Positions 1 through 64,000 of a DNA stretch of 64,000 nucleotides are shown piece by piece (within the stretch, counting starts at the first letter, position 1; each line of letters opens with the position of its first letter). Origin of the DNA: Coriobacteriaceae bacterium. GTDB lineage: Bacteria; Actinomycetota; Coriobacteriia; Coriobacteriales; Coriobacteriaceae. The stretch covers positions 16,837 through 80,836 of the forward strand of contig CABIWB010000002.1 of the NCBI GenBank assembly GCA_902362275.1. Direction: 5' to 3'. The position numbers were made by a program, and so were the translations under genes. A model generated the notes under the pieces. That model saw only the letters and a program-made list of their open reading frames with translations. It did not search any database and was not told where the DNA came from.

Positions 1-1
1 C

Positions 2-349
2 AAGACGGCCGATACCTGGCAGGTGGGCCTGGAAAACATCATGCTCGCGGTGCGCGACAACAAGCCCTTTATCATGAACGTCTATCACTGTGTGAGCGCC
101 GAGCGCATCCAGCGTTTTCTGCAGCCCGTGACATTCGACCTGATCGAAGGCGTGGTCGAAGAGTACGCCGCAGGCAAGAGCGTCTCACAAAGCGACAAGG
201 ACTTTCTGTCCCGCTTTTTCGCACATGCATTTATCGGTGTAATGCTCGACTGGATTGCCGCAGGCATGGCCGAGGACCCGAGCACAGTAGCCGAGCGCGT
301 TTCCAAAATATGCGAAGGCCAGATTGACGCAGTACTAGCGAGATTTTAA
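2..349 (+). CDS. TetR-family regulator, C-terminal part (5' end outside window)
   Basis: The reading frame is open from the first bases of the window, so the gene starts upstream. The visible 115 residues are helical and resemble the ligand-binding C-terminal domain of TetR regulators of the DhaS-like type (motifs FIMNVYHCVSAERIQRFL and FFAHAFIGVMLDWIAAGM). The DNA-binding domain is not in the window. The gene lies directly upstream of an oleate hydratase on the same strand, separated by a long inverted repeat. TetR-like regulators are common beside fatty-acid-responsive genes, so it may control the hydratase; that link is inference from position only. Confidence 0.72.
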   Translation, partial: KTADTWQVGLENIMLAVRDNKPFIMNVYHCVSAERIQRFLQPVTFDLIEGVVEEYAAGKSVSQSDKDFLSRFFAHAFIGVMLDWIAAGMAEDPSTVAERVSKICEGQIDAVLARF

Positions 350-383
350 TTGTTACAAGGCAAGGCGCACGACAGCCAAGTGC

Positions 384-458
384 GTCACGCCGGGCCGGAT
401 TTCGGTTTGGGAAGTTCGCGAAGCCCACTTCCAAAATCGAAATCCGGCCCGGCGTGAC
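384..458. repeat. Long inverted repeat (21-bp exact arms, 32-bp imperfect)
   Basis: Arms 384-404 and 438-458 are exact reverse complements, beginning GTCACGCCGGGCCGG. Pairing continues to 415/427 with two mismatches, leaving an 11-nt loop around TTCGCGAA. There is no T-tract, so it is not a classical terminator. It sits between the TetR end and the oleate hydratase promoter region and belongs with the other long inverted repeats of this window. Confidence 0.85.
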
Positions 459-516
459 CTTGGGAGACCAAAGCCAGACAGGTTTGTACAATCCGCGCTG
501 GATGATTAAAAACCTG

Positions 517-584
517 ACAAGGTGACAATCTTGTATCGGTTAGTCCGCGCTAAGCAGGGAAAAAGCTTGTTAACGAACTTCGTT
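517..584 (+). promoter_or_regulatory. Dyads upstream of oleate hydratase, possible operators
   Basis: Two small dyads precede the gene: ACAAG-N8-CTTGT (517-534) and AACGAA-C-TTCGTT (572-584). The second abuts the ribosome binding site (AAGGAGGAG, 587-595). Sites of this size fit a TetR-type repressor such as the one upstream, but no protein is shown to bind. No convincing -35/-10 pair was identified. Confidence 0.3.
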
Positions 585-598
585 GGCAAGGAGGAGCC

Positions 599-2470
599 AT
601 GTACTATTCAAGCGGAAACTACGAAGCCTTTGCTCGTCCCAAGAAGCCTGCGGGCATCGACCACAAGAGCGCCTACATCATCGGCACCGGCCTGGGCGCG
701 CTTACCGCAGCCTGCTATCTGGTGCGCGATGCGCAAATGCCCGGAAGCCACATCCATATCTTCGAAAAGGACCCCGTTGCGGGCGGCGCCTGCGATGGTG
801 CCGACATCCCCGGCGTGGGCTATGTCATGCGCGGCGGCCGCGAGATGGACAACCACTTTGAGGTCATGTGGGATCTTTTCCGCTCCATTCCCTCGATTGA
901 AGATCCGGACATCTCCGTGCTCGACGAGTACTACTGGCTCAATAAGGAGGATCCCAACTACTCGCTGTGCCGCTCGACTAAGAACCGTGGCCAAGACGGC
1001 GGCACCGATGGCAAGTTCGGCCTGTCGGACAAGGCAGCGACCGAGATCATGGATCTGTTCTTTACGCCCGACGAGGAGCTGGCGAACCGTCCCATCACCG
1101 ATTTCTTTGACGACGAGGTGCTCAACTCGAATTTCTGGATGTACTGGCGCACCATGTTCGCCTTTGAGAACTGGCACTCGGCGCTCGAGATGAAGCTCTA
1201 TATCCGCCGCTACATCCACCACATCGCGGGTCTGCCCGACTTTAGCGCCCTGCGCTTCACTCGCTACAACCAGTACGAGTCGATGATTCTGCCCATGCAG
1301 CGCTATCTCGAGGCGCACGGCGTGCAGTTCCACTTTGACACCAAGGTCGAAAACGTGGTGTTTGAGGTGGGCGGCGGCGAGGGTCCGCGCCGCGCCGTCA
1401 CTGGCACCGGCCAGGACACGATTCAGCGCATCCAGCAGGCCGCCTTTGCGCGCAACCCCTACAGTACGAGCACCAAGAAGGTCGCGCGTCGCATCACCGT
1501 GACGCATGCAGGCGAGATTTCGAACATCGACCTCACTGAGGATGACCTGGTCTTTATCACCAACGGCGGCTGTGTGGAAAACTCGACGATCGGCGCGCAG
1601 GATAAGCCCGCCGCATGGGATCCGACGATTCGCCCCGGTGGCGGTTGGGACATGTGGCGTCGTATCGCAGCGCAAGATCCGAGCTTTGGTCATCCCGATA
1701 AGTTCTGCGGTGACCCCGAGAAGAGCAACTGGATGAGCGCCACGGTCACCACGCTCGACGGCGAGATTGTGCCCTATATCCAAAAGATCTGCCATCGCGA
1801 TCCCTTTACCGGGCACGTCGTGACCGGTGGCATTGTGACCTGCGAGGATTCGGGCTGGCTTATGAGCTGGACGATCAACCGCCAACAGCAGTTCCGCGAT
1901 CAGCCCAAAGACCAGCTTTGCGTGTGGGTGTATGGCCTGTTTACCGACAAGCCCGGCAACTACGTCAAGAAGGCCATGCGCGACTGCACCGGCGAGGAGA
2001 TTTGCCAGGAATGGCTGTATCACCTGGGCGTTCCCGAGGATAAGATTGTTGAGCTGGCGGCAAATCACGCCAACACCGTGCCCGTCATGATGCCCTACAT
2101 CACCGCCTTCTTTATGCCGCGTGAAGCAGGCGACCGCCCCGACGTGGTGCCCGATGGCGCCGTGAACTTCGCGTTCCTGGGCCAGTTTGCCGAGACGCCG
2201 CGTGACACGATCTTTACGACTGAGTACTCCATGCGCACCGGCATGGAAGCCGTCTACACGCTCTGCGATGTCGACCGCGGCGTACCCGAGGTCTGGGGTT
2301 CGGTCTTTGACGTGCGTGACCTCCTTATGAGCAGCGTTAAACTACGCGACGGTGAGCCCATCACCAGCATGAAGCTGCCCATGGTCGAGCGAATTGCACT
2401 CAAAGAAGTGCTCAAGAAGGTCGAGGGCACCGACATTGCCAAGCTCCTCAAAGAGTACGGCGCAATCTAG
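599..2470 (+). CDS. ohyA: Oleate hydratase (myosin-cross-reactive antigen family)
   Basis: This 623-residue FAD protein is recognised as oleate hydratase, which adds water to the cis-9 double bond of oleate to give 10-hydroxystearate. In gut bacteria it is generally regarded as detoxifying unsaturated fatty acids. The N-terminal dinucleotide-binding segment IIGTGLGALTAACYLV (about residues 28-43) leads to the acidic strand end IHIFEKDPVAGGACDG typical of the family. The length fits (about 560-650). ATG 599 is chosen because AAGGAGGAG lies 3-11 bases upstream. The gene stands alone and ends at a strong terminator. The only linked gene is the partial TetR regulator. Confidence 0.93.
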   Translation: MYYSSGNYEAFARPKKPAGIDHKSAYIIGTGLGALTAACYLVRDAQMPGSHIHIFEKDPVAGGACDGADIPGVGYVMRGGREMDNHFEVMWDLFRSIPSIEDPDISVLDEYYWLNKEDPNYSLCRSTKNRGQDGGTDGKFGLSDKAATEIMDLFFTPDEELANRPITDFFDDEVLNSNFWMYWRTMFAFENWHSALEMKLYIRRYIHHIAGLPDFSALRFTRYNQYESMILPMQRYLEAHGVQFHFDTKVENVVFEVGGGEGPRRAVTGTGQDTIQRIQQAAFARNPYSTSTKKVARRITVTHAGEISNIDLTEDDLVFITNGGCVENSTIGAQDKPAAWDPTIRPGGGWDMWRRIAAQDPSFGHPDKFCGDPEKSNWMSATVTTLDGEIVPYIQKICHRDPFTGHVVTGGIVTCEDSGWLMSWTINRQQQFRDQPKDQLCVWVYGLFTDKPGNYVKKAMRDCTGEEICQEWLYHLGVPEDKIVELAANHANTVPVMMPYITAFFMPREAGDRPDVVPDGAVNFAFLGQFAETPRDTIFTTEYSMRTGMEAVYTLCDVDRGVPEVWGSVFDVRDLLMSSVKLRDGEPITSMKLPMVERIALKEVLKKVEGTDIAKLLKEYGAI

Positions 2471-2478
2471 CGCACAAG

Positions 2479-2516
2479 AACCACCACATTGGGGAACCTT
2501 TGTGGTGGTTTCTGTT
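2479..2516 (+). terminator. Terminator of oleate hydratase gene
   Basis: The 10-bp exact stem AACCACCACA/TGTGGTGGTT (2479-2488 and 2501-2510) begins 8 bases after the stop codon and is followed by a T-rich run. Confidence 0.85.
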
Positions 2517-2653
2517 TGTCTCAATCTGTAACAGGTAGAGCTCTATTTGCCGAGTAGATGTTACAGATTGAGACAAACGGGTGCCGCTGGTCATTTCGTC
2601 TCGATCTGTAACATCTAGAGCCATAAACAGCCGCTAGATGTTACAGATTGAGA
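2514..2653. repeat. Two tandem long hairpins sharing one arm sequence
   Basis: The first hairpin has 20-bp exact arms (2514-2533 and 2559-2578). The second has 20-bp arms with one mismatch (2599-2618 and 2634-2653). All four arms contain the core TCTCAATCTGTAACA or its complement (one arm has TCTCGATC), so they form one small extragenic palindrome family repeated twice. They lie between the oleate hydratase terminator and the clpB leader and contain no reading frame. Confidence 0.88.
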
Positions 2654-2717
2654 TAGTAAGGGGACGAGGCCGTAGCGGGTGAGCGCACCTGCTCCCTATC
2701 CATCAATCACTCAGAAA

Positions 2718-2810
2718 ATCTTATATATAGAGACTTAGATTTGTGTATAAGATCGCGCAAAGCTGGCAACAATACTTCTCGAACAACGTGAAGCCGCCCC
2801 GTAGGGCGGC
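2718..2810 (+). promoter_or_regulatory. clpB upstream dyad and leader hairpin
   Basis: An AT-rich dyad ATCTTATATA-N16-TGTATAAGAT (2718-2727 and 2744-2753; 9 of 10 pairs) lies about 80 bases before clpB. A GC hairpin GCCGCCC/GGGCGGC (2793-2799 and 2804-2810) sits just before the Shine-Dalgarno sequence. Neither a CIRCE nor a HAIR heat-shock operator is present, so the dyad is the best visible candidate for the heat-shock control site. This is inference. Confidence 0.35.
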
Positions 2811-2831
2811 CGCCCCAAGAGAGGTGATTCC

Positions 2832-5459
2832 ATGAGAATCGATAAGCTAGCAATGACGTCGCGCGAGGCGCTGCAGACCGCCATGAGCACGGCTGCCGAC
2901 GCGCAGGCTGGCGCGGTGGAGCCGATTCACCTGCTGTCCGCCCTGCTCGGTGCCGGCGAGCGCAATATCTCCGTGATTATCGAGCGCATCGGTGCCGACC
3001 CGGCTCAGCTCGCACGTTCCACACAGGATGCCATCGACCACGCGCCCAAGGTTTCGGGCGAGGGTCAGCAGATGGGCCTGTCCAACGAGCTTGTCCGCGT
3101 CATCGAGAAGGCCGAGAAGAAGGCCACCAAGATGGGCGACAGCTTTGTGGTGACTGAGCATCTGCTGATGGCTCTTGCCGAGGACAAGGGCGAGGCGGGT
3201 CGCGTGCTGCGCGACGCCGGCGTCACCAAGGAGCGCATCGAGCAGGTCTACGAGGAGCTGCGTGGCGATGACCGCGTGACGTCTGCCGAGGACAAGACTC
3301 AGTTTGAGGCACTGGAACAGTACGGCCGCAATATCTGCGACCTTGCCCGCGCCGGCAAGCTCGACCCGGTCATCGGCCGTACCGACGAGATTCGTCGTAC
3401 CATCCAGGTCCTGTCCCGTCGCACCAAGAACAACCCCGTGCTCATCGGTGAGCCGGGCGTCGGCAAGACGGCCATCGTCGAGGGCATCGCCCAGCGTATC
3501 GTGGCCGGCGACGTGCCGAGCACCCTGCGCGACCGCGACCTTATCGAGCTCGACATGAGCGCGCTGGTCGCCGGCGCCAAGTACCGCGGCGAGTTCGAGG
3601 ACCGCTTGAAGGCCGTGCTCAAGGAAGTGCAAAAGTCCGAGGGCAAGGTCATCCTGTTCATCGATGAGCTCCACACCATCGTGGGCGCGGGCGCCACCGA
3701 GGGCTCCATGGATGCCGGCAACATCCTGAAGCCGGCGCTCGCCCGTGGCGACTTGCACGCAATCGGCGCGACTACGCTCGACGAGTATCGCAAGTACATC
3801 GAGAAGGATGCGGCACTCGCCCGTCGTTTCCAGACCGTGATGGTCTCCGAGCCCACCGTCGAGGACACCATCTCGATCCTGCGTGGCCTCAAGGAGAAGT
3901 ACGAGATCTTCCACGGCGTGCATATCACCGATAGCGCGCTCGTGGCGGCCGCCGACCTCTCCGATCGCTACATCGCCGACCGCTTCCTGCCCGATAAGGC
4001 CATCGACCTGGTCGATGAGGCCGCAAGCCGCCTGCGCATGGAGCTCGACAGCATGCCGGTCGAGATCGACGCCACCACGCGTCAGTTCACCCAGCTGCAG
4101 ATTGAGGAGCAGGCGCTCATGAAGGAGACCGACGACGCCTCCAAGGAGCGTCTGGAGGCCCTGCGCCAAGAGATTGCCGAGGTCCAAGAAAAGCTCAACG
4201 TGCAAAAGGCCGGCTGGCTCAACCAGAAGAACGCCATCGACCACGTGCAGGAGCTTAAGGGGCAGCTCGACGAGGCCAGAAGCGAAGAGGAGCGCGCGAC
4301 GCGCAACGGCGACCTGGGCCGTGCGTCCGAGCTGCGCTACTCCGTGATTCCGGGTTTGCAGCAGCAGATTCAGGATTCCGAGGCTGCGCTCGAGGCACAA
4401 AAGCAGCAGGACGGCGAGGGCCTCAACGAGCAGGTGACCTCCGATGAGATCGCCGAGGTCGTGAGCGCCTGGACCGGCGTGCCCGTGTCCAAGATGATGC
4501 AGGGCGAGCTCGACAAGCTCAAGGGCCTGGAGGGCGAGCTGCATAAGCGCGTCATCGGCCAGGACGAGGCCGTGTCCGCTGTGGCCGCGGCCGTGCGTCG
4601 CAGCCGTGCGGGCCTCTCCGACCCGGACAAGCCCATCGGTAGCTTCTTCTTCCTGGGCCCCACCGGCGTAGGCAAGACCGAGCTCGCCAAGGCGCTGGCC
4701 GAGTGCCTGTTCGATGACGAGCGCGCACTCGTGCGTATCGACATGTCCGAGTACATGGAGAAGTTCAGCGTCCAGCGTCTGATCGGTGCGCCCCCGGGAT
4801 ACGTGGGCTACGACGAGGGCGGTCAGCTTACCGAGGCCGTGCGCCGTCGTCCGTACTCCGTGATCTTGCTCGACGAGATGGAGAAGGCCCATCCGGATGT
4901 CTTTAACGTGCTGTTGCAGGTGCTTGACGACGGCCGTCTGACCGATGGCCAGGGTCGCCAGGTGTCCTTCAAGAACACGATTATCATCATGACGTCCAAC
5001 GTGGGCTCCAAGGCCATTGCCGATCTGTCCGGTAAGGACGAGGAGGAGATGCGCCATCAGGTCGACACCGCCATGGCTCAGACCTTCCGCCCCGAGTTCC
5101 TCAACCGTATCGACGATATCGTGGTGTTCCATCCGCTCGGCATGGCGCAGATCGAGAAGATCGTCGACATCCAGCTCGCCGACGTCCGCGCGCGTCTGGC
5201 CAAGGAGCGCATGACGCTTGCCATCACCCCGGCGGCCAAGCAGCTGCTCGCCGTGGGCGGCCTGGACCCCGTGTTCGGTGCCCGTCCGCTCAAGCGTCTG
5301 GTGCAGCGCGAGGTCGTGGATGCTATCGCGGCGGCCATCATCGACGGCACGGTGCGCGAGGGCGATCAGGTGACGGTCGATGTCGACAAGGACGGCGGCT
5401 TTACCGTCGTGTGCGACAACACCCCGGCAGCCACCTACGAGGTCCCCGACGCCGAGTAG
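2832..5459 (+). CDS. clpB: ATP-dependent disaggregase ClpB
   Basis: The 875-residue Hsp100 chaperone resolubilises aggregated proteins together with DnaK. It has the full architecture: an N domain (residues about 1-150), the first AAA module with Walker A GEPGVGKT (about 206-213) and Walker [11 protein letters not shown], a long coiled middle domain (about 410-520) that distinguishes ClpB from ClpA/C, and the second AAA module with GPTGVGKT (about 612) and [16 protein letters not shown]. The start at 2832 has GAGAGGTG upstream. The gene is monocistronic, with a leader hairpin and its own terminator. Nothing is truncated. Confidence 0.97.
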
Positions 5460-5503
5460 ATTTTGGGGCATGCCTTAAAAACTGCCAGTCGTCTCTAAAC
5501 GCC

Positions 5504-5542
5504 AAGGGCGGCGGATCCAATTGGGTCCGCCGCCCTTTTTCG
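5504..5542 (+). terminator. clpB terminator
   Basis: A 17-bp stem with one G-T pair, AAGGGCGGCGGATCCAA paired with TTGGGTCCGCCGCCCTT (5504-5520 and 5521-5537), has almost no loop and is followed by a run of Ts. Confidence 0.9.
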
Positions 5543-5590
5543 TGCGACAATCGATGATGCCGAACGGATGCGATGTAAGGAGCTATGCAG

Positions 5591-5764
5591 ATGAAAGACG
5601 AGATCAAGACAAGCGCGCCGGCGCCCAGGCCCACGTCCAAACCGGCGCCCAAGCCGTGCGACCCTTACATCCGTGCCGAGAACGAGGACGATGACGGTTA
5701 CGACCCCTACAGCGATCGACGCCCCGAGCGCGAGCCGATGTTCGAAGCTGACCCGTGGCGCTAA
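5591..5764 (+). CDS. Small acidic, proline-rich protein (57 aa)
   Basis: This short frame was too small for a routine ORF scan but has a good ribosome site: AAGGAG (5578-5583) seven bases before ATG 5591. An earlier ATG at 5585 is too close to it. The product begins MKDEIKTSAPAPRPTSKPAP and continues into an acidic Asp/Tyr-rich tail ending FEADPWR. There is no signal peptide and no membrane segment. I do not recognise a family. The low-complexity Pro/Lys start followed by an acidic tail suggests a flexible cytoplasmic protein. It follows the clpB terminator and ends 34 bases before another hairpin, so it is a separate small transcription unit. Confidence 0.55.
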   Translation: MKDEIKTSAPAPRPTSKPAPKPCDPYIRAENEDDDGYDPYSDRRPEREPMFEADPWR

Positions 5765-5797
5765 TTGCATCAAGTAGCTAATTTGGCGATGATTTTC

Positions 5798-5829
5798 TGG
5801 GACGGGGTAGTCAAAAAAGTCCCGTCCCA
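5798..5829 (+). terminator. Hairpin after the small acidic gene
   Basis: The exact 9-bp stem TGGGACGGG/CCCGTCCCA (5798-5806, 5821-5829) has loop GTAGTCAAAAAAGT. No T-tract follows. The loop motif GGGGTAGTCA recurs in the hairpin after recR (38306-38335). Confidence 0.55.
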
Positions 5830-5940
5830 AATCGACTGCCCAGGGAGTCGCATTCGAGCTTGGTTGTCCTCTCAACCACTCGGCATCCTTCGAGCAGTAA
5901 TAGTGAAAAAACTTGCTTAAGTGTTAATCAAGTCAGACAT

Positions 5941-6000
5941 AATCTTGCTCTCTAATTAATCAAGAATCGCTATAATTTTGATTAGCTAGAGAGCAAGATT
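5941..6000 (+). promoter_or_regulatory. 23-bp inverted repeat enclosing a TATAAT box
   Basis: Arms 5941-5963 and 5978-6000 are complementary with two mismatches (outer AATCTTGCTCTCTA is exact). The loop contains a perfect TATAAT at 5971-5976, and the right arm ends at the ribosome site of the following ATPase gene. This fits an operator-bound promoter or a transposon-like terminal repeat. The surrounding 100 bases are AT-rich compared with the rest of the window. Confidence 0.6.
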
Positions 6001-6008
6001 GGAGAATG

Positions 6009-7361
6009 ATGGCATTCAACGACTTGATCGCCCAGAAAATAAAGGACTTTGAACAGCAGGGGGTTCCGCAGGTCTTTGAGCGAGACCTTGATCTAGGAAA
6101 CCCACAGGAGCCAAAGCGCGACAACATCGTAAATGTGATTGTGGGGGCCCGCCGTTGTGGAAAGACGTATCGCTTGTATCAGGAGATGCGGCGGCTTCAG
6201 AGCCGGGGCGTCGAGCTTGACCGGATGCTTTACTTCAATTTTGAGGATGAGCGCTTGCGCCCGTATGAGCCATCGCTGCTGGCGGACGTGCTCGACACGT
6301 TCTATGCGCTGTATCCTGCTGCTCGAACCGAGGGCGCTTACATTTTCTTTGACGAGATCCAAGAAATTCCCGAATGGGGTGCGTTTCTGCGGCGTGTAGT
6401 CGATACGGAGAAAGCGACCGTCTATGTGACGGGATCTTCTTCTAAGATGCTGTCCTCAGAACTTAAGAGCGAGTTCAGGGGTCGTTCTCTTGTGCGAGAG
6501 CTTTTTCCGTTGAGTTTTTCGGAATACGTTCGATATAAGACGGGGAGCGTTCCCGAGCCAGATGCGACCTTTTCCCCGAGCGATGCAGCGCTGCTTCGAC
6601 ATCATCTGATCGGGTATCTTGAACAAGGGGGATTCATCGCGACACTTGAGCAGACGCCTGCAGACGCGATTCAGCTGTTACAGGAATATGCTTCGCGAAC
6701 GGTCGCCATGGACGTTGTTGAACGTTACGACGTCAGGAACCCTCGCCTGGCATCGCTGTTCTTGACGCGGTGTATGGCATCTTCGGGACGAGAGCTGTCA
6801 GTGAACAAAGTGTACAACGAGTTCAAGAGCAGACAGATACCCGTCAGTCGTAATTCGCTCAGCGATTTACTTGAGTATTATGAGGACGCCTACCTGTTAT
6901 TTTCTGTGCCGGAGTTCACGCGTTCACTGGCAAATAACATGCGGTCTGCGTCTAAGGTCTACGCTGTCGACCCTGCGATGTTTGGAGCATTCTCTCCCGC
7001 ATCGGCATTGGACCAGGGCCAGAGGCTCGAGACCGCAGTGTTCAATGCGCTAAGAAGAAGGACTCCCGCGGTGAGGACCGGCTCGGTCTGCCGCCTGCTA
7101 ATCAAAGAGAAGAGCAAAAGCCATGAGGTGGACTTTGTGGCTGGGGACGCGCTTCTCATGCGGGCTTATAGCCTGATTCAGGTGAGTGCGGATATGGCAA
7201 GTGAGAAAACGCGCGAGCGCGAAATTGCCGCGCTTGATGCCTCGATGGCCCAGTTCGATCTTGGCGAGTCGGCAATCGTTACCATGGATGAACAGACCGA
7301 TATTCCATGCGAGCACGGTGTGGTACACGTTATGCCCGCATGGAAGTGGCTCCTTGCCTAA
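6009..7361 (+). CDS. AAA ATPase with DUF4143-type C-terminal domain
   Basis: The 450-residue ATP-binding protein belongs to the AAA_14/DUF4143 group. Walker A is VGARRCGKTYRLYQEM (about residues 47-62), Walker B is AYIFFDEIQEIPEW (about 110), and a sensor-like VYVTGSSSKMLS follows. The second half has the DUF4143-type SVNKVYNEFKSRQIPVSRNSLSDLLEYYEDAYLLF, resembling a winged helix, and the terminal nuclease-like motif SHEVDFVAGD. These proteins are widespread, often strain-specific, and of unknown function. GGAG lies 4 bases before ATG 6009, while ATG 6006 would leave one base, so 6009 is preferred. The gene stands alone behind an inverted-repeat promoter and looks like accessory cargo. Confidence 0.85.
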   Translation: MAFNDLIAQKIKDFEQQGVPQVFERDLDLGNPQEPKRDNIVNVIVGARRCGKTYRLYQEMRRLQSRGVELDRMLYFNFEDERLRPYEPSLLADVLDTFYALYPAARTEGAYIFFDEIQEIPEWGAFLRRVVDTEKATVYVTGSSSKMLSSELKSEFRGRSLVRELFPLSFSEYVRYKTGSVPEPDATFSPSDAALLRHHLIGYLEQGGFIATLEQTPADAIQLLQEYASRTVAMDVVERYDVRNPRLASLFLTRCMASSGRELSVNKVYNEFKSRQIPVSRNSLSDLLEYYEDAYLLFSVPEFTRSLANNMRSASKVYAVDPAMFGAFSPASALDQGQRLETAVFNALRRRTPAVRTGSVCRLLIKEKSKSHEVDFVAGDALLMRAYSLIQVSADMASEKTREREIAALDASMAQFDLGESAIVTMDEQTDIPCEHGVVHVMPAWKWLLA

Positions 7362-7434
7362 TCATCTATGGACCTGTGGGGTCAGGACCTCCTGGCTCCT
7401 TCATCACAGTTGGGGAGCACCTTGCTGCGCCAGG

Positions 7435-8937
7435 CTAGTCCTGGGCTTTGATGCTCGGCAGCAGGATCTGCGCGAGGTAGTCGGTCTCGAGTTTGGTCGC
7501 GGCGTCTGCGTTGCCGTCTTTGCCGACCAGCACGTTCTTGATCTGGCTATAGGTATAGCGGTTGCCGGTCGTGAGCTCGACAAGCTCAATGGCCGTGTCC
7601 ATGGGGTAGGTCGACACGGGATTCTGCGTCCGTCCGTTGATGGTCTGGGGCACCACGTACGGATAGACGGGGCCGCTGGCGTAGACGGTATAACCGTTGC
7701 CTAGATTGGCCGCACCCAAAACCGTATCGCCCTCATCGGGCGTAAAGCTCTCGCCCTCGCGCACCGCGACGAGCGTCACAATCGGCGTATCGCTGTCGCC
7801 GGCAAGATAGATGCATAGCGTGCTGCCATTTTGCCAAGTCTCGACCTTGCCGTACCACTCGACGGGGATATCGAGCTGGTAGAGGTCGGTTGCCTTGTGA
7901 CGGGCGTCGGCATCACGGGCCGCCTGTGCCTTTTGCGCGCTCACGGCATTGACGGCGGCGTCGCGCCGCGCGGTTGCCGCCTGCTGGAGCACCTTGGCGG
8001 TGGCGGCGGAGCTCGCGCCTCCCTCCTCGGCATATTTGGCGGCGGCATCGATCTGGTCGTCGGTTACCGTGTCGGCCGAAGGCACCTTGAGCTTAAAGGC
8101 GGCCTGGCTGCTTAGGTCCTGTCCGTCGCTCTTGATCGTGACCTGCGCCTTGGTGGTCGGCACAGTATAGACGGTGCCGTCGGACGCGATGGGGGAGGCG
8201 GCAATGGAGAGCGTGTAGTCACCGGGTAGCAGTTTGATGCCACGGCCGTGCTCGTCAACATAGAGTGTTTCGCTCACGGAGGATCCGTCAGAATCCTGGC
8301 CACTCACCTGTACGGGAATCTTGGAGCCGGCGGAACAGTCGAGCCCCGCGGCATGCACGCCAATCTGCACCGACATCATCGTGTGGGCATTGGCGGCGGC
8401 GGTGGCAGCCTGCTCTTGTTGATATCCGTTCCAGGCAGCATAGCCTGCACCGCCGGCGACGAGCGCGACGGCCACGACACCGGCGACCAACAGATTGCGG
8501 CGCTTGGGCGACATCTTGCGATGGCGAACCTCGGCCTCGCGTGCCGAGGGAACGGACGGCAGGGGAATATCGCCCATGGCGACGGTCTCGTCCACGGCTG
8601 GTGCGGAACCCAGGCCAGGAAGCTCGCGGGTCAGCGAATCCTCGGGCGGCAAGCTGTCGAGCAAGATGGTTTCCTCGCCCGTGTCGGATTCGGGCTGGTT
8701 GCCGGCCTCACATTCGGATTCCTCGTGCCCCGCCTCGACTTCGGTGGGCACGGCGCCATCGTCTTTTGCATCCTAATCATCGGGCTGCGCCTCGATTTCC
8801 GGCTCATCCTGCACATCAACGCCCGAATCGTCAAACGCAATCTCATCGAGTGAAATCCGGTCTAAGCTCTCCAAGGCCTCGGCGCAAGCTTCTGCATCTT
8901 GGGCCGCATCCTCTTGGCCCATCGTCTCATCTTTCAT
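7435..8937 (-). pseudogene. Membrane-anchored hypothetical protein interrupted by in-frame TAG
   Basis: Reading from ATG 8937 (GGGGGA upstream) gives 54 acidic residues, then a single TAG at 8775-8773. The same frame continues without another stop to 7435 (499 sense codons in total, including both parts). The downstream part continues the acidic linker, then has one membrane segment NLLVAGVVAVALVAGGAGYAAW and an external region with an Ala-rich helix and a C-terminal domain ending YLAQILLPSIKAQD. No Shine-Dalgarno precedes the first possible restart (GTG 8751). The gene is therefore a nonsense mutant, a sequencing error, or two pieces joined by read-through. I recognise no enzymatic family. 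Confidence 0.7.
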
Positions 8938-9067
8938 ACATCCCCCAAGCTCAATATCGGGACAACAATGTACCCAAAAACAGGGTCATATAGAGCTGTC
9001 AGGCAATTGGAAATCTGATTTTATCTGTGCGAGAGGTTTTGAATATGTGCGTGGCTGCGCGCCGCAG

Positions 9068-9108
9068 CAAAAAGCCCCCGGAAAGCGGACAAATCGCTTT
9101 CCGGGGGC
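9068..9108 (-). terminator. Terminator of the DUF5692-like gene
   Basis: An exact 14-bp stem GCCCCCGGAAAGCG/CGCTTTCCGGGGGC (9074-9087 and 9095-9108) is followed on the minus strand by TTTTTGC. Confidence 0.9.
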
Positions 9109-9178
9109 ATGCAATACGTTGCATTGCGCGGAGTCGGCCAGGCGACTTCACATTCAAGCGGCATGTGCGCCGGGCATG

Positions 9179-10186
9179 TTACTCGGCGTGTGCGTAATCC
9201 ACCTTGGCGCGGCGGGCGGTAGCCTTCTCCCAGTCGCTGGTGCCCTCAAAGACATCCTGCTTGTAGGGATTGCGGCCGAGCTTCTTGGCACGGTAGGCGA
9301 CGTAGATGATCGCGGCGATGTTGGCGACCAGCGCGGCGATGGAGACCGTGGTGGCAGCGGCGGGGTCGAGCGTGGAGTGGGTCACAAAGATAGACTCCTC
9401 CTGGAAGTACGGGAACACCTGGGCAAACATGCACCAAATGGCCAGCGTAAAGGCGCGGTTCTGGATCCAGCCGCCCTTGTTCCAGATAAAGGCGGCGACG
9501 GTGGGCGCCAGCAGCAGCGCAAATCCGCAGAACCAGGAGTGGGTGGGCAGGCAGTTGTAGGTGTAGCAGAAGTTCCAGATGTCGTAGGCGATGATGTAGA
9601 CCCAGGTCATGTCGGGCCACAGCATGTCGGTCTTGTCCTCGGAGGCGTAGACGCTCCACCAACCGGTCATGCAGAAGATGTTGATGATTCCGGCGATGCC
9701 GTTGAACACGTTGTTCCAGCCGGCCAGCTGCGTAGCACCTTCGGAGGTGACCCAAGTGGACTCGCCCAGGACAAAGAAGTGATATGCGCTCTCGAAGTCG
9801 GACACGACGGCGATCATGATGTTGATGGCGACGATCACAAACGGCCACGCGCGGAACCAATGCGCCTTGCCGATCTTGCCCCACTGGTACTTAATGGCAA
9901 TGAAGCCCCAGCAACCGGCCAGCGCCGCGTATACCTTGGCGTAGTGGAACCAGCTGTTCTGGTACACATGGGTGGGGTTGGTGAGCGCCCACTCGGCACC
10001 CTGCGAAACGCCGATGGCGATGGCGACGCAGTAGATGGTCATGGCCAGCGGAGCCACGCCAAAGATGATTGCCGCGCCCAGCTTGGTGCGGCGGCCGACC
10101 TCGTTGAGCACGATGAGGCCAATAAAGACCATGGCCCATCCGGCCCAGTGGGTAAGGGTATCGCTACCCCAAACATCGAACAGCAT
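9179..10186 (-). CDS. DUF5692-like multispanning membrane protein
   Basis: The 335-residue, strongly hydrophobic protein has about nine predicted membrane helices. It is rich in Trp and Tyr (for example WVYIIAYDIWNFCYTYNCLPTHSWFCGF) and has a charged C-terminal tail. It resembles the uncharacterised DUF5692 family; the name is from memory of the family, not a search. AAAGGAG precedes ATG 10186. It lies 63 bases downstream of a TetR regulator on the same strand, with a small GC hairpin (10205-10232) between, so the two probably form an operon divergent from the large Fe-S oxidoreductase. Transport or membrane-bound electron-transfer roles are possible; nothing visible decides. Confidence 0.75.
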   Translation of the reverse strand: MLFDVWGSDTLTHWAGWAMVFIGLIVLNEVGRRTKLGAAIIFGVAPLAMTIYCVAIAIGVSQGAEWALTNPTHVYQNSWFHYAKVYAALAGCWGFIAIKYQWGKIGKAHWFRAWPFVIVAINIMIAVVSDFESAYHFFVLGESTWVTSEGATQLAGWNNVFNGIAGIINIFCMTGWWSVYASEDKTDMLWPDMTWVYIIAYDIWNFCYTYNCLPTHSWFCGFALLLAPTVAAFIWNKGGWIQNRAFTLAIWCMFAQVFPYFQEESIFVTHSTLDPAAATTVSIAALVANIAAIIYVAYRAKKLGRNPYKQDVFEGTSDWEKATARRAKVDYAHAE

Positions 10187-10249
10187 GCTGCTCTCCTTTC
10201 ACACGCCCGCGGCCCCTCTTCTGATCGCGGGCAGTTTGGCCAAATGTCG

Positions 10250-10912
10250 TCAGTTCTGGGGCTTGCGCTCCGGATACTTGGCGGTATAGCCCTCGATGTG
10301 GAGTGTCGAGGCGATGATTTCCTTGACCGTCTCGTCGGGCACATCGGGGTGCGTGCGGATATACATCAACAACCCCATGATGAGGGTGTAGAACGTCTCG
10401 TAGACATGGTCGATGCGTAGCTCATGATGGGCGACAAAATCTACCACGGTGGTGTCGCAGATATACTGCGCCACACGCTGGACCACGTTGTGCAAAAAGC
10501 CGCCGTAGAGCGCGCCACTGCTTGAGGTGAGCGTACTCGGCAGTTCGTGGCCGCTGGCGACCAGACGCTTAAAGAGCGGGGCGACGGTGTCGAGCGCGCC
10601 CTCGATATCGCCGACGGTGCGGCCGGCGTTCCACTGCTCGAGCTCGGAGATAAAGCCGTCGATCGCCTCGTCCATAACAGCGGTGACGGCGGCGTCCATA
10701 TCGGCGAAGTAGTGGTAGAACAGTGAGCGCGTGCAGCCGGCTCGCTTGGCCACGGCCGAGACGGATAGATGCGACACGCCCAGCTCGGAGCTTACGGTGC
10801 GCACGGCATCGAGGATCTCGCGACGGCGTTCGTCTCCCGTCAGGCGCTTTGCCGCGCTATCGGACGCAAGAGTGGCGTCGGCCACAGGGATATCTGCGTA
10901 CGTGTCGCCCAT
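10250..10912 (-). CDS. TetR/AcrR-family transcriptional regulator
   Basis: The 220-residue regulator has the TetR DNA-binding helix-turn-helix in residues about 28-72 (REILDAVRTVSSELG then LSVSAVAKRAGCTRSLFYHYF). A helical effector domain follows. ATG 10912 is preceded by AAGGCGG. It is divergent from the large Fe-S/FAD oxidoreductase, with two dyads between them, and is followed by the DUF5692-like gene. The most economical reading is that it represses itself with the membrane gene and the oxidoreductase. The effector is unknown. Confidence 0.9.
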   Translation of the reverse strand: MGDTYADIPVADATLASDSAAKRLTGDERRREILDAVRTVSSELGVSHLSVSAVAKRAGCTRSLFYHYFADMDAAVTAVMDEAIDGFISELEQWNAGRTVGDIEGALDTVAPLFKRLVASGHELPSTLTSSSGALYGGFLHNVVQRVAQYICDTTVVDFVAHHELRIDHVYETFYTLIMGLLMYIRTHPDVPDETVKEIIASTLHIEGYTAKYPERKPQN

Positions 10913-10970
10913 GTTTTGCCGCCTTTCATCCTCTTTTGCCTGACCGTTCGCCTAACAGTCTTGAATATTG

Positions 10971-11007
10971 TTGACGGTTCGTCAATACTATTTTTGACAC
11001 AATGTCA
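10971..11007. promoter_or_regulatory. Operator-like dyads between tetR and the oxidoreductase
   Basis: Two dyads lie close together: TTGAC-GGTTC-GTCAA (10971-10985) and TGACA-CAA-TGTCA (10995-11007). Both contain TTGAC, which also resembles a -35 element. This is the natural place for the TetR regulator to act on both divergent promoters. Confidence 0.5.
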
Positions 11008-11101
11008 GCAATGGCGGGTGAACGGCATGGGGGCATGCCCGGCCTGCAAAAAAAGAGGGGCGCTGCGGCCTCGTCGGGCTGCGGCAAGAGAAGGGACAAC
11101 C

Positions 11102-13876
11102 ATGATTCTCAACGGACCGGGGATTAGTTACACCGAGCCCGATACCGGCGCGGAGTTTGTGCCGCCGCTGCCGGAGCATCCGCGCGAGGCAATCGTCAAG
11201 CTGTGCGAGCACTGCACCAACCGTCTGCTGCATCGCGACGAGCTGCTGGGCTACGAGTACTGGTCGTTTGCCGAGGCCGCAACCGACGAGCAGGCCGAAG
11301 TGCTCTGCAAGATGAAGATGCGCCGCCCCTATACGCTGTCCGAGATGGTCAAGCTCACCGGCATGCCCGAGGCCGATATCGAGAAGATGCTCGACGACAT
11401 GAGCTACACGGGCCTGCTCGAGTACAACTGGGAAAACCCCGAGCGCGCCAAGCAGTGGGTGCTGCCCATGCTGGTGCCGGGTTCCGCCGAGTTCCTCAAC
11501 ATGCGCGTAAGCCAGCTCGACGAGCACCCGGTCTACGCCAAGTTCTTTGAGCAGGCGTCCAAGGGACCGCTGTCCAAGGCCACGCCGATGGTGCCGCCTG
11601 GCGGTGCCGGCATCGGCATGCATGTAATTCCGGTCGAGAAGGCCATCGATGCCGCGAGCACGTCGGTGCCGATCGAGCATATCGAGCATTGGCTCGACAA
11701 ATACGAGGGTAAATATGCCGCCAGCACCTGCAGCTGCCGCGCGAGCCGTCGCGTGATGGGCGAGGGCTGCGCCGATGACCCGGCCGATTGGTGCATTGCC
11801 GTGGGCGATATGGCCGACTATGTGGTCGAGACCGACCGCGGCCATTATGTGACGCGCGAGGAGGTCTACGACATCCTGCGCCAGGCCGAGGACAACGGCT
11901 TTGTGCACCAGATCACCAACATCGACGGCGAGAACAAGATCTTCGCCATCTGCAACTGCAACGTCAACGTGTGCTATGCCCTGCGCACCTCGCAGCTGTT
12001 CAACACGCCCAACCTGTCGCGCTCGGCCTATGTCGCCAAGGTCGAGAAGGACAAGTGCGTGGCCTGCGGTCGCTGCGTTGAGGTGTGCCCGGCCGGCGCC
12101 GCCAAGCTCGGCCAAAAGCTCTGCAGCAAAAAGGCGGGCGGTCGCGTGCCCGAGTATCCGCGCCAGGAGCTGCCCGACGCCACCAAGTGGGACCACACCA
12201 AGTGGTCGCCTAACTACCGCAACGACAACCGCATCGAGACGCATGAGTCCGGCACCGCTCCCTGCAAGACGGCCTGCCCCGCGCACGTTGCCGTTCAGGG
12301 CTATCTGAAGCTCGCGGCTCAGGGTCGCTATGACGAGGCCCTAGCACTCATTAAGCGCGAGAACCCGCTGCCCGCTATCTGCGGCCGTGTGTGCAACCGT
12401 CGCTGTGAGGATGCCTGCACCCGCGGCCGTGTGGACGCCGCCGTGGCTATCGACGAAGTCAAGAAGTTTATCGCCCAGCGTGATCTGGACGCAGCGACCC
12501 GCTATGTCCCGCCCGTGGTGACTCCGACGCGTGCCGGCGGCTTCGACCAGAAGATCGCCATCATCGGTGCCGGTCCGGCAGGTCTGTCCTGCGCTTTCTA
12601 TCTGGCCGAGAAGGGCTACAAGCCCGTCGTGTTCGAGAAGAGCGAACGCCCGGGCGGCATGCTCACCTATGGCATTCCCAGCTTTAAGCTGGAAAAGGAC
12701 GTTATCGAGGCCGAGGTCGAGATCATTCGCTTGATGGGCGCCGAGTTCCGCTATGGCGTGGAGGTCGGTCGCGATGTGACGCTCGACGAGCTGCGCGCGC
12801 AGGGCTTTAAGGCCTTCTACGTTGCCATCGGCTGCCAGGGTGGCCGCCTTGCCGGCATTCCGGGCGAGGATGCCGAGGACGTGACCGTGGCCGTCGACTT
12901 CCTTCGCGAGGTTAACAGCGGCAAGATCGATACCCTGTCCGGCCGCACCATTGTGGTGGGCGGCGGCAACGTGGCCATCGACGTTGCCCGCAACGCCTGC
13001 CGTCTGGGCTCTGAGCATGTTGAGATGTTCTGCCTGGAGAGCGAGGCCCAGATGCCCGCCAGCGAGGAGGAGCGTCGCGAGGCCATCGAGGACGGTGCGC
13101 ACATCAGCTGCGGTTGGGGCCCCAAGGAGGTTCACCTGGACGAGGCCGGCCGCGTGTGCGGCATCACCTTTAAGCGCTGCACGCGCGTCTACGATGACGA
13201 GGGGCGTTTTGCGCCCGAGTACGATGAGAACGATCTGCGTCGTGTCGATGCCGACCGTGTCGTCATGTCGATTGGCCAGTCCATTGTGTGGGGCGACCTG
13301 CTGGCTGGCTCCAAGGTGGAGCTTGGCCGCGGTCAGGGTGCCCTTGCCGATCCTCAGACCTACCAGACCGCCGAGCCAGACATCTTTGTGGGCGGCGATG
13401 TCTACACCGGTCCGAGTTTTGCCATCGATGCCATCGCCGCCGGCCACGAGGCCGCCGTGTCCATCCATCGCTTTGTGCAGCCGGGGTCCACGCTCACCAT
13501 CGGCCGCAACCAGCGCCGCTACACCGCGCTCGACCGCGACGATGTCGTGATCGAGAGCTACGACAACGCGAGCCGTGAGGTTGCCCACGTGGACCGCGAG
13601 CGCGAGAAGGCCGCGCCGTTTAGCGAGTACGTCGAGACCTTTACCGAAGAGCAGGTGCGCGCCGAGACCGCCCGTTGCCTGGGTTGCGGTGCCTCGATCG
13701 TCGACCCCAACAAGTGCATCGGCTGCGGCCTGTGCACCACCAAGTGCGCGTTCGACGCCATCCATCTGGATCGCGACCGCCCCGAGTGCTCAACGATGGT
13801 CAAATACGAGCAAAAGCTCCCCAGCCTGGGCAAGTACGCCCTCAAGCGTGCCATCAAAATTAAGTTCGGTCATTAG
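11102..13876 (+). CDS. Large Fe-S/FAD NAD(P)-dependent oxidoreductase (GltD-like fusion)
   Basis: The 924-residue protein combines several redox modules. Residues about 1-300 form a Cys-rich region with a winged-helix-like stretch (TLSEMVKLTGMPEADIEKML) and Cys motif STCSCRASRRVMGEGC. A 4Fe-4S motif CVACGRCVEVCPAG follows near 318. Then comes a glutamate-synthase-small-subunit-like module: the Fe-S region CGRVCNRRCEDAC, an FAD site IAIIGAGPAGLSCAF (about 484) and an NAD(P) site IVVGGGNVAIDVARN (about 617). The end carries CIGCGLCTTKCAFD (about 870). It probably passes electrons between NAD(P)H and ferredoxin or an organic substrate. ATG 11102 follows AAGGGA. An open frame extends further upstream but crosses the promoter region. 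Divergent from tetR. Confidence 0.85.
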   Translation: MILNGPGISYTEPDTGAEFVPPLPEHPREAIVKLCEHCTNRLLHRDELLGYEYWSFAEAATDEQAEVLCKMKMRRPYTLSEMVKLTGMPEADIEKMLDDMSYTGLLEYNWENPERAKQWVLPMLVPGSAEFLNMRVSQLDEHPVYAKFFEQASKGPLSKATPMVPPGGAGIGMHVIPVEKAIDAASTSVPIEHIEHWLDKYEGKYAASTCSCRASRRVMGEGCADDPADWCIAVGDMADYVVETDRGHYVTREEVYDILRQAEDNGFVHQITNIDGENKIFAICNCNVNVCYALRTSQLFNTPNLSRSAYVAKVEKDKCVACGRCVEVCPAGAAKLGQKLCSKKAGGRVPEYPRQELPDATKWDHTKWSPNYRNDNRIETHESGTAPCKTACPAHVAVQGYLKLAAQGRYDEALALIKRENPLPAICGRVCNRRCEDACTRGRVDAAVAIDEVKKFIAQRDLDAATRYVPPVVTPTRAGGFDQKIAIIGAGPAGLSCAFYLAEKGYKPVVFEKSERPGGMLTYGIPSFKLEKDVIEAEVEIIRLMGAEFRYGVEVGRDVTLDELRAQGFKAFYVAIGCQGGRLAGIPGEDAEDVTVAVDFLREVNSGKIDTLSGRTIVVGGGNVAIDVARNACRLGSEHVEMFCLESEAQMPASEEERREAIEDGAHISCGWGPKEVHLDEAGRVCGITFKRCTRVYDDEGRFAPEYDENDLRRVDADRVVMSIGQSIVWGDLLAGSKVELGRGQGALADPQTYQTAEPDIFVGGDVYTGPSFAIDAIAAGHEAAVSIHRFVQPGSTLTIGRNQRRYTALDRDDVVIESYDNASREVAHVDREREKAAPFSEYVETFTEEQVRAETARCLGCGASIVDPNKCIGCGLCTTKCAFDAIHLDRDRPECSTMVKYEQKLPSLGKYALKRAIKIKFGH

Positions 13877-13879
13877 GTC

Positions 13880-14011
13880 CCGCCGTTCTAACGAACGGCG
13901 GCACTACCGACGCTGCGCGGCGTCCAGGCACCCCATCTTGCCCCTCAACTTCGGCGCCGCGGGCAAAAGCCCAGCGGACGCCTTGTTTCGGGGCAACCTG
14001 GGGCACCTGGA
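13880..14011. repeat. Short hairpin and long imperfect inverted repeat after the oxidoreductase
   Basis: CCGCCGTTC/GAACGGCGG (13880-13888 and 13893-13901) is an exact 9-bp hairpin just after the stop codon, without a T-tract. Beyond it, 13923-13944 and 13990-14011 pair at 18 of 22 positions. The 193 bases between the oxidoreductase and hypA hold no reading frame. Confidence 0.55.
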
Positions 14012-14069
14012 TCGCCGCTCGCTGACGTTTGGCTGACATCGCATCAACCATTGTTGAAAGGTTTTCGCC

Positions 14070-14498
14070 TTGCATGAATTGGGAATCGTGTATCACATCA
14101 TTCGCGATGTTGAGAACGTGGCGCGCGCCAATGGCGTGCGTCGCGTTTCGAGCGTGACGTTGCTGCTGGGCGAGGTCTCGGGCGTCGTTCCCGACTTGCT
14201 GCTCGACGCTTGGCGCTGGGCAGCAGATAAAAAGCCTATCACCGAGGGCTCGGAGCTTATCGTGGAACCCGTCGAGGCCGTGACACATTGCGAGGCGTGC
14301 GGCCGCGACTACGCGACGGTCGAGCACGGCAAGACCTGCCCTTATTGCGGCAGCGGCGAGACATACCTGCTGCAGGGCCAGGAGGTCATGATCAAGCAGA
14401 TCGAGACCCCCGACGAGGACCCGGCAGACGCTGCCCCTGACGGCCTCTCCGACGCCCCCGATGCCGTCGACGCCGCCAACCCTCTCCACATCGTCTAG
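14070..14498 (+). CDS. hypA: Hydrogenase/urease nickel metallochaperone HypA (TTG start)
   Basis: The 142-residue protein delivers nickel during maturation of NiFe hydrogenase. The start is TTG 14070, which gives Met-His-Glu at the N-terminus. His2 and Glu3 are the nickel ligands of the family, and no ATG gives this end. GAAAGG lies 8 bases upstream. The zinc site is CEACGRD (about residue 74) and CPYCGS (about 92). An acidic tail of about 30 residues (PDEDPADAAPDGLSDAPD) extends beyond the usual end near residue 115. No hydrogenase or other hyp gene is in the window, so its partners are elsewhere. It follows the oxidoreductase by 193 bases. Confidence 0.9.
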   Translation: MHELGIVYHIIRDVENVARANGVRRVSSVTLLLGEVSGVVPDLLLDAWRWAADKKPITEGSELIVEPVEAVTHCEACGRDYATVEHGKTCPYCGSGETYLLQGQEVMIKQIETPDEDPADAAPDGLSDAPDAVDAANPLHIV

Positions 14499-14504
14499 CC
14501 CCTA

Positions 14505-14529
14505 GTCGTTTAAGAACGTCCCCAATGAC
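14505..14529 (+). repeat. 25-bp dispersed repeat, copy 1
   Basis: A 25-bp element with ends GTCGTT and AATGAC and core AAGAACGTCCCC sits just after the hypA stop codon. Related copies are at 18143-18194 (an inverted pair) and 48101-48152 (a tandem pair). Confidence 0.7.
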
Positions 14530-14574
14530 TACTTGCGCTAGAGCATAAGTCACGCTAATAGTCAAGTTATGTCT

Positions 14575-14779
14575 GTTTAAACAAAATAGCGGCAGTACAA
14601 GTGCATTCGCACTTGCTTAAAATCGGTATCAATGAACAGCATGCTTGTATCTATAAAATACATGACTTGATGAGCGACGCTTTAGCGGGAAATGAGTTGA
14701 AAAATAGCAACGTAATCAACTTGTAACAAACCTAGACGTTTAAACAAATAATCCAACCTTTTGCGAATTCAGCTATAAT
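14575..14779 (+). promoter_or_regulatory. Upstream region of the mannose-PTS operon
   Basis: The 351 bases between hypA and the PTS operon are AT-rich and hold no gene. They contain two copies of GTTTAAACAAA (14575-14585 and 14738-14748), a 7-bp hairpin CAAGTGC/GCACTTG (14598-14615) and a -10-like TATAAT (14774-14779). No good -35 is spaced from it, suggesting an activator-dependent promoter. No sigma-54 -24/-12 pair was seen. Confidence 0.4.
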
Positions 14780-14849
14780 TCCACAATCCAAACAGGTATA
14801 CTTCGTTCATGTCGTGTAGGAAATACGTAGACAAAAAGGAGGTTATGTG

Positions 14850-15839
14850 ATGGTAAGTATTGTTCTTGCTAGCCATGGGGACTTGGCAGCTGGAATCAAG
14901 CAGACGGGCTCGATGGTCTTTGGCGATCAGCCGTCTGTTGCCGTGGTCTCGCTCGAGCCGAGCATGGGCCCCGACGACTTCCGTGCCAAGGTCGAGGAAG
15001 CAATCGCTTCCTTCGAGGACCAGGAGCAGGTGCTCTTCCTCGTTGATCTGTGGGGCGGCACGCCGTTCAACCAGATCAGCGGGCTCATCGAGGGTCACGA
15101 TTCCTGGGCTATCGTCACCGGTGTCAACCTGCCTATGCTCATCGAGGCATATTCGCAGCGCTTTGACGCAAAGAACACTGCACATGCGATCGCAAAACAT
15201 CTCGTGACTGAGGCTAAGGCTGGCGTGCGCGTCAAGCCCGAGTCTTTGGAGCCCGAGGAGAAGAAGCCGGCTGCGGCCGCCGCTGCTCCTGCAGGCGCCA
15301 TCCCTCCGGGAACGGTCATCGGCGATGGGCACATCAAGATCGCCCACGTCCGTATCGACACCCGTCTGCTTCATGGCCAGGTGGCCACCACGTGGACCAA
15401 GCAGATCAACCCCAACCGCATCATCGTGGTTTCCGACGGCGTTGCTCACGACGAGCTCCGCAAGACTATGATCGAGCAGGCTGCCCCTCCGGGAGTCCAT
15501 GCCAACGTCGTGCCCATCAAGAAGATGGCCGAGGTCGTCAAGGACACGCGCTTTGGTGACACCAAGGCCATGCTGCTCTTCGAGAACCCGCAGGATCTCC
15601 TCAAGGCCATCGAGGCCGGCGTCGACATCAAGGAAGTCAACATCGGTTCCATGGCTCACTCCAAGGGCAAGGTCGTCGTCACCAACGCCGTCGCTATGGG
15701 CGATGACGACGTTAAGACTCTCGAGGCCCTCAAGGCCAAGGGCGTCAAGTTCGAGGTCCGCAAGGTTCCTTCGGATTCCTCCGAGGATCTCGACGCCATG
15801 TTGAAGAAAGCTAAGGCCGAACTGGCCGCTCAAGCATAG
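14850..15839 (+). CDS. manX: PTS mannose-family EIIAB component
   Basis: The 329-residue cytoplasmic phosphotransfer protein has a IIA domain (residues about 1-125), with the phosphorylated histidine in LASHGDLAAG (His9 or so) and the core VDLWGGTPFNQ. A Pro/Ala linker (about 134-152) joins it to a IIB domain with the second active histidine in RIDTRLLHGQVATTW. It takes phosphate from HPr and passes it to the incoming sugar. ATG 14850 lies 7 bases after AAGGAGG; a GTG at 14847 is too close. It is first in an operon with IIC (18-base gap) and IID. Mannose, glucose, fructose or amino sugars are all possible substrates. Confidence 0.92.
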   Translation: MVSIVLASHGDLAAGIKQTGSMVFGDQPSVAVVSLEPSMGPDDFRAKVEEAIASFEDQEQVLFLVDLWGGTPFNQISGLIEGHDSWAIVTGVNLPMLIEAYSQRFDAKNTAHAIAKHLVTEAKAGVRVKPESLEPEEKKPAAAAAAPAGAIPPGTVIGDGHIKIAHVRIDTRLLHGQVATTWTKQINPNRIIVVSDGVAHDELRKTMIEQAAPPGVHANVVPIKKMAEVVKDTRFGDTKAMLLFENPQDLLKAIEAGVDIKEVNIGSMAHSKGKVVVTNAVAMGDDDVKTLEALKAKGVKFEVRKVPSDSSEDLDAMLKKAKAELAAQA

Positions 15840-15857
15840 TAAAGGAGGGTCCGATAC

Positions 15858-16676
15858 ATGTCTGCAATCACTATTCTGCTTGTTGCGATTGTCGCGTTGC
15901 TTGCCGGTATGGAAGGCATTCTGGATGAGTTCCAGTTCCATCAGCCGCTCGTGGCATGTACGCTTATCGGTCTCGTAACCGGTCACCTTCAGGAGGGCAT
16001 CCTCCTGGGCGGTTCGCTCCAGATGATGGCCCTTGGTTGGGCTAACGTCGGCGCCGCTGTAGCGCCTGACGCCGCTCTGGCCTCGGTCGCTTCTTCGATC
16101 ATCATGGTGCTCGCCCTCAACGGTGGCGCCACCGATTCTGCCAAGGCCGTTACCGCCGCTATCGCCGTCGCCGTCCCGCTGTCGGTCGCTGGTCTGTTCC
16201 TGACCATGATCTGCCGTACCCTGGCTACCGCTATCGCTCACGCCATGGACGGTTGCGCCGAGAAGGGCGACTTCGCCGGCATCGAGCGCTGGCAGTACGC
16301 TGCCATCCTCATGCAGGGCCTTCGTATCGCCATCCCGGCAGTGCTTCTGTGCATCATCCCGGCCGAGGCTGTTACCAACGCGCTTAACGCTATGCCCGAC
16401 TGGCTGTCCGGCGGTATGGCTGTCGGCGGCGGCATGGTCGCTTCCGTCGGTTACGCCATGGTCATCAACATGATGGCCACCAAGGAGACCTGGCCGTTCT
16501 TCATCCTCGGCTTTGTCCTTGCCGCCATCCCTCAGCTCACGCTGATCGCCCTTGGCCTCATCGGCATCTCCCTTGCCCTCATCTACCTTGGCCTTAAGGA
16601 TCTGGCCAAGCAGGGTGGCGGCATGAGCGGTGGCTCCGGCGACCCGCTCGGCGACATTCTGAACGATTACGAGTAG
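15858..16676 (+). CDS. manY: PTS mannose-family EIIC component
   Basis: The 272-residue membrane subunit forms the sugar channel with IID. It begins with a hydrophobic helix (ITILLVAIVALLAGMEGILDEF) and has the family segment LEGS-like ILLGGSLQMMALGWANVGAAVAPDAALASVASSI (about residues 50-83), with several further helices. AAAGGAGGG precedes ATG 15858. It lies between EIIAB and EIID, with short gaps on both sides. Confidence 0.93.
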   Translation: MSAITILLVAIVALLAGMEGILDEFQFHQPLVACTLIGLVTGHLQEGILLGGSLQMMALGWANVGAAVAPDAALASVASSIIMVLALNGGATDSAKAVTAAIAVAVPLSVAGLFLTMICRTLATAIAHAMDGCAEKGDFAGIERWQYAAILMQGLRIAIPAVLLCIIPAEAVTNALNAMPDWLSGGMAVGGGMVASVGYAMVINMMATKETWPFFILGFVLAAIPQLTLIALGLIGISLALIYLGLKDLAKQGGGMSGGSGDPLGDILNDYE

Positions 16677-16692
16677 GAGGGGAGTGATACAT

Positions 16693-17613
16693 ATGGCAGA
16701 GAACAAGATTCAGCTCACCAAGGCTGACCGTAAGAAGGTTTGCTTCCGTCATCAGTTCCTTCAGGGCTCGTGGAACTACGAGCGTATGCAGAACGGCGGC
16801 TGGTGCTTCGCAATGATCCCTGCGATCAAGAAGCTCTACACCAGCAAGGATGACCAGATTGCCGCTCTTAAGCGCCACCTGGAGTTCTATAACACCCACC
16901 CCTATGTTTCCGCCCCCGTCATTGGCGTTACCCTCGCTCTCGAGGAGGAGCGCGCCAACGGTGCTCCGATTGACGACGTCGCCATTCAGGGCGTCAAGAT
17001 CGGTATGATGGGCCCGCTCGCCGGCGTCGGCGACCCCGCCTTCTGGTTCACCCTTCGCCCGATTCTGGGCGCTCTGGGCGCTTCCATGGCCCTGTCCGGC
17101 AGCATTGCCGGTCCGCTGCTGTTCTTCTTCGCGTGGAACATCATCCGTTACGCTTTCCTGTGGTACACGCAGGAGTTTGGCTACAAGGTCGGCTCCTCCA
17201 TCGCCAAGGACCTCTCCGGCGGTCTGATGGGCAAGGTCACCGAGGGTGCTTCCATCCTGGGTATGTTCATCATCGGCGCCCTGGTCGAGCGCTGGGTGTC
17301 CATCTCCTTCACCCCGGTCGTCTCCAAGGTCACGCAGTCTGCTGGTGCCTTTATCGACTGGGCTAACCTGCCCTCCGGTTCTGAGGGTGTCAAGGAAGCA
17401 CTGACGATGTATAACTCCATCGGTGCTAGCGCCCTTGATCAGGTGAAGGTCACCACGCTTCAGGCCAACCTCGATCAGCTCATCCCCGGCCTTGCCGCCG
17501 TGTGCCTGACCCTGCTGGTCTGCAAGCTCCTCAAGAAGAAGGTCAGCCCGATCGTCATCATCCTGGCTCTCTTCGCCGTTGGCATCATCGGTCGCGTCTG
17601 CGGCTTCATGTAA
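16693..17613 (+). CDS. manZ: PTS mannose-family EIID component
   Basis: The 306-residue partner of EIIC has hallmark segments FLQGSWNYERMQNGGWCFAMIPAIKKLY (about residues 25-52), the glycine-rich IGMMGPLAGVGDPAFWFTLRPI (about 102-123) and a C-terminal anchor (SPIVIILALFAVGIIGRVCGFM). ATG 16693 is chosen because GGAGGGGAG precedes it by 8 bases; a GTG at 16684 overlaps that site. It is last of the three transport genes. DUF956 follows after a hairpin. Confidence 0.93.
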   Translation: MAENKIQLTKADRKKVCFRHQFLQGSWNYERMQNGGWCFAMIPAIKKLYTSKDDQIAALKRHLEFYNTHPYVSAPVIGVTLALEEERANGAPIDDVAIQGVKIGMMGPLAGVGDPAFWFTLRPILGALGASMALSGSIAGPLLFFFAWNIIRYAFLWYTQEFGYKVGSSIAKDLSGGLMGKVTEGASILGMFIIGALVERWVSISFTPVVSKVTQSAGAFIDWANLPSGSEGVKEALTMYNSIGASALDQVKVTTLQANLDQLIPGLAAVCLTLLVCKLLKKKVSPIVIILALFAVGIIGRVCGFM

Positions 17614-17670
17614 GCACGTTTCGGCTTAAGACCGAGAATTGCTAGGCAAGGGCTTTTGAGCCATTGAAAC

Positions 17671-17717
17671 GGACCGCACCCGGTGAGTACACTGGATGCG
17701 GTCCGATTGTTTTATTT
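17671..17717 (+). promoter_or_regulatory. Terminator-like hairpin between EIID and DUF956
   Basis: CGGACCGCA/TGCGGTCCG (17670-17678 and 17697-17705) is followed by ATTGTTTTATTT and then directly by the DUF956 ribosome site. With 13 bases to GGAGGG there is no room for a promoter after it, so DUF956 is made either by read-through or from a start inside the hairpin region (TACACT at 17688). Confidence 0.5.
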
Positions 17718-17733
17718 GGAGGGCGAGGCGCGC

Positions 17734-18132
17734 ATGGCGCAATCTCAGAACAGCACGGTCGATCTGGCAACGCCGGCAACCTGCCTGATGGGGCTTACCA
17801 GTCACGGTAACGTAATGGTGGGCAATAAGGCGTTCGAGTACTATAACGAGCGTAATCCCGAGGATTTTATTCAAATCCCGTGGGACGAGGTCGACTATAT
17901 TGCCGCCGAGGTTTTGCGCGGCACCAAGAAGATTACGCGTTTTGCCATCTTCACCAAGGACAACGGTCGCTTTACGTTTTCGACGCGCGACGACAAAGAG
18001 ACGCTTCGCGCGGTCCGCAAGTACGTTGACGAGGATAAGCTCGTGCGTTCGCCCGACTTTATCGATGTGACGGCCAAGGGCGCCAAGAGCATCCCCTCCG
18101 TCATCAAAAACCTTTTCCACAAAGGCAACTAG
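17734..18132 (+). CDS. DUF956 family protein (ManO-like, PTS-associated)
   Basis: The 132-residue soluble protein resembles DUF956, a family that almost always follows mannose-type PTS operons and is sometimes called ManO, with a suggested regulatory role. Recognisable stretches are GLTSHGNVMVGNKAFEYYNERN, a central IPWDEVDYIAAEVLRGTKKITRFAIFTKD and a C-terminal FIDVTAKGAKSIPSVIKNLF. ATG 17734 follows GGAGGG by 10 bases. A longer frame from 17683 would cross the hairpin and is rejected. Its position downstream of EIID supports co-regulation with the transporter. Confidence 0.85.
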   Translation: MAQSQNSTVDLATPATCLMGLTSHGNVMVGNKAFEYYNERNPEDFIQIPWDEVDYIAAEVLRGTKKITRFAIFTKDNGRFTFSTRDDKETLRAVRKYVDEDKLVRSPDFIDVTAKGAKSIPSVIKNLFHKGN

Positions 18133-18142
18133 TCGTTGGGTA

Positions 18143-18194
18143 GTCATCTGCGACGTTCCTAAACGACTAGTCATTAAAGAACGTCGCAGATGAC
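18143..18194. repeat. 25-bp repeat family, inverted pair (copies 2 and 3)
   Basis: 18143-18167 (minus) and 18170-18194 (plus) are two copies of the 25-bp element facing each other. The outer 16 bases (GTCATCTGCGACGTTC and complement) pair exactly. It starts 11 bases after the DUF956 stop and may serve as its transcript end, although there is no T-tract. Confidence 0.8.
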
Positions 18195-18257
18195 AATCTC
18201 GAAGAGCGGCTATGCGCTGCATGGTAGTGGCGCAAATCTGCTACACTAATACAACAT

Positions 18258-18333
18258 GCCTCCGTAGCTCAGGGGATAGAGCACCGCTCTCCTAAAGCGG
18301 GTGTCGACGGTTCGAATCCGCCCGGGGGCACCA
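18258..18333 (+). tRNA. tRNA-Arg (anticodon CCT), island target
   Basis: A complete cloverleaf: acceptor GCCTCCG/CGGGGGC (with a G-U pair), D arm GCTCAGGGGATAGAGC, anticodon arm CCGCT-CTCCTAA-AGCGG giving anticodon CCT, T arm GACGG-TTCGAAT-CCGCC (first pair irregular), discriminator A and encoded CCA. It reads AGG codons. Its last 46 bases form the left attachment site of the island, so integration regenerates the 3' end. Confidence 0.95.
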
Positions 18334-18334
18334 G
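18288..18334 (+). repeat. attL of the island (47-bp direct repeat)
   Basis: The repeat runs from the tRNA-Arg anticodon loop (TCTCCTAAAGCGG) through the T arm to CCAG, and is identical to 23257-23303. Confidence 0.93.
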
Positions 18335-18342
18335 GGAAATCG

Positions 18343-18377
18343 CAGGCCAGACGGTGTAAATCGTCTGGCCTGTTTTT
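18343..18377 (+). terminator. Island-borne terminator for tRNA-Arg
   Basis: The exact 11-bp stem CAGGCCAGACG/CGTCTGGCCTG (18343-18353 and 18362-18372) followed by TTTTT lies just inside the island. It replaces the original tRNA terminator now displaced to the right junction. The region 18378-18636 holds no gene I can support. Confidence 0.88.
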
Positions 18378-18636
18378 GTATGAATAGGGGCAAAACTCGA
18401 TTGAGAGGTGAGCTAGGGGCGAAAGTTCTTTCTATGGTGAAATCATCTCAACTTCATATTTTATCCTCAGGGCTGGTTTTCAACCCTTCCCACAGCCTGC
18501 GGGCTGGATGTAGGGCCCTTTGGTTATGGAAAGCGTTGAAAGCCTAGGTTGACGTTGCTGTGAGATGGGCGAGTTTCCAACAGCCTCCGACGTCTTAGGA
18601 TTGCACGGAGGGCCTTACGGCGCAGGCGCCGTTGAA

Positions 18637-18665
18637 AACTCGTCTTTCTGCTAGGAAGACGAGTT
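18637..18665 (-). terminator. Terminator at the end of the specificity gene
   Basis: The 10-bp stem AACTCGTCTT/AAGACGAGTT (18637-18646 and 18656-18665) encloses the TAG stop of the gene in its loop, and is followed on the minus strand by TTTTC. Confidence 0.75.
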
Positions 18666-19746
18666 ATTTATATAGTCCATTTGCCTTTTAAGTAGTCTAA
18701 GGGTAATTGCCCATCCGACTGCTTCCGTGAAGACGAAGTCGGGCTCACCGCTGTTTGTGGAGGGGAGCATAATCGACTGTCTTGCCATCCTTGTGGCGTT
18801 GAACTTGTAGAGATAGCCATACTTGCTCTTTTGTTGCTGGATTGCGACCTTTAGGAATAGATAAATAAACTCATTGCCCTCATTGTTCTTGAGATGAAAG
18901 CGTTTGACGTCATCAGAGAAGATGCATTCATACGGGTGATAGAACCCAAGGCAAACTCCGTTGCCGTTGTATTTCACGCCGAGGACATTGCTGTCGAGTG
19001 ATGAGTTTCTATCGGCTACAAAACCGGCGATACCGTTGCTGTTGTCGAGCGCTCCGATGAATGGGCGTCTTCCGGGCTTTCGGTTTCGGGATTCTAGGCG
19101 CTTTCCAGAGTGAATGTCGAATATCTGGTTGATTGGGTATGCCTCCCAATTTCTTCTGAACAAGGAGGAAGAGTTGAGTTCGAAGTCGATTACTCTCTCT
19201 CTCGCTCTCGATGTCGGAGGTGCGCTTCATTAGGAATTCGCAGCAGTGTTCGATCTGAATCGCCTCGCGCTCGCGAATGTAGTCCTCCATGAATTGCCAA
19301 TCGGGATTGCTGGACTCATCGATGGGAAGCATTACTCGTAGCAAATTGAGCCGTTTTAGGCTGATTGACCTTCCGTGGCCGAATAGCGTTCGCTGTTTAG
19401 AAATGGATGCGGCCACGAATTGCATGGCATATCTTGAGAGGTTTCCGCTTGAGTCTCTTGGCCTTAAGTCCGTTACGTGGGTGTCGAGAGCGAACTCCAT
19501 TGGTTGGTAGTATGCGAGACCCGCCCCGCCATCGCCGTCATTGTTTAGAGTGATGACGTGGCAACGATGAAGTCTTTCGTTTGGGATAGAGACAAAAGCC
19601 TTTACGCCGTTGTCGCAGTTGCGAGCGGAAATAAGTGGAACGTCTCCGACCTGAAGAGAGGTCATGTTTTTTTCGGTGCCGCGAGCCGGTTGAAATAAAT
19701 CCGAGATTTTAAAGGGTGCCCAATCCCTGTTATTCAAATCAAACAT
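18651..19746 (-). pseudogene. Restriction specificity subunit (HsdS/BcgB-like), frame-shifted at a CT repeat, possibly phase-variable
   Basis: ATG 19746 (GAGGAGGG upstream; overlaps the end of the RM gene by 8 bases) opens the first target-recognition domain, MFDLNNRDWAPFKISDLFQP. This frame runs past a (GA)5 tract (minus strand) and then becomes nonsense, ending at 19009. Starting just after the tract, a second frame encodes the second recognition domain, LFRRNWEAYPINQIFDIHSG, to the stop at 18651. Adding one GA unit, or removing two, joins both frames into a 365-residue protein whose linker reads ERERVIDFELNSSS; FELN repeats the FDLN that opens the first domain. That is the structure expected of a two-domain specificity subunit with a phase-variable repeat. 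As sequenced, the gene is off. Confidence 0.85.
19193..19203. repeat. CT dinucleotide tract in the specificity gene
   Basis: Five and a half CT units (19193-19203), then G and a further CTCTC. The length puts the two halves of the specificity gene out of register; gain of one unit restores it. Short dinucleotide tracts are prone to slippage. Confidence 0.85.
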
Positions 19747-21705
19747 CGGGGCCCTCCTCGAAGAGATAGCTACGACCATGAGAAACCATGTCTAGCTGGA
19801 ATGTTAGATAATCGGCTATTGCCTTCTCGAAATCCTCTTCGGAAGGTATCTCGTCGTTGAAGTAATAGAAGCTGTGAAGCCACTCGTCGTCGGCCTTGAC
19901 GGACGAACGGACACAAAACCTCGAGGGGGCGTCTTCGTGGCCGTTCCAGACGTCTAGAAAATGTTGCCTCTTGTCCTTTGCAGAGTCGCCTTCGACGAGG
20001 CCGACATGTGCACGCACCTCGTAGCCGTCGTCTCTGAAATCGATAAATCGGCACTCTTTATCAGGATAATGAGGCTCGCCAGCGGTAAACACAGCTATGA
20101 CGGGATTAGTCCCGACCCCATAGAATGTATCGGTGTTGCACGTAATAACACCTTCGAGGGTGTGATGCTTGAGGATGGAGACCTTGAACTCCTTCTCGGC
20201 TTTGCTCTTTCCTGTCATTGATGATTGCGGAACGATGACCGCCGCTCTCGCACCTATTGTGAAAGAGTCGAGAAGACGTTCCACAAAAGATAGCTCGTAT
20301 TGGCTTGGATCCGCTTTGGTTCCCTGGCTATAAGGAGGATTCATCAGCCCGACCGTTGACCCTTTGAGCTGTATTTGGGCCGGATTCTGCTTGAGGAAAT
20401 CGCAGCATTCAAGGTTGCTGTTTCCGTCGCGCCTAAGAATCATTTTGCAGCCGCGACTGCAAACATGTTGCTTTGGAGCTCAATGCCGTGAAAGTGCGTT
20501 TTCTTAATGCCTTTGCGTTCCTGCTCGCTGGTTGCAGAAGAAAGCATGCGATGCATGGCGGCGATGAGAAATCCCGCCGTTCCGCATGTTGGGTCAAGCA
20601 CCGTATCCGAAGGCTTAACATCTACGAGCTCACACATAAGGTCGCAGATGTGCTTTGGCGTGAGCACGATGCCGAACGTTTGGCCGTCCCCGCCGGAATA
20701 GCTCATGAACTCGCCGTAAAAGCGGCCTATGAAGTCTTCTGAAGTATTCTGGTACTTGATGCTCTTGAAAACGTGCTCGTTAAGGAAGTTGGTGTAGTAG
20801 TGCAGCGGGGTCATCCCGAGGGTATCGTTGACTTCGTTCAAGTGGAAGCTTGTTTGAATAATGCCGAACTCAGCAAGAAGCTTGTTTTTCTTTACATCTG
20901 GTCCGACGTTGGAGCGCGTGAGTCTTCCGCGAATGGCGTTCATCAGCTTGTCGCCGTCGCGCATGCCCTCGGTCTGGTCGCCGGTAAGGGAGTCGATTGA
21001 GAACCCGCCGTATTCGATTTCATCCAGAGCGAGAAGGATGCCAGCCACTACGAGGGCTTTATCTTGGTCCTTGATGGAGCCGTAGGTGCGAAGATATTCG
21101 TGGAGCTCTGCCGCATCTTTGAGAATTTGTTCGGTGGTCTTCTCGACGTCGGTTGGTTCGTCAAGAACATACCGTGTGTAGTATTCAACGATGTTGCTCG
21201 GTGAGAGCCAAGTGAACGATTCGAGGTCTGGGAGCCTCTTGTAGCCTTCTCGATCATTCACGAACACGGGAGATATGGTGTGATGCTTGGAGTCCCCTGA
21301 AACCCCAACGGCGAAGACCTCAGTGAAAGGGCTCTTCTTTGCGATGTGCGAGGCGTAGTGATAGCCACCGTTGACGGTATAATCGGTAACGGCCTCGGTG
21401 CTCATGTCGAGGATGCCAGAATCTGTTAGCTTTTCATGTCGACTTTGGCTCGCCTTATCTTCGATGACAAGAACAAAGCGGCCAATTTTCGAAACGTATT
21501 CAGGATAGCCAGCGTTTCCCGTTCCGCGCTTGGATGCGTCCTTGAGGGCGGTGTCGATTTCTTTGATGCTGCTCCCCTGTGATGTGAACTCAATATCACA
21601 CTCGGTGAGCCTGTCGGCAACCCAAAGATCGAGTGCGGCTTCTTTCCTGGCCGTGTGAAATCCTTCGATAACGAGCTGGTGCGAATTGAATCGCGACAAA
21701 AACAC
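19739..21705 (-). pseudogene. BcgI-like fused endonuclease-methyltransferase subunit, split by a frameshift
   Basis: Two overlapping frames (21705-20440 and 20443-19739) encode one protein of about 655 residues. The N-terminus carries a nuclease-like PE-x-ExK pattern (GYPEYVSKIGRFVLVIEDKAS, Glu82/Lys84). The methyltransferase has motif I VLDPTCGTAGFLIAAM in the first frame and motif IV MNPPYSQG in the second. The break is at AAAATGA (20447-20441), where one extra A would give continuous reading AAAK-MILRRDG; the stop and ATG also overlap as ATGA, so coupled translation of two halves is possible. A nuclease and N6-adenine methyltransferase in one chain plus a separate specificity gene is the BcgI (Type IIB) layout. 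Start GTG 21705 has GGAGG 12 bases upstream. No hsdR is present. Confidence 0.82.
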
Positions 21706-22200
21706 TCAACAGTTTAACCTCCGGCTATAGAGCAAAGGAAAACTACTTCCAATCGGAATTATCGAACGGTAGCGATTCGGGGTTATTGCGTAGCAATCGG
21801 CCACGCGTCGCTCTTGCTGCGGCTCCCTGGCAACGCTCCCCAGGGTCGCGTTTCGTCTGCCTCCGCTCACGCCGGCCCCGCCCGCCGAACGGCTTCGCTC
21901 GATGGCTCCCAGTAGCCGCCATCGCTCCGCCGTGGTCGCCGGGCGGGGCCTCTCGCGCCGGGTCGCCGAGCGCCGTCGTGCGATGCTCTCCATCGATCGC
22001 GTCTTCTTGGCGTCGGCTCAACTGGCGCTCACCTGCCTGGGCTCGCGTTGCCTGGCCAACCGGCTCGCTCCAGGCGGGCAACCGCGACGCGCACGCGGGC
22101 GCTCTCCGAGCGCTCGGTCTGTCCCTTGCAGGCCATGTCGCGCTCGGCCAATTCGGACCGTCGACACCCGCGTCACCAATTTCCCCGCGGGGGGGGAGTT
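21706..22200. other. GC-rich tract without supported genes
   Basis: After the AT-richer start region of the RM gene, the sequence becomes very GC-rich from about 21795. All long frames in it have Arg/Ala/Pro-rich nonsense composition and no ribosome sites. A small hairpin ATTGC-GTA-GCAAT lies at 21784-21796. It may be a relic of a mobilisation or replication region of the element; nothing recognisable remains. Confidence 0.5.
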
Positions 22201-22245
22201 TTCGAATCCGCCCGGGGCACCAGAGATTTATCGAGCTCGGTACCG
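22201..22245 (+). repeat. Decayed third att-like copy
   Basis: From TTCGAATCCGCCCGGGGCAC onward the sequence matches the tRNA-Arg 3' end and, further on, the chromosomal flank seen at the right junction (AGATTTATCGAGCTCGGTAC against AGATTGATCGAGCCCGGTAC). One base is lost in the acceptor part and the flank has substitutions. This looks like the right junction of an earlier or nested insertion. Confidence 0.7.
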
Positions 22246-22439
22246 CAACGGCGACACGCCTTGCTAGTTTAGGAAAGCTCGTCGTCGGTGCCCTAACGCA
22301 CTGCCGTTTAGCGCCGATTCTGCCATGCCCGCACTCTTCGCGAGGGTGAGGAGCGTGAATTGATCGGAGAGTGCCAACCACTCTGATAAAACTGTCCTCG
22401 CTGTCGGCAGCCCTCGTGCCGGGCAGAGCCCTCCATCCG

Positions 22440-22580
22440 ATGGGAGGTGATGCCCAGACCGATTTCACCGAGCTCGTGAAGCTCCTGACCGCTATGGTCT
22501 CGCTCCTCACGGCCCTTGTCGGCCTTTCCAAGGCACTCAAGCAGGGTTCGAAGCCCAAAAAGAAAGGCCACCGTCGCTAA
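22440..22580 (+). CDS. Possible small membrane peptide (46 aa)
   Basis: The frame encodes a hydrophobic segment (LVKLLTAMVSLLTALVGLSKAL) followed by a strongly basic tail (KPKKKGHRR). This composition is typical of small membrane-active or holin-like peptides on mobile elements. The same frame is open upstream to a GTG at 22371. No good ribosome site precedes ATG 22440, so the start and even the coding status are uncertain. It lies in the island between the decayed att copy and the integrase stub. Confidence 0.35.
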   Translation: MGGDAQTDFTELVKLLTAMVSLLTALVGLSKALKQGSKPKKKGHRR

Positions 22581-22762
22581 GACGATGACCTAACTTCGTT
22601 AAGCAACGGCTCTGCCCAGCTCATCACAACTTTGGCTGCCGTCGGCATCATTTTACCCTCCTGACGAGGAATTCGTCCATATTTCAAAAATCAAATTGTG
22701 CCCGCGTTGTCATCCTGCTATCGAAGCCTTGATTCTCATTTTCATTGCAACACCCTCAGGAC

Positions 22763-23065
22763 TCAGCGCAACGCGTTGCGCTCGGTGTCCCTATTTTCAT
22801 GAAAGACCCAGCAGTAGGACGCAAGCAAATTGGGCGTTTTGGTTTTAGAGATCGTGCCAGAGGAGTTGATTTCAGCCGGCTTGGCTCGCATTGCAGCCTT
22901 TGCTTCTGTCTTAGTCTTGCAGTGAACCGTATAAGTTGGGGATCGTTTATAGCGCCCCGTCTTAGGGTCCTTGATCCCAAGTAAGAAATAATAGCGGTAG
23001 GTGTTAGGCGACCTCTTGTCTTTCCAACACGTGCCTCTTCCGCTAATGAGTGGCTGTTCTGACAT
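22763..23065 (-). pseudogene. Tyrosine integrase, N-terminal stub
   Basis: The 100-residue frame has the arm-binding N-terminal domain of phage/ICE integrases (WKDKRSPNTYRYYFLLGIKD, then KTGRYKRSPTYTVHCKTKTEAKAAM) and the first part of the core-binding domain (SYCWVFHENRDTERNALR). It stops there; full integrases have about 380 residues, and the catalytic Arg-His-Tyr domain is absent. The position about 190 bases inside the right att repeat is where the integrase of a tRNA-targeting element is expected. No remainder was found to the left (22581-22762). Confidence 0.75.
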
Positions 23066-23256
23066 CTTTGCACCCCGTTTCTTTGAACAGCTTTCAACAA
23101 TTCATTGAGTGCAGTTTAGCTAAAGCTGTTGGTAATATGTTTGTCAAAGCGTAGGCGCAGCTACCGGAGTTAAAAGACACAAACTGCTATGTCTATCTGC
23201 GGTTATATGGTGTTCAATGATGCTTGATGAATAGTAGGGGGTAGCATTAAATCATA

Positions 23257-23303
23257 TCTCCTAAAGCGGGTGTCGACGGTTCGAATCCGCCCGGGGGCAC
23301 CAG
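23257..23303 (+). repeat. attR of the island (47-bp direct repeat)
   Basis: Identical to 18288-18334. Upstream bases differ from the tRNA gene (ATA before TCTCC instead of CGC), so this is only the 3' part and not a functional tRNA. The 190 bases between the integrase stub and this site show no gene. Confidence 0.93.
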
Positions 23304-23314
23304 AGATTGATCGA

Positions 23315-23350
23315 GCCCGGTACACCGCCACGGTGCCGGGCCCTTCTGTT
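23315..23350 (+). terminator. Original tRNA-Arg terminator, displaced by the island
   Basis: GCCCGG and CCGGGC (23315-23320 and 23336-23341), with inner CACCG/CGGTG, form a hairpin followed by CTTCTGTTT directly after attR. Confidence 0.7.
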
Positions 23351-23358
23351 TCATGCCA

Positions 23359-23402
23359 TGTCAAAAACGAAGCGCCCGCTTACTGGGGGAGCAAGCGGGC
23401 GC
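23359..23402 (-). terminator. Terminator of the PASTA kinase operon
   Basis: The exact 10-bp stem GCGCCCGCTT/AAGCGGGCGC (23372-23381 and 23393-23402) is followed on the minus strand by TCGTTTTTG. Confidence 0.88.
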
Positions 23403-23454
23403 CTGTGAGCGAATATGTTTGCGGCGAGAGCCGTAATGAGCGGTGGGGTGGCGA

Positions 23455-25440
23455 CTAGTTGGTCGTACCGGAATCGTCGCCCGTGCTCGTGCCCGAGCCA
23501 GAGCCCGAACCCGAGCCAGAGCCCGAACCCGAGCCAGAAAGTGCGACCGTCAGCGTAATCGTGCTGTCGGTGGACTGCTTGCCGGTGGGGGAGACTCCCG
23601 TAACGGTGGCATCCTCGTTACCGCTTACGGGATTGCCGTTCTGGTCACAGAAGCCAATGTTATAGAAACCGGCGTTGTTGAGCGTGGTAACGGCGACGGA
23701 AATGCTCTTGCCGTACAGGTTGCCCGGAACACTGGCCTTGCCGGACTTCTTGGCAATGACGACGGTAATCGTGGCGCCGGGCTTCTGCTTGCCGCTGGGG
23801 TTCCAGCTGATCACGGTGCCCTCGGTAACCGAGTCGTTCTCCTGGTAGCTCACGTCGACGCCAAAGCCTGCCATATCGAGGGCGTTGCGCGCCTGGGCCT
23901 CGGTCATGTCGGTTAGGTCGGGGACGGACGTGGTATCCGGGCCGCCCGAGACCTTGTACGAGATGGTCGTGCCTTTCTCGACTTCCTTACCGGCTTCGGT
24001 GCCCTGCTCAAAGACCTGGCCCTCATCGGCCTCGTTGGCCTCCTCGGAGGCGTTGCCCTTCAGGCCAACGCTTGCCAGCGCGGCTTCTGCCTGGTCCTTG
24101 GTCAGGCCGACAAGCTGGGGAACCTCAACCTTTTCGGAGGGCTTGGGGCCCTTGGAGATTACCAGGTTCACCTTGGTGCCCTTGGCCTTCTTGGTGTTGC
24201 CGTTGGGCGTCTGCTCGGCGACCTTGCCCTCGTCGACATCGTCGTTGTAGCTTTGGTCGATGGTGCCGACCTCGAGGCCGGCTTCCTTGATCAGCTTGAC
24301 GGCAGTCTGCTGGTCCTTGCCCAGCACGTCGGGCACGGTGACCTGCTCGCCGCCAAAGAGTCCTGTGGCAAAGGCCACCACGATGCCGATGACGGCAACG
24401 GCTGCCACCACGGCGGCGATGATCTTGTTCTTGTTGGATTTGGGTTTTTCGACCTCGTAGGAGCCGGTGGAGCCCGAAACCGAGCTACGGGCGGTATTCT
24501 GGCCGCTCACGCCCGAGACGGGACGCACCATGGCGCGCGTCTGATCGGAAAGCTCGCGAGTCTTGGTGGCGCCCAGCTCGCCGGGGGCACCGATGATGCG
24601 CGTGGGCTCCGAGACGTTGACGGCACGGCCCGACAGGTAGCTGTTGAGCACCTGACGCAGCTCGTCGGCGGTCTGGAAGCGGTTTTCCGGGTCCTTCTCC
24701 ATGCACTTGAGGATGATGCGCTCAAGGTCGGCGTCGACACCGGAGTTGATCTGGCTCGGCGGAATAGGCAGCTCGTTGACCTGTTTGAGTGCGACCGAGA
24801 TGGCATCGTCACCGTCAAAGGGAACGCGGCCGGTGGCGCACTCATACATCACGACGCCCAGCGAGTAGATATCCGAGGTGGGGCCGAGGTCCTGACCGCG
24901 GGTCTGCTCGGGGCTGACGTAGTGGGCGGTTCCCAGCACGTTGTTGTCTTGCGTGAGGTGGCTGTTCTTGGCGCGCGCGATGCCAAAGTCCATCACCTTG
25001 ATGTTGCCGTCGGGCAGCACCATGATGTTCTGCGGCTTAATGTCGCGGTGGATGATTTCGTGCTTGTGGGCGACCGAAAGCGCGGAGCTGATCTGCGAGC
25101 CGATCTGGGCGACCTTCTTGGGGTCGAGGGCGCCGTGGCTCTTGATGCCGCTCTTAAGGTCGGTGCCGCGCAGGTACTCCATGACGATGTAATAGGTGTC
25201 GCCGTCCTTGCCCCAATCGTAGACGCCCACGATATAGGGGGAGGAGAGACCGGCTGCTGCCTGGGCCTCCTGCTTAAAGCGTGCGGCGAAGGTTGCGTCG
25301 CCAGCATACTGCGGCAGCATGATCTTGACGGCAACCGTGCGGTCGAGGACCTGGTCCTGTGCACGGTAGACGGTCGCCATGCCGCCTGTTCCCACCTTAT
25401 CCTTGAGGAGGTATCTTCCCCCGAGGACCCTCTGTTCCAT
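23455..25440 (-). CDS. pknB: PASTA-domain serine/threonine kinase (PknB/Stk1-like)
   Basis: The 661-residue membrane kinase senses peptidoglycan fragments and phosphorylates cell-wall and division proteins. The kinase domain (about residues 8-270) has the loop VGTGGMATVYRA, VAVKIM, HRDIKPQNIM and DFGIA. A single membrane helix (IIAAVVAAVAVIGIVVAFATG, about 345) leads to four PASTA repeats starting at VTVPDVLG, VEVPQLVG, TSVPDLTD and ASVPGNLY, and a terminal Ser-Gly repeat. Start ATG 25440 follows AGGAG; the ATG at 25455 lacks a ribosome site. It is last in a cell-wall signalling operon whose order matches the pknB region of Actinobacteria. Confidence 0.95.
   Translation of the reverse strand: MEQRVLGGRYLLKDKVGTGGMATVYRAQDQVLDRTVAVKIMLPQYAGDATFAARFKQEAQAAAGLSSPYIVGVYDWGKDGDTYYIVMEYLRGTDLKSGIKSHGALDPKKVAQIGSQISSALSVAHKHEIIHRDIKPQNIMVLPDGNIKVMDFGIARAKNSHLTQDNNVLGTAHYVSPEQTRGQDLGPTSDIYSLGVVMYECATGRVPFDGDDAISVALKQVNELPIPPSQINSGVDADLERIILKCMEKDPENRFQTADELRQVLNSYLSGRAVNVSEPTRIIGAPGELGATKTRELSDQTRAMVRPVSGVSGQNTARSSVSGSTGSYEVEKPKSNKNKIIAAVVAAVAVIGIVVAFATGLFGGEQVTVPDVLGKDQQTAVKLIKEAGLEVGTIDQSYNDDVDEGKVAEQTPNGNTKKAKGTKVNLVISKGPKPSEKVEVPQLVGLTKDQAEAALASVGLKGNASEEANEADEGQVFEQGTEAGKEVEKGTTISYKVSGGPDTTSVPDLTDMTEAQARNALDMAGFGVDVSYQENDSVTEGTVISWNPSGKQKPGATITVVIAKKSGKASVPGNLYGKSISVAVTTLNNAGFYNIGFCDQNGNPVSGNEDATVTGVSPTGKQSTDSTITLTVALSGSGSGSGSGSGSGSGTSTGDDSGTTN
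23495..23539. repeat. 18-bp tandem repeat in the kinase tail
   Basis: GAGCCAGAGCCCGAACCC is repeated two and a half times, encoding the Ser-Gly tail. Its length may vary between strains without shifting the frame. Confidence 0.85.
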
Positions 25441-25572
25441 TCCTGCTCCTAACATAACTATTCGCTCAACGATGTGTGTAGTACCTACGATGTGGCCGCT
25501 GGGGCCGTGTGGCGTGTTGCCGCTAACTCTTCGGTCGCGGCGCGTCTCGGGTGTCCGATTCGATCATGGGCA

Positions 25573-28443
25573 TCACGCTCCCTGTGCGGCAAGCGCCGCG
25601 GTCAGGACGATACCGGCAATCTTGGCGGCCTTGACGTCATGCTTGTCGAAATCCTCCAAGGCCACCGAGATGGCGACCGTGGGTGAATCGTAAGGTGCAA
25701 AGCCAACGAACATCGAGTTGACGTTGGGGCCGCCGGTCTCGGCCGAGCCGGTCTTGCCGGCGACCTTGACGCCGGGAATCTGGGCATCGGTGCCGGTGCC
25801 GGACTGGACGACGGCAAGCATGGCCTGCTTGACCTGGTCGGCCGTGGCGGAGCTGACGGCCTGACCAAGCGAGCGGGACTGCGTGGTCTTGACCACGGTT
25901 CCGTCCGGGGCGAGTACCTGGGCTACAAAGTACGGGTCCATGACCACGCCGCTGTTAGCGATGGCGGCGGCAATCACGGCGTTCTGCATGACGGTGGTCT
26001 GCGGGCCGGGCGTGTGGTCCATGCCGACAGGCTGGCCGGCGCCGGCCCAGGCGGTCTCCCACTCGGTCATGAGCGACGGGTCGGCCATGATGGAGGCCGC
26101 GGAGGTCAGGTCCTGGCCGAGCTTTTGGCCGTAGCCAAAGGCGTTGGCAAACTGTACGAGCGTGTTTGCGCCAACTTCGTTTGTCACCTGGCCAAAGACG
26201 ACGTTGGAGGACACGGCAAAGGCCTGCTGCAGGCTGATGGTGCCGTAGCTCTCGTTGGCATAGTTGGTGACCGGTGCGTTGCCGATGTCCATGGAGCCGG
26301 GCGCCTGGTAGGTGCTGGTAAGGCTGGCGGTGCCGGTCTCGAGTGCCGCGGAAAGCGTAACGACTTTAAACGTTGAGCCCGGCGTGTACAGCGCGTCCAT
26401 GGCGCGATTGTACATGGAGCCGTCCTCGCCGCCGCCCGTCTGCAGCAGGGCATCGATGTTGGTGTTGTCGTAGGTGGGCGAGCTGGCACATGCGAGCACC
26501 GCGCCGGTACGCGGGTCGATGACCACTACAGCGCCCTTAAAGCCCTTGAGCGCCTGCTCAGCAGCCGTCTGGATGCGCGAGTCGATGGTGAGCTTGGCGG
26601 TGTTGCCCGGCTGGGTCTGGCCCGCGAGCGACGCGATGGCGTTGTTCCAGCTGGAGTAATCCTTAGAGCCGGTGAGCGTGTCGTTCATGACGCTCTCGAT
26701 GGCGGTGGTGCCATACTGCTGGCTCACGTAGCCAACCACGTGCGCTGCCAGGTTACCGTTGGGGTAGGAGCGTACGTAGGTGCCGTCCTTCTGCTGCAGC
26801 GACTCGGCCAGCGTCACGCCGTCGGACGTGATGATGGAACCGCGCTGGATGTACTTGGAGCGGGCGATGGTGTGGTTGTTGGTCGGCATGTCCTGATAGT
26901 CCTTGGCCTTAATGACCTGGACATAGGTGAGGTTGCCGATAAGGATGGCGAACAGCGCCGTAAAGGCGAGCACCGCACGGGTTAGACGGTTGGCGAGCGC
27001 CACGCGGCCGAGTACACCGGATTCAGGCGTGTCAAGCAGGCGACGGCGCATGCGCGAGCCGACGGAATGGCTGCCGCTGCCGTAGGAAGACGAGGTGGCA
27101 AAGAGCGTGCCCGTCGGGGCGGCGGCAGATGCGACCTGATCATCGGTGATGGCAGCCATGGTGCCGGTGCCGGTAAGCTCGGCCTCGCGTCCGGTCGCCT
27201 CGTCACCGGCTCGCAGCAGGAGCGCGACGATGATAAAGCTCGCCAGCAGAGAGGAGCCGCCCTGGCTCATAAAGGGCAGGGTGACGCCGGTCAGCGGGAT
27301 CAGGCGGGTTACGCCGCCAACGATCAAGAAGGCCTGGAAGCTGATGGCGGCCGTAAGGCCCGTGGCACTAAAGGCGGCGAGGTCGGACTTTGCGCGGGCA
27401 GCTGTGGTCAGGCCGCGAACGGCAAAGAGCATAAACAGGATGAGCACGGCGCCGCCGCCCAAAAGGCCCATCTCCTCGCCGATAGCCGAGAAGATAAAGT
27501 CGGACTCGACGACAGGGATGTTGTTGGCCATGCCGTTGCCGATGCCAACACCGACCAGACCGCCATCGGCAAGCGAGAAGAGCGACTGGACGATCTGGTA
27601 GCCCTGGCCCTGGGCGTCCTTAAACGGATCGAGCCAAACCTGGAAACGCACCTGAACGTGCGATAGAAACTTGTAGGCGCCCACGGCTCCAACGGCTAAG
27701 AGCGCAAGGCCGATAACGACATACGAAAAGCGCCCCGTGGCAACGTAGAGCATCAGCAAGAAGATGGTGTAGAACAGCACGGCCGAACCCAGGTCGCGTT
27801 CGAAGACGACGACGAGCAGGCACACACCCCACACGGCAAACAGCGGCAGCAGCAGTCGCAGGCGAGGGATCTTAAAGCCCAGGATCTTGCGGTTGGAGAT
27901 GGAGAGCAGCTCGCGGTTCTCGGCCAGGTACCCGGCCAGGAACAGCACGATAAAGACCTTGGCGAACTCGCCGGGCTGGATGGTAAAGCCCGCGATGCGA
28001 ATCCACAGCTTGGAGCCCGAGATCGTGGTGCCGATAAAGATAGGCAGCATCAGCAGAATGATGCCGATGATGCCAAAGGTGTACTTGTAGCGCATGACCA
28101 CATCGAGGTTCTTAACCAACGCGAGCGTTCCCACCATCAGGGCCACCGAGACAAACAGGATGATGAGCTGCGAGATGGCGAGAGCGGGGGCGAGGCGTGT
28201 CACGAACGTGATGCCGATGCCCGAAAGTATAAATACGATGGGTAGGATGGCGGGGTCGGCACCGGGCGCCAAGATGCGCACGGCGATATGTGCCGCGGCG
28301 AAGGCGGCAAAGAGGCCGATCGGCACGGCGAGCGTCTCAAAGGAGATAGCGGCGCCCGCGGTGAGCACGTACATCGCATACAGCAGGATGACGGGGAACG
28401 CCGAGGCGATGAGCAAGAGCAGTTCGGTGTTGCGGCGACTCAT
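25573..28443 (-). CDS. SEDS glycosyltransferase fused to class B penicillin-binding protein
   Basis: One 956-residue chain joins two cell-wall enzymes usually encoded separately (rodA/ftsW and pbpA). Residues about 1-430 are a SEDS polymerase with about ten membrane helices, conserved WIRIAGFTIQPGEFAK, VVVFERDLGSAVLFY and LPFMSQGGSSLLAS. After a linker of about 50 residues comes a further helix (about 485-505) and a transpeptidase with active-site STFK (in YTPGSTFKVVT), SSN (AVSSNVVFG) and KTG (VAGKTGSAE). The fused frame has no internal stop or start signal, so it is a true fusion. ATG 28443 is chosen: GGGAG lies 9 bases upstream, and GTG 28452 overlaps it. The neighbours are PP2C and PASTA kinase. 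Confidence 0.93.
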   Translation of the reverse strand: MSRRNTELLLLIASAFPVILLYAMYVLTAGAAISFETLAVPIGLFAAFAAAHIAVRILAPGADPAILPIVFILSGIGITFVTRLAPALAISQLIILFVSVALMVGTLALVKNLDVVMRYKYTFGIIGIILLMLPIFIGTTISGSKLWIRIAGFTIQPGEFAKVFIVLFLAGYLAENRELLSISNRKILGFKIPRLRLLLPLFAVWGVCLLVVVFERDLGSAVLFYTIFLLMLYVATGRFSYVVIGLALLAVGAVGAYKFLSHVQVRFQVWLDPFKDAQGQGYQIVQSLFSLADGGLVGVGIGNGMANNIPVVESDFIFSAIGEEMGLLGGGAVLILFMLFAVRGLTTAARAKSDLAAFSATGLTAAISFQAFLIVGGVTRLIPLTGVTLPFMSQGGSSLLASFIIVALLLRAGDEATGREAELTGTGTMAAITDDQVASAAAPTGTLFATSSSYGSGSHSVGSRMRRRLLDTPESGVLGRVALANRLTRAVLAFTALFAILIGNLTYVQVIKAKDYQDMPTNNHTIARSKYIQRGSIITSDGVTLAESLQQKDGTYVRSYPNGNLAAHVVGYVSQQYGTTAIESVMNDTLTGSKDYSSWNNAIASLAGQTQPGNTAKLTIDSRIQTAAEQALKGFKGAVVVIDPRTGAVLACASSPTYDNTNIDALLQTGGGEDGSMYNRAMDALYTPGSTFKVVTLSAALETGTASLTSTYQAPGSMDIGNAPVTNYANESYGTISLQQAFAVSSNVVFGQVTNEVGANTLVQFANAFGYGQKLGQDLTSAASIMADPSLMTEWETAWAGAGQPVGMDHTPGPQTTVMQNAVIAAAIANSGVVMDPYFVAQVLAPDGTVVKTTQSRSLGQAVSSATADQVKQAMLAVVQSGTGTDAQIPGVKVAGKTGSAETGGPNVNSMFVGFAPYDSPTVAISVALEDFDKHDVKAAKIAGIVLTAALAAQGA

Positions 28444-28459
28444 AAGCGGCACTCCCTTT

Positions 28460-30394
28460 CTAGTTCTTTTCGGAGGCTTCGGCCTCGGCGGACTGTTCGG
28501 CGGTTTTCTCGGAATCTGATTCGGAGGTCGATCCCTGATCGGTGTTGTCGCGAATCGTTTGCGCGTCGATCACCTGGCGGGTCTGCTCCTCGTCGATCTG
28601 GTGGCGGTACTTGGATATCGTGTCCTGCGCATCGTCGACACTTGTTTGCGGAATGCCCGCCTTGAGGCGGTTTTGCGTGTCTTCGGGCAGGTCGGACAGC
28701 TTTATACTGGTTTCGCTTTCGAGCCAGTGGAGCTTGAGTCCGAGCGGCTTGCCGGGCAGGCCGCGCCAGACGGCGACATTGCCCTGGTGGGTACCCAGGT
28801 AGTACGAGCCGGTGACACCCGTGTAGGCCCAGATGCCAGCTGCCAGCACAAAGACGAGGGCCAGGATGGCGGCGATAGCAACGTTGCGGCGACGCACGCG
28901 TTGCGCCTCGCGCATGACGCCATCGTCAACCAGGTCAACGACTACTACGGTCACGTTGTCGTGGCCGCCGGCGGCAAGCGCCGCGTCCACTAGGTTGTCG
29001 ACGCAGATTTGCGCGGTTGAGGACTGCGTGGCGATGTTCTCGATATCGCTATCGGGAATCATGCTCGAAAGGCCGTCGGAGCACAGGATCAGACGGTCGC
29101 CTTCCTCGATATGCAGAGTGAAGTGGTCGGCATACATGGCGGGGTCCGAGCCCAGCGCACGGGTGATGACCGAACGGTTGGGGTGGACGCGAGCCTCATC
29201 TGCCGTGATCTCGCCGGCGTCCACGAGCTCCTCCACGTAGGAGTGGTCGCGGGTCACGCGGATGAGCGTGCCCTCGTGGAGCAGGTAGGCGCGAGAGTCA
29301 CCCACGTGGGTGATGGCGAGCGTGTCGTTTTCGATATAGGCGCAAGTGGCTGTGCAGCCCATGCCGGGCTTGCCCAGGCCATTCAAGGCAGCCTCGATTA
29401 CGGCGGCGTTGGCGGCTTCGACGGCTGCCGCCAGGCGTGCGGCGTCGGCAGACTGAGGAGCTGTCTTGGCGATGGTCTCGACAGCGATAGAAGAGGCCAC
29501 CTCGCCGGCAGCGTGACCACCCATGCCGTCGCATACGCAAAAGAGCGGCGACTGCACCAGGTAGGAATCCTCATTGTGCGGGCGCACGCAGCCAACGTCG
29601 GAGCGGGCGCCCCACATGAGTTGCGTGGTGGTGCCGGCATCATAGGTCGAGTCGGTCTCGATGCGCTCCTCGGTTAGGGGTTCAAAGCTCATGGTCGAGC
29701 CGGGGTCTTTGAGCTTGGCCTCAACGGCGGCAACGTCGATTTCGGCTGTGTCACCGGGAGAGACGGTGTCGGTCTCGGCGTTTGATTCGGAATCGCCGGT
29801 GTCTGGGGAGTCGGGCTCCTCGGAAACGCGGGCGGTCGACTCGTCATCTTGCGGGCTGACGTCTATAGGCTCGGGCGCCGCAAAGTGCGACGGCGCGGGC
29901 GTGCTTTGCGGCTGGGCGGCGGGCTCGGCCACGGCATCGGACTCGCTTGCGGGCGCAGGCTGCGGGGTCTTGGGTGCAGGGCCGTCCTCGGGGGATGTCC
30001 CCGCCTCGGGCGCCGGCGTAGACGCGGGCGCAACCTCGGATGCCGGGGCTATGGGAAACGCCGGCGCGGCGGGCTCGGGTGCCGCAAACACCGCAGCGCT
30101 CTCGTTGATTGCCGCGGCGACGGGCTCTGCAAAGTGAGCCGGCGCCGGGGTTGCTTCGGGCGCTGTGGGCTGTTCCGCAGCATGTGCGCCGATGGGCGCC
30201 GCTACGGCATCCTCTTCGTCCTCGTTATCGGCGAGATCCGAAATATCATGCGTTACATGCGAAAGAGGCAGGGAGAACACGGTGTCCTCGGGCTCCACGG
30301 GTGCGGAGCCCGCCGGAGCGGCGTGGGCCGGCGCAGCTGTGGCGGCGGCCGGTGCCTCGGTCATAGTTGCGGACTTGTTCTCCTCGTCGATCAT
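28460..30394 (-). CDS. PP2C-family protein phosphatase (PstP-like) with long N-terminal extension
   Basis: The 644-residue phosphatase would reverse the kinases of this operon. Residues 1-230 are a low-complexity Ala/Pro/Glu region. The catalytic PP2C domain (about 240-475) has RPHNEDSYLV, CDGMGGHAAGE, THVGDSRAYLL, LILCSDGLSS and GGHDNVTVVVV, which carry the metal-binding aspartates. A membrane helix (VAIAAILALVFVLAAGIWAY, about 490) and an external domain with a Glu/Ser-rich tail follow. It overlaps the upstream FHA gene by 4 bases (ATGA). The N-terminal extension is long for the family and may be an interaction region. Confidence 0.93.
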   Translation of the reverse strand: MIDEENKSATMTEAPAAATAAPAHAAPAGSAPVEPEDTVFSLPLSHVTHDISDLADNEDEEDAVAAPIGAHAAEQPTAPEATPAPAHFAEPVAAAINESAAVFAAPEPAAPAFPIAPASEVAPASTPAPEAGTSPEDGPAPKTPQPAPASESDAVAEPAAQPQSTPAPSHFAAPEPIDVSPQDDESTARVSEEPDSPDTGDSESNAETDTVSPGDTAEIDVAAVEAKLKDPGSTMSFEPLTEERIETDSTYDAGTTTQLMWGARSDVGCVRPHNEDSYLVQSPLFCVCDGMGGHAAGEVASSIAVETIAKTAPQSADAARLAAAVEAANAAVIEAALNGLGKPGMGCTATCAYIENDTLAITHVGDSRAYLLHEGTLIRVTRDHSYVEELVDAGEITADEARVHPNRSVITRALGSDPAMYADHFTLHIEEGDRLILCSDGLSSMIPDSDIENIATQSSTAQICVDNLVDAALAAGGHDNVTVVVVDLVDDGVMREAQRVRRRNVAIAAILALVFVLAAGIWAYTGVTGSYYLGTHQGNVAVWRGLPGKPLGLKLHWLESETSIKLSDLPEDTQNRLKAGIPQTSVDDAQDTISKYRHQIDEEQTRQVIDAQTIRDNTDQGSTSESDSEKTAEQSAEAEASEKN

Positions 30395-30807
30395 CGACGG
30401 TTCACCTTCATGACCACGTCGCCAATCTGGACTTCGTCGCCCTCACGCAGCGTCGCGGGCTCCACGAGCTGGCGGCCGTTGACGAGCGTGCCGTTAAGCG
30501 AGTTGAGGTCCTCGATGATGAGCGCCGGGCCCTGCAGCGAAAAGCGCGCATGCGAGGCCGAGACGAACGGTTCGTTGATGCAGATGTCCGAAGATGGCGA
30601 GCGACCGACGATGACGGGGCCGAGCATGTCTACGTGGATGCCGCGGATACCGCGCGGACCCTTGTCCACATCAATCGTCCAGATAGCCGAGTCGCGGCGC
30701 TGCCCGCGCACAAGTCCCACGCCGGTCTTCATGACGGCGAACAGGAAGATATAGAGCAGGGCGACCAAGACGATGCGGCCTGCAAAAAGGACGATATCGA
30801 TGTTCAT
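30391..30807 (-). CDS. Membrane-anchored FHA-domain protein (FhaB-like)
   Basis: The 138-residue protein has one N-terminal membrane helix (IVLVALLYIFLFAVMKTG, about residues 12-29) and a C-terminal FHA domain with the phosphothreonine-binding set VGRSPSSD, VSASHARF and EDLNSLNGTLVNG. It would recruit phosphorylated partners to the cell-wall machinery, as FhaB does in actinobacteria. It is placed between FhaA-like and PP2C genes (4-base overlap with PP2C, 6-base gap from FhaA). Confidence 0.92.
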   Translation of the reverse strand: MNIDIVLFAGRIVLVALLYIFLFAVMKTGVGLVRGQRRDSAIWTIDVDKGPRGIRGIHVDMLGPVIVGRSPSSDICINEPFVSASHARFSLQGPALIIEDLNSLNGTLVNGRQLVEPATLREGDEVQIGDVVMKVNRR

Positions 30808-30813
30808 AAGCGA

Positions 30814-31824
30814 CTATCCCCTAAATTCAAAGGTGCTCAGGCCAAACGTCAGCAGATCGCCGTTGCGCAGCGGGCAGCGCGTAATGCGGCGGTTGTTGAC
30901 GAGCGTGCCGTTGGTGGAATTGAGGTCCTCGATCGACCAATCCGAGCCCGTAAAGGTGAGCTGGGCGTGGCGACGCGACACGTTGGGGTCGCGCAGGGCA
31001 ATGTCGGAAACCGAGCGCTCGCGACCGATGGTCACCTGTGCGGAGGTGATGCTATGGCTCTCGCCGCTCACGACATCGACGAGCTGGGCGAGCGGGCGCT
31101 GCGGGGCGCGAGTGCTCGCCATGTTGGAGGCGATGCCGGCTGCGGCACCTAGGCCCACGGCGGCACCGGTCGCGGCGGCTCCGCCCATGCCGGCAAGCGC
31201 GTCGCGCGAGACGGTCTGCGGCACCGGGATAGGAGCGGCGGGGTCGGGGACGCTAGGCGCGAAGGGATCTGCCACGGCAAGCGGGTCGGGAGCGGCGGCG
31301 CGAGGCGTCGGCTGCTGCTGGGGCATGGCGGCGGGGCGCTGCTGCTGCGGGGCAGCAAACTGCTGCTGGCCGGCGCGCGGGGCGCTGGCGGCACGGCTTG
31401 CCGCGGAGTTGTTCTGGCCCAGGCCGTTTTGATAGGCGCGCTCTTCTTCGTACAGGCGACCGAGCGTGGGGGCATCGACGTTCTCGGCAAAGACCGAGAA
31501 CTTGCCGGCGCGCAGCTGCGGATCGATCATAAAGCGCACGAGGGGCTCGCCGACAAAGACATAGCGGCGCTTTTCGGCCTGCGCCTTCACAAACTCGCGG
31601 ACCTCGCGCGAAAGCTCGGGGTAGAACGGGGCGAGCATGGGATCGTCGTCGGCGGCGATAAGGATGGTATAGAGTGCCGGCGCCGTGTTGACGCCGTTGA
31701 TCACCAGAGTCTGATCCTCCATGTCGCGAGCGGCCTGCTTGGCAAGCTTCTTAAAGGAGAACGGGGCACGGGTGGCACCGAAGATGCCGGCCACGTGGTC
31801 CTCGAAGATGTTCAGGAAGTTCAC
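30814..31824 (-). CDS. DUF3662/FHA-domain protein (FhaA-like)
   Basis: The 336-residue protein has the DUF3662 N-terminal domain (MNFLNIFEDHVAGIFGATRAPF to about residue 125), a Gln/Pro/Ala linker, a Gly/Ala hydrophobic stretch (about 210-230) and a C-terminal FHA domain with TIGRERSVSD, VSRRHAQL and EDLNSTNGTLVNN. In mycobacteria FhaA is a kinase substrate that links signalling to peptidoglycan synthesis. It overlaps the upstream kinase by 4 bases, indicating coupled translation. Confidence 0.93.
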   Translation of the reverse strand: MNFLNIFEDHVAGIFGATRAPFSFKKLAKQAARDMEDQTLVINGVNTAPALYTILIAADDDPMLAPFYPELSREVREFVKAQAEKRRYVFVGEPLVRFMIDPQLRAGKFSVFAENVDAPTLGRLYEEERAYQNGLGQNNSAASRAASAPRAGQQQFAAPQQQRPAAMPQQQPTPRAAAPDPLAVADPFAPSVPDPAAPIPVPQTVSRDALAGMGGAAATGAAVGLGAAAGIASNMASTRAPQRPLAQLVDVVSGESHSITSAQVTIGRERSVSDIALRDPNVSRRHAQLTFTGSDWSIEDLNSTNGTLVNNRRITRCPLRNGDLLTFGLSTFEFRG

Positions 31825-33674
31825 GAAAGATCACTCTCCGTATAGGTTCTTTGGTATCCGAGCAAATATAGGCATATCCCAACGATTATAGAGGATAGGA
31901 TTCCCGCAACCGCCGCCTTGGCGATGACCGCGGCTGCAAGGCTGGCAATTTCCATATGGTGTGCAAGACAGGACGCCGCTGCGCAGCCGATGCCGGTGAC
32001 AGCGATGGTGGCGATTGCGGCAAGGTTTGAGCCCTGATCGACACGCTTGGCATGGGCATTGAGCAGCGCGGATGACGCTGCGGCAGTTGCCGCGACCAGC
32101 ACAAAGGCAGCCCAAAGGAGCGGGTCTCCCAGCGCTGCGGCAACGTTACCGAGCCCCAGCACGCCTCCGGCTGAAAGCGCGACCGTGGCCAGACGGGCAA
32201 AAAGCGCGCCCATGCCCGTTGCCGCGGCGGCGCTTGCCGGGCCGAGCCAAAATGACGCGACGCCGGCGGCGACCCCAGCTGCCAGGAAGGTATTGCCGGT
32301 CAGACAGCCAAGCGCGAGTGCACAGGTGAGCGTGGCGCTCGCGGCAGCCTCGGTGCGACCCCAGGCGATCCACCAACCGGACATGGCGGCGGCAAAGATC
32401 ACCGCGACGGGCAGCATCGACAGGATGCCCTGTGCCTGCATGGTGGCGTTGGCCATGAGCACCAAAAAGCCCACAGCCGAGATGGCCGAGCCAATCTGGG
32501 GGGCCAGGCCAGCCGCCGCTCCGATCGCGATGGCCGCAATGACCAGGCCGGGAAGCGCCGCGACCCCGGCCGATTGCATCAGCAAAAAGCTAAAGGTGCC
32601 GCACGTTAGCGCCGAGATAGCGCGCATGGTGTAGTCGCGCGCATGGCTCCAGCGCGTGCCCGCCCAGCCGAGTGCGGGGTCGACCTCGATGGCGTCGTCC
32701 TCGTAGTGCGACGGCTCGATATCGTCGAGCTCCTGCTCGTCATCCGAAAGTTCGCCAACCATTTGCTCCAGGCTGCGACGGCCTTCGCGCACGCTGCCCA
32801 GACCGGCAAGGAGCTGGTCGCAAAATGCCTCGATGCTGTTGGGGCGGTCCTGCGGCATGGGGGAGAGCGCGCTCATGAGCGCGGCCTCGGCTCCCGGGGG
32901 AAAGTATGGTATCAGCTCGCTGGGATAGGTGGCGCCGCCGATGATGCGGTCGAGCGAGTCGGCGGGCGTGGCCGCCATAAAGGGAGCGCTGCCGCACAAG
33001 CCCTCATAGATAACGCAGGCAAGGGCAAAGACATCGGCGCGCTCATCGACCGTGCCGGTCTCGATATCGAGCTGCTCGGGCGGCATGTAGCCGATGGTGC
33101 CGCCGCGCGAGCCGCCAAAGCCACCGGCGGACGACAGTCGCGCCATGCCAAAGTCGGTGAGCTTTACATTGCCCGAGTGGTCGATGAGCACGTTGGCGGG
33201 CTTAATGTCCAGGTGGAGCACGCCATTGCTATGGGCGAAGGTGAGCGCCTGGCCCAGGGCATCGGCAATGGCCGCGGCCTCGTCAAAGGTAAGTGAGTGG
33301 CCGTCCGCGCGGTGCAAAAACTCGGCCAGCGACATGCCATCGACATATTCCATAACCAGGTAGGCATAGGCTGTGTCGTGCGTAAAGTCGATGACCTGCA
33401 CGATATTGGGATGTTGAAGCATGGCGGCAGTGTGCGCCTCGCGCAGGACATCCATGATGTCGCTGGCGGGCATACCGGCACCGTTGATAAGGGGGATGCG
33501 CTTAATGGCGACGCGGCGGCGCAGGTGCGTGTCGCGGCAGATCTCGATGGAGCCAAAACCGCCGGTCGCAAGTGTCTCGAGCGGCTGGTACCGCTTGAGC
33601 AGCTCGCGAGAGCTGGTGCCCTCCAAAGGAACGTCCGGCGAGAACCGGGCGGTATGTTGCGAGAAAAGCGGCAT
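31821..33674 (-). CDS. Serine/threonine kinase with multispanning C-terminal membrane domain
   Basis: The 617-residue kinase heads the operon. The kinase domain (about residues 20-290) has LATGGFGSIE, VAIKRI, LHLDIKPANVL and DFGMA. The catalytic loop reads HLD rather than HRD, so it is a non-RD kinase and may not depend on activation-loop phosphorylation. An acidic linker (about 305-340) is followed by about eight to ten hydrophobic helices (360-610) instead of a sensor domain. ATG 33674 has GAGGG 6 bases upstream; a TTG at 33680 is too close. It differs from typical PknA, which has a single helix. Confidence 0.9.
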   Translation of the reverse strand: MPLFSQHTARFSPDVPLEGTSSRELLKRYQPLETLATGGFGSIEICRDTHLRRRVAIKRIPLINGAGMPASDIMDVLREAHTAAMLQHPNIVQVIDFTHDTAYAYLVMEYVDGMSLAEFLHRADGHSLTFDEAAAIADALGQALTFAHSNGVLHLDIKPANVLIDHSGNVKLTDFGMARLSSAGGFGGSRGGTIGYMPPEQLDIETGTVDERADVFALACVIYEGLCGSAPFMAATPADSLDRIIGGATYPSELIPYFPPGAEAALMSALSPMPQDRPNSIEAFCDQLLAGLGSVREGRRSLEQMVGELSDDEQELDDIEPSHYEDDAIEVDPALGWAGTRWSHARDYTMRAISALTCGTFSFLLMQSAGVAALPGLVIAAIAIGAAAGLAPQIGSAISAVGFLVLMANATMQAQGILSMLPVAVIFAAAMSGWWIAWGRTEAAASATLTCALALGCLTGNTFLAAGVAAGVASFWLGPASAAAATGMGALFARLATVALSAGGVLGLGNVAAALGDPLLWAAFVLVAATAAASSALLNAHAKRVDQGSNLAAIATIAVTGIGCAAASCLAHHMEIASLAAAVIAKAAVAGILSSIIVGICLYLLGYQRTYTESDLS

Positions 33675-33818
33675 GGCCAACCCTCGTGCGTTTAAAGTTC
33701 GTTTGCGAGCGGCGGGCGCGGGGCCGAGCCATTCGCGGTGGCATAGATGCTGCTAGTGTAGCACGCTCGGGCGCATGGGGAGGATAGCGGGATGCGAAGC
33801 TGCCTGTCTGACTTGGCC

Positions 33819-34535
33819 TTAGCGCTTCTTCTTGTTCTTCTTCTGCTTGTGTTGCTTGCCCTTGGTCTCCTGGGGCTGGTCGCCCTGTTTGGCTTCGGCA
33901 GCGGCCTTTTCTGCCTTCATCTTCTTGCGTTTCGTCTCGATGCGGAGTTTTTTGTTGATGCGCGCCTTGAGGAAGGGACCGAACTGCTCGGCATCGCCGC
34001 GGACAAAGGTGTCCTTAGGGATCGTCACGCCCTGGTCGGCGAACATGGCCACAAAGATGCGCTCGCCGTCGAGCACGTGGTCGAGCTTTTCAAACGGGAA
34101 GAACTGCGACTTGCCGCTCTTGCCCCAAACCATCAGGCCGTCCTCGTTGGCGGCGACGCGGCGATAGCGGCCGCCCATGGACTCGTCGGCCTCGACGGCG
34201 TCGATAAAGTCGCGGGCGAGGGTGTGGTGCAGGTTCTTGCTCCACCAGGCCAAAAAGGCGCCGAATACGATCAGCACGACGCCAAACTTGATCCAGTTGC
34301 TGCCGGCCACCAACATGCCGATGCCGATGAGCGCGGCAATTGCCGCGGCGACATACAGCGAGCCGCGACGCCTGGGCGAGGCGACCAGGCGGGCGAAGTC
34401 GGTGACCAGGTCGTTTTCGTACTGGTACTCGTTGAGGTACAGGATACCGTCGTCGGCTGCTGCCTGCGCCTCGAGCGCGACCTCGACCTGGTCGGCTGCT
34501 TCGGAGGGAACGAGGTTGCTCTCTGCATCTGCCAT
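33819..34535 (-). CDS. YcxB-like membrane protein
   Basis: The 238-residue protein has two adjacent membrane helices (SLYVAAAIAALIGIGMLVAG and IKFGVVLIVFGAFLAWW, about residues 58-96). A C-terminal cytoplasmic domain resembles YcxB (GKSQFFPFEKLDHVLDGERIFVAMF, then VTIPKDTFVRGDAEQFGPFL), and it ends in a lysine-rich tail (KQHKQKKNKKKR). The YcxB family has no firm function. It is monocistronic between the kinase operon and dnaX, which diverges from it. Confidence 0.75.
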   Translation of the reverse strand: MADAESNLVPSEAADQVEVALEAQAAADDGILYLNEYQYENDLVTDFARLVASPRRRGSLYVAAAIAALIGIGMLVAGSNWIKFGVVLIVFGAFLAWWSKNLHHTLARDFIDAVEADESMGGRYRRVAANEDGLMVWGKSGKSQFFPFEKLDHVLDGERIFVAMFADQGVTIPKDTFVRGDAEQFGPFLKARINKKLRIETKRKKMKAEKAAAEAKQGDQPQETKGKQHKQKKNKKKR

Positions 34536-34650
34536 GCTCTTTGGACTCCTATCGCGGCGGGCTCGCCGTACGGGTTATTATGAATGCAGTATGCCGTGCG
34601 ACCGCATGGCCGTCGCGGCAACAAGACTCAGTATACCCGGGGGAGCACCC

Positions 34651-37116
34651 ATGGAATCGTTGTACCGAAAGTATCGCCCGCTCACCTTCGACTCCGTGGT
34701 GGGCCAGCATCATATCGTCTCGACGCTCGAGCACGCTATCACCGAGGGACGCCTATCCCATGCGTACCTGTTCTGCGGACCGCGCGGCACGGGCAAGACC
34801 ACTATGGCGCGCATTCTGGCCAAGGCGCTGCTGTGCCGCAATGCCGAGGCGGCGTGTGCCGAGGGTGCAAGCGGCTGCATGCCCGACGGTACTTGTGAGG
34901 AGTGCGAGCTCATTGCCGAGGGCAACCACCCGGATGTCTACGAGCTCGATGCCGCAAGCCGTACTGGCGTGGACAACGTGCGCGAGGAGATCATCAACTC
35001 CGTCAACTTTGCCCCGGTGCGCGGCAAGTACAAGATCTATATCATCGACGAGGTCCACATGCTCACGACGGCGGCGTTCAACGCGCTGCTCAAGACGCTT
35101 GAGGAGCCGCCGGCACACGTGATCTTTGTGCTGTGCACCACCGACCCGCAAAAGATTCTGGAGACCATCCTCTCGCGCTGCCAGCGTTTCGATTTCCATC
35201 GCATCGGCAATGAGGATATTGAGCATCGCCTGGCATACGTGTGCGAGCAGGAGGGCTTCGATTACGACGACGAGGCGCTGGCCATCGTGGCGCGCCATGC
35301 CAAGGGTGGCATGCGCGACGCGTTGTCCACGCTGGAGCAGCTGAGCGTTTTTGGCAACGGTTCTGTGCATGCGGACGATGCCCGCTCGCTTTTAGGCGAG
35401 GTTTCGGACCAGATTCTGGGCGAGTTTTCCCGCGCCATTGCCGATCGCGATGTTGCCGAGATCTATGGACTGATCCGTGCGCAGGTCGAGGAAGGAAACG
35501 ACCTGCTGGAGCTGACGCGCGACCTGGTGGCGCATGTGCGTGACGTGTACGTTGCCTGCGTTGCCGGTGCCCGTGCCGAGCTGTTTGAGGGTGGCTCCGA
35601 GCAGGCCGAGGCGCTTGCTGCCGAGGCCGCTGCCTTTGGCGAGCATCCTGCCGACCGCCTGGCCCGTGTGCTGACAGTGCTCGATGATGCCGCACTGGAG
35701 ATGAGGGGCGCGAGCGATGTGCGCCTGGTGCTCGAGATCGCCTGCACGCGCCTGGCACGTCCCGAGGCTGATATAACGATTGAGGCATTGGCCGAGCGCG
35801 TGGCACGCCTGGAGGCCATGGTTGCCAATGCCGCGGTGCCGGCGAGCGTGGCTGCTGCTCAGGCCGCCGCGCCTGCAGCATCCGTACCCGCTGCCGCCCA
35901 GCAGCCGACGCTTATCTCGGGTGCCCGAGCTGCCGCTCCGGCGGCATCCACTGCCCCCGCTGCTACGTCCGCGCATCAGGGCGGCATGCCTTGGGACCGT
36001 GGTGCTGCCGCTCCGGCGGCTCAGCCGGCGTCTCGTGCTGCGTCCGCACCGGCGTCCAAGCCTGCGGCGTCCGCGCCCCAGCCCGCCGCTGCCCCGGCTC
36101 CCGCATCTGCCGCCGTGCCGGCACCTAAGCCCCAGCCCAACACTGCCGCTCAGGTTGCTGCCGCCGGTGCTGCCGAGACGCCCGCGGTCGAGGATGCCGG
36201 AGAGCTGCAGCGCAAATGGGCCGAGGTTGTCGAGCGTGTCAAGGCTCGTCAGGCCTCCTACGCAGGGCTTTTGCTCAATGCTCGCGCCACGGCCGACGAC
36301 GGCTCCAAGCTCACGGTCTCGTTCCCCGCGGGCTCGACCTTTGCCATTAAGATGCTCGGTCGCGCCGATACTCAGTCGGTGGTCCTGCCGACGGTCTGCG
36401 CGGTCTTCGGTCGTCGCACCGTCGACTACGTCCTGGACGGAGGTGGCACGCCGGCTCCTCAACATGAGGAGCATTCTCCATCTGCACGGGCTGCGGCATC
36501 TGCGGACCCGCAACCCGTGTCCTCGGCGGCCCCTGTATCCTCGAGCGCCAGCGCGTCGCAGCAGCAAGCGGCACCGGTAGCGGCATCGACCCCGTCGGTG
36601 CCTAAGCCAGCCGCGGCCAAATCGGCTGCTTCGGTCCCCGCGCCCAAGTCTGCCGCTGCGCCTGCGCCCAAGTCATCCGACCTGGGCAAGGCCCCCTGGC
36701 TGCGCTCGGACAACCCTGCCGGCGCTCCCGCCACGGGCAAGCTCCCGACTGAGCCTGCGCCCCGCGCGCCCGAGCGCGCGTCCGCTCCCAAGGCTCAGCC
36801 GTCCGCGCAGTCTGCACCGTGGGAATCCGAGCAGGTGCCCTACGACGATGCCATGGTCGCCGGTTTTGCCGCCGATGCAGGCGGGGACGATCTGCCCCCG
36901 TTCGACGTGCCGGCCACGGCGTCCGCGTCCAAGCCCGCTGCAACTGCCCCCAAAGAGGAGGACGCTCCTGCAGCTCCCTGGGAGTCCAGCCCCGGCGCGG
37001 GCAGTCCCTTCGGCCATCAGGGCGCAGCCCCAAGCATCCCGCAGACCGAGGACGAGGCCAAAGCCCTCATCCGCAGCGTCTTCGGTCAGTCAACCATCTT
37101 CAAGCCGGTGGAGTAA
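34651..37116 (+). CDS. dnaX: DNA polymerase III subunits gamma/tau
   Basis: The 821-residue clamp-loader ATPase has Walker A GPRGTGKT (about residues 44-51), a zinc-binding cysteine set in the stretch about 63-90 (CRNAEAAC...GTCEECE), the DEVHMLTTAAFNALLKTLEEPP box and the SRC motif (LSRCQRFDF). The second half (about 395-800) is a very long Ala/Pro/Ser-rich region in which a conserved tau-like segment (WAEVVERVKARQASYAGLLL, about 530) is embedded. ATG 34651 follows GGGGGAGC. The linked genes ybaB and recR are the standard partners in most bacteria. Confidence 0.96.
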   Translation: MESLYRKYRPLTFDSVVGQHHIVSTLEHAITEGRLSHAYLFCGPRGTGKTTMARILAKALLCRNAEAACAEGASGCMPDGTCEECELIAEGNHPDVYELDAASRTGVDNVREEIINSVNFAPVRGKYKIYIIDEVHMLTTAAFNALLKTLEEPPAHVIFVLCTTDPQKILETILSRCQRFDFHRIGNEDIEHRLAYVCEQEGFDYDDEALAIVARHAKGGMRDALSTLEQLSVFGNGSVHADDARSLLGEVSDQILGEFSRAIADRDVAEIYGLIRAQVEEGNDLLELTRDLVAHVRDVYVACVAGARAELFEGGSEQAEALAAEAAAFGEHPADRLARVLTVLDDAALEMRGASDVRLVLEIACTRLARPEADITIEALAERVARLEAMVANAAVPASVAAAQAAAPAASVPAAAQQPTLISGARAAAPAASTAPAATSAHQGGMPWDRGAAAPAAQPASRAASAPASKPAASAPQPAAAPAPASAAVPAPKPQPNTAAQVAAAGAAETPAVEDAGELQRKWAEVVERVKARQASYAGLLLNARATADDGSKLTVSFPAGSTFAIKMLGRADTQSVVLPTVCAVFGRRTVDYVLDGGGTPAPQHEEHSPSARAAASADPQPVSSAAPVSSSASASQQQAAPVAASTPSVPKPAAAKSAASVPAPKSAAAPAPKSSDLGKAPWLRSDNPAGAPATGKLPTEPAPRAPERASAPKAQPSAQSAPWESEQVPYDDAMVAGFAADAGGDDLPPFDVPATASASKPAATAPKEEDAPAAPWESSPGAGSPFGHQGAAPSIPQTEDEAKALIRSVFGQSTIFKPVE

Positions 37117-37138
37117 CCATGCGGAAGGGCATATACGC

Positions 37139-37176
37139 CGTATTATGCAACCTTGCATAATACGACCTTGCATAAT
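37139..37176. promoter_or_regulatory. AT-rich palindrome between dnaX and ybaB
   Basis: CGTATTATGCAA and TTGCATAATACG (37139-37150, 37153-37164) form an exact 12-bp dyad separated by CC; a further half-site TTGCATAATC follows at 37168-37177. It looks like an operator or a promoter cluster (CATAAT as -10) for ybaB-recR. The rest of the 222-base gap has no gene or SRP RNA. Confidence 0.5.
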
Positions 37177-37338
37177 CTTTGCGTGCGGTTTGTATTGGAG
37201 GACATGTATATCGACTGAGGTGGCGTGTCCGCCCCGCTCGCTGGCCTCGCGCCGTGGTACGATTCTTGAGTTTGAAAGTCCCGCCGTGCTCCGGCTGCCC
37301 TTGCAGCTCGGCGTGCGGCCGCACGTAAAGGAGCCATC

Positions 37339-37659
37339 ATGGCCGGTATGAACATGCAGCAGATGATGAAGCAGGCTCGCAAGATGCAAGAGCAGCTTGC
37401 CGCCGCGCAGGAGAACCTCAAGTCCCAGACCGTCGACGCCTCTGCCGGCGGCGGCATGGTCAAGGTGACCGTTAACGGCGAGATGGAGCTCGTCAACCTC
37501 ACCATCGATCCCGATGCGCTCGATCCCGAGGACGTCGACATGCTGCAGGACATGATTATGGCTGCCGTCAACGAGGCCGTTCGCGGCGTCAACGAGCTCG
37601 CCAACAAGCAGATGGGCGCCATCACCGGCGGCCTCAACATCCCGGGCATGCCGTTCTAA
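37339..37659 (+). CDS. YbaB/EbfC nucleoid-associated protein
   Basis: The 106-residue DNA-binding protein forms dimers shaped like tweezers. The sequence has the family start [20 protein letters not shown], the central [22 protein letters not shown] and the C-terminal [24 protein letters not shown] precedes ATG 37339. It stands between dnaX and recR, 13 bases before recR. Confidence 0.95.
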
Positions 37660-37672
37660 GACGCGCATATAT

Positions 37673-38269
37673 ATGAGTGCTAACCATAGCCTGCAAAAAT
37701 TGCTCGATGAGCTGGGTCGCCTGCCGGGCATTGGCCCCAAGTCGGCTCAGCGCATCGCATATTACCTGTTGGAGGCTGACGCCGAGGAGGCGCGCCGCCT
37801 GGCCGAGGCTATCCTGGAGGTTAAGCAGGAGGTTCACTTTTGCAGCCGTTGCTTTAACTACGCCACGGCCGACGAGTGCTCCATCTGCCAGGATTCGATG
37901 CGCGACACCACTCGCATTTGCGTGGTGGGCGAGCCGCGCGACGTCCAGGCAATCGAGCGCACGGGCAGCTACCACGGTCTCTACCACGTATTGGGCGGCG
38001 TGATCAGTCCCATGGACAAGATTGGCCCCGAGCAGTTGCACATTCGCGAGCTGCTGGCACGCTTGGGCCACGAGGACATCCACGAGGTCATCATCGCCAC
38101 CAACCCCAATATTGAGGGCGAGACCACGGCGAGCTACCTGGCCCGCACTATCAAGCCGCTGGGCGTCGAGGTGTCGCGTCTGGCGAGCGGCCTGCCCGTG
38201 GGCGGCGACCTGGAGTATGCCGACGAGCTTACGCTTGGCCGCGCCATCGAGGCCCGCCGCGCGATTTAG
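37673..38269 (+). CDS. recR: Recombination mediator RecR
   Basis: The 198-residue protein works with RecF/RecO to load RecA at gaps. It has the helix-hairpin-helix [19 protein letters not shown], the zinc finger [16 protein letters not shown] (about residues 57-72), the Toprim core [14 protein letters not shown], and the Walker-like [15 protein letters not shown] and [15 protein letters not shown]. Complete. It is last gene of the dnaX-ybaB-recR unit. Confidence 0.97.
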
Positions 38270-38305
38270 GTGGCGAGCCTGCTCCTGCCGTATGTTTTCC
38301 TCGCG

Positions 38306-38335
38306 ACGCACGGGGTAGTCATAATTTCCCCGTGC
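38306..38335 (+). terminator. Hairpin after recR
   Basis: CGCACGGGG/CCCCGTGCG (38306-38314 and 38327-38335) with loop TAGTCATAATTT. No T-tract follows. It shares the GGGGTAGTCA segment with 5798-5829. Confidence 0.6.
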
Positions 38336-38474
38336 GACTGTGAGTTTGTTGTGCAACAAAGATGCTTCGCATCCGCTTATCGCATGGATGCTTCCGCTCG
38401 CATCCTTAATTTGCCCATTCGTTGCGCAACCTTTTGGGTTCGCTGATACACTCAAATATGGATTTGAATGAATG

Positions 38475-38500
38475 CGCCGCTCCCGAGCGGCGTGTTTTTG
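38475..38500 (+). promoter_or_regulatory. Leader terminator hairpin next to the ribosome site
   Basis: CGCCGCT/AGCGGCG (38475-38481 and 38486-38492) followed by TGTTTTTGTT runs directly into GGAGGAG (38502). A -10-like TACACT lies at 38450-38455. No promoter fits between hairpin and gene, so the transcript must pass through it, as in an attenuator. Confidence 0.55.
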
Positions 38501-38514
38501 TTGGAGGAGAACGC

Positions 38515-39426
38515 ATGCGGCCCGGTGGCACACAGACAAAGCGCGGCACCACGGTGCGCATGCGACGCCGACTGGGCTTGGCGCCGCGAGCATACGCGTT
38601 GCTGTCTTGCTCGCTGGCGCTGGTCGTGGCTGGCGTTTCTGCCTACGGCATGACCGTTCCGTCTATGGTGCAGGCGCATGCCGCGCGCGAGGCCCATGTG
38701 GGAAGCAAGGCAAAAGGCGACCTGGGAACTACAACCGGATATGCCTGGGCGAGCGTGGTCGCACACGTTGTGTTTGGCGTTGACGACGCAGATGGCGCCG
38801 AGGCGCCGGACAACGAGGTTACGCTGCCAAACGGCAAGACCATCGTGCTCACCAACACCAAGATCATCGATCGTCTTTCCAATAACAGTGTTTCGGCCGT
38901 TGTGAACAAGGCCGAGCAGCAAAAGGGACAGGATACGCAGCAGTCGGGGAAGCCCGGCGGCTCGGATGCCTCTAGCTCCGGCTCCAGCTCGGATTCGGCG
39001 AGCGCGGGCGGCGGGTCCGGGTCGGACTCCTCTGCCGGCGGGTCTGGGAGCGGCGGCTCGACAGGCGGCAACGCTGGTAACGACGCGAGCTCTGACGGAC
39101 TCTCGGCAGCTGAGGAGGAGAGCATCCACAGCTGGCTCGTGACCAAGTACAACATGCTCGACGGCTACGTTTCTCGCGCCAATGAAGTGGTCTCGACCTA
39201 TAACTCTACGGGAGATCCTAGGCCGTGCGACAGCCTGGTCGGGGAGATGTTTGTCATTCGAGCCGAGTTCGGTCGTCAGACATTCTCGCCCCGGTCAAAG
39301 TGGTATCAGCAGTATGCCAATCTGTGGGGCTGTTACACCAACCTGTGCCAATGGGTCGGGCATTACGGCGATGACGATGTCGCGCTCAGTAACTTCAACA
39401 ACAATGTGGCGGCGCTTGCCCTATGA
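38515..39426 (+). CDS. Membrane-anchored/secreted protein of unknown function
   Basis: The 303-residue protein has a basic N-terminus and a signal-anchor helix (YALLSCSLALVVAGVSAYGM, about residues 24-43). A structured segment (TLPNGKTIVLTNTKIIDRLS), a long Ser/Gly-rich linker (about 150-205) and a C-terminal domain follow, the last with cysteines (PCDSLVGEMFVIRAEFG and LWGCYTNLCQWV). I do not recognise the family. GGAGGAG precedes ATG 38515; ATG 38459 in the same frame would include the hairpin and lacks a ribosome site. It overlaps the following kinase gene by 4 bases, so it is probably the extracellular arm of that kinase module. Confidence 0.72.
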   Translation: MRPGGTQTKRGTTVRMRRRLGLAPRAYALLSCSLALVVAGVSAYGMTVPSMVQAHAAREAHVGSKAKGDLGTTTGYAWASVVAHVVFGVDDADGAEAPDNEVTLPNGKTIVLTNTKIIDRLSNNSVSAVVNKAEQQKGQDTQQSGKPGGSDASSSGSSSDSASAGGGSGSDSSAGGSGSGGSTGGNAGNDASSDGLSAAEEESIHSWLVTKYNMLDGYVSRANEVVSTYNSTGDPRPCDSLVGEMFVIRAEFGRQTFSPRSKWYQQYANLWGCYTNLCQWVGHYGDDDVALSNFNNNVAALAL

Positions 39427-41267
39427 TGACCGATCTTGCACCCACTGCAGCCCAATCGCTCGGCTGCGATCCCATGGTTGGCCTGCGTCTGGCGCGCGTC
39501 GACGGATTTGAGCCCGCTGTCGCGCTCGGCCAGGACGAGCTGCCTGCCTATATGCGTCGCTTTTCCATGCTCTTTGCCGATGACACTACCATGCGCCGTG
39601 GCGGTATCGGCCGCGTGACGCGCGCCGTCAACGCCCAGGGCGAGGCCGTGGCGCTCAAGCAGCTCATTTTGCCGACGCGCGATGAGTTTGACGACGATGC
39701 TGCTCACGAGGCGCTGGTCGCCAAGTTTAAAGCGGCGTTTCGCGAGGAATACGAATGCCACCGCGCCCTTTCGGGCCTTAAGGGCTTTCCCCGCCTCTAT
39801 GGATGGGGCGAAGTCGATGGTGTGCCTGCGATTGTCATGGAATGGGTCGAGGGCGAGACGCTCGCTCGTCTGCGCTCACGACTCGCCGTAGACGATGCCG
39901 GGCGCTTGTCGCCGCTTGTGGCGGCGCGCCTGGGTCGCGATCTGTTTGATCTGCTGTGCCGCATGAACCTGGTGGGCGAGGGCTTTGTCCATCGCGATAT
40001 CTCGCCCGCTAACATTATGGTGCGCACGGCGCGTCTGCCGCTCGACCAGCAACTCGCCGAGGGTAGCTTTGACCTGTGTTTGATCGACTTTGGCTCGTCG
40101 TTGGCGCTCGAGCCCGCATCGGCCGTGGCGGGGGCTGGCGGCAAGGCGTCCTTTACCGAGCGCTATGCCACGCTGCGCCGCGCGACGGTTGCCTACGCTC
40201 CGCCCGAGATGCTTACCGACGATATCGTTGATCTGCGCGTTTTGCGCATATCGCCAGCGATTGACGTGTATGCGGCGGCGAGCACGGTCTACGAGCTCAT
40301 TGCCGGTGTCGCGCCGTACGAGGCGACGCCGAGTGCTTCGGGCACCTCGGGTTCGCGCAAGAAAACGCGTGACATCGCCAGTCCCTATCGCCTTAAGATG
40401 GACGCTCCGCCCGATTATCCCGTCGGCGCCCACGCACCTGGATGCGACTTGACCCAGCTCCTTCGTCGCGAGCCCGATGTGGCGCTCGCCGCGGCCGAGC
40501 AGGCCCAGCAGCTGGGGCTCGAGCCGGATTCCGAGGAGCTGCGCGATGCGTTGGCGTTTGTCGACGCCCAGCTGTTCGATGTGGTGATGGCCTGTCTGTC
40601 CAGCCATCAAAAAGATCGTCCCGAGCCGGCGGCGGTCGAGGCGGCGTTCTCGGCGTTTTGTGACCACTATGCGCAAAATGTCGGTCGTTCGCTCCGCGGC
40701 GAGCCGCTCACGCCGTGCCCCATGGATGCGTCCGGCCGTGCCGTGCGCCGCGCGGCGATGATCGGCGCGACAGTCGTCTGCGGCGTGGTTTGGACTGCGG
40801 TCGTGGTGTCGGCTGCGCTGCTGGCGACGGGCGCCCGTATGACGCTGAGTTTGGGGCCGCTTGTGTGGTCCGGGCCGCTGCCGGGTATCATTGCCGCACT
40901 GGCATTGGCGCTGCCGGGCGTGGCGGGTGTTGTCGCGGGGGCTCTCGCGCGCGATCGCCGTTCGGGATTCCTGCAGGGCGTGCTTGCGCTTTCTGCCTGT
41001 GAAGTTCCGGTGCTGGTCGCGGCGGCGTGTACCGTGTTTTCCCAGCGCGCCGTGATGAGCGGTCTCGTTGCCGCCCTGATTGCAACCTATGCGCTGACGT
41101 GGTTTTTGCTGGCGACTGGTTTTGCCTTTGAGCTGCCAGCTTTGGCGCCGCGACGCACAAAAGCCCAGATGGCAACACCGCTTGCCGGTGGAGCTGCAGC
41201 CGCCCGCGCCTTTGGCGGGCCCGTCGATGCATCGTCCGACTCTATTTCTACGACCAAGGAGGACTAG
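39423..41267 (+). CDS. Atypical serine/threonine protein kinase with membrane C-terminus
   Basis: The 614-residue kinase-like protein has a Gly-rich loop (MRRGGIGRVTRAV), VAL-Lys in VALKQLI, a catalytic loop HRDISPANIM and IDFGSS. The catalytic-loop lysine of Ser/Thr kinases (HRDxK) is serine here, so activity may be altered. Acidic linkers follow, and four to five helices (ATVVCGVVWTAVVVSAALLA onward, about residues 440-570) anchor it. The ATG overlaps the stop of the upstream secreted-protein gene. An FHA gene follows 4 bases after the stop. Together they form a second phosphosignalling module separate from the cell-wall operon. Confidence 0.85.
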   Translation: MMTDLAPTAAQSLGCDPMVGLRLARVDGFEPAVALGQDELPAYMRRFSMLFADDTTMRRGGIGRVTRAVNAQGEAVALKQLILPTRDEFDDDAAHEALVAKFKAAFREEYECHRALSGLKGFPRLYGWGEVDGVPAIVMEWVEGETLARLRSRLAVDDAGRLSPLVAARLGRDLFDLLCRMNLVGEGFVHRDISPANIMVRTARLPLDQQLAEGSFDLCLIDFGSSLALEPASAVAGAGGKASFTERYATLRRATVAYAPPEMLTDDIVDLRVLRISPAIDVYAAASTVYELIAGVAPYEATPSASGTSGSRKKTRDIASPYRLKMDAPPDYPVGAHAPGCDLTQLLRREPDVALAAAEQAQQLGLEPDSEELRDALAFVDAQLFDVVMACLSSHQKDRPEPAAVEAAFSAFCDHYAQNVGRSLRGEPLTPCPMDASGRAVRRAAMIGATVVCGVVWTAVVVSAALLATGARMTLSLGPLVWSGPLPGIIAALALALPGVAGVVAGALARDRRSGFLQGVLALSACEVPVLVAAACTVFSQRAVMSGLVAALIATYALTWFLLATGFAFELPALAPRRTKAQMATPLAGGAAAARAFGGPVDASSDSISTTKED

Positions 41268-41271
41268 GTCC

Positions 41272-42210
41272 ATGGCTTCTCAAACCGAGCTTACCCCGTG
41301 CGGGGCCATGTTCGATATCTTTAAGCGCACGGCGCACCTGAGCCATATCGAGCTGTGCGGCTTGGTGCTTTCGTCCCGTCCGCTTGCCGACGGTCGTAGC
41401 CCGCGGAGTCGCGCCGCCGACCGCTCCTGGGTCTCGCGCTTTATCGTACGCGCCCCGGTGGGCACGCTGCAGGAGCGCTATTTTGCCGATTACGGCACCT
41501 CGGCCGCACGCATTATGTCTCAGCTGGCCCTGCGCCATCGCAATCCCATGGATAGCGCGGCGGTTCTCAACATGGTGTGCGGTCCTTCCGGCGAGCCCAT
41601 GGTGCGGGCGCTGGAGGAGTGCCATCAGGACACGAACCTCTACCGCAATGCACTCGAGCGCCTGTCGCAGGCGGCCGAACTCATGCCCGTCGAGCGTGCC
41701 GAGGCTGTGCTGGTACTGTTTATCGCCGTCGGCTGTTCGGCGGATGTGCGGTCCTCGGTGAACTATGCCATCGACTACGCGCACGCGACCTGTGGCGGAG
41801 GCACCTCCACGCCGCGTTCGCTTGGCATGTCGACGACCGCGGGCGAACGCGAGCCCGCGCCGGCGCATCCGTTGGGCCTGCTGCGTGTGCAAAACGGCTT
41901 TGTGGTGAGTGCCCCGCGCTGGATTCAGCCGAGTGAGGAAGGCGTCGAGATCGGCGCGCTGGCAACGGGGGAGGGCGATATCACCGACGTCGGCGATGAC
42001 GTCTCGGCTCGCCATGCCCACATCTGGTGCGATGCTCAAAATACCTGGCATGTCGAGGACCTGTCGTCTACCAACGGAACCGTGGTGGTAAACGGGGTCA
42101 CGAGCGTCTGCATCCAGGTCGAGCCCGGCCGTTCCGCCCAACTCAATCCCGGCGACGAGCTCAAGCTCGGCGGCTCCACCACCTACGCCATCCTCTTCGG
42201 TGCCCTCTAG
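41272..42210 (+). CDS. FHA-domain protein of the second kinase module
   Basis: The 312-residue cytoplasmic protein has an N-terminal helical domain of unknown type (residues about 1-190, with AVLVLFIAVGCSADVRSSVNYAIDYA) and a C-terminal FHA domain (about 225-312) with the binding residues in VSARHAHIWC and EDLSSTNGTVVVNG. AAGGAGG lies about 8 bases before the ATG, inside the end of the kinase gene. It presumably binds a phosphothreonine made by that kinase. Confidence 0.88.
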   Translation: MASQTELTPCGAMFDIFKRTAHLSHIELCGLVLSSRPLADGRSPRSRAADRSWVSRFIVRAPVGTLQERYFADYGTSAARIMSQLALRHRNPMDSAAVLNMVCGPSGEPMVRALEECHQDTNLYRNALERLSQAAELMPVERAEAVLVLFIAVGCSADVRSSVNYAIDYAHATCGGGTSTPRSLGMSTTAGEREPAPAHPLGLLRVQNGFVVSAPRWIQPSEEGVEIGALATGEGDITDVGDDVSARHAHIWCDAQNTWHVEDLSSTNGTVVVNGVTSVCIQVEPGRSAQLNPGDELKLGGSTTYAILFGAL

Positions 42211-42223
42211 CCAACCCTCAATA

Positions 42224-42290
42224 AGTTGCGGTGAAATACGGACTGTTTAAGGCTCTGAGCAGCAAAAACAGTCCCTATTTCACCGCAACT
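42224..42290. repeat. Long inverted repeat (25 bp, one mismatch)
   Basis: Arms 42224-42248 and 42266-42290 begin AGTTGCGGTGAAATA and pair except for one base. The loop is 17 nt. It lies 13 bases after the FHA gene stop without a T-tract. Confidence 0.88.
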
Positions 42291-42401
42291 GCCGTATGGT
42301 TCCCGGGGGACATTTTGCTCGGCGCTGGGCATTCGATAGTCACCCGAGGTAAACCTTCACCCGTCCACCTATATTTGCCGAAATTACACTTGACGGCGGG
42401 G

Positions 42402-42689
42402 TACAATAAACCCGCATGCGGATTTCCGTTGCGGGCGCTTCCCATCGCCGGGGCGTGCCCGGGAGCATCCGGCATGCGGCCTTTGCGGCGCTCGGTCATG
42501 TGCAAGACGGGTAGCTGGGCCTGTGGAGCGCGTACAGCCGCCCCTTGCCTCGGCATGCCTTCTCTCCACGCCATGTGCCTGTCGCTGAGTCTGCCTGCCA
42601 GATGATTGGAAGTAACAACGAAAATCCCATCACGCCAACATCCCGGCGATCGCCGGGGCCTGTATACCTATATGAGAGGAGAGGGGTAT
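42402..42689 (+). promoter_or_regulatory. nifJ promoter and long, probably structured leader
   Basis: The 479 bases before nifJ hold no gene. TACAAT (42402-42407) is a likely -10. Twelve bases later a stem GCATGCGGAT (42414-42423) pairs with ATCCG-G-CATGC (42467-42477, one bulge), enclosing further GC pairing. The leader is almost 280 nt, rich in complementary segments, which is unusual for this gene family. No known riboswitch was recognised. Confidence 0.4.
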
Positions 42690-46229
<3,540 letters not shown>

Positions 46230-46240
46230 GTCTCTCACCG

Positions 46241-46363
46241 CAGGATCTGAGGGCTGACCTTCGCGGACGTCCTCGGACATGAAAGAACCCCCGCTGCGCA
46301 CTACGTGCGGCGGGGGTTCTTTCGTCCTGCGGAGTGTCCGCGAAGGTCAGCCCTCAGATCCTG
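46241..46363. repeat. 28-bp exact inverted repeat enclosing the nifJ terminator
   Basis: Arms 46241-46268 and 46336-46363 (starting CAGGATCTGAGGGCTGACC) are exact complements across 67 bases, with a complete terminator nested inside. It begins 11 bases after the nifJ stop. Confidence 0.93.
46282..46324 (+). terminator. nifJ terminator
   Basis: The exact 13-bp stem AAAGAACCCCCGC/GCGGGGGTTCTTT (46282-46294 and 46310-46322) ends in a short T run. Confidence 0.88.
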
Positions 46364-46884
46364 CTACGACTATGTCCTCGGATTGTGTGGGCGGATGAAG
46401 GACGTAGTTGGCCGGGTATCCCGTTCCTTTCGCTGTTTCGCGACTTTGCCGCGAAACCTCGCGCCACTTTGGGGATGGATGGGGGACTTGGCTGTTGCCG
46501 CCTTTTCGGAGCGCTTCTTTATTCCTTTTGCTGGATGAAAAGCCCCTTGTTTTTGCAGTGGTGCATACTTGACTTATAAGTGCATAGAATCTCGCATAGC
46601 GCGAGTAAGATATTGCGCTGTCCGTTTTGTGTTTAGCAGAGATGTAGTTTGCATAATCCGACATAATCCTCGCTTCATTTAAATAAAGTCGCACGTAAAT
46701 TACGTAGATATGTCTGAGCTGGAGTTCTGTACGCTGAGCGGACAAAAACGACCGTTCACCGTTCCGCTATTTTCAAAATGAATAAAATGAGCGATAAAGA
46801 GAATATAAACCTTAATAAACTCGCGTATCGCACGGACGCAGGTTATTAATGGGTTGTAGGCCTTTTACAGAAAGGATTCCAGCA
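46364..46884 (+). other. Gene-free region upstream of carbamate kinase
   Basis: No supported gene. The first 170 bases have normal composition. From about 46540 the sequence becomes AT-rich, with a perfect 10-bp palindrome ACTTATAAGT (46572-46581), TTGCATAATCCGACATAATCC and several TATAAA-like boxes. It is the likely promoter and control region of arcC. Ribosome site AAAGGA precedes the gene. Confidence 0.45.
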
Positions 46885-47847
46885 ATGTCTAAGCCTCTTG
46901 GCAAGCCCGATCGTATCGTCGTCGCCCTTGGCGGCAACGCCCTCGGCAACAACCCCGTTGAGCAGATCGAGGCCGTGAGCAACACCGCTCACGCTCTTCT
47001 CGGCCTGATCGAGCAGGGCAACGAGATCATCATCACCCACGGCAACGGCCCGCAGGTCGGCATGATCCAGAACGCCTTCGCCGCCGCCCACGACGCCATC
47101 GGCACTCCTGAGATGCCGCTGCCCGAGTGCGGCGCCATGTCCCAGGGCTACATCGGCTATCACCTGCAGCAGGGCATCGGCCGCGAGATGCACAAGCGCT
47201 ACAAGCGTTGGCACGCCGCCACCGTCGTCACCCAGATCGAGTGCGATCCCGACGATCCCGCGTTCAAGAACCCGACCAAGCCGATCGGCCCCTTCTACAC
47301 CGAGGAGCAGGCCAAGGAGTTCATGGCCGAGGACCCCTCCAAGGTCTTCGTCGAGGATTCCGGCCGCGGCTGGCGTCGCGTCGTCGCTTCCCCCGATCCC
47401 AAGAAGATCGTCGAGGCTGACTCCATCCTCAACCTGCTCGACAACGAGTTCATCGTCATCGCCTGCGGTGGCGGCGGCATCCCCGTCGTCCGCGACTACG
47501 AGAACAAGGGCTGCTACAAGGGCGTTCCCGCCGTCATCGACAAGGACCTGGGCGGCGAGCTGCTGGCCGAGGACTGCGACGCCGACGTCCTGTTCCTGCT
47601 GACCGCCGTTGAGCATGTCGCCATCAACTTTGGCAAGCCCAACCAGGAGGAGCTCGAGGACATCACCGCCGACGAGGCCGAGCGCCTGGCCGACGAGGGT
47701 CAGTTCGGCAAGGGTTCCATGGAGCCCAAGGTTCGCGCTGCCATCAAGTTCGCGCGTTCCCGCAAGGGCCGCACCTGCATCATCGGCGCCCTGGACAAGG
47801 CCGCCGAGACCATGGCTGGCCTCTCCGGTACCCGCATTCACGAGTAG
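46885..47847 (+). CDS. arcC: Carbamate kinase
   Basis: The 320-residue enzyme makes ATP from carbamoyl phosphate at the end of the arginine deiminase, agmatine or purine/allantoin pathways. Family motifs: VVALGGNALG (residues about 12-21), THGNGPQVGMI, CGAMSQGYIGYHLQQ, ACGGGGIPVV and AVIDKDLGGELLA. ATG 46885 follows AAAGGA; the short upstream extension from 46849 is not conserved-looking. No arginine deiminase or carbamoyltransferase is near it, so the source of carbamoyl phosphate must be elsewhere. Confidence 0.95.
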   Translation: MSKPLGKPDRIVVALGGNALGNNPVEQIEAVSNTAHALLGLIEQGNEIIITHGNGPQVGMIQNAFAAAHDAIGTPEMPLPECGAMSQGYIGYHLQQGIGREMHKRYKRWHAATVVTQIECDPDDPAFKNPTKPIGPFYTEEQAKEFMAEDPSKVFVEDSGRGWRRVVASPDPKKIVEADSILNLLDNEFIVIACGGGGIPVVRDYENKGCYKGVPAVIDKDLGGELLAEDCDADVLFLLTAVEHVAINFGKPNQEELEDITADEAERLADEGQFGKGSMEPKVRAAIKFARSRKGRTCIIGALDKAAETMAGLSGTRIHE

Positions 47848-47869
47848 TCTCTACTCTGTTGCCTCTCTC

Positions 47870-47945
47870 GTGGGCGCCAGGCAAAGCGCCCACAAACTAG
47901 CCTCTCTTCATGAGCTCCGCAGTCCGCTCCGACTGCGGGGCTTTT
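47870..47945 (+). terminator. Two hairpins after carbamate kinase
   Basis: GTGGGCGC/GCGCCCAC (47870-47877 and 47886-47893) and CCGCAGTC/GACTGCGG (47917-47924 and 47931-47938), the latter followed by GGCTTTTG. The second is the better terminator. Confidence 0.75.
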
Positions 47946-48100
47946 GCTATTGAGGTAGCTGTTCATGAAACCCGGCACTTGGGGACGTTCCCTTTCTGCC
48001 GGCAGCTTGGGACAGTCCTTAAAGGTAGCTCCTGACAGCTGGGAATGGGCCTATTCGTCCGCCCATGAGCGGCATCCGCAAGGGCTGTCCACAGTGGCTG

Positions 48101-48152
48101 GTCATTTATGTCTGTCCCCAATGACCACTCATTCAAGTCTGTCCCCAATGAC
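48101..48152 (+). repeat. 25-bp repeat family, tandem pair (copies 4 and 5)
   Basis: Two direct copies at 48101-48125 and 48128-48152, both ending GTCTGTCCCCAATGAC. A separate hairpin CCGGCA/TGCCGG (47972-48002) lies before them. They occupy the space between the convergent arcC and peptidase genes; the last copy touches the peptidase stop codon. Confidence 0.85.
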
Positions 48153-49153
48153 TAGTAGTAGGCCCACATGGCTTCGACTTCGTTGAGGACCTCTACGACG
48201 CCCCAGCGACGGGCGCTGCGGCTGGCCGAGTTGGGGTCGTAGACGCCAATCTGGTCGGCATCGTCGATGCCGTAGAGCACGATGTAGTGGCCTACGTTGG
48301 TAAACGTACCGGGGCGCACTGCGGCGATGACGGGCGCACCCGAGCGAAGTGCTTGAGTAATCGATTCGCGATCGTTATAGAGCTGTGTTCCGTTGAGCCC
48401 CAGCTGCCACGCACCGCCTGTCATAAACGACCACTCGGTGGCACCAGTGGGGGCGTAGTTGCCGGCTTCGGCCAGCGCGCATATATCGACCGGCGTCTTA
48501 TCGGTATGGCCGGTCTTAAAGATATAGACCATGGTGAGGCAGGTAGGACCGCAAGCGTTTTCGCGAATAGTGCCACCGGCATAGGGCAGCTCCGACCATG
48601 CGGGGTCAATTTGGTAGATGTGGGGCATGGTGCCGGCCTGCCATTGCGAGCGTGGAGTCGAGAACGCAAAGGAGTAACCGGGCGCGACGGGAGCTTTAAG
48701 CAGCTTGTCCTCGGCAGTGGGCTCAAGACCGGCTGATCCGTGGGAGATACAGGATCCCAAAAACACAAAGACGAGGCAGGCGGCGATGGAGCAAAGCGCA
48801 AGGCGTAGGCGGCGGGCCGGAAGCGCGTGGCTTGTGGTGTGCGACGCGGGGTGAGGGGAGGAATTGCCGCGATCGCGTTGAGGTCGCGAAAAGGAACGCT
48901 TGACGTAGTAGTCGGTCTTACGGCGATCGTAGCGGCGTGGCTGCGATGTGTCGGTCTGACGTTGGCGTGTGCTCGTACTCACGCGGTCTGACTGCTGCAC
49001 GGTACGGCTTTGCTGCCGCGAAGAAGCCCCGGGCTGCTCTTGGGGGCGCTGCGGGTTGTCGTTGTCGGAGGTGCTTCTGGGCGTTGGCGTGGTGCGGCCG
49101 GCAAGGCGCACGCTTTGTGGCCGTTGGTCGCCGTCATTGTATCCGTATGCCAT
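48152..49153 (-). CDS. C39-like cysteine peptidase, membrane-anchored
   Basis: The 333-residue protein has a long basic, Gln/Ser/Arg-rich cytoplasmic N-terminus (residues 1-105), one membrane helix (LRLALCSIAACLVFVFLGSC, about 113) and an external papain-like domain. The catalytic cysteine is in ENACGPTCLTMVY, the histidine in GHYIVLYGID and the third residue in VYDPNSA, as in Peptidase_C39_2 proteins. ATG 49153 has AAGGTG 6 bases upstream. No bacteriocin or ABC exporter is near, so it is more likely a surface processing enzyme than a leader peptidase. Confidence 0.8.
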   Translation of the reverse strand: MAYGYNDGDQRPQSVRLAGRTTPTPRSTSDNDNPQRPQEQPGASSRQQSRTVQQSDRVSTSTRQRQTDTSQPRRYDRRKTDYYVKRSFSRPQRDRGNSSPHPASHTTSHALPARRLRLALCSIAACLVFVFLGSCISHGSAGLEPTAEDKLLKAPVAPGYSFAFSTPRSQWQAGTMPHIYQIDPAWSELPYAGGTIRENACGPTCLTMVYIFKTGHTDKTPVDICALAEAGNYAPTGATEWSFMTGGAWQLGLNGTQLYNDRESITQALRSGAPVIAAVRPGTFTNVGHYIVLYGIDDADQIGVYDPNSASRSARRWGVVEVLNEVEAMWAYY

Positions 49154-49356
49154 TCGAATCACCTTGCCTCATGTGTAACTTGTCTATCCTACATAAAAAG
49201 ATGCACGACACATGGGTATGTGCGCCAAAAGCCTGACAAATGGTATGAACGTTGCCGCGCCGCGCGCCAAGCGTCACGGCAACAGGTCTTCAAAAGCAGA
49301 CAAGATGAAAGCGTCCAAGACGAATGACGTCTCCCGCCGTTCGTCCCAAAAACGGT

Positions 49357-49486
49357 GCCGCTCGTTTTGCAGTTCTGCCTTCGGTCGAGCTGCGAGCGGC
49401 GCTGCTGCGCCAAGGCCGTATCTTAAAGCCATGGAATAAAAGCGCGCGGCAAAACGGACCGCGCAAGGGGTGACGCCAAGGGCGTC
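49357..49486 (+). promoter_or_regulatory. Structured leader of the amino-acid permease gene
   Basis: Three hairpins precede the permease: GCCGCTCG/CGAGCGGC (49357-49364 and 49393-49400), GCGCGG/CCGCGC (49444-49449 and 49459-49464) and GACGCC/GGCGTC (49472-49477 and 49481-49486), the last just before GGAAAGGAGGGG. The 354-base gap has no convincing gene. Confidence 0.45.
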
Positions 49487-49507
49487 AAAAAGGAAAGGAG
49501 GGGAACA

Positions 49508-50959
49508 ATGGCGGACAAGAACGCAGAAGTTGCAGTCGAGGATAACGGCGGCATGAAGAAAACGCTCTCGCTCTGGAACTTCTTCACCATCGGCTTTGGT
49601 GCCATTATCGGTACCGGTTGGGTTCTGCAGGTCGGCGACTGGATGGTCGTGGGCGGCGGTCCCGTTCCCGCTATGATCGCATTCCTCTTGGGTGCAATCT
49701 TCCTCGTGCCCGTCGGAGCTGTTTTCGGTGAGCTCACGGCTGCTATCCCCATCTCGGGCGGCATCGTCGAGTATGTCGATCGTAGCTTTGGCCGTACACT
49801 GAGCTACATCACCGGATGGCTTTTGGCCCTGGGCAACGGCATCCTGTGCCCGTGGGAGGCCATCGCCATTTCGACCCTCGTGTCCGAGATGTTCGGCAGC
49901 CTACCCGGTCTTGAGTGGCTGCGCGCCGTCAAGCTCTACACTATCCTGGGGGCCGACGTCTACCTGTTCCCGACGCTGATCGCGCTCGGCTTTGCAGTCT
50001 ACGTCATCTTCCTCAACTTCCGCGGCGCCAGCTCGGCCGCCAAGCTCCAGGCCTTCCTGACCAAGGCCCTGCTCTGCGGCATGCTGCTCGCCATGGGCGT
50101 CTCGCTGTTCACCGGCTCGCCGGACAACGCCATGCCCGTGTTCTCCCAGGTCACCGGCGCTGGCGGCGGCAAGGCCGCTACCGAGAGCACCAGCCTGTTT
50201 GCCGGCATCGTGTCGGTCCTGGTTCTGACCCCGTTCTTCTACGCCGGCTTCGACACCATTCCTCAGCAGGCTGAGGAAGCAGCCGAGGGCCTCAACTGGA
50301 ACAAGTTCGGCAAGATCATCTCCCTGGCCCTGCTGGCCGCCGGCGGTTTCTACATGGTCTGCATCTACTCGTTCGGCACCATCCTCGACTGGCATGAGTT
50401 TGTTAAGAGCCCGGTTCCCGCGCTTGCCTGTCTCAAGGGCATCAACATGCTCCTGTACCTGGCCATGCTCGTCATCGCCACGCTTGGACCCATGGGCCCG
50501 ATGAACTCCTTCTACGGCGCAACGAGCCGCATCATGCTCGCCATGGGCCGCAAGGGCCAGCTGCCCGAGAAGTTCGCCGAGGTCGACCCCAAGTCCGGCG
50601 CTCCCAGGCTCGCCTGCGTTGTTCTGGGCGTCATCACCGTCGTCGGTCCGTTCCTGGGCAAGAACATGCTTATCCCTCTGACCAACGTGTCGGCTCTCGC
50701 CTTCATCTTCTCCTGCGGCATGGTCGCCCTCGCCTGCCTGCGCATGCGCTTCACCGAGCCCGACCTGCCTCGTCCCTACGAGGTGCCCGGTGGCAAGTTT
50801 GGCATCTCCCTCGCTATCGCTGCCTGCGCCATCATCATCGGCCTGCTTGTGATTCCGTTCTCTCCCGCCTCCCTCAACATGGTGGAGTGGAGCATCGTGA
50901 TCGGCTGGTTGGCTATTGGCCTGGCCCTCATGGCTTTCACCAATTCCCGCAAAAAGTAA
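49508..50959 (+). CDS. APC-family amino acid/polyamine permease
   Basis: The 483-residue transporter has about twelve helices. The first helix carries the APC signature GFGAIIGTGWVLQVGDWM, followed by helix 2-3 segment FGELTAAIPISGGIVEYVDRSFG and a central FFYAGFDTIPQQAEEA, both typical of the superfamily. It ends in a short polar tail. AAGGAGGGG precedes ATG 49508. The amidohydrolase gene follows 131 bases downstream, so the pair may import and hydrolyse one nitrogenous substrate; its identity cannot be read from sequence. Confidence 0.92.
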   Translation: MADKNAEVAVEDNGGMKKTLSLWNFFTIGFGAIIGTGWVLQVGDWMVVGGGPVPAMIAFLLGAIFLVPVGAVFGELTAAIPISGGIVEYVDRSFGRTLSYITGWLLALGNGILCPWEAIAISTLVSEMFGSLPGLEWLRAVKLYTILGADVYLFPTLIALGFAVYVIFLNFRGASSAAKLQAFLTKALLCGMLLAMGVSLFTGSPDNAMPVFSQVTGAGGGKAATESTSLFAGIVSVLVLTPFFYAGFDTIPQQAEEAAEGLNWNKFGKIISLALLAAGGFYMVCIYSFGTILDWHEFVKSPVPALACLKGINMLLYLAMLVIATLGPMGPMNSFYGATSRIMLAMGRKGQLPEKFAEVDPKSGAPRLACVVLGVITVVGPFLGKNMLIPLTNVSALAFIFSCGMVALACLRMRFTEPDLPRPYEVPGGKFGISLAIAACAIIIGLLVIPFSPASLNMVEWSIVIGWLAIGLALMAFTNSRKK

Positions 50960-51090
50960 CGCCGAGCCGGGGCGGATCAGGTGCGCGGGACCCTCTCTTC
51001 CGCGCGCCGAACCCGGCGCCACTTGGGTAGCTTTGTGAGGCCTTAACCCAACACGGCCTCGCCCACTATATGGATCCATAAGGAGGAACC

Positions 51091-52368
51091 ATGTCCACTA
51101 AGTATGCAATCGTTGGCGGCAAGCTCATCGACGGTACCGGTGCCGAGCCGGTCGAGAACTCCCTCGTTCTCGTCGACGACAACGGCAAGATCGAGTACGC
51201 CGGCGCCATGCAGGACCTTCCCGAGGGCGTTGAGGTCATCGACGCCGCCGGCAAGACCGTCCTTCCCGGCCTGATCGACACCCACCTGCACTTCTCGGGC
51301 AACTTGACCGACGATGACACCGACTGGGTCATGCAGCCGCTCCTCGAGAAGCAGGCCGTCGCCGTCAAGCAGGCCTACGACTGCCTCACCCACGGCCTCA
51401 CCACCGTCTGCGAGATCGGCCGCTTTGGTATCCAGATCCGTGACTGCATCGACAAGGGCGTCTTCAAGGGCCCGCGCGTTCTGGCCACCGGCCTTGGCTT
51501 CTGCCGCGTTGCCGGCCACGGCGACTCCCACCACTGCAGCCAGGAGCTCAACAAGGAATCGCACCCCTGGGGCGATCAGGTCGACGGTCCTTGGGATCTG
51601 CGCAAGGCCGTCCGTCGTCGCCTGCGTGAGAACCCCGATGCCATCAAGATCTGGGCTACCGGTGGCGGCATCTGGCGCTGGGACTCCGGCCGCGACCAGC
51701 ACTACTGCTCCGAGGAGATTCAGGCCGTGGTCGAAGAGGCAAAGATGGTCGGCATCCCCGTGTGGAGCCACTGCTACAACAACCACGCCGCTGCCTACGA
51801 TTCCGTTCGCTTTGGCTGCGAGCAGCTGATTCACGGCTTCGATATCGATGAGCGTACCATGGACCTCATGGCCGAGCAGGGCACCTTCTTCACCCCGACG
51901 ATCGCCTTCCTGCCCACCTGGTACGCCACCTATCCGCCCGTCTACGTCCACGAGCTGCACGACAAGTACGAGGGCACCCTGGTCGAGAAGGAGCTGCAGC
52001 GCAACTACGACTGCCTGCGCGAGGCCAAGAAGCGCGGCGTCGTCATGACGATTGGCTCCGACTCCTTCTCCTTCGTCACCCCGTACGGCACCTGCTCCAT
52101 CGAGGAGATGTACGAGTTCGTCGACAAGATCGGCTTCACCCCGGTCGAGACCATCACCTGTGCCACTCTCAACGGTGCCAAGATGTGCCACATCGAGGAC
52201 GAGACCGGTTCCATCGAGGCCGGCAAGTGCGCCGACCTGCTGGTCGTCAACGGTGACGTCGCCGCCGACATCCACGTGCTCAACACCGACAACATGGACG
52301 TCATCATGAAGGACGGCTGGATTGTCGAGGGCGGCACCTTCGGCGAGGCAAACAAGTACAGCGCCTAA
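51091..52368 (+). CDS. Metal-dependent amidohydrolase (imidazolonepropionase/prolidase-like)
   Basis: The 425-residue hydrolase has the amidohydrolase signature PGLIDTHLHFSG (metal-binding HxH, about residues 60-72), KIWATGGGIW, a histidine in VWSHCYNNHAAAYDSV, HGFDID and the conserved aspartate in IGSDSFSF. The end ADLLVVNGDVAAD is the composite beta-sandwich strand of the family. It probably cleaves a C-N bond in a cyclic or peptide substrate. AAGGAGG precedes ATG 51091. It follows the APC permease and ends before a terminator. Confidence 0.88.
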   Translation: MSTKYAIVGGKLIDGTGAEPVENSLVLVDDNGKIEYAGAMQDLPEGVEVIDAAGKTVLPGLIDTHLHFSGNLTDDDTDWVMQPLLEKQAVAVKQAYDCLTHGLTTVCEIGRFGIQIRDCIDKGVFKGPRVLATGLGFCRVAGHGDSHHCSQELNKESHPWGDQVDGPWDLRKAVRRRLRENPDAIKIWATGGGIWRWDSGRDQHYCSEEIQAVVEEAKMVGIPVWSHCYNNHAAAYDSVRFGCEQLIHGFDIDERTMDLMAEQGTFFTPTIAFLPTWYATYPPVYVHELHDKYEGTLVEKELQRNYDCLREAKKRGVVMTIGSDSFSFVTPYGTCSIEEMYEFVDKIGFTPVETITCATLNGAKMCHIEDETGSIEAGKCADLLVVNGDVAADIHVLNTDNMDVIMKDGWIVEGGTFGEANKYSA

Positions 52369-52425
52369 GCTACCGTTCATCGATGGCTTGATGTAAAACA
52401 CAGTATTTGATGCATAATGCAATGG

Positions 52426-52450
52426 AGAGGGTCGCTTGCGGCCCTCTTTA
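52426..52450 (+). promoter_or_regulatory. Terminator-like hairpin before the first LytS-type gene
   Basis: AGAGGGTCGC/GCGGCCCTCT (52426-52435 and 52438-52447) followed by TTATT. It can end the amidohydrolase transcript, but TTGATG (52388) and CATAAT (52413) upstream look like a promoter for the kinase. Only 26 bases separate the hairpin from the ribosome site. Confidence 0.55.
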
Positions 52451-52485
52451 TTGCTATGGGGTGCGTCAGTAAGAAGGAGATGACG

Positions 52486-53871
52486 GTGGATCTCAATAGG
52501 CTGATTCTGGGCAAGAGCTACAACTCTACCAAGGTCTTTCGTACCGCTCAGCATGTGGTTCAAGCCATCTTGCTCGGTATTGTCGTTCCGCTGCTTATCC
52601 TGCTGCTCATCTGGGATCTAACCGATAATCCCAATCCCGTTCCGGCCGTTGTCGTCATTGCCGGCTTGGTCATGCTGTGCTTCTTCTTCTCGTACGTCTT
52701 TGTCGTTCCCGACGACCTCACATCGAGCGCAACCGACCGCACGCTCGCCATCGCTTCAAAAATATTCGCCTACACGTCGCGCGGCCTTACGCCCGAAGCT
52801 GCCCTGGGCGCCTCTAAGATCATCCTGTCCGAAACGATCGCCTCTGCCATCTGCTTTACCGACGGCAAGCAGGTGTTGGCAAGCTGGGGCGAGGACTCGG
52901 CAAAATGCCCCGCGGGCACCCCGGTGGTGCTGCGGACTACGCTCAACGTGATCAACAGCGGTGAGCAAAGCGTGTTCTCGCGCGATGCCTCGACCGAGAC
53001 AGGTGGCTACTTTCCGCGCCTGCGCGCCGGTATTGTCGCACCGCTTACCGTGCGCGGGCATTGCGTGGGCACGCTCGAGCTGTATTATCCCCGTCTGAGC
53101 AGCATCGATATGCGCCAGACGGCGCTTGCCTCGGGCTTTGCCGACCTCATTTCCACGCAGCTTGCGAGCTTTGAGCTCGAGCGCCAGGACGAGCTTACGG
53201 CCCGCGTGGAGCTGCGCGCCTTGCAATCGCAGGTCGATCCTCATTTTCTGTTTAACACCATCAGCACCATCGTGTCGCTCGTACGTACCGAGCCGGACAA
53301 GGCCAGGTCGCTGCTGATCGACTTTTCCAATTACTACCGTCAGACGCTTTCTGATTCCGATACCCTCACAACGCTCGAGCACGAGGTGGAACAGGGCACT
53401 CGCTATATCAACCTTATGCAGGCTCGTTATGGCGACGGCCGTCTGCGCGTCTCGGTCGATATCGACTTTGAGGTGCGCGATTGCATGGTGCCGCCGTTTA
53501 TCTTGCAGCCGTTGCTCGAAAACTGCATCAAGCACGCGCAGCGCGAGACCGAGCCGCTTTCTATTCATGTTAGGGCTTTCGAGACCGATGACGGTTTGGA
53601 GATCATCGTCGAGGACGATGGCATCGGTATGAGCGAAGAGGTCTGCGCGCATCTGTTTGAGCAACATCGCCTGGAAGAGCCCGAGAGCATTACCGCCGAC
53701 GGCTCCGTCAAGCGAGGTTGCGGCCTGGCGCTCTTCAACGTGCTTCAGCGCATCCATTTCTTTTACGGAGAAGATTCCGGCATGCGCGTGAAGTCCCAGG
53801 AGGGCGTGGGAACGCAGGTCATCGTCGAGCTGAACGGCGAGCCGCATGAGCCTGCGCCGTTGACGGCGTAG
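52486..53871 (+). CDS. LytS-type sensor histidine kinase, copy 1
   Basis: The 461-residue kinase has two membrane helices (residues about 25-70), a GAF-like sensor region (about 85-215), a His_kinase domain with the phosphorylated histidine in QVDPHFLFNTIST (about 257) and an ATPase domain with ENCIKHA and EDDGIGM. GTG 52486 is favoured because AAGGAG lies 6 bases before it; ATG 52480 touches that site. It is paired with a LytTR regulator 38 bases downstream and closely resembles the kinase at 58398. Confidence 0.9.
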   Translation: MDLNRLILGKSYNSTKVFRTAQHVVQAILLGIVVPLLILLLIWDLTDNPNPVPAVVVIAGLVMLCFFFSYVFVVPDDLTSSATDRTLAIASKIFAYTSRGLTPEAALGASKIILSETIASAICFTDGKQVLASWGEDSAKCPAGTPVVLRTTLNVINSGEQSVFSRDASTETGGYFPRLRAGIVAPLTVRGHCVGTLELYYPRLSSIDMRQTALASGFADLISTQLASFELERQDELTARVELRALQSQVDPHFLFNTISTIVSLVRTEPDKARSLLIDFSNYYRQTLSDSDTLTTLEHEVEQGTRYINLMQARYGDGRLRVSVDIDFEVRDCMVPPFILQPLLENCIKHAQRETEPLSIHVRAFETDDGLEIIVEDDGIGMSEEVCAHLFEQHRLEEPESITADGSVKRGCGLALFNVLQRIHFFYGEDSGMRVKSQEGVGTQVIVELNGEPHEPAPLTA

Positions 53872-53909
53872 CACGCGGTTGGATTGAGAGAAAAAGAGGG
53901 GAAGCACAT

Positions 53910-54644
53910 ATGTCCGAAGGCTGGAACATCTTGGTGGTTGATGACGAGCCTCCCATTAGGGCTGAGCTACGCTATCTGTTGGAAAAGGATACGCGTGTGG
54001 GTCAGATTGCCGAGGCGGGCAATGTCACCGAAGCCGTGGAGTCGATTCTGTCGAACAAGCCCGACGTGTTGTTTTTAGACATTACCATGCCCGGTCGCTC
54101 GGGAATTGAGCTTGCCGAGACGCTGCAGAACCTAAAGACGCCGCCGGTGGTTGTGTTTGTGACGGCGTTTGCCGAATTTGCCGCTGATGCGTATAACCTC
54201 GATGCGGTCGACTATGTCGTCAAGCCGGTCGAGGACGCACGCCTGTCAAAGGCACTCGACAAGATCGAGGCAGCCTTGGGTGCCCGTCGTGTTATCCATG
54301 CTCCGCGCCAGCCTTTGCGTCTGACGGTGGACCGCGGGGGCAAAAAGGTGTTCATTCCCGCCGCAGACGTCTGCTACTTTGAGGCGCGCGCCGATTTTTG
54401 CAACGCCATCTGCGCCGAGGGAACGTACCTGATCAATGAGTCGATCTCTTCGCTCGAGCGTCGCTTGGACTCCGAGGGCTTTATTCGCGTTCATCGCAGC
54501 TATCTGGTCAATTTGGAAGACGTGCACAATGTTGAGATTGGCTCCACGGGGTTGATGGAGCTCAGGCTTGACCGCGTGAGCTCGACGGTGCCGGTGTCCC
54601 GTCGTCGTGCCGCCGAGGTCAAGTCGCACCTGGGGCTTGCGTAA
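53910..54644 (+). CDS. LytTR-family response regulator, copy 1
   Basis: The 244-residue regulator has a receiver domain with acidic pocket VVDDEPP and phosphorylated aspartate in LFLDITMPG (about residue 56), the Lys in DYVVKPVE, and a C-terminal LytTR DNA-binding domain (PLRLTVDRGGKKVFIPAADV, FIRVHRSYLVNLEDV, VPVSRRRAAEV). Regulators of this type bind direct repeats near promoters of surface or carbon-uptake genes. It is partner of the upstream sensor kinase. Confidence 0.94.
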   Translation: MSEGWNILVVDDEPPIRAELRYLLEKDTRVGQIAEAGNVTEAVESILSNKPDVLFLDITMPGRSGIELAETLQNLKTPPVVVFVTAFAEFAADAYNLDAVDYVVKPVEDARLSKALDKIEAALGARRVIHAPRQPLRLTVDRGGKKVFIPAADVCYFEARADFCNAICAEGTYLINESISSLERRLDSEGFIRVHRSYLVNLEDVHNVEIGSTGLMELRLDRVSSTVPVSRRRAAEVKSHLGLA

Positions 54645-54736
54645 GAGGCTTGCGTGCCGTCGTTTGCCATCGCAGGTTTGGCATGGGCGCGCGGTGGGCA
54701 TAATGGGTGGCATCGAATGAAATCGAAAGGATCATT

Positions 54737-55681
54737 ATGCCCGCGCTTATCACCCATCATCTGTTTGGCGAGGAAAGCATCGACCGTCTTCCGCAGGGCG
54801 TCATCACGTCCGATGAAGAGCGCATTGCCTTTATCTTGGGCAACCAAGGCCCCGACCCGTTTTTCTTTCACATTCTGACACCGCGTGTTTCCGACTGCAC
54901 GCTGCTGGCGCAGGTCATGCATCGGTCGCGCATGTCTCGTCAGTTTGCGTGCCTGCGCGACGGCGTGTCGCATCTGCTGCCGCGCGACGCCAGCTTGGGT
55001 CGTGCCTTTGCGCTGGGCCTGCTGTCTCATTACGTGCTCGACCGCAACGCCCATCCCTTTGTCTACGAGCAGCAGTTTGGCATTGTCGAGTCCGATTCAG
55101 AGCTTGAGGATTCGAGCAGTCAGGTCCATGCCGTGATCGAGAGCGACCTGGATGTGCTGATGCTGCAGCTTAAACGCGATGGCGCTACGGTCGACGATTA
55201 CCCGCCGGCGGGCGAGATCGTCACCACCGATCGCATCAATCGCGTGGCCGGCGTGCTGATGAGCTATGTTGCCGGACGCGTGTACGGCATTGACATTCCG
55301 GCGGGGGAGTACGGTGCTGCCGTTGCCAATATGCAGCGACTTTACCGCGCGATTGAGCCGGCCGGCTCCGCAAAGACGCGCGCGATCTCGCTGGTTGAGG
55401 GCTTGGTGCACGATTACTCGCTGCTCGACGGCCTTGCTCATCGCGTGACGACGGAGTTGCCCGAGCGCACCGGTAACCTGGGCCATCTGACATGGAAGAA
55501 TCCCTTTACCGACGAGGTCTCGAACGAGAGTTTCCCCGAGGTCTTTGATCGCGCGCTGGGCGATTACGAGTGCACGGTCGCACGTTTTATCGAGACCGGT
55601 GACATGGATGCCGTGACCAGTCACGTCAACTACAGCGGTCGCGTGCTCAATGCCGATGAGGAGTTCGACCGCGAGGAATAG
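54737..55681 (+). CDS. Zinc-dependent phospholipase C-like protein
   Basis: The 314-residue protein resembles the zinc-dependent phospholipase C/S1-P1 nuclease-like fold by its scattered His/Asp residues: ITHHLFGEE at the start, GNQGPDPFFFHIL (about residue 37), LGLLSHYVLDRNAHPFVYEQ (about 98) and HVNYSGRVLN near the end. There is no signal peptide, so it is probably cytoplasmic, unlike secreted toxins of the family. AAAGGA precedes ATG 54737. It follows the first LytTR system. Confidence 0.75.
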   Translation: MPALITHHLFGEESIDRLPQGVITSDEERIAFILGNQGPDPFFFHILTPRVSDCTLLAQVMHRSRMSRQFACLRDGVSHLLPRDASLGRAFALGLLSHYVLDRNAHPFVYEQQFGIVESDSELEDSSSQVHAVIESDLDVLMLQLKRDGATVDDYPPAGEIVTTDRINRVAGVLMSYVAGRVYGIDIPAGEYGAAVANMQRLYRAIEPAGSAKTRAISLVEGLVHDYSLLDGLAHRVTTELPERTGNLGHLTWKNPFTDEVSNESFPEVFDRALGDYECTVARFIETGDMDAVTSHVNYSGRVLNADEEFDREE

Positions 55682-55782
55682 GGCCCGTGCGTGCCCCTTT
55701 GCCGAATCCTTACCGGCGGTTCTGGACAATTGGGGTACGATGAACTAACTGCATATCGGGCGAATACGAAGGGTCCCTGTCC

Positions 55783-57042
55783 ATGAAATACACCAAGCTC
55801 GAGCGTAACTGGGTTATGTATGATGTGGGCAATTCGGCCCTCGTGCTGCTCAATACCTCGGTGGTGCCCATTTACTTTAACGCCATCAATACCGGCGCTT
55901 CCTCGGCCGACCTGGTGGTCGCCTGGGGCAATGCGCAGACGATCGCCTCGCTGGTCATCGCCATGCTCATGCCCATTCTGGGCGCGCTTGCCGACTACGC
56001 CGGCAACAAGATCAAGTTCTTCTTGGGCTTCTTCCTCACGGGCCTGGTGCTTTGCCTGGCGCAGGCTATCCCAATGTCCGCCATGACATTTTTGACCGTG
56101 TACGTGCTGTGCACCATCGGCCTTAACTCTTCTATGACGTTCTACGACGCCATGCTGCCCGACATTACCACCGACGAGCGCATGGACGCCGTGTCCAGCT
56201 CGGGCTATGCCTGGGGCTACATCGGTTCCACCGTGCCGTTCGTCATCTGCCTGGCGCTCATCATGGGCGGCCCCGCTCTTGGCGTCCCCACCATGCTGGC
56301 AACGCGTCTGTCGTTTATCATCACTGGTGCCTGGTGGCTCATCTTTACTCTGCCGCTCATTCGCACCTATAAGCAAAAGTACGGTCGCGAGCGCGGTCCC
56401 GAGGACACCATCGGCCACATCGTGGGCGGTGTGTTCTCCGAGGTCGGACACACCATGCGCGAGATCGCCCACAACAAGACCGTGCTGGTCTACATGATCG
56501 CGTTCTTCTTCTATATCGACGGTGTGCACACGGTCATTTCCATGGCAACCAGCTACGGATCGGCCTTGGGCATCGATTCGACCCAGTTGGTCCTGGCGCT
56601 GCTCGTCACGCAGTTCGTGGCCTTTCCGTCCGCCATCATCTACGGCAAGCTCGCCGGCCGCGTGGGCACGCTCAACATGATCTTGGTGGCAGTCGCCGCC
56701 TATATGGGCATTGTGCTGTTCGCCGCGTTCTTCCTAAAGACCGCCTTTGAGTTTTGGGTGCTTGCCATTATGGTCGGCCTGTTCCAGGGCGGCGTGCAGG
56801 CGCTCAGCCGTAGCTACTTTGGCCGCATTATCCCCAAGGAAAAATCCAACGAGTACTACGGCTTCTTTGACATCTTTGGTCGTTATGCAAGCGTTATGGG
56901 CACCTTCCTGGTGTCGGTCGTCACCTCGCTGACCGGCAACCCGTCGCTGGGCGTCCTTTCCATTGGCGTGCTGCTGGTCGTTGGCTTTATGCTGCTGGTC
57001 CGCCTGTCCCGCATGACTCGGGCGGCAGAGCATGCCGCATAG
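55783..57042 (+). CDS. MFS transporter (UMF1/Atg22-like)
   Basis: The 419-residue permease has about twelve helices. The N-terminal WVMYDVGNSALVLL and the loop ALADYAGNKIKF, with FYDAMLPDITTDERMDAVSSSGYAWGYIGS, are characteristic of the UMF1 subgroup of the major facilitator superfamily. The C-terminal half has GVQALSRSYFGRIIPKEKSNEYYGFFDIFGRYAS, also typical. The substrate is unknown. It is monocistronic or grouped with the glycosyltransferase 170 bases downstream. Confidence 0.9.
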   Translation: MKYTKLERNWVMYDVGNSALVLLNTSVVPIYFNAINTGASSADLVVAWGNAQTIASLVIAMLMPILGALADYAGNKIKFFLGFFLTGLVLCLAQAIPMSAMTFLTVYVLCTIGLNSSMTFYDAMLPDITTDERMDAVSSSGYAWGYIGSTVPFVICLALIMGGPALGVPTMLATRLSFIITGAWWLIFTLPLIRTYKQKYGRERGPEDTIGHIVGGVFSEVGHTMREIAHNKTVLVYMIAFFFYIDGVHTVISMATSYGSALGIDSTQLVLALLVTQFVAFPSAIIYGKLAGRVGTLNMILVAVAAYMGIVLFAAFFLKTAFEFWVLAIMVGLFQGGVQALSRSYFGRIIPKEKSNEYYGFFDIFGRYASVMGTFLVSVVTSLTGNPSLGVLSIGVLLVVGFMLLVRLSRMTRAAEHAA

Positions 57043-57156
57043 GAGCGAGCGGCTATTGTGCCTGTCCACGGTACTCTTTTGGGGTTATCCGCAATAAACA
57101 TTGCGACTTGCGAGCAATGATTTGCCCAAGTGGGTATGATGGAATCAGCTAGGTCG

Positions 57157-57192
57157 CGGGGCGTCGCCTGTGTTTGGCGGCGTCCCGTTTTT
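57157..57192 (+). promoter_or_regulatory. Strong terminator hairpin against the glycosyltransferase ribosome site
   Basis: CGGGGCGTCGCC pairs with GGCGGCGTCCCG (57157-57168 and 57176-57187; two G-U pairs), followed by TTTTTG. GGGAGGG begins at 57201. A -10-like TATGAT lies at 57135-57140. As there is no room for a promoter after it, the glycosyltransferase message must include the hairpin. Confidence 0.65.
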
Positions 57193-57213
57193 GTGTTGCA
57201 GGGAGGGTAAGGC

Positions 57214-58401
57214 ATGAACGCCACAGTCGTGATTCCAACGTATTGGGCGGGCGATGACGCTTGCGCAAACGCCCCTGGCACCTATGACCATTCGACGCGA
57301 CTCAACGCCGACAATCCCGAACTCGACCGCTGCCTGGCCTCGCTTGAGCAGGTACGTGACATCCCGCGCATCATCCTTTTGGTGGTCTGTCCCGTTTCTG
57401 CCACAGCCGATGTGTCGCTGCGCGTGCACGAGATTGTCGACGCGCATCCCACGCTCAAGGTCACCGTTGTCACCAACACCCAGGCCTCGCGCATTGCAGA
57501 CCGGGTTGCTCAGATCGCGCCCAAGGGTTCGGGCGAGTGCGTGAGCCTGCGAGGCTACGGTGCCATCCGCAACATGGGGCTAGCCTGTGCCGCTGTGCTG
57601 GGGCATGACGCGGTTATCTTTTTGGATGACGATGAGACTGTCATCGACGCCGACTTTATGAAGCGCGCGACCTATGCGTTGGGGCAGCAGACACGTCAGG
57701 GCTTGCCGATCTTGGTCAAGAGCGGCTATTTCTACGATCGCGACGGCTCGCCGCTGGCTCCCACGGACAAGGCGGGCATCTGCCATCGTTGGTGGACCAA
57801 GCGCATCGAGTTCAACCGTTGGATGAAAAAGGCGCTCTCGGGCACCCGCATCTCGCGCTCCAACTACGTGTGCGGCGGCCTGATGGCCCTGCACGCCCGC
57901 GCCTTTACGCGTGTAGCCTTTGACCCGTTTATCACCCGCGGCGAGGACTTGGATTACCTCTTTAACATGCGCATGTTTGGCTACGACGTGTGGTTCGATA
58001 ACGAGTGGACCGTGCGTCATCTGCCTCCGGAGTCCGAAAAGCGCTCACCGCGCTTTATGCAGGATGTATACCGTTGGTACTACGAAAGGGCAAAGTTGAC
58101 ATTCGCCGCGCATCAAAAGGAGCTCATTCCCGTTACGGCGGCATCGCTCATGCCCTACCCGGGCCCGTGGATTTCGCGCGAGCTCGACGACCGCGTGCGC
58201 AAGACCGCTATGGTCCGCAGCGTGTTTACCCGCGAGCATGAGGGCTACCTGCGCATCTGGCGCCATGGTATCGACGAGGCAAAGGCCTATGCGCGCCAAA
58301 ACGCTGCAAGCTACCTGCGTTTCCAGAGCTTTTGGCCCAAGATCATGGACGGGCTTTGGCGTGACGCACAACTGATCAGTATCCTGGAGGGGGCCGAATG
58401 A
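57214..58401 (+). CDS. Glycosyltransferase family 2-like protein
   Basis: The 395-residue protein has a GT-A fold: TVVIPTYW at the start, a nucleotide/metal motif VIFLDDDETVIDADF (about residue 133) and a later acidic ITRGEDLDYLFNMRMFGYDVWFDNEW (about 247), which would hold the catalytic base. Inserted loops and the C-terminal helical region (about 300-390) are not typical of wall-polymer transferases. No signal peptide or helices. GGGAGGG precedes ATG 57214. It overlaps the second sensor kinase by 4 bases, so the two are translated together. Confidence 0.82.
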   Translation: MNATVVIPTYWAGDDACANAPGTYDHSTRLNADNPELDRCLASLEQVRDIPRIILLVVCPVSATADVSLRVHEIVDAHPTLKVTVVTNTQASRIADRVAQIAPKGSGECVSLRGYGAIRNMGLACAAVLGHDAVIFLDDDETVIDADFMKRATYALGQQTRQGLPILVKSGYFYDRDGSPLAPTDKAGICHRWWTKRIEFNRWMKKALSGTRISRSNYVCGGLMALHARAFTRVAFDPFITRGEDLDYLFNMRMFGYDVWFDNEWTVRHLPPESEKRSPRFMQDVYRWYYERAKLTFAAHQKELIPVTAASLMPYPGPWISRELDDRVRKTAMVRSVFTREHEGYLRIWRHGIDEAKAYARQNAASYLRFQSFWPKIMDGLWRDAQLISILEGAE

Positions 58402-59741
58402 TCGACCGCCGCGCCCAGCGCGATAGTTCAATATCAATCTTTCGCATCATTGCCGTTGCCTGCGCCATTTGCGTGCTGGTGTACTTTATTTTTGCCTTGG
58501 TGACCGGTATCGAGCCGATCGCCACGGTGATTGCCTGCGCGCTGCTGTGCATCTTTCTGTGCATCTTTATCTTTTTGACGCTCAATCCCGATTCGGTGCG
58601 CTCCCAGTACACCGAGGAGACGCTCTCGGTGGCCTCGGCCATGCTTGAGGACATTAAGGGCGGTCTGACGCAGGAGTCGGCGCGTTTGGTGTGCCGGCGC
58701 ATTTTGCCCGAGACGCGCGCCATGACGGTGGCCATCACCGACGAGGGCAACGTGTTGGCCTGCGCGGGCGAGTTTGAGGAAAAACTGCTGCCCGATACTC
58801 CCATCCACACGCTTGCCACACGCTACGTTATCGAACATGGCATCGTGCAGTCGTTCAACCGTATGGTGGATGTCGTGGGCTCGGACGGCTCGCACAACCA
58901 AGTCCCCGCCGGCATTATCGCCCCCATCAAGGTGGGCGATCGTACCGTCGGCACGCTCAAGTTCTACTACAAGACCCCGCGCGCCGTCGACCGTACCCAG
59001 TACGCGCTTGCCTCGGGCTTTGCCGAGATCTTGTCCACGCAGCTCGCCATCCACGAGCTCGAGGTGCAAAAGGAACTCACGGCGCGCGCCGAGGTGCGTG
59101 CGCTGCAGGCGCAGATTAACCCGCACTTCCTGTTCAACACGCTGAACACCATTGCATCGTTTACGCGCACCGACCCGCTGCGGGCCCGCGAACTGCTTCG
59201 TGAGTTCTCATCGTTCTATCGTGCCACGCTCGACAACTCGGGATCGCTTATTCCGGTCTCGCGCGAGGTCGCACAGACCAGGCGCTACCTTACCTTTGAG
59301 AAGGCCCGCTTTGGCGAGGACCGCGTGCTTGCGACGTTCGATGTGTCCGAGGACGTGGAAGATACGCTGGTGCCGGCGTTCGTGATCCAGCCGATTGTCG
59401 AGAACGCCGTACGTCATGGTATGGGCGATGACGACGCCCTGAGGATCGACGTGACCGTTCACCAAGACGGCGAGGATGCAATCTTGATTGCCGTGGCCGA
59501 TAATGGCGTGGGCATGGATGAGGGTACCGCCGCCAGACTGTTTGACGAGCGTTCTGCCCGTCCCGACGCCAGCTCTCCCCAGGGTGGCGGCGCCGGTGTG
59601 GCCATGCACAATATTTCGGAGCGCATCCATCGCTTTTATGGGCCGCACTCCTATACGCGTGTCGAATCGGCGCCGGGCAAGGGCACCAAAGTGCTCCTTC
59701 ATCTTGATTTGTCAGAGAGCATCTTCGACATTCAAGAGTAA
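58398..59741 (+). CDS. LytS-type sensor histidine kinase, copy 2
   Basis: The 447-residue kinase is built like the one at 52486: two N-terminal helices (about residues 15-60), a GAF-like region, histidine motif QINPHFLFNTLNT (about 240) and ATPase box ENAVRHG with ADNGVGM. The phrase ALASGFAEILSTQLA (copy 1: ALASGFADLISTQLA) shows their close relation. It overlaps the glycosyltransferase by 4 bases and precedes a LytTR regulator. Confidence 0.9.
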   Translation: MIDRRAQRDSSISIFRIIAVACAICVLVYFIFALVTGIEPIATVIACALLCIFLCIFIFLTLNPDSVRSQYTEETLSVASAMLEDIKGGLTQESARLVCRRILPETRAMTVAITDEGNVLACAGEFEEKLLPDTPIHTLATRYVIEHGIVQSFNRMVDVVGSDGSHNQVPAGIIAPIKVGDRTVGTLKFYYKTPRAVDRTQYALASGFAEILSTQLAIHELEVQKELTARAEVRALQAQINPHFLFNTLNTIASFTRTDPLRARELLREFSSFYRATLDNSGSLIPVSREVAQTRRYLTFEKARFGEDRVLATFDVSEDVEDTLVPAFVIQPIVENAVRHGMGDDDALRIDVTVHQDGEDAILIAVADNGVGMDEGTAARLFDERSARPDASSPQGGGAGVAMHNISERIHRFYGPHSYTRVESAPGKGTKVLLHLDLSESIFDIQE

Positions 59742-59813
59742 AATAAAAGGCTACGGGCTCAACGTCATGCGACGGATGCCCGGCGTAGTTAGTTGACGAA
59801 AGGTTTTATCCCT

Positions 59814-60530
59814 ATGCTGCGTGCGATGATTGTGGATGATGAGGCGCCGGCTCGCTCGGAGCTTCGCTTCCTGCTCGAGCAAACGGGCAAGATCGGCACG
59901 ATCACGGAGGCGTCGAGCGTCCGCTCCGCCATCGAGATGCTTATGGAAAGTCGCGTGGATGTCGTGTTTCTCGATATTTCGATGCCCGGTGCCTCGGGCC
60001 TGCAACTTGCCGAGGCGCTGCATAAGCTCAAAAATCCGCCGGCGATCGTGTTTGTGACTGCGTATAGTGACCATGCGGTCGAGGCATTCGACGTGGATGC
60101 CGTCGATTATCTGATGAAGCCGGTCGAGGAAGCTCGCTTGGATCGCGCAATCGAGAAGGTCATGCAACGCACCAAGCCGGTTACGGACAGCAAGGTGACC
60201 ATCGAGCGTATCCCGGTGGAAAAGGGCGGCCGCAAGGTGCTCATTCCCGTGGACGACATTCGCTTTATCATGGCCAAGGACGATTACTCCTGCATCTATA
60301 CCGTCGATGATCGCTTTTTGTCGACGACCTCGCTGGCGCAGTTTGAGGCCAAGCTCTGCGACTTTGGCTTCTTCCGTGTTCACCGCCGCTATATCGTCAA
60401 CTTGGCGTGCGTCACGGATGTGGAGACGGTGCCCTCGGGTGCCATCCAGCTGGGCATTACGGGCGTCGACGAACGCGTTCCGGTTTCGCGCCGCCGCGTC
60501 GTGCCGCTCAAGAAGGCTCTGAGTCTCTAG
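59814..60530 (+). CDS. LytTR-family response regulator, copy 2
   Basis: The 238-residue regulator has a receiver domain (IVDDEAP, phosphorylated aspartate in VFLDISMPG about residue 53, DYLMKPVEE) and a LytTR domain (VEKGGRKVLIPVDDIRFI, FFRVHRRYIVNLACV, VPVSRRRVVPL). It is paralogous to the regulator at 53910. The start at 59814 follows GAAAGG by about 10 bases; a TTG at 59793 is possible but less likely. It ends 6 bases before a terminator. Confidence 0.92.
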   Translation: MLRAMIVDDEAPARSELRFLLEQTGKIGTITEASSVRSAIEMLMESRVDVVFLDISMPGASGLQLAEALHKLKNPPAIVFVTAYSDHAVEAFDVDAVDYLMKPVEEARLDRAIEKVMQRTKPVTDSKVTIERIPVEKGGRKVLIPVDDIRFIMAKDDYSCIYTVDDRFLSTTSLAQFEAKLCDFGFFRVHRRYIVNLACVTDVETVPSGAIQLGITGVDERVPVSRRRVVPLKKALSL

Positions 60531-60536
60531 CACACT

Positions 60537-60587
60537 GGCCCCGCAGCCCTGTAGACCCATCGCCTGCGGAGCCGTGGGGCCTTTTTT
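60537..60587 (+). terminator. Terminator after LytTR copy 2
   Basis: GGCCCC/GGGGCC (60537-60542 and 60576-60581), with inner CCGCAG/CTGCGG overlapping the left arm, is followed by TTTTTT. Confidence 0.8.
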
Positions 60588-60626
60588 GTATGTATCTGCC
60601 GAATCGTTTTTTGCGGAAGGGATCCC

Positions 60627-61094
60627 ATGAACAGTGCAAGCGCCAAGCGTATCGACATCATCTCGGACACCCACGGCTATTTATCGCCTGCGCTCCTGGA
60701 TGAGCTTGAGGGCGCAGACCTGATTATCCACGCCGGCGACCTCACGTCAGAGATGGACTACGAGCACCTATGCACCATCGCCCCCGTACGGGCCGTACTG
60801 GGCAACAACGATTACTACCGCGACTACGATCCCGATGTAGACCGTCTTGCGCTCTTTACCTACGAAGGCCTCAAATTCGCCGTAGCCCACTACCGCGAAG
60901 ACCTTCCGGTGGGATCCGTAGACGTAGCCATCAACGGCCACACCCACGTAACCAAAGAAGCCCAAGTGGGCCGTTGCTTAGTCCTCAACCCGGGCAGCGC
61001 CAGCTACCCCAGAGGCACCCGAGGCCCCACCATGGCCAGAATGCTCGTCAAAGACGGCAAGATCATAAGCACTAAGTTTATTGACCTAGAGTAA
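60627..61094 (+). CDS. YfcE/MJ0936-type metallophosphoesterase
   Basis: The 155-residue calcineurin-like phosphodiesterase has the metal ligands in ISDTHGYL, IIHAGDLTS, VLGNNDYYRD, INGHTHV and the typical end VLNPGSASYPRG. GGAAGGGA precedes ATG 60627. The family cleaves phosphodiester bonds of small molecules; the natural substrate is uncertain. It stands alone between terminators. Confidence 0.93.
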   Translation: MNSASAKRIDIISDTHGYLSPALLDELEGADLIIHAGDLTSEMDYEHLCTIAPVRAVLGNNDYYRDYDPDVDRLALFTYEGLKFAVAHYREDLPVGSVDVAINGHTHVTKEAQVGRCLVLNPGSASYPRGTRGPTMARMLVKDGKIISTKFIDLE

Positions 61095-61103
61095 TCACAA
61101 CAA

Positions 61104-61134
61104 AAACGGGGGATGCAGATGCGTCCCCCCGTTT
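61104..61134 (+). terminator. Phosphoesterase gene terminator
   Basis: AAACGGGGG pairs with CCCCCGTTT (61104-61112 and 61126-61134; loop 13 nt) just after the stop codon, followed by CCATTT. Confidence 0.75.
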
Positions 61135-61252
61135 CCATTTGAGCCAAAGTAAGAAGTTCAACAAGATCCATCAGACCAACCCCGCCGAGGAGCACGCGGG
61201 CTAGCCGCGCAGCGGCGCACGCCCGCAAAACTGGTTGAATAATGTGACGGCA

Positions 61253-61395
61253 GGGAGGGTCTCCGGGGCTGAGGGCGGGGGTTAAGTTTGTCGCGAGTTC
61301 CGCACGCAAAGGAAAGCACTTAATGTGCTTTCCGTCTTGCGCAGGACTGTAGAGCAGCAAACTTAACCCCCGCCCTCAGCCCCGGAGACCCTCCC
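61253..61395. repeat. 38-bp exact inverted repeat upstream of tRNA-Asp
   Basis: Arms 61253-61290 and 61358-61395 (starting GGGAGGGTCTCCGGGGCT) are perfect complements, with an inner 9-bp hairpin GGAAAGCAC/GTGCTTTCC (61311-61319 and 61325-61333). It is the longest in the window. There is no gene in 61135-61504 and no second copy of this sequence here. Confidence 0.95.
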
Positions 61396-61428
61396 GGATG
61401 GCCCCGAAAAATTTTTTCAAAAAAGTTG

Positions 61429-61458
61429 TTGCGCGCCAGACAGACTTCTGTGTATACT
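61429..61458 (+). promoter_or_regulatory. tRNA-Asp promoter
   Basis: TTGCGC (61429-61434) and TATACT (61453-61458) with an 18-base spacer, 46 bases before the tRNA. Confidence 0.6.
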
Positions 61459-61504
61459 AATCCCCGCAGCGCACGCGAGCGGAAACAAACGCGAACGTCT
61501 GCCT

Positions 61505-61582
<78 letters not shown>

Positions 61583-61590
61583 ACGCAATT

Positions 61591-61618
61591 AAAGCCACGT
61601 CTTCGGACGTGGCTTTTT
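61591..61618 (+). terminator. tRNA-Asp terminator
   Basis: The exact 11-bp stem AAAGCCACGTC/GACGTGGCTTT with a TTCG loop (61591-61616) is followed by TT. Confidence 0.9.
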
Positions 61619-61752
61619 GCGTTTGATGCACTTTGTTTCGATAGAACAATCGCCCTGGTGCATCTTCGCCCAGAATCCCCGCGCCTTCGGGAACGCAAGT
61701 AAAATCTAATAAGTATATCTGTCTGAACAACAGCTTTGTTGCGCAACACCTG

Positions 61753-61781
61753 TTCTACGAGACAGGGGGTTAGGTTATACT
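61753..61781 (+). promoter_or_regulatory. Probable promoter of the Rrf2 regulator
   Basis: TTCTAC (61753-61758) and TATACT (61776-61781), 17-base spacer, give a leader of about 150 bases. The leader contains a dyad AGCTCG-TT-CGAGCT (61898-61911). Rrf2 proteins often control their own promoters; no specific site is evident. Confidence 0.4.
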
Positions 61782-61941
61782 AAATTGCACTGTGCGCCGC
61801 ATTTGATGCATTTCGCTCCAAGCGCGGCACTCAGTGGATATCCGATTTACCATTTGGATGTCCTGGCGGTCATTTAGCGTCTCGACACAAGCTCGGCCCC
61901 GGAGCTCGTTCGAGCTGTTCGTATTCCTTGAAAGGGGAAAA

Positions 61942-62427
61942 ATGGACATATCGAGGAAGACTGATTACGCCCTTCGTATGCTGGCGATGCTTGCTGAGGA
62001 TCCGGAGTGTTTGCTTTCTGTTCGCACCGCTGCCGAAGAGGTCAATGTTCCGTATTCGTTTGCCCGCTCGATTCAGCACGGTTTGGTCCAGGCCGGTATT
62101 GTGGAGAGCCTGCGTGGCGCCCACGGTGGCATGCGTCTCAAGGTTAGTCCGGACGACGTCACTATCCGCCAGGTCGTCGAGGCCGTTCAGGGTCCTATGG
62201 TTATGAATGATTGCACCGCACCCGATGGCGACTGTGCACGCATGGGTATGTGCTGCTATCATCCCCTGTGGGCCGGAGCTCAAGCGTTGATGCGCGACTA
62301 CCTCGATTCCGTTTCGCTGGGCGATATCGTTGCTCACCGCCAGTTCCCGGCCGTCGACCCCAAGTTTGCCGACCGCGATGCGTTTCCCGAGTACGCCGCC
62401 TGTGCGTGTGTTTGCCAGGAGAAATAA
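61942..62427 (+). CDS. Rrf2-family transcriptional regulator
   Basis: The 161-residue regulator has the Rrf2 winged helix (MDISRKTDYALRMLAMLAED and VPYSFARSIQHGLVQAGIVESLRGAHGGMRL). Its cysteines CTAPDGDCARMGMCC (about residues 93-107) occupy the place where IscR/NsrR-type members bind an Fe-S cluster, so it may sense iron-sulfur status or redox. More cysteines lie at the very end (CACVCQEK). AAAGGGG precedes ATG 61942; the longer frame from 61834 lacks a ribosome site. The neighbours are mutY-like and rubrerythrin genes, compatible with oxidative stress control. Confidence 0.9.
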   Translation: MDISRKTDYALRMLAMLAEDPECLLSVRTAAEEVNVPYSFARSIQHGLVQAGIVESLRGAHGGMRLKVSPDDVTIRQVVEAVQGPMVMNDCTAPDGDCARMGMCCYHPLWAGAQALMRDYLDSVSLGDIVAHRQFPAVDPKFADRDAFPEYAACACVCQEK

Positions 62428-62448
62428 CGCCGCATAAGGAGCATAGAT

Positions 62449-63354
62449 ATGATTCAGGACCCCTTTCGTTCGATGATTCGATCGGAAGGGGTCCTGCGCT
62501 ATCGCGACCTTCCGTGGCGACGTACGCGTGACCCGTACATTATTTGGCTCTCCGAGGTCATGCTGCAGCAGACGCAGGTGCCGCGCGTGGAGACACGCAT
62601 GCCGGCGTGGCTCGAGCGCTTTCCGACTGTGCAGGCACTTGCGCAGGCAGCACCCTCGGACGTTTTGGACGCTTGGCAGGGCATGGGCTACAACCGTCGT
62701 GCTCTGGCACTTCACAGGGCCGCACAGCAGCTTGTAGAGGACTGGGGCGGGGAGTTCCCGCGCGAGACGCGCGATCTGGTCGCCCTGCCCGGTATTGGGC
62801 CGGCGACGGCGCAGGGCATTCGGTCGTTCGCATTCGATCTTCCGGGCGTGTATCTAGAGACCAACGTGCGCACGGTCTTTCTGCACCATTTCTTTCCCGA
62901 CGTGCCGGCTGTTCCCGATCGCGAGCTGGTGCCGCTGATTCAGGCGGCCTGCCCGGCGGCTCCCGGTGCGACGGCGGACGAGATTGCCCCCTTTGCCATG
63001 CCTCAAGACGACGCCGACACGCCGCGTGCGTGGTATTACGCGCTGCTGGATTATGGCGCGTATCTTAAGAAGGCGTTGCCCAATCCGTCTAGGCGATCGG
63101 CGGGCTATAGTCGCCAGTCCAAGTTTGAGGGCTCGCGTCGTCAAAAGCGCGCCCACATCGTGCGTATGCTGTTGGCTGCGCGCGATGGACAGCCTGCGGG
63201 CATCACGCTCGATGCCGCCATGGCAGGCGTTAACGAGATGGAGGAGGCGGCGGGCCGCGCGCCGATCGGGCGCGATTTGATTGCAAGCATTCTTGCCGAC
63301 CTGGAGCGCGAGGGATTCTGCCGTGTCGAGGGCAATCGCTGGCTGAGCGTCTAG
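62449..63354 (+). CDS. MutY-like adenine glycosylase without Fe-S cluster
   Basis: The 301-residue HhH-GPD glycosylase resembles MutY, which removes adenine opposite 8-oxoguanine. It has the catalytic glutamate in SEVMLQQTQV (about residue 36), the helix-hairpin-helix VALPGIGPATAQGI (about 110) and YLETNVRTVFLHHFF where MutY has its DGNV/catalytic aspartate segment. The four-cysteine cluster loop that normally follows the domain is absent: the region from ALLDYGAYLKKALPNPSRR onward has none of these cysteines. The NUDIX-like C-terminal domain is missing too. AAGGAG lies before ATG 62449. It follows Rrf2 by 21 bases. Confidence 0.82.
   Translation: MIQDPFRSMIRSEGVLRYRDLPWRRTRDPYIIWLSEVMLQQTQVPRVETRMPAWLERFPTVQALAQAAPSDVLDAWQGMGYNRRALALHRAAQQLVEDWGGEFPRETRDLVALPGIGPATAQGIRSFAFDLPGVYLETNVRTVFLHHFFPDVPAVPDRELVPLIQAACPAAPGATADEIAPFAMPQDDADTPRAWYYALLDYGAYLKKALPNPSRRSAGYSRQSKFEGSRRQKRAHIVRMLLAARDGQPAGITLDAAMAGVNEMEEAAGRAPIGRDLIASILADLEREGFCRVEGNRWLSV
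62456..62495. repeat. 18-bp inverted repeat inside the start of the mutY-like gene
   Basis: AGGACCCCTTTCGTTCGA (62456-62473) and its complement (62478-62495) pair at 16 of 18 positions around a 4-nt loop, within codons 3 to 16. In RNA it would place a stable hairpin just after the start codon. Confidence 0.85.
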
Positions 63355-63468
63355 CTCGCTTGAATTTGAAGAACGGGATTGTAAGGTTTAGATTCTCGGC
63401 ATGGGGGCATCCTAAAGATAGGGCCGCTCGAAGCCTACGGGCGGCATGTGATGAAGGGAAGTACACCT

Positions 63469-64000
63469 ATGGATTTTGAGAATTCCCAAACCAAGAAGAA
63501 CCTCGAGGCCGCTTTTGCCGGCGAGTCGCAGGCGCATACCAAGTATCGCTACTATGCATCCAAGGCCAAGAAGGACGGCTACGTTCAGATCTCGAATATC
63601 TTTGCCGAGACCGCGGGCAACGAGTCCGAGCACGCTAAGCTGTGGTTTAAGTATCTGCACGACGGTGCCGTTCCCGACACCCTGGACAATCTGCGCGATG
63701 CCGCCGCAGGAGAGAACTACGAGTGGACCACGATGTACGACGAGTTCGCCAAGACCGCCGAGGAGGAGGGCTTTGTCGAGATCGCCGAGAAGTTCCGTGG
63801 TGTCGCCGCCGTCGAGAAGGCCCACGAGGAGCGCTACAACAAACTCGTCGAGCGCATCGAGTCGGGCGAGGTGTTTGAGCGTGAGGGCGTGAAGGTGTGG
63901 AAGTGCCTGAACTGCGGGCACCTGCACGTTGGTGCCGAGGCGCCTGAGGTGTGCCCGGTGTGTAACCATCCGAAGGCGTACTTTGAGGAGCAGGTGGTGA
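63469..64000 (+). CDS. Rubrerythrin (3' end beyond window)
   Basis: The frame gives 177 residues and runs to the last base of the window. It has the ferritin-like diiron domain with ligands in [14 protein letters not shown] (about residue 17), [13 protein letters not shown] (about 48) and VEKAHEERY (about 123), and a C-terminal rubredoxin domain [12 protein letters not shown] plus [11 protein letters not shown]. Length and domains show that at most a few residues are missing. Rubrerythrin reduces hydrogen peroxide in anaerobes. GAAGGGAA precedes ATG 63469. Confidence 0.93.

Follow-up and report, generated by a model that had tools for sequence, protein, structure and literature searches.

A GA repeat at the joint between two target-recognition domains is a candidate slippage switch in a BcgI-like specificity gene

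The minus strand of the window (the whole 64-kb stretch of DNA analyzed here) carries a restriction-modification operon made up of an RM gene (21705-19739) and a specificity (S) gene (19746-18651). The operon lies in a 5-kb island (18258-23303) between a tRNA-Arg gene and a 47-bp repeat of that gene's 3' end (Table 1). It was probably acquired horizontally; GC content is 51% across 18651-21705 versus 62% in six neighboring genes. A short open reading frame (ORF) within the island was picked out by eye as a possible integrase remnant. We take it to resemble the N terminus of a tyrosine integrase, and it has no match in Pfam, NCBIfam, or PADLOC. The island also has short internal matches near 22151-22217 and, in its GC-rich part, a G8 run at 22189-22196. 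Because three other genomes (G001, G006, and G018) have a second match to the tRNA end approximately 13, 9, and 15 kb from the tRNA, respectively, this site may be an island hot spot at which other genomes hold other islands.

Table 1. Coordinates of the features of the island and its RM-S operon in the window
Feature	Position	Strand	Remarks
tRNA-Arg (CCT), integration site of island	18258..18333	+	
S gene, TRD2 in other frame, stop 18651	18651..19192	-	Methylase_S E 2e-14; PADLOC Specificity_II 3.3e-48; TRD HMM match starts at 19166
(GA)5G tract CTCTCTCTCTC, TRD1/TRD2 junction	19193..19203	-	GAGAGC before, TAA directly after; same place in L001 and L002
S gene, TRD1 and C-terminal helix	19204..19746	-	Methylase_S E 2e-12; TRD HMM match ends at 19234; helix 150-182 in model
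RM gene, second part	19739..20443	-	PDLC03602 2e-70, profile 402-631/637; 94% identical to P0234 405-638
RM gene, first part	20440..21705	-	PADLOC REase_MTase_IIG PDLC03602 8e-93, profile 13-400/637; 97% identical to P0234 2-403
Short ORF, possible integrase remnant	22763..23065	-	By eye
47-bp exact repeat of tRNA-Arg 3' end (18288-18334)	23257..23303	.	Far end of island

The S gene is BcgI-like (Type IIB) and encodes two target-recognition domains, TRD1 and TRD2, in different frames that meet at 19193-19203. This arrangement had been proposed in a first-pass annotation of the sequence, and it holds, as do the limits then given to the gene: each half matches Methylase_S, and relatives agree with a start at 19746 and a stop at 18651. 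The S gene's ATG overlaps the end of the RM gene. PADLOC profile PDLC03591 identifies S as a Type II specificity subunit, and the protein obtained by reading through the junction matches Specificity_II at 1.5e-66; the RM gene is named a Type IIG restriction enzyme-methyltransferase by profile PDLC03602. A BcgI-like Type IIB system requires an adjacent S gene with two TRDs, and here two Methylase_S domains are found, in two frames, with a fold like that of Type I and BsaXI S subunits. An intact enzyme of the BcgI-like type would be expected to cleave on either side of a bipartite site with a 2RM:1S composition.

The (GA)5G tract at the junction is a perfect tandem repeat in a coding frame, and the length of its unit is not divisible by 3, which is one feature of simple sequence repeat (SSR) phase-variable genes. 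The sequence GAGAGAGAGAG occurs once in the window, versus a mean of 0.04 in shuffled sequence (present in 3 of 100 shuffles). From the codon ATC to the TAA, GAGAGC plus the tract amounts to 17 nt, which leaves a remainder of 2 when divided by 3. At a remainder of 1 (3k + 1), TRD1 and TRD2 are fused. At a remainder of 0 (3k), the tract ends in GAG-TAA, and the frame therefore stops immediately at the TAA abutting the tract, leaving TRD1 and the helix. At a remainder of 2 (3k + 2), the window's own state, TRD1 and the helix are followed by a nonsense tail of approximately 60 codons, to 19009. The first-pass annotation had the frame arithmetic right, with one 2-bp unit gained or two lost restoring the fused frame. 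It had overlooked the third frame, which stops at the tract and in which L001 and L002, the first relatives encountered, both lie. Its plain on/off switch gives way to three outcomes, one of which is a clean TRD1-plus-helix form. A tract of 5.5 units is short for a fast switch.

We modeled the read-through S protein from 57 sequences (mean pLDDT 88, pTM 0.75). In the model, TRD1 is followed by a helix (residues 150-182) and a weak linker (near 183-191); TRD2 comes next, with a second helix (337-363) behind it. The best matches among solved structures are Type I S subunits, and the Type IIB subunit BsaXI (8w0p) was also found. The 14 structural matches at E <= 0.001 have TM-scores, normalized by query length, of approximately 0.3-0.5, values at which the fold is recognized but the domain arrangement is not fixed; a PDB sequence search gave no match at E <= 0.001. 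Helix 150-182 reaches to the start of the tract, so termination there is predicted from the model to leave a complete TRD and helix.

The RM gene upstream is also out of frame and lacks the start ATG of its relatives, neither of which had been noted in the first-pass annotation. Its first part contains an IEDK stretch, read by eye as a nuclease motif, and the start of N6_Mtase, and its frame closes at the TGA at 20440; the second part, with an NPPY stretch, is shifted by one base. At 20440-20443 (ATGA), where the ATG of the second part overlaps the TGA of the first, the window has one base fewer than its relatives: residue 404 of the intact protein P0234 is missing, and L001, L002, L087, and L088 all read AAC-ATG there. 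Near 21650, the window has ACG where L001, L002, and P0234 have the RM start ATG (by eye). A BcgI-like RM protein would combine nuclease and N6-adenine methylase in one polypeptide; P0234 matches PDLC03602 over its full length (protein 9-634, profile 9-632/637), and in the window the gene is split over two frames. P0234 represents a cluster of 1,582 member sequences that was read through P0234 alone.

The RM lesion in the window copy is likeliest to be decay. The overlap of the second part's ATG with the first part's stop makes low-level re-initiation conceivable, and some of the second part may be made in this way. Given the damaged RM gene, and with close relatives (94-97% identical) that are intact, the operon in the window copy is probably silent now, and the switch would be without effect there. 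The working switch that had been proposed for this genome is not supported, given the RM frameshift and the absence of the relatives' start codon.

Assembly or sequencing error in the window is a very unlikely source of these frames. Short repeats are error-prone, and the RM gene is off by a single base as well. Against an error, however, alignment to the nearest genome, G001, over 24.7 kb contains 12 non-triplet gaps. Seven fall in spacers and one in ORF 10769-13876, which is open in the window; the rest make up two pairs within ORF 34177-37116, likewise open, and in each pair the gaps cancel out. This placement gives no sign of poor sequence quality in the aligned 24.7 kb. A lone consensus error, raised in the first-pass annotation as a possible refutation, is also unlikely because two proteins from other assemblies, P0017 and P0127, show the window's own 17-nt state.

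Operon DNA was matched in 2 of 43 genomes of the genus (G023 and G025), both with an intact RM gene (open frames of 658 and 644 amino acids). The GA tract recurs at this junction in both, with 27 nt in L001 and 15 nt in L002, and in each case the frame stops at the tract. Across the class, the RM protein was detected at E <= 1e-100 in 8 of 396 genomes, G023 and G025 included. Not all loci of the class have the tract; in two from Coriobacteriia, L007 and L013, the TRDs are fused and the junction has no repeat. One locus of the same genus (L085, from G025) has three TRDs in one S gene, with G9 and (GA)7G joints near 3903 and 4500, both out of frame. Relatives in plasmid and phage collections mostly have <60% identity, and an IMG/VR scan with the RM alignment returned 43 pattern-matching stretches, of which 1 encodes a relative.

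Natural alleles of the S gene were drawn from two protein searches (1,210 and 154 hits, with the best 120 of each listed). Among the listed matches, we hand-picked 26 GA-tract proteins and read the junction in each: 9 are fused, 6 are short, and 11 carry a tail. Eleven tract lengths are represented (9, 11, 13, 15, 17, 19, 21, 23, 25, 27, and 35 nt), all inferred from protein rather than DNA, and assembly errors may affect some of the alleles. The first-pass annotation had asked for such a comparison, and these lengths contain no single shared out-of-frame state. The fused protein P0002 shares 97-98% identity with the read-through protein of the window, and the short forms P0122 and P0123 are 97% and 96% identical across TRD1. 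Two of the nine fused proteins (P0010 and P0134) diverge from the TRD2 sequence further downstream, and a third (P0125) is cut short, perhaps by the end of its contig; in the tail-state protein P0126, the tail is two residues long. A TRD2 like the window's is joined to a different TRD1 in P0006 and P0007, and a TRD1 like that of P0005 is joined to a different TRD2 in P0009; TRDs have therefore been exchanged too. Together, these data show the location of the tract and the presence of relatives in all three states, and with tract lengths that vary and subunits that are fused in some relatives and not in others, the proposal of a phase-variable BcgI-like specificity subunit is supported.

We then surveyed the joints of S genes across phyla. 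Genome contigs were scanned with an RM alignment, the S sequence playing no part in selection, and the best 80 of 284 relatives were kept; with the window, L085, and L091 (from G244), these make 83 loci. A TRD profile, built from 13 intact S genes and rebuilt once from its own hits, was applied to each of the three frames. In 70 of the 83 loci, it located one or more complete TRD-TRD junctions (93 in total), and the other 13 have contig ends or single or partial TRDs.

A simple repeat of a set minimum size lies at 47 of the 93 complete junctions (6.5 per kb; 36 of 70 genes). By the same criterion, TRD bodies contain 3 such repeats in 79.3 kb, and RM genes contain 1 in 155.1 kb. The two sides of the junction are in different frames at 35 of the 47 repeat junctions versus 1 of the 46 repeat-free ones (L081). 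When each of 57 clusters is represented by one gene, repeats are found at 35 of 72 junctions, with 26 frame changes versus 0. The 47 repeats are poly-G or poly-C (33), TA/AT (10), and GA/AG (4), and carriers include Bacteroidales, Streptococcus, Peptoniphilus and its like, Neisseria, Avibacterium, Campylobacterales, a metagenome-assembled genome of Anaerolineales, and Coriobacteriia. The same joint position in distant phyla, with three kinds of repeat, points to repeated selection.

In 34 of the 70 genes, no junction has an SSR. By type, 34 genes have one junction without a repeat, 13 have one junction with a repeat, 12 have two junctions with a repeat at the second only, and 11 have repeats at both. 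The last joint thus has a repeat in 23 of 23 three-TRD genes versus 13 of 47 one-junction genes (Fisher p 1e-9, for loci that are not independent), a comparison in which 7 fetched one-junction loci have DNA that ends early and a third TRD was possibly missed. A stop at the tract occurs at 29 of 47 repeat junctions versus 15 of 46 others (p 0.007, again for loci that are not independent); with so modest an excess, a stop directly after the tract was rejected as a strong universal design. Counts of tract states from cluster sizes were dropped, as one cluster may contain proteins in different states. In L008, L009, L091, and L092, a TRD is interrupted by frame breaks or gaps, probably through ordinary decay. 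Five Streptococcus loci (L056, L073, L076, L079, and L082) have an extra open frame of approximately 342 amino acids between RM and S.

These patterns bear on two other accounts of the tract. One is plain decay, under which the operon would be a degenerating pseudogene, with the frameshift at the GA tract as one random lesion of several. This account is favored by the state of the RM gene, with its frameshift and missing start ATG, by a few S substitutions at positions conserved in aligned relatives (by eye), and by the possible integrase remnant. Decay accounts for the RM lesion of the window copy but not for the tract: it would not put frame breaks at one junction in unrelated genera or retain a GA tract there in 26 relatives, and frame differences fall on SSR junctions by 35 to 1. 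We consider it improbable. The other account, a protein-level need for an Arg-Glu helix end rather than a DNA switch, draws on the position of the repeat at the helix C terminus in the model and on AGA being commoner in the operon (8 of 57 Arg codons, tract included) than in its neighbors. It is nevertheless hardly credible, because other lineages carry G or TA tracts encoding Gly-Gly or Tyr-Ile at the same junction, two of the three lengths break the downstream frame, and AGA makes up 3 of 149 Arg codons in the six neighboring genes.

Tract length also differs between otherwise near-identical copies in this family, both among the protein alleles (with inferred lengths) and, as DNA, among L069, L070, and L071. 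L070 (Bacteroides mediterraneensis) and L071 (Mediterranea massiliensis) align over 4,470 nt of operon and flank with 0 mismatches and 1 gap, and their second tracts are G8 and G9, respectively; L069 and L070 align over 2,739 nt with 0 mismatches and 1 gap, and their first tracts are G9 and G8. These near-identical operons stand under three different taxa, which reflects either recent transfer or shared contamination. A search for further near-identical Bacteroidales copies matched 10 of 295 genomes, the query's own in full and the rest in short, weak stretches. In Streptococcus, the TA tract is present in 9 of 9 fetched stretches at lengths of 16-36 nt; these were taken from the best matches of 73 of 247 genomes, and three of them are L056, L076, and L082.

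We conclude that the island very probably holds a BcgI-like RM-S operon in which slippage at (GA)n determines which S protein is made. Slipped-strand mispairing at the end of the first long S helix would be the cause. A length with a remainder of 1 would yield a fused TRD1-TRD2 subunit with a bipartite target, a remainder of 0 would yield TRD1 and the helix, ended by TAA, and a remainder of 2 would yield TRD1 and the helix with a nonsense tail. By analogy with half-subunits of Type I systems, the short form may pair with itself or with another copy and read a different, symmetric target. The benefit could lie in phage defense or gene regulation.

It is quite possible, if somewhat short of an even chance, that the fused form alone works and the other two frames are null. 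Switches in hsdM and Type III mod genes are described as on/off in the accessible parts of PMC7394358, full translation of the Helicobacter pylori BcgI-like S gene is described as prevented at 13 G, and 34 of the 70 surveyed genes are plain two-TRD genes without an SSR. However, one frame ends cleanly past TRD1 and the whole helix, and this is the state of 6 of the 26 picked proteins and of L001 and L002; moreover, NgoAV shows, in what is accessible of PMC9577141, that such a form can be active in a Type I system.

Slippage among three outcomes may also extend beyond the GA tract. We tentatively suggest, at slightly less than even odds, that BcgI-like systems have TRDs strung together by poly-G, TA, or GA joints, each tract length giving a different working subunit (a symmetric one-TRD dimer, two TRDs, or a three-TRD array), so that a clone could diversify its targets without recombination. 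If true, target change by slippage would provide fast, recombination-free variation of phage defense and genome methylation in gut bacteria. Two questions become testable: symmetric-site methylation by the one-TRD form and the role of a third, switchable TRD.

Two elements of this picture are already known, namely, the phase-variable G repeat in a BcgI-like S gene (H. pylori) and the switch between truncated and fused subunits (Type I NgoAV). In the open-licence PMC literature, we came across no mention of BcgI-like S genes with GA or TA joints or with three TRDs, and no account of the cross-phylum pattern; for phase variation of restriction-modification in Collinsella, the one paper listed was a review on ageing. 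A 2020 survey reportedly covers repeats in Type I systems. The accessible portions of PMC10053308, PMC3077401, PMC3339403, and PMC6321876 mention no repeats in BcgI-like S genes.

In H. pylori, the S genes of the BcgI-like systems HP1471/HP1472 and JHP1364/JHP1365 (Hpy99XXII) are phase variable by a G repeat of 13 versus 14 G (PMC3936762), and such a repeat also appears in the available text of PMC12003011. As in the window, a repeat makes a BcgI-like S gene phase variable; there, however, it is poly-G rather than GA and is described as a frameshift preventing full translation, and section 27 of PMC3936762 does not place the tract at a TRD junction or mention three-TRD genes. The Type IIB systems BcgI, NgoAVIII, and BsaXI likewise combine an RM fusion with an S subunit containing two TRDs (PMC3874165; for NgoAVIII, also PMC6789123). 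They share the two-gene RM and S layout with the window, and the BsaXI S subunit (8w0p) is a fold match, but the accessible parts of PMC3874165 and PMC6789123 do not mention a repeat switch.

The closest parallels for the short form come from Type I systems. Deletions of EcoDXXI and half-size or homodimeric S subunits indicate that one TRD and a helix suffice and that the target is an interrupted palindrome (PMC3874165, in part). The window's short form likewise has one TRD and a helix; the EcoDXXI half-subunits were made by laboratory deletion, whereas a short form of the window's type would come and go by slippage. In NgoAV of Neisseria gonorrhoeae, a poly-G tract lies between hsdS1 and hsdS2, and its length yields either a truncated, active S protein or a fused one with another specificity; with further mutations or 7 G, the system is probably inactive (parts of PMC9577141 and PMC7394358). 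The short forms are reported to pair into a symmetric recognition unit (PMC9577141, in part, and a table footnote in PMC3874165). Like the S gene of the window, NgoAV has a repeat tract between two S halves; unlike it, NgoAV is a Type I system with a separate hsdR and a poly-G tract, whereas the window has a Type IIB RM fusion and a GA tract. As for an NgoAV-like switch of specificity, short S forms exist among the proteins of the window's relatives, and their activity with a specificity of their own is putative.
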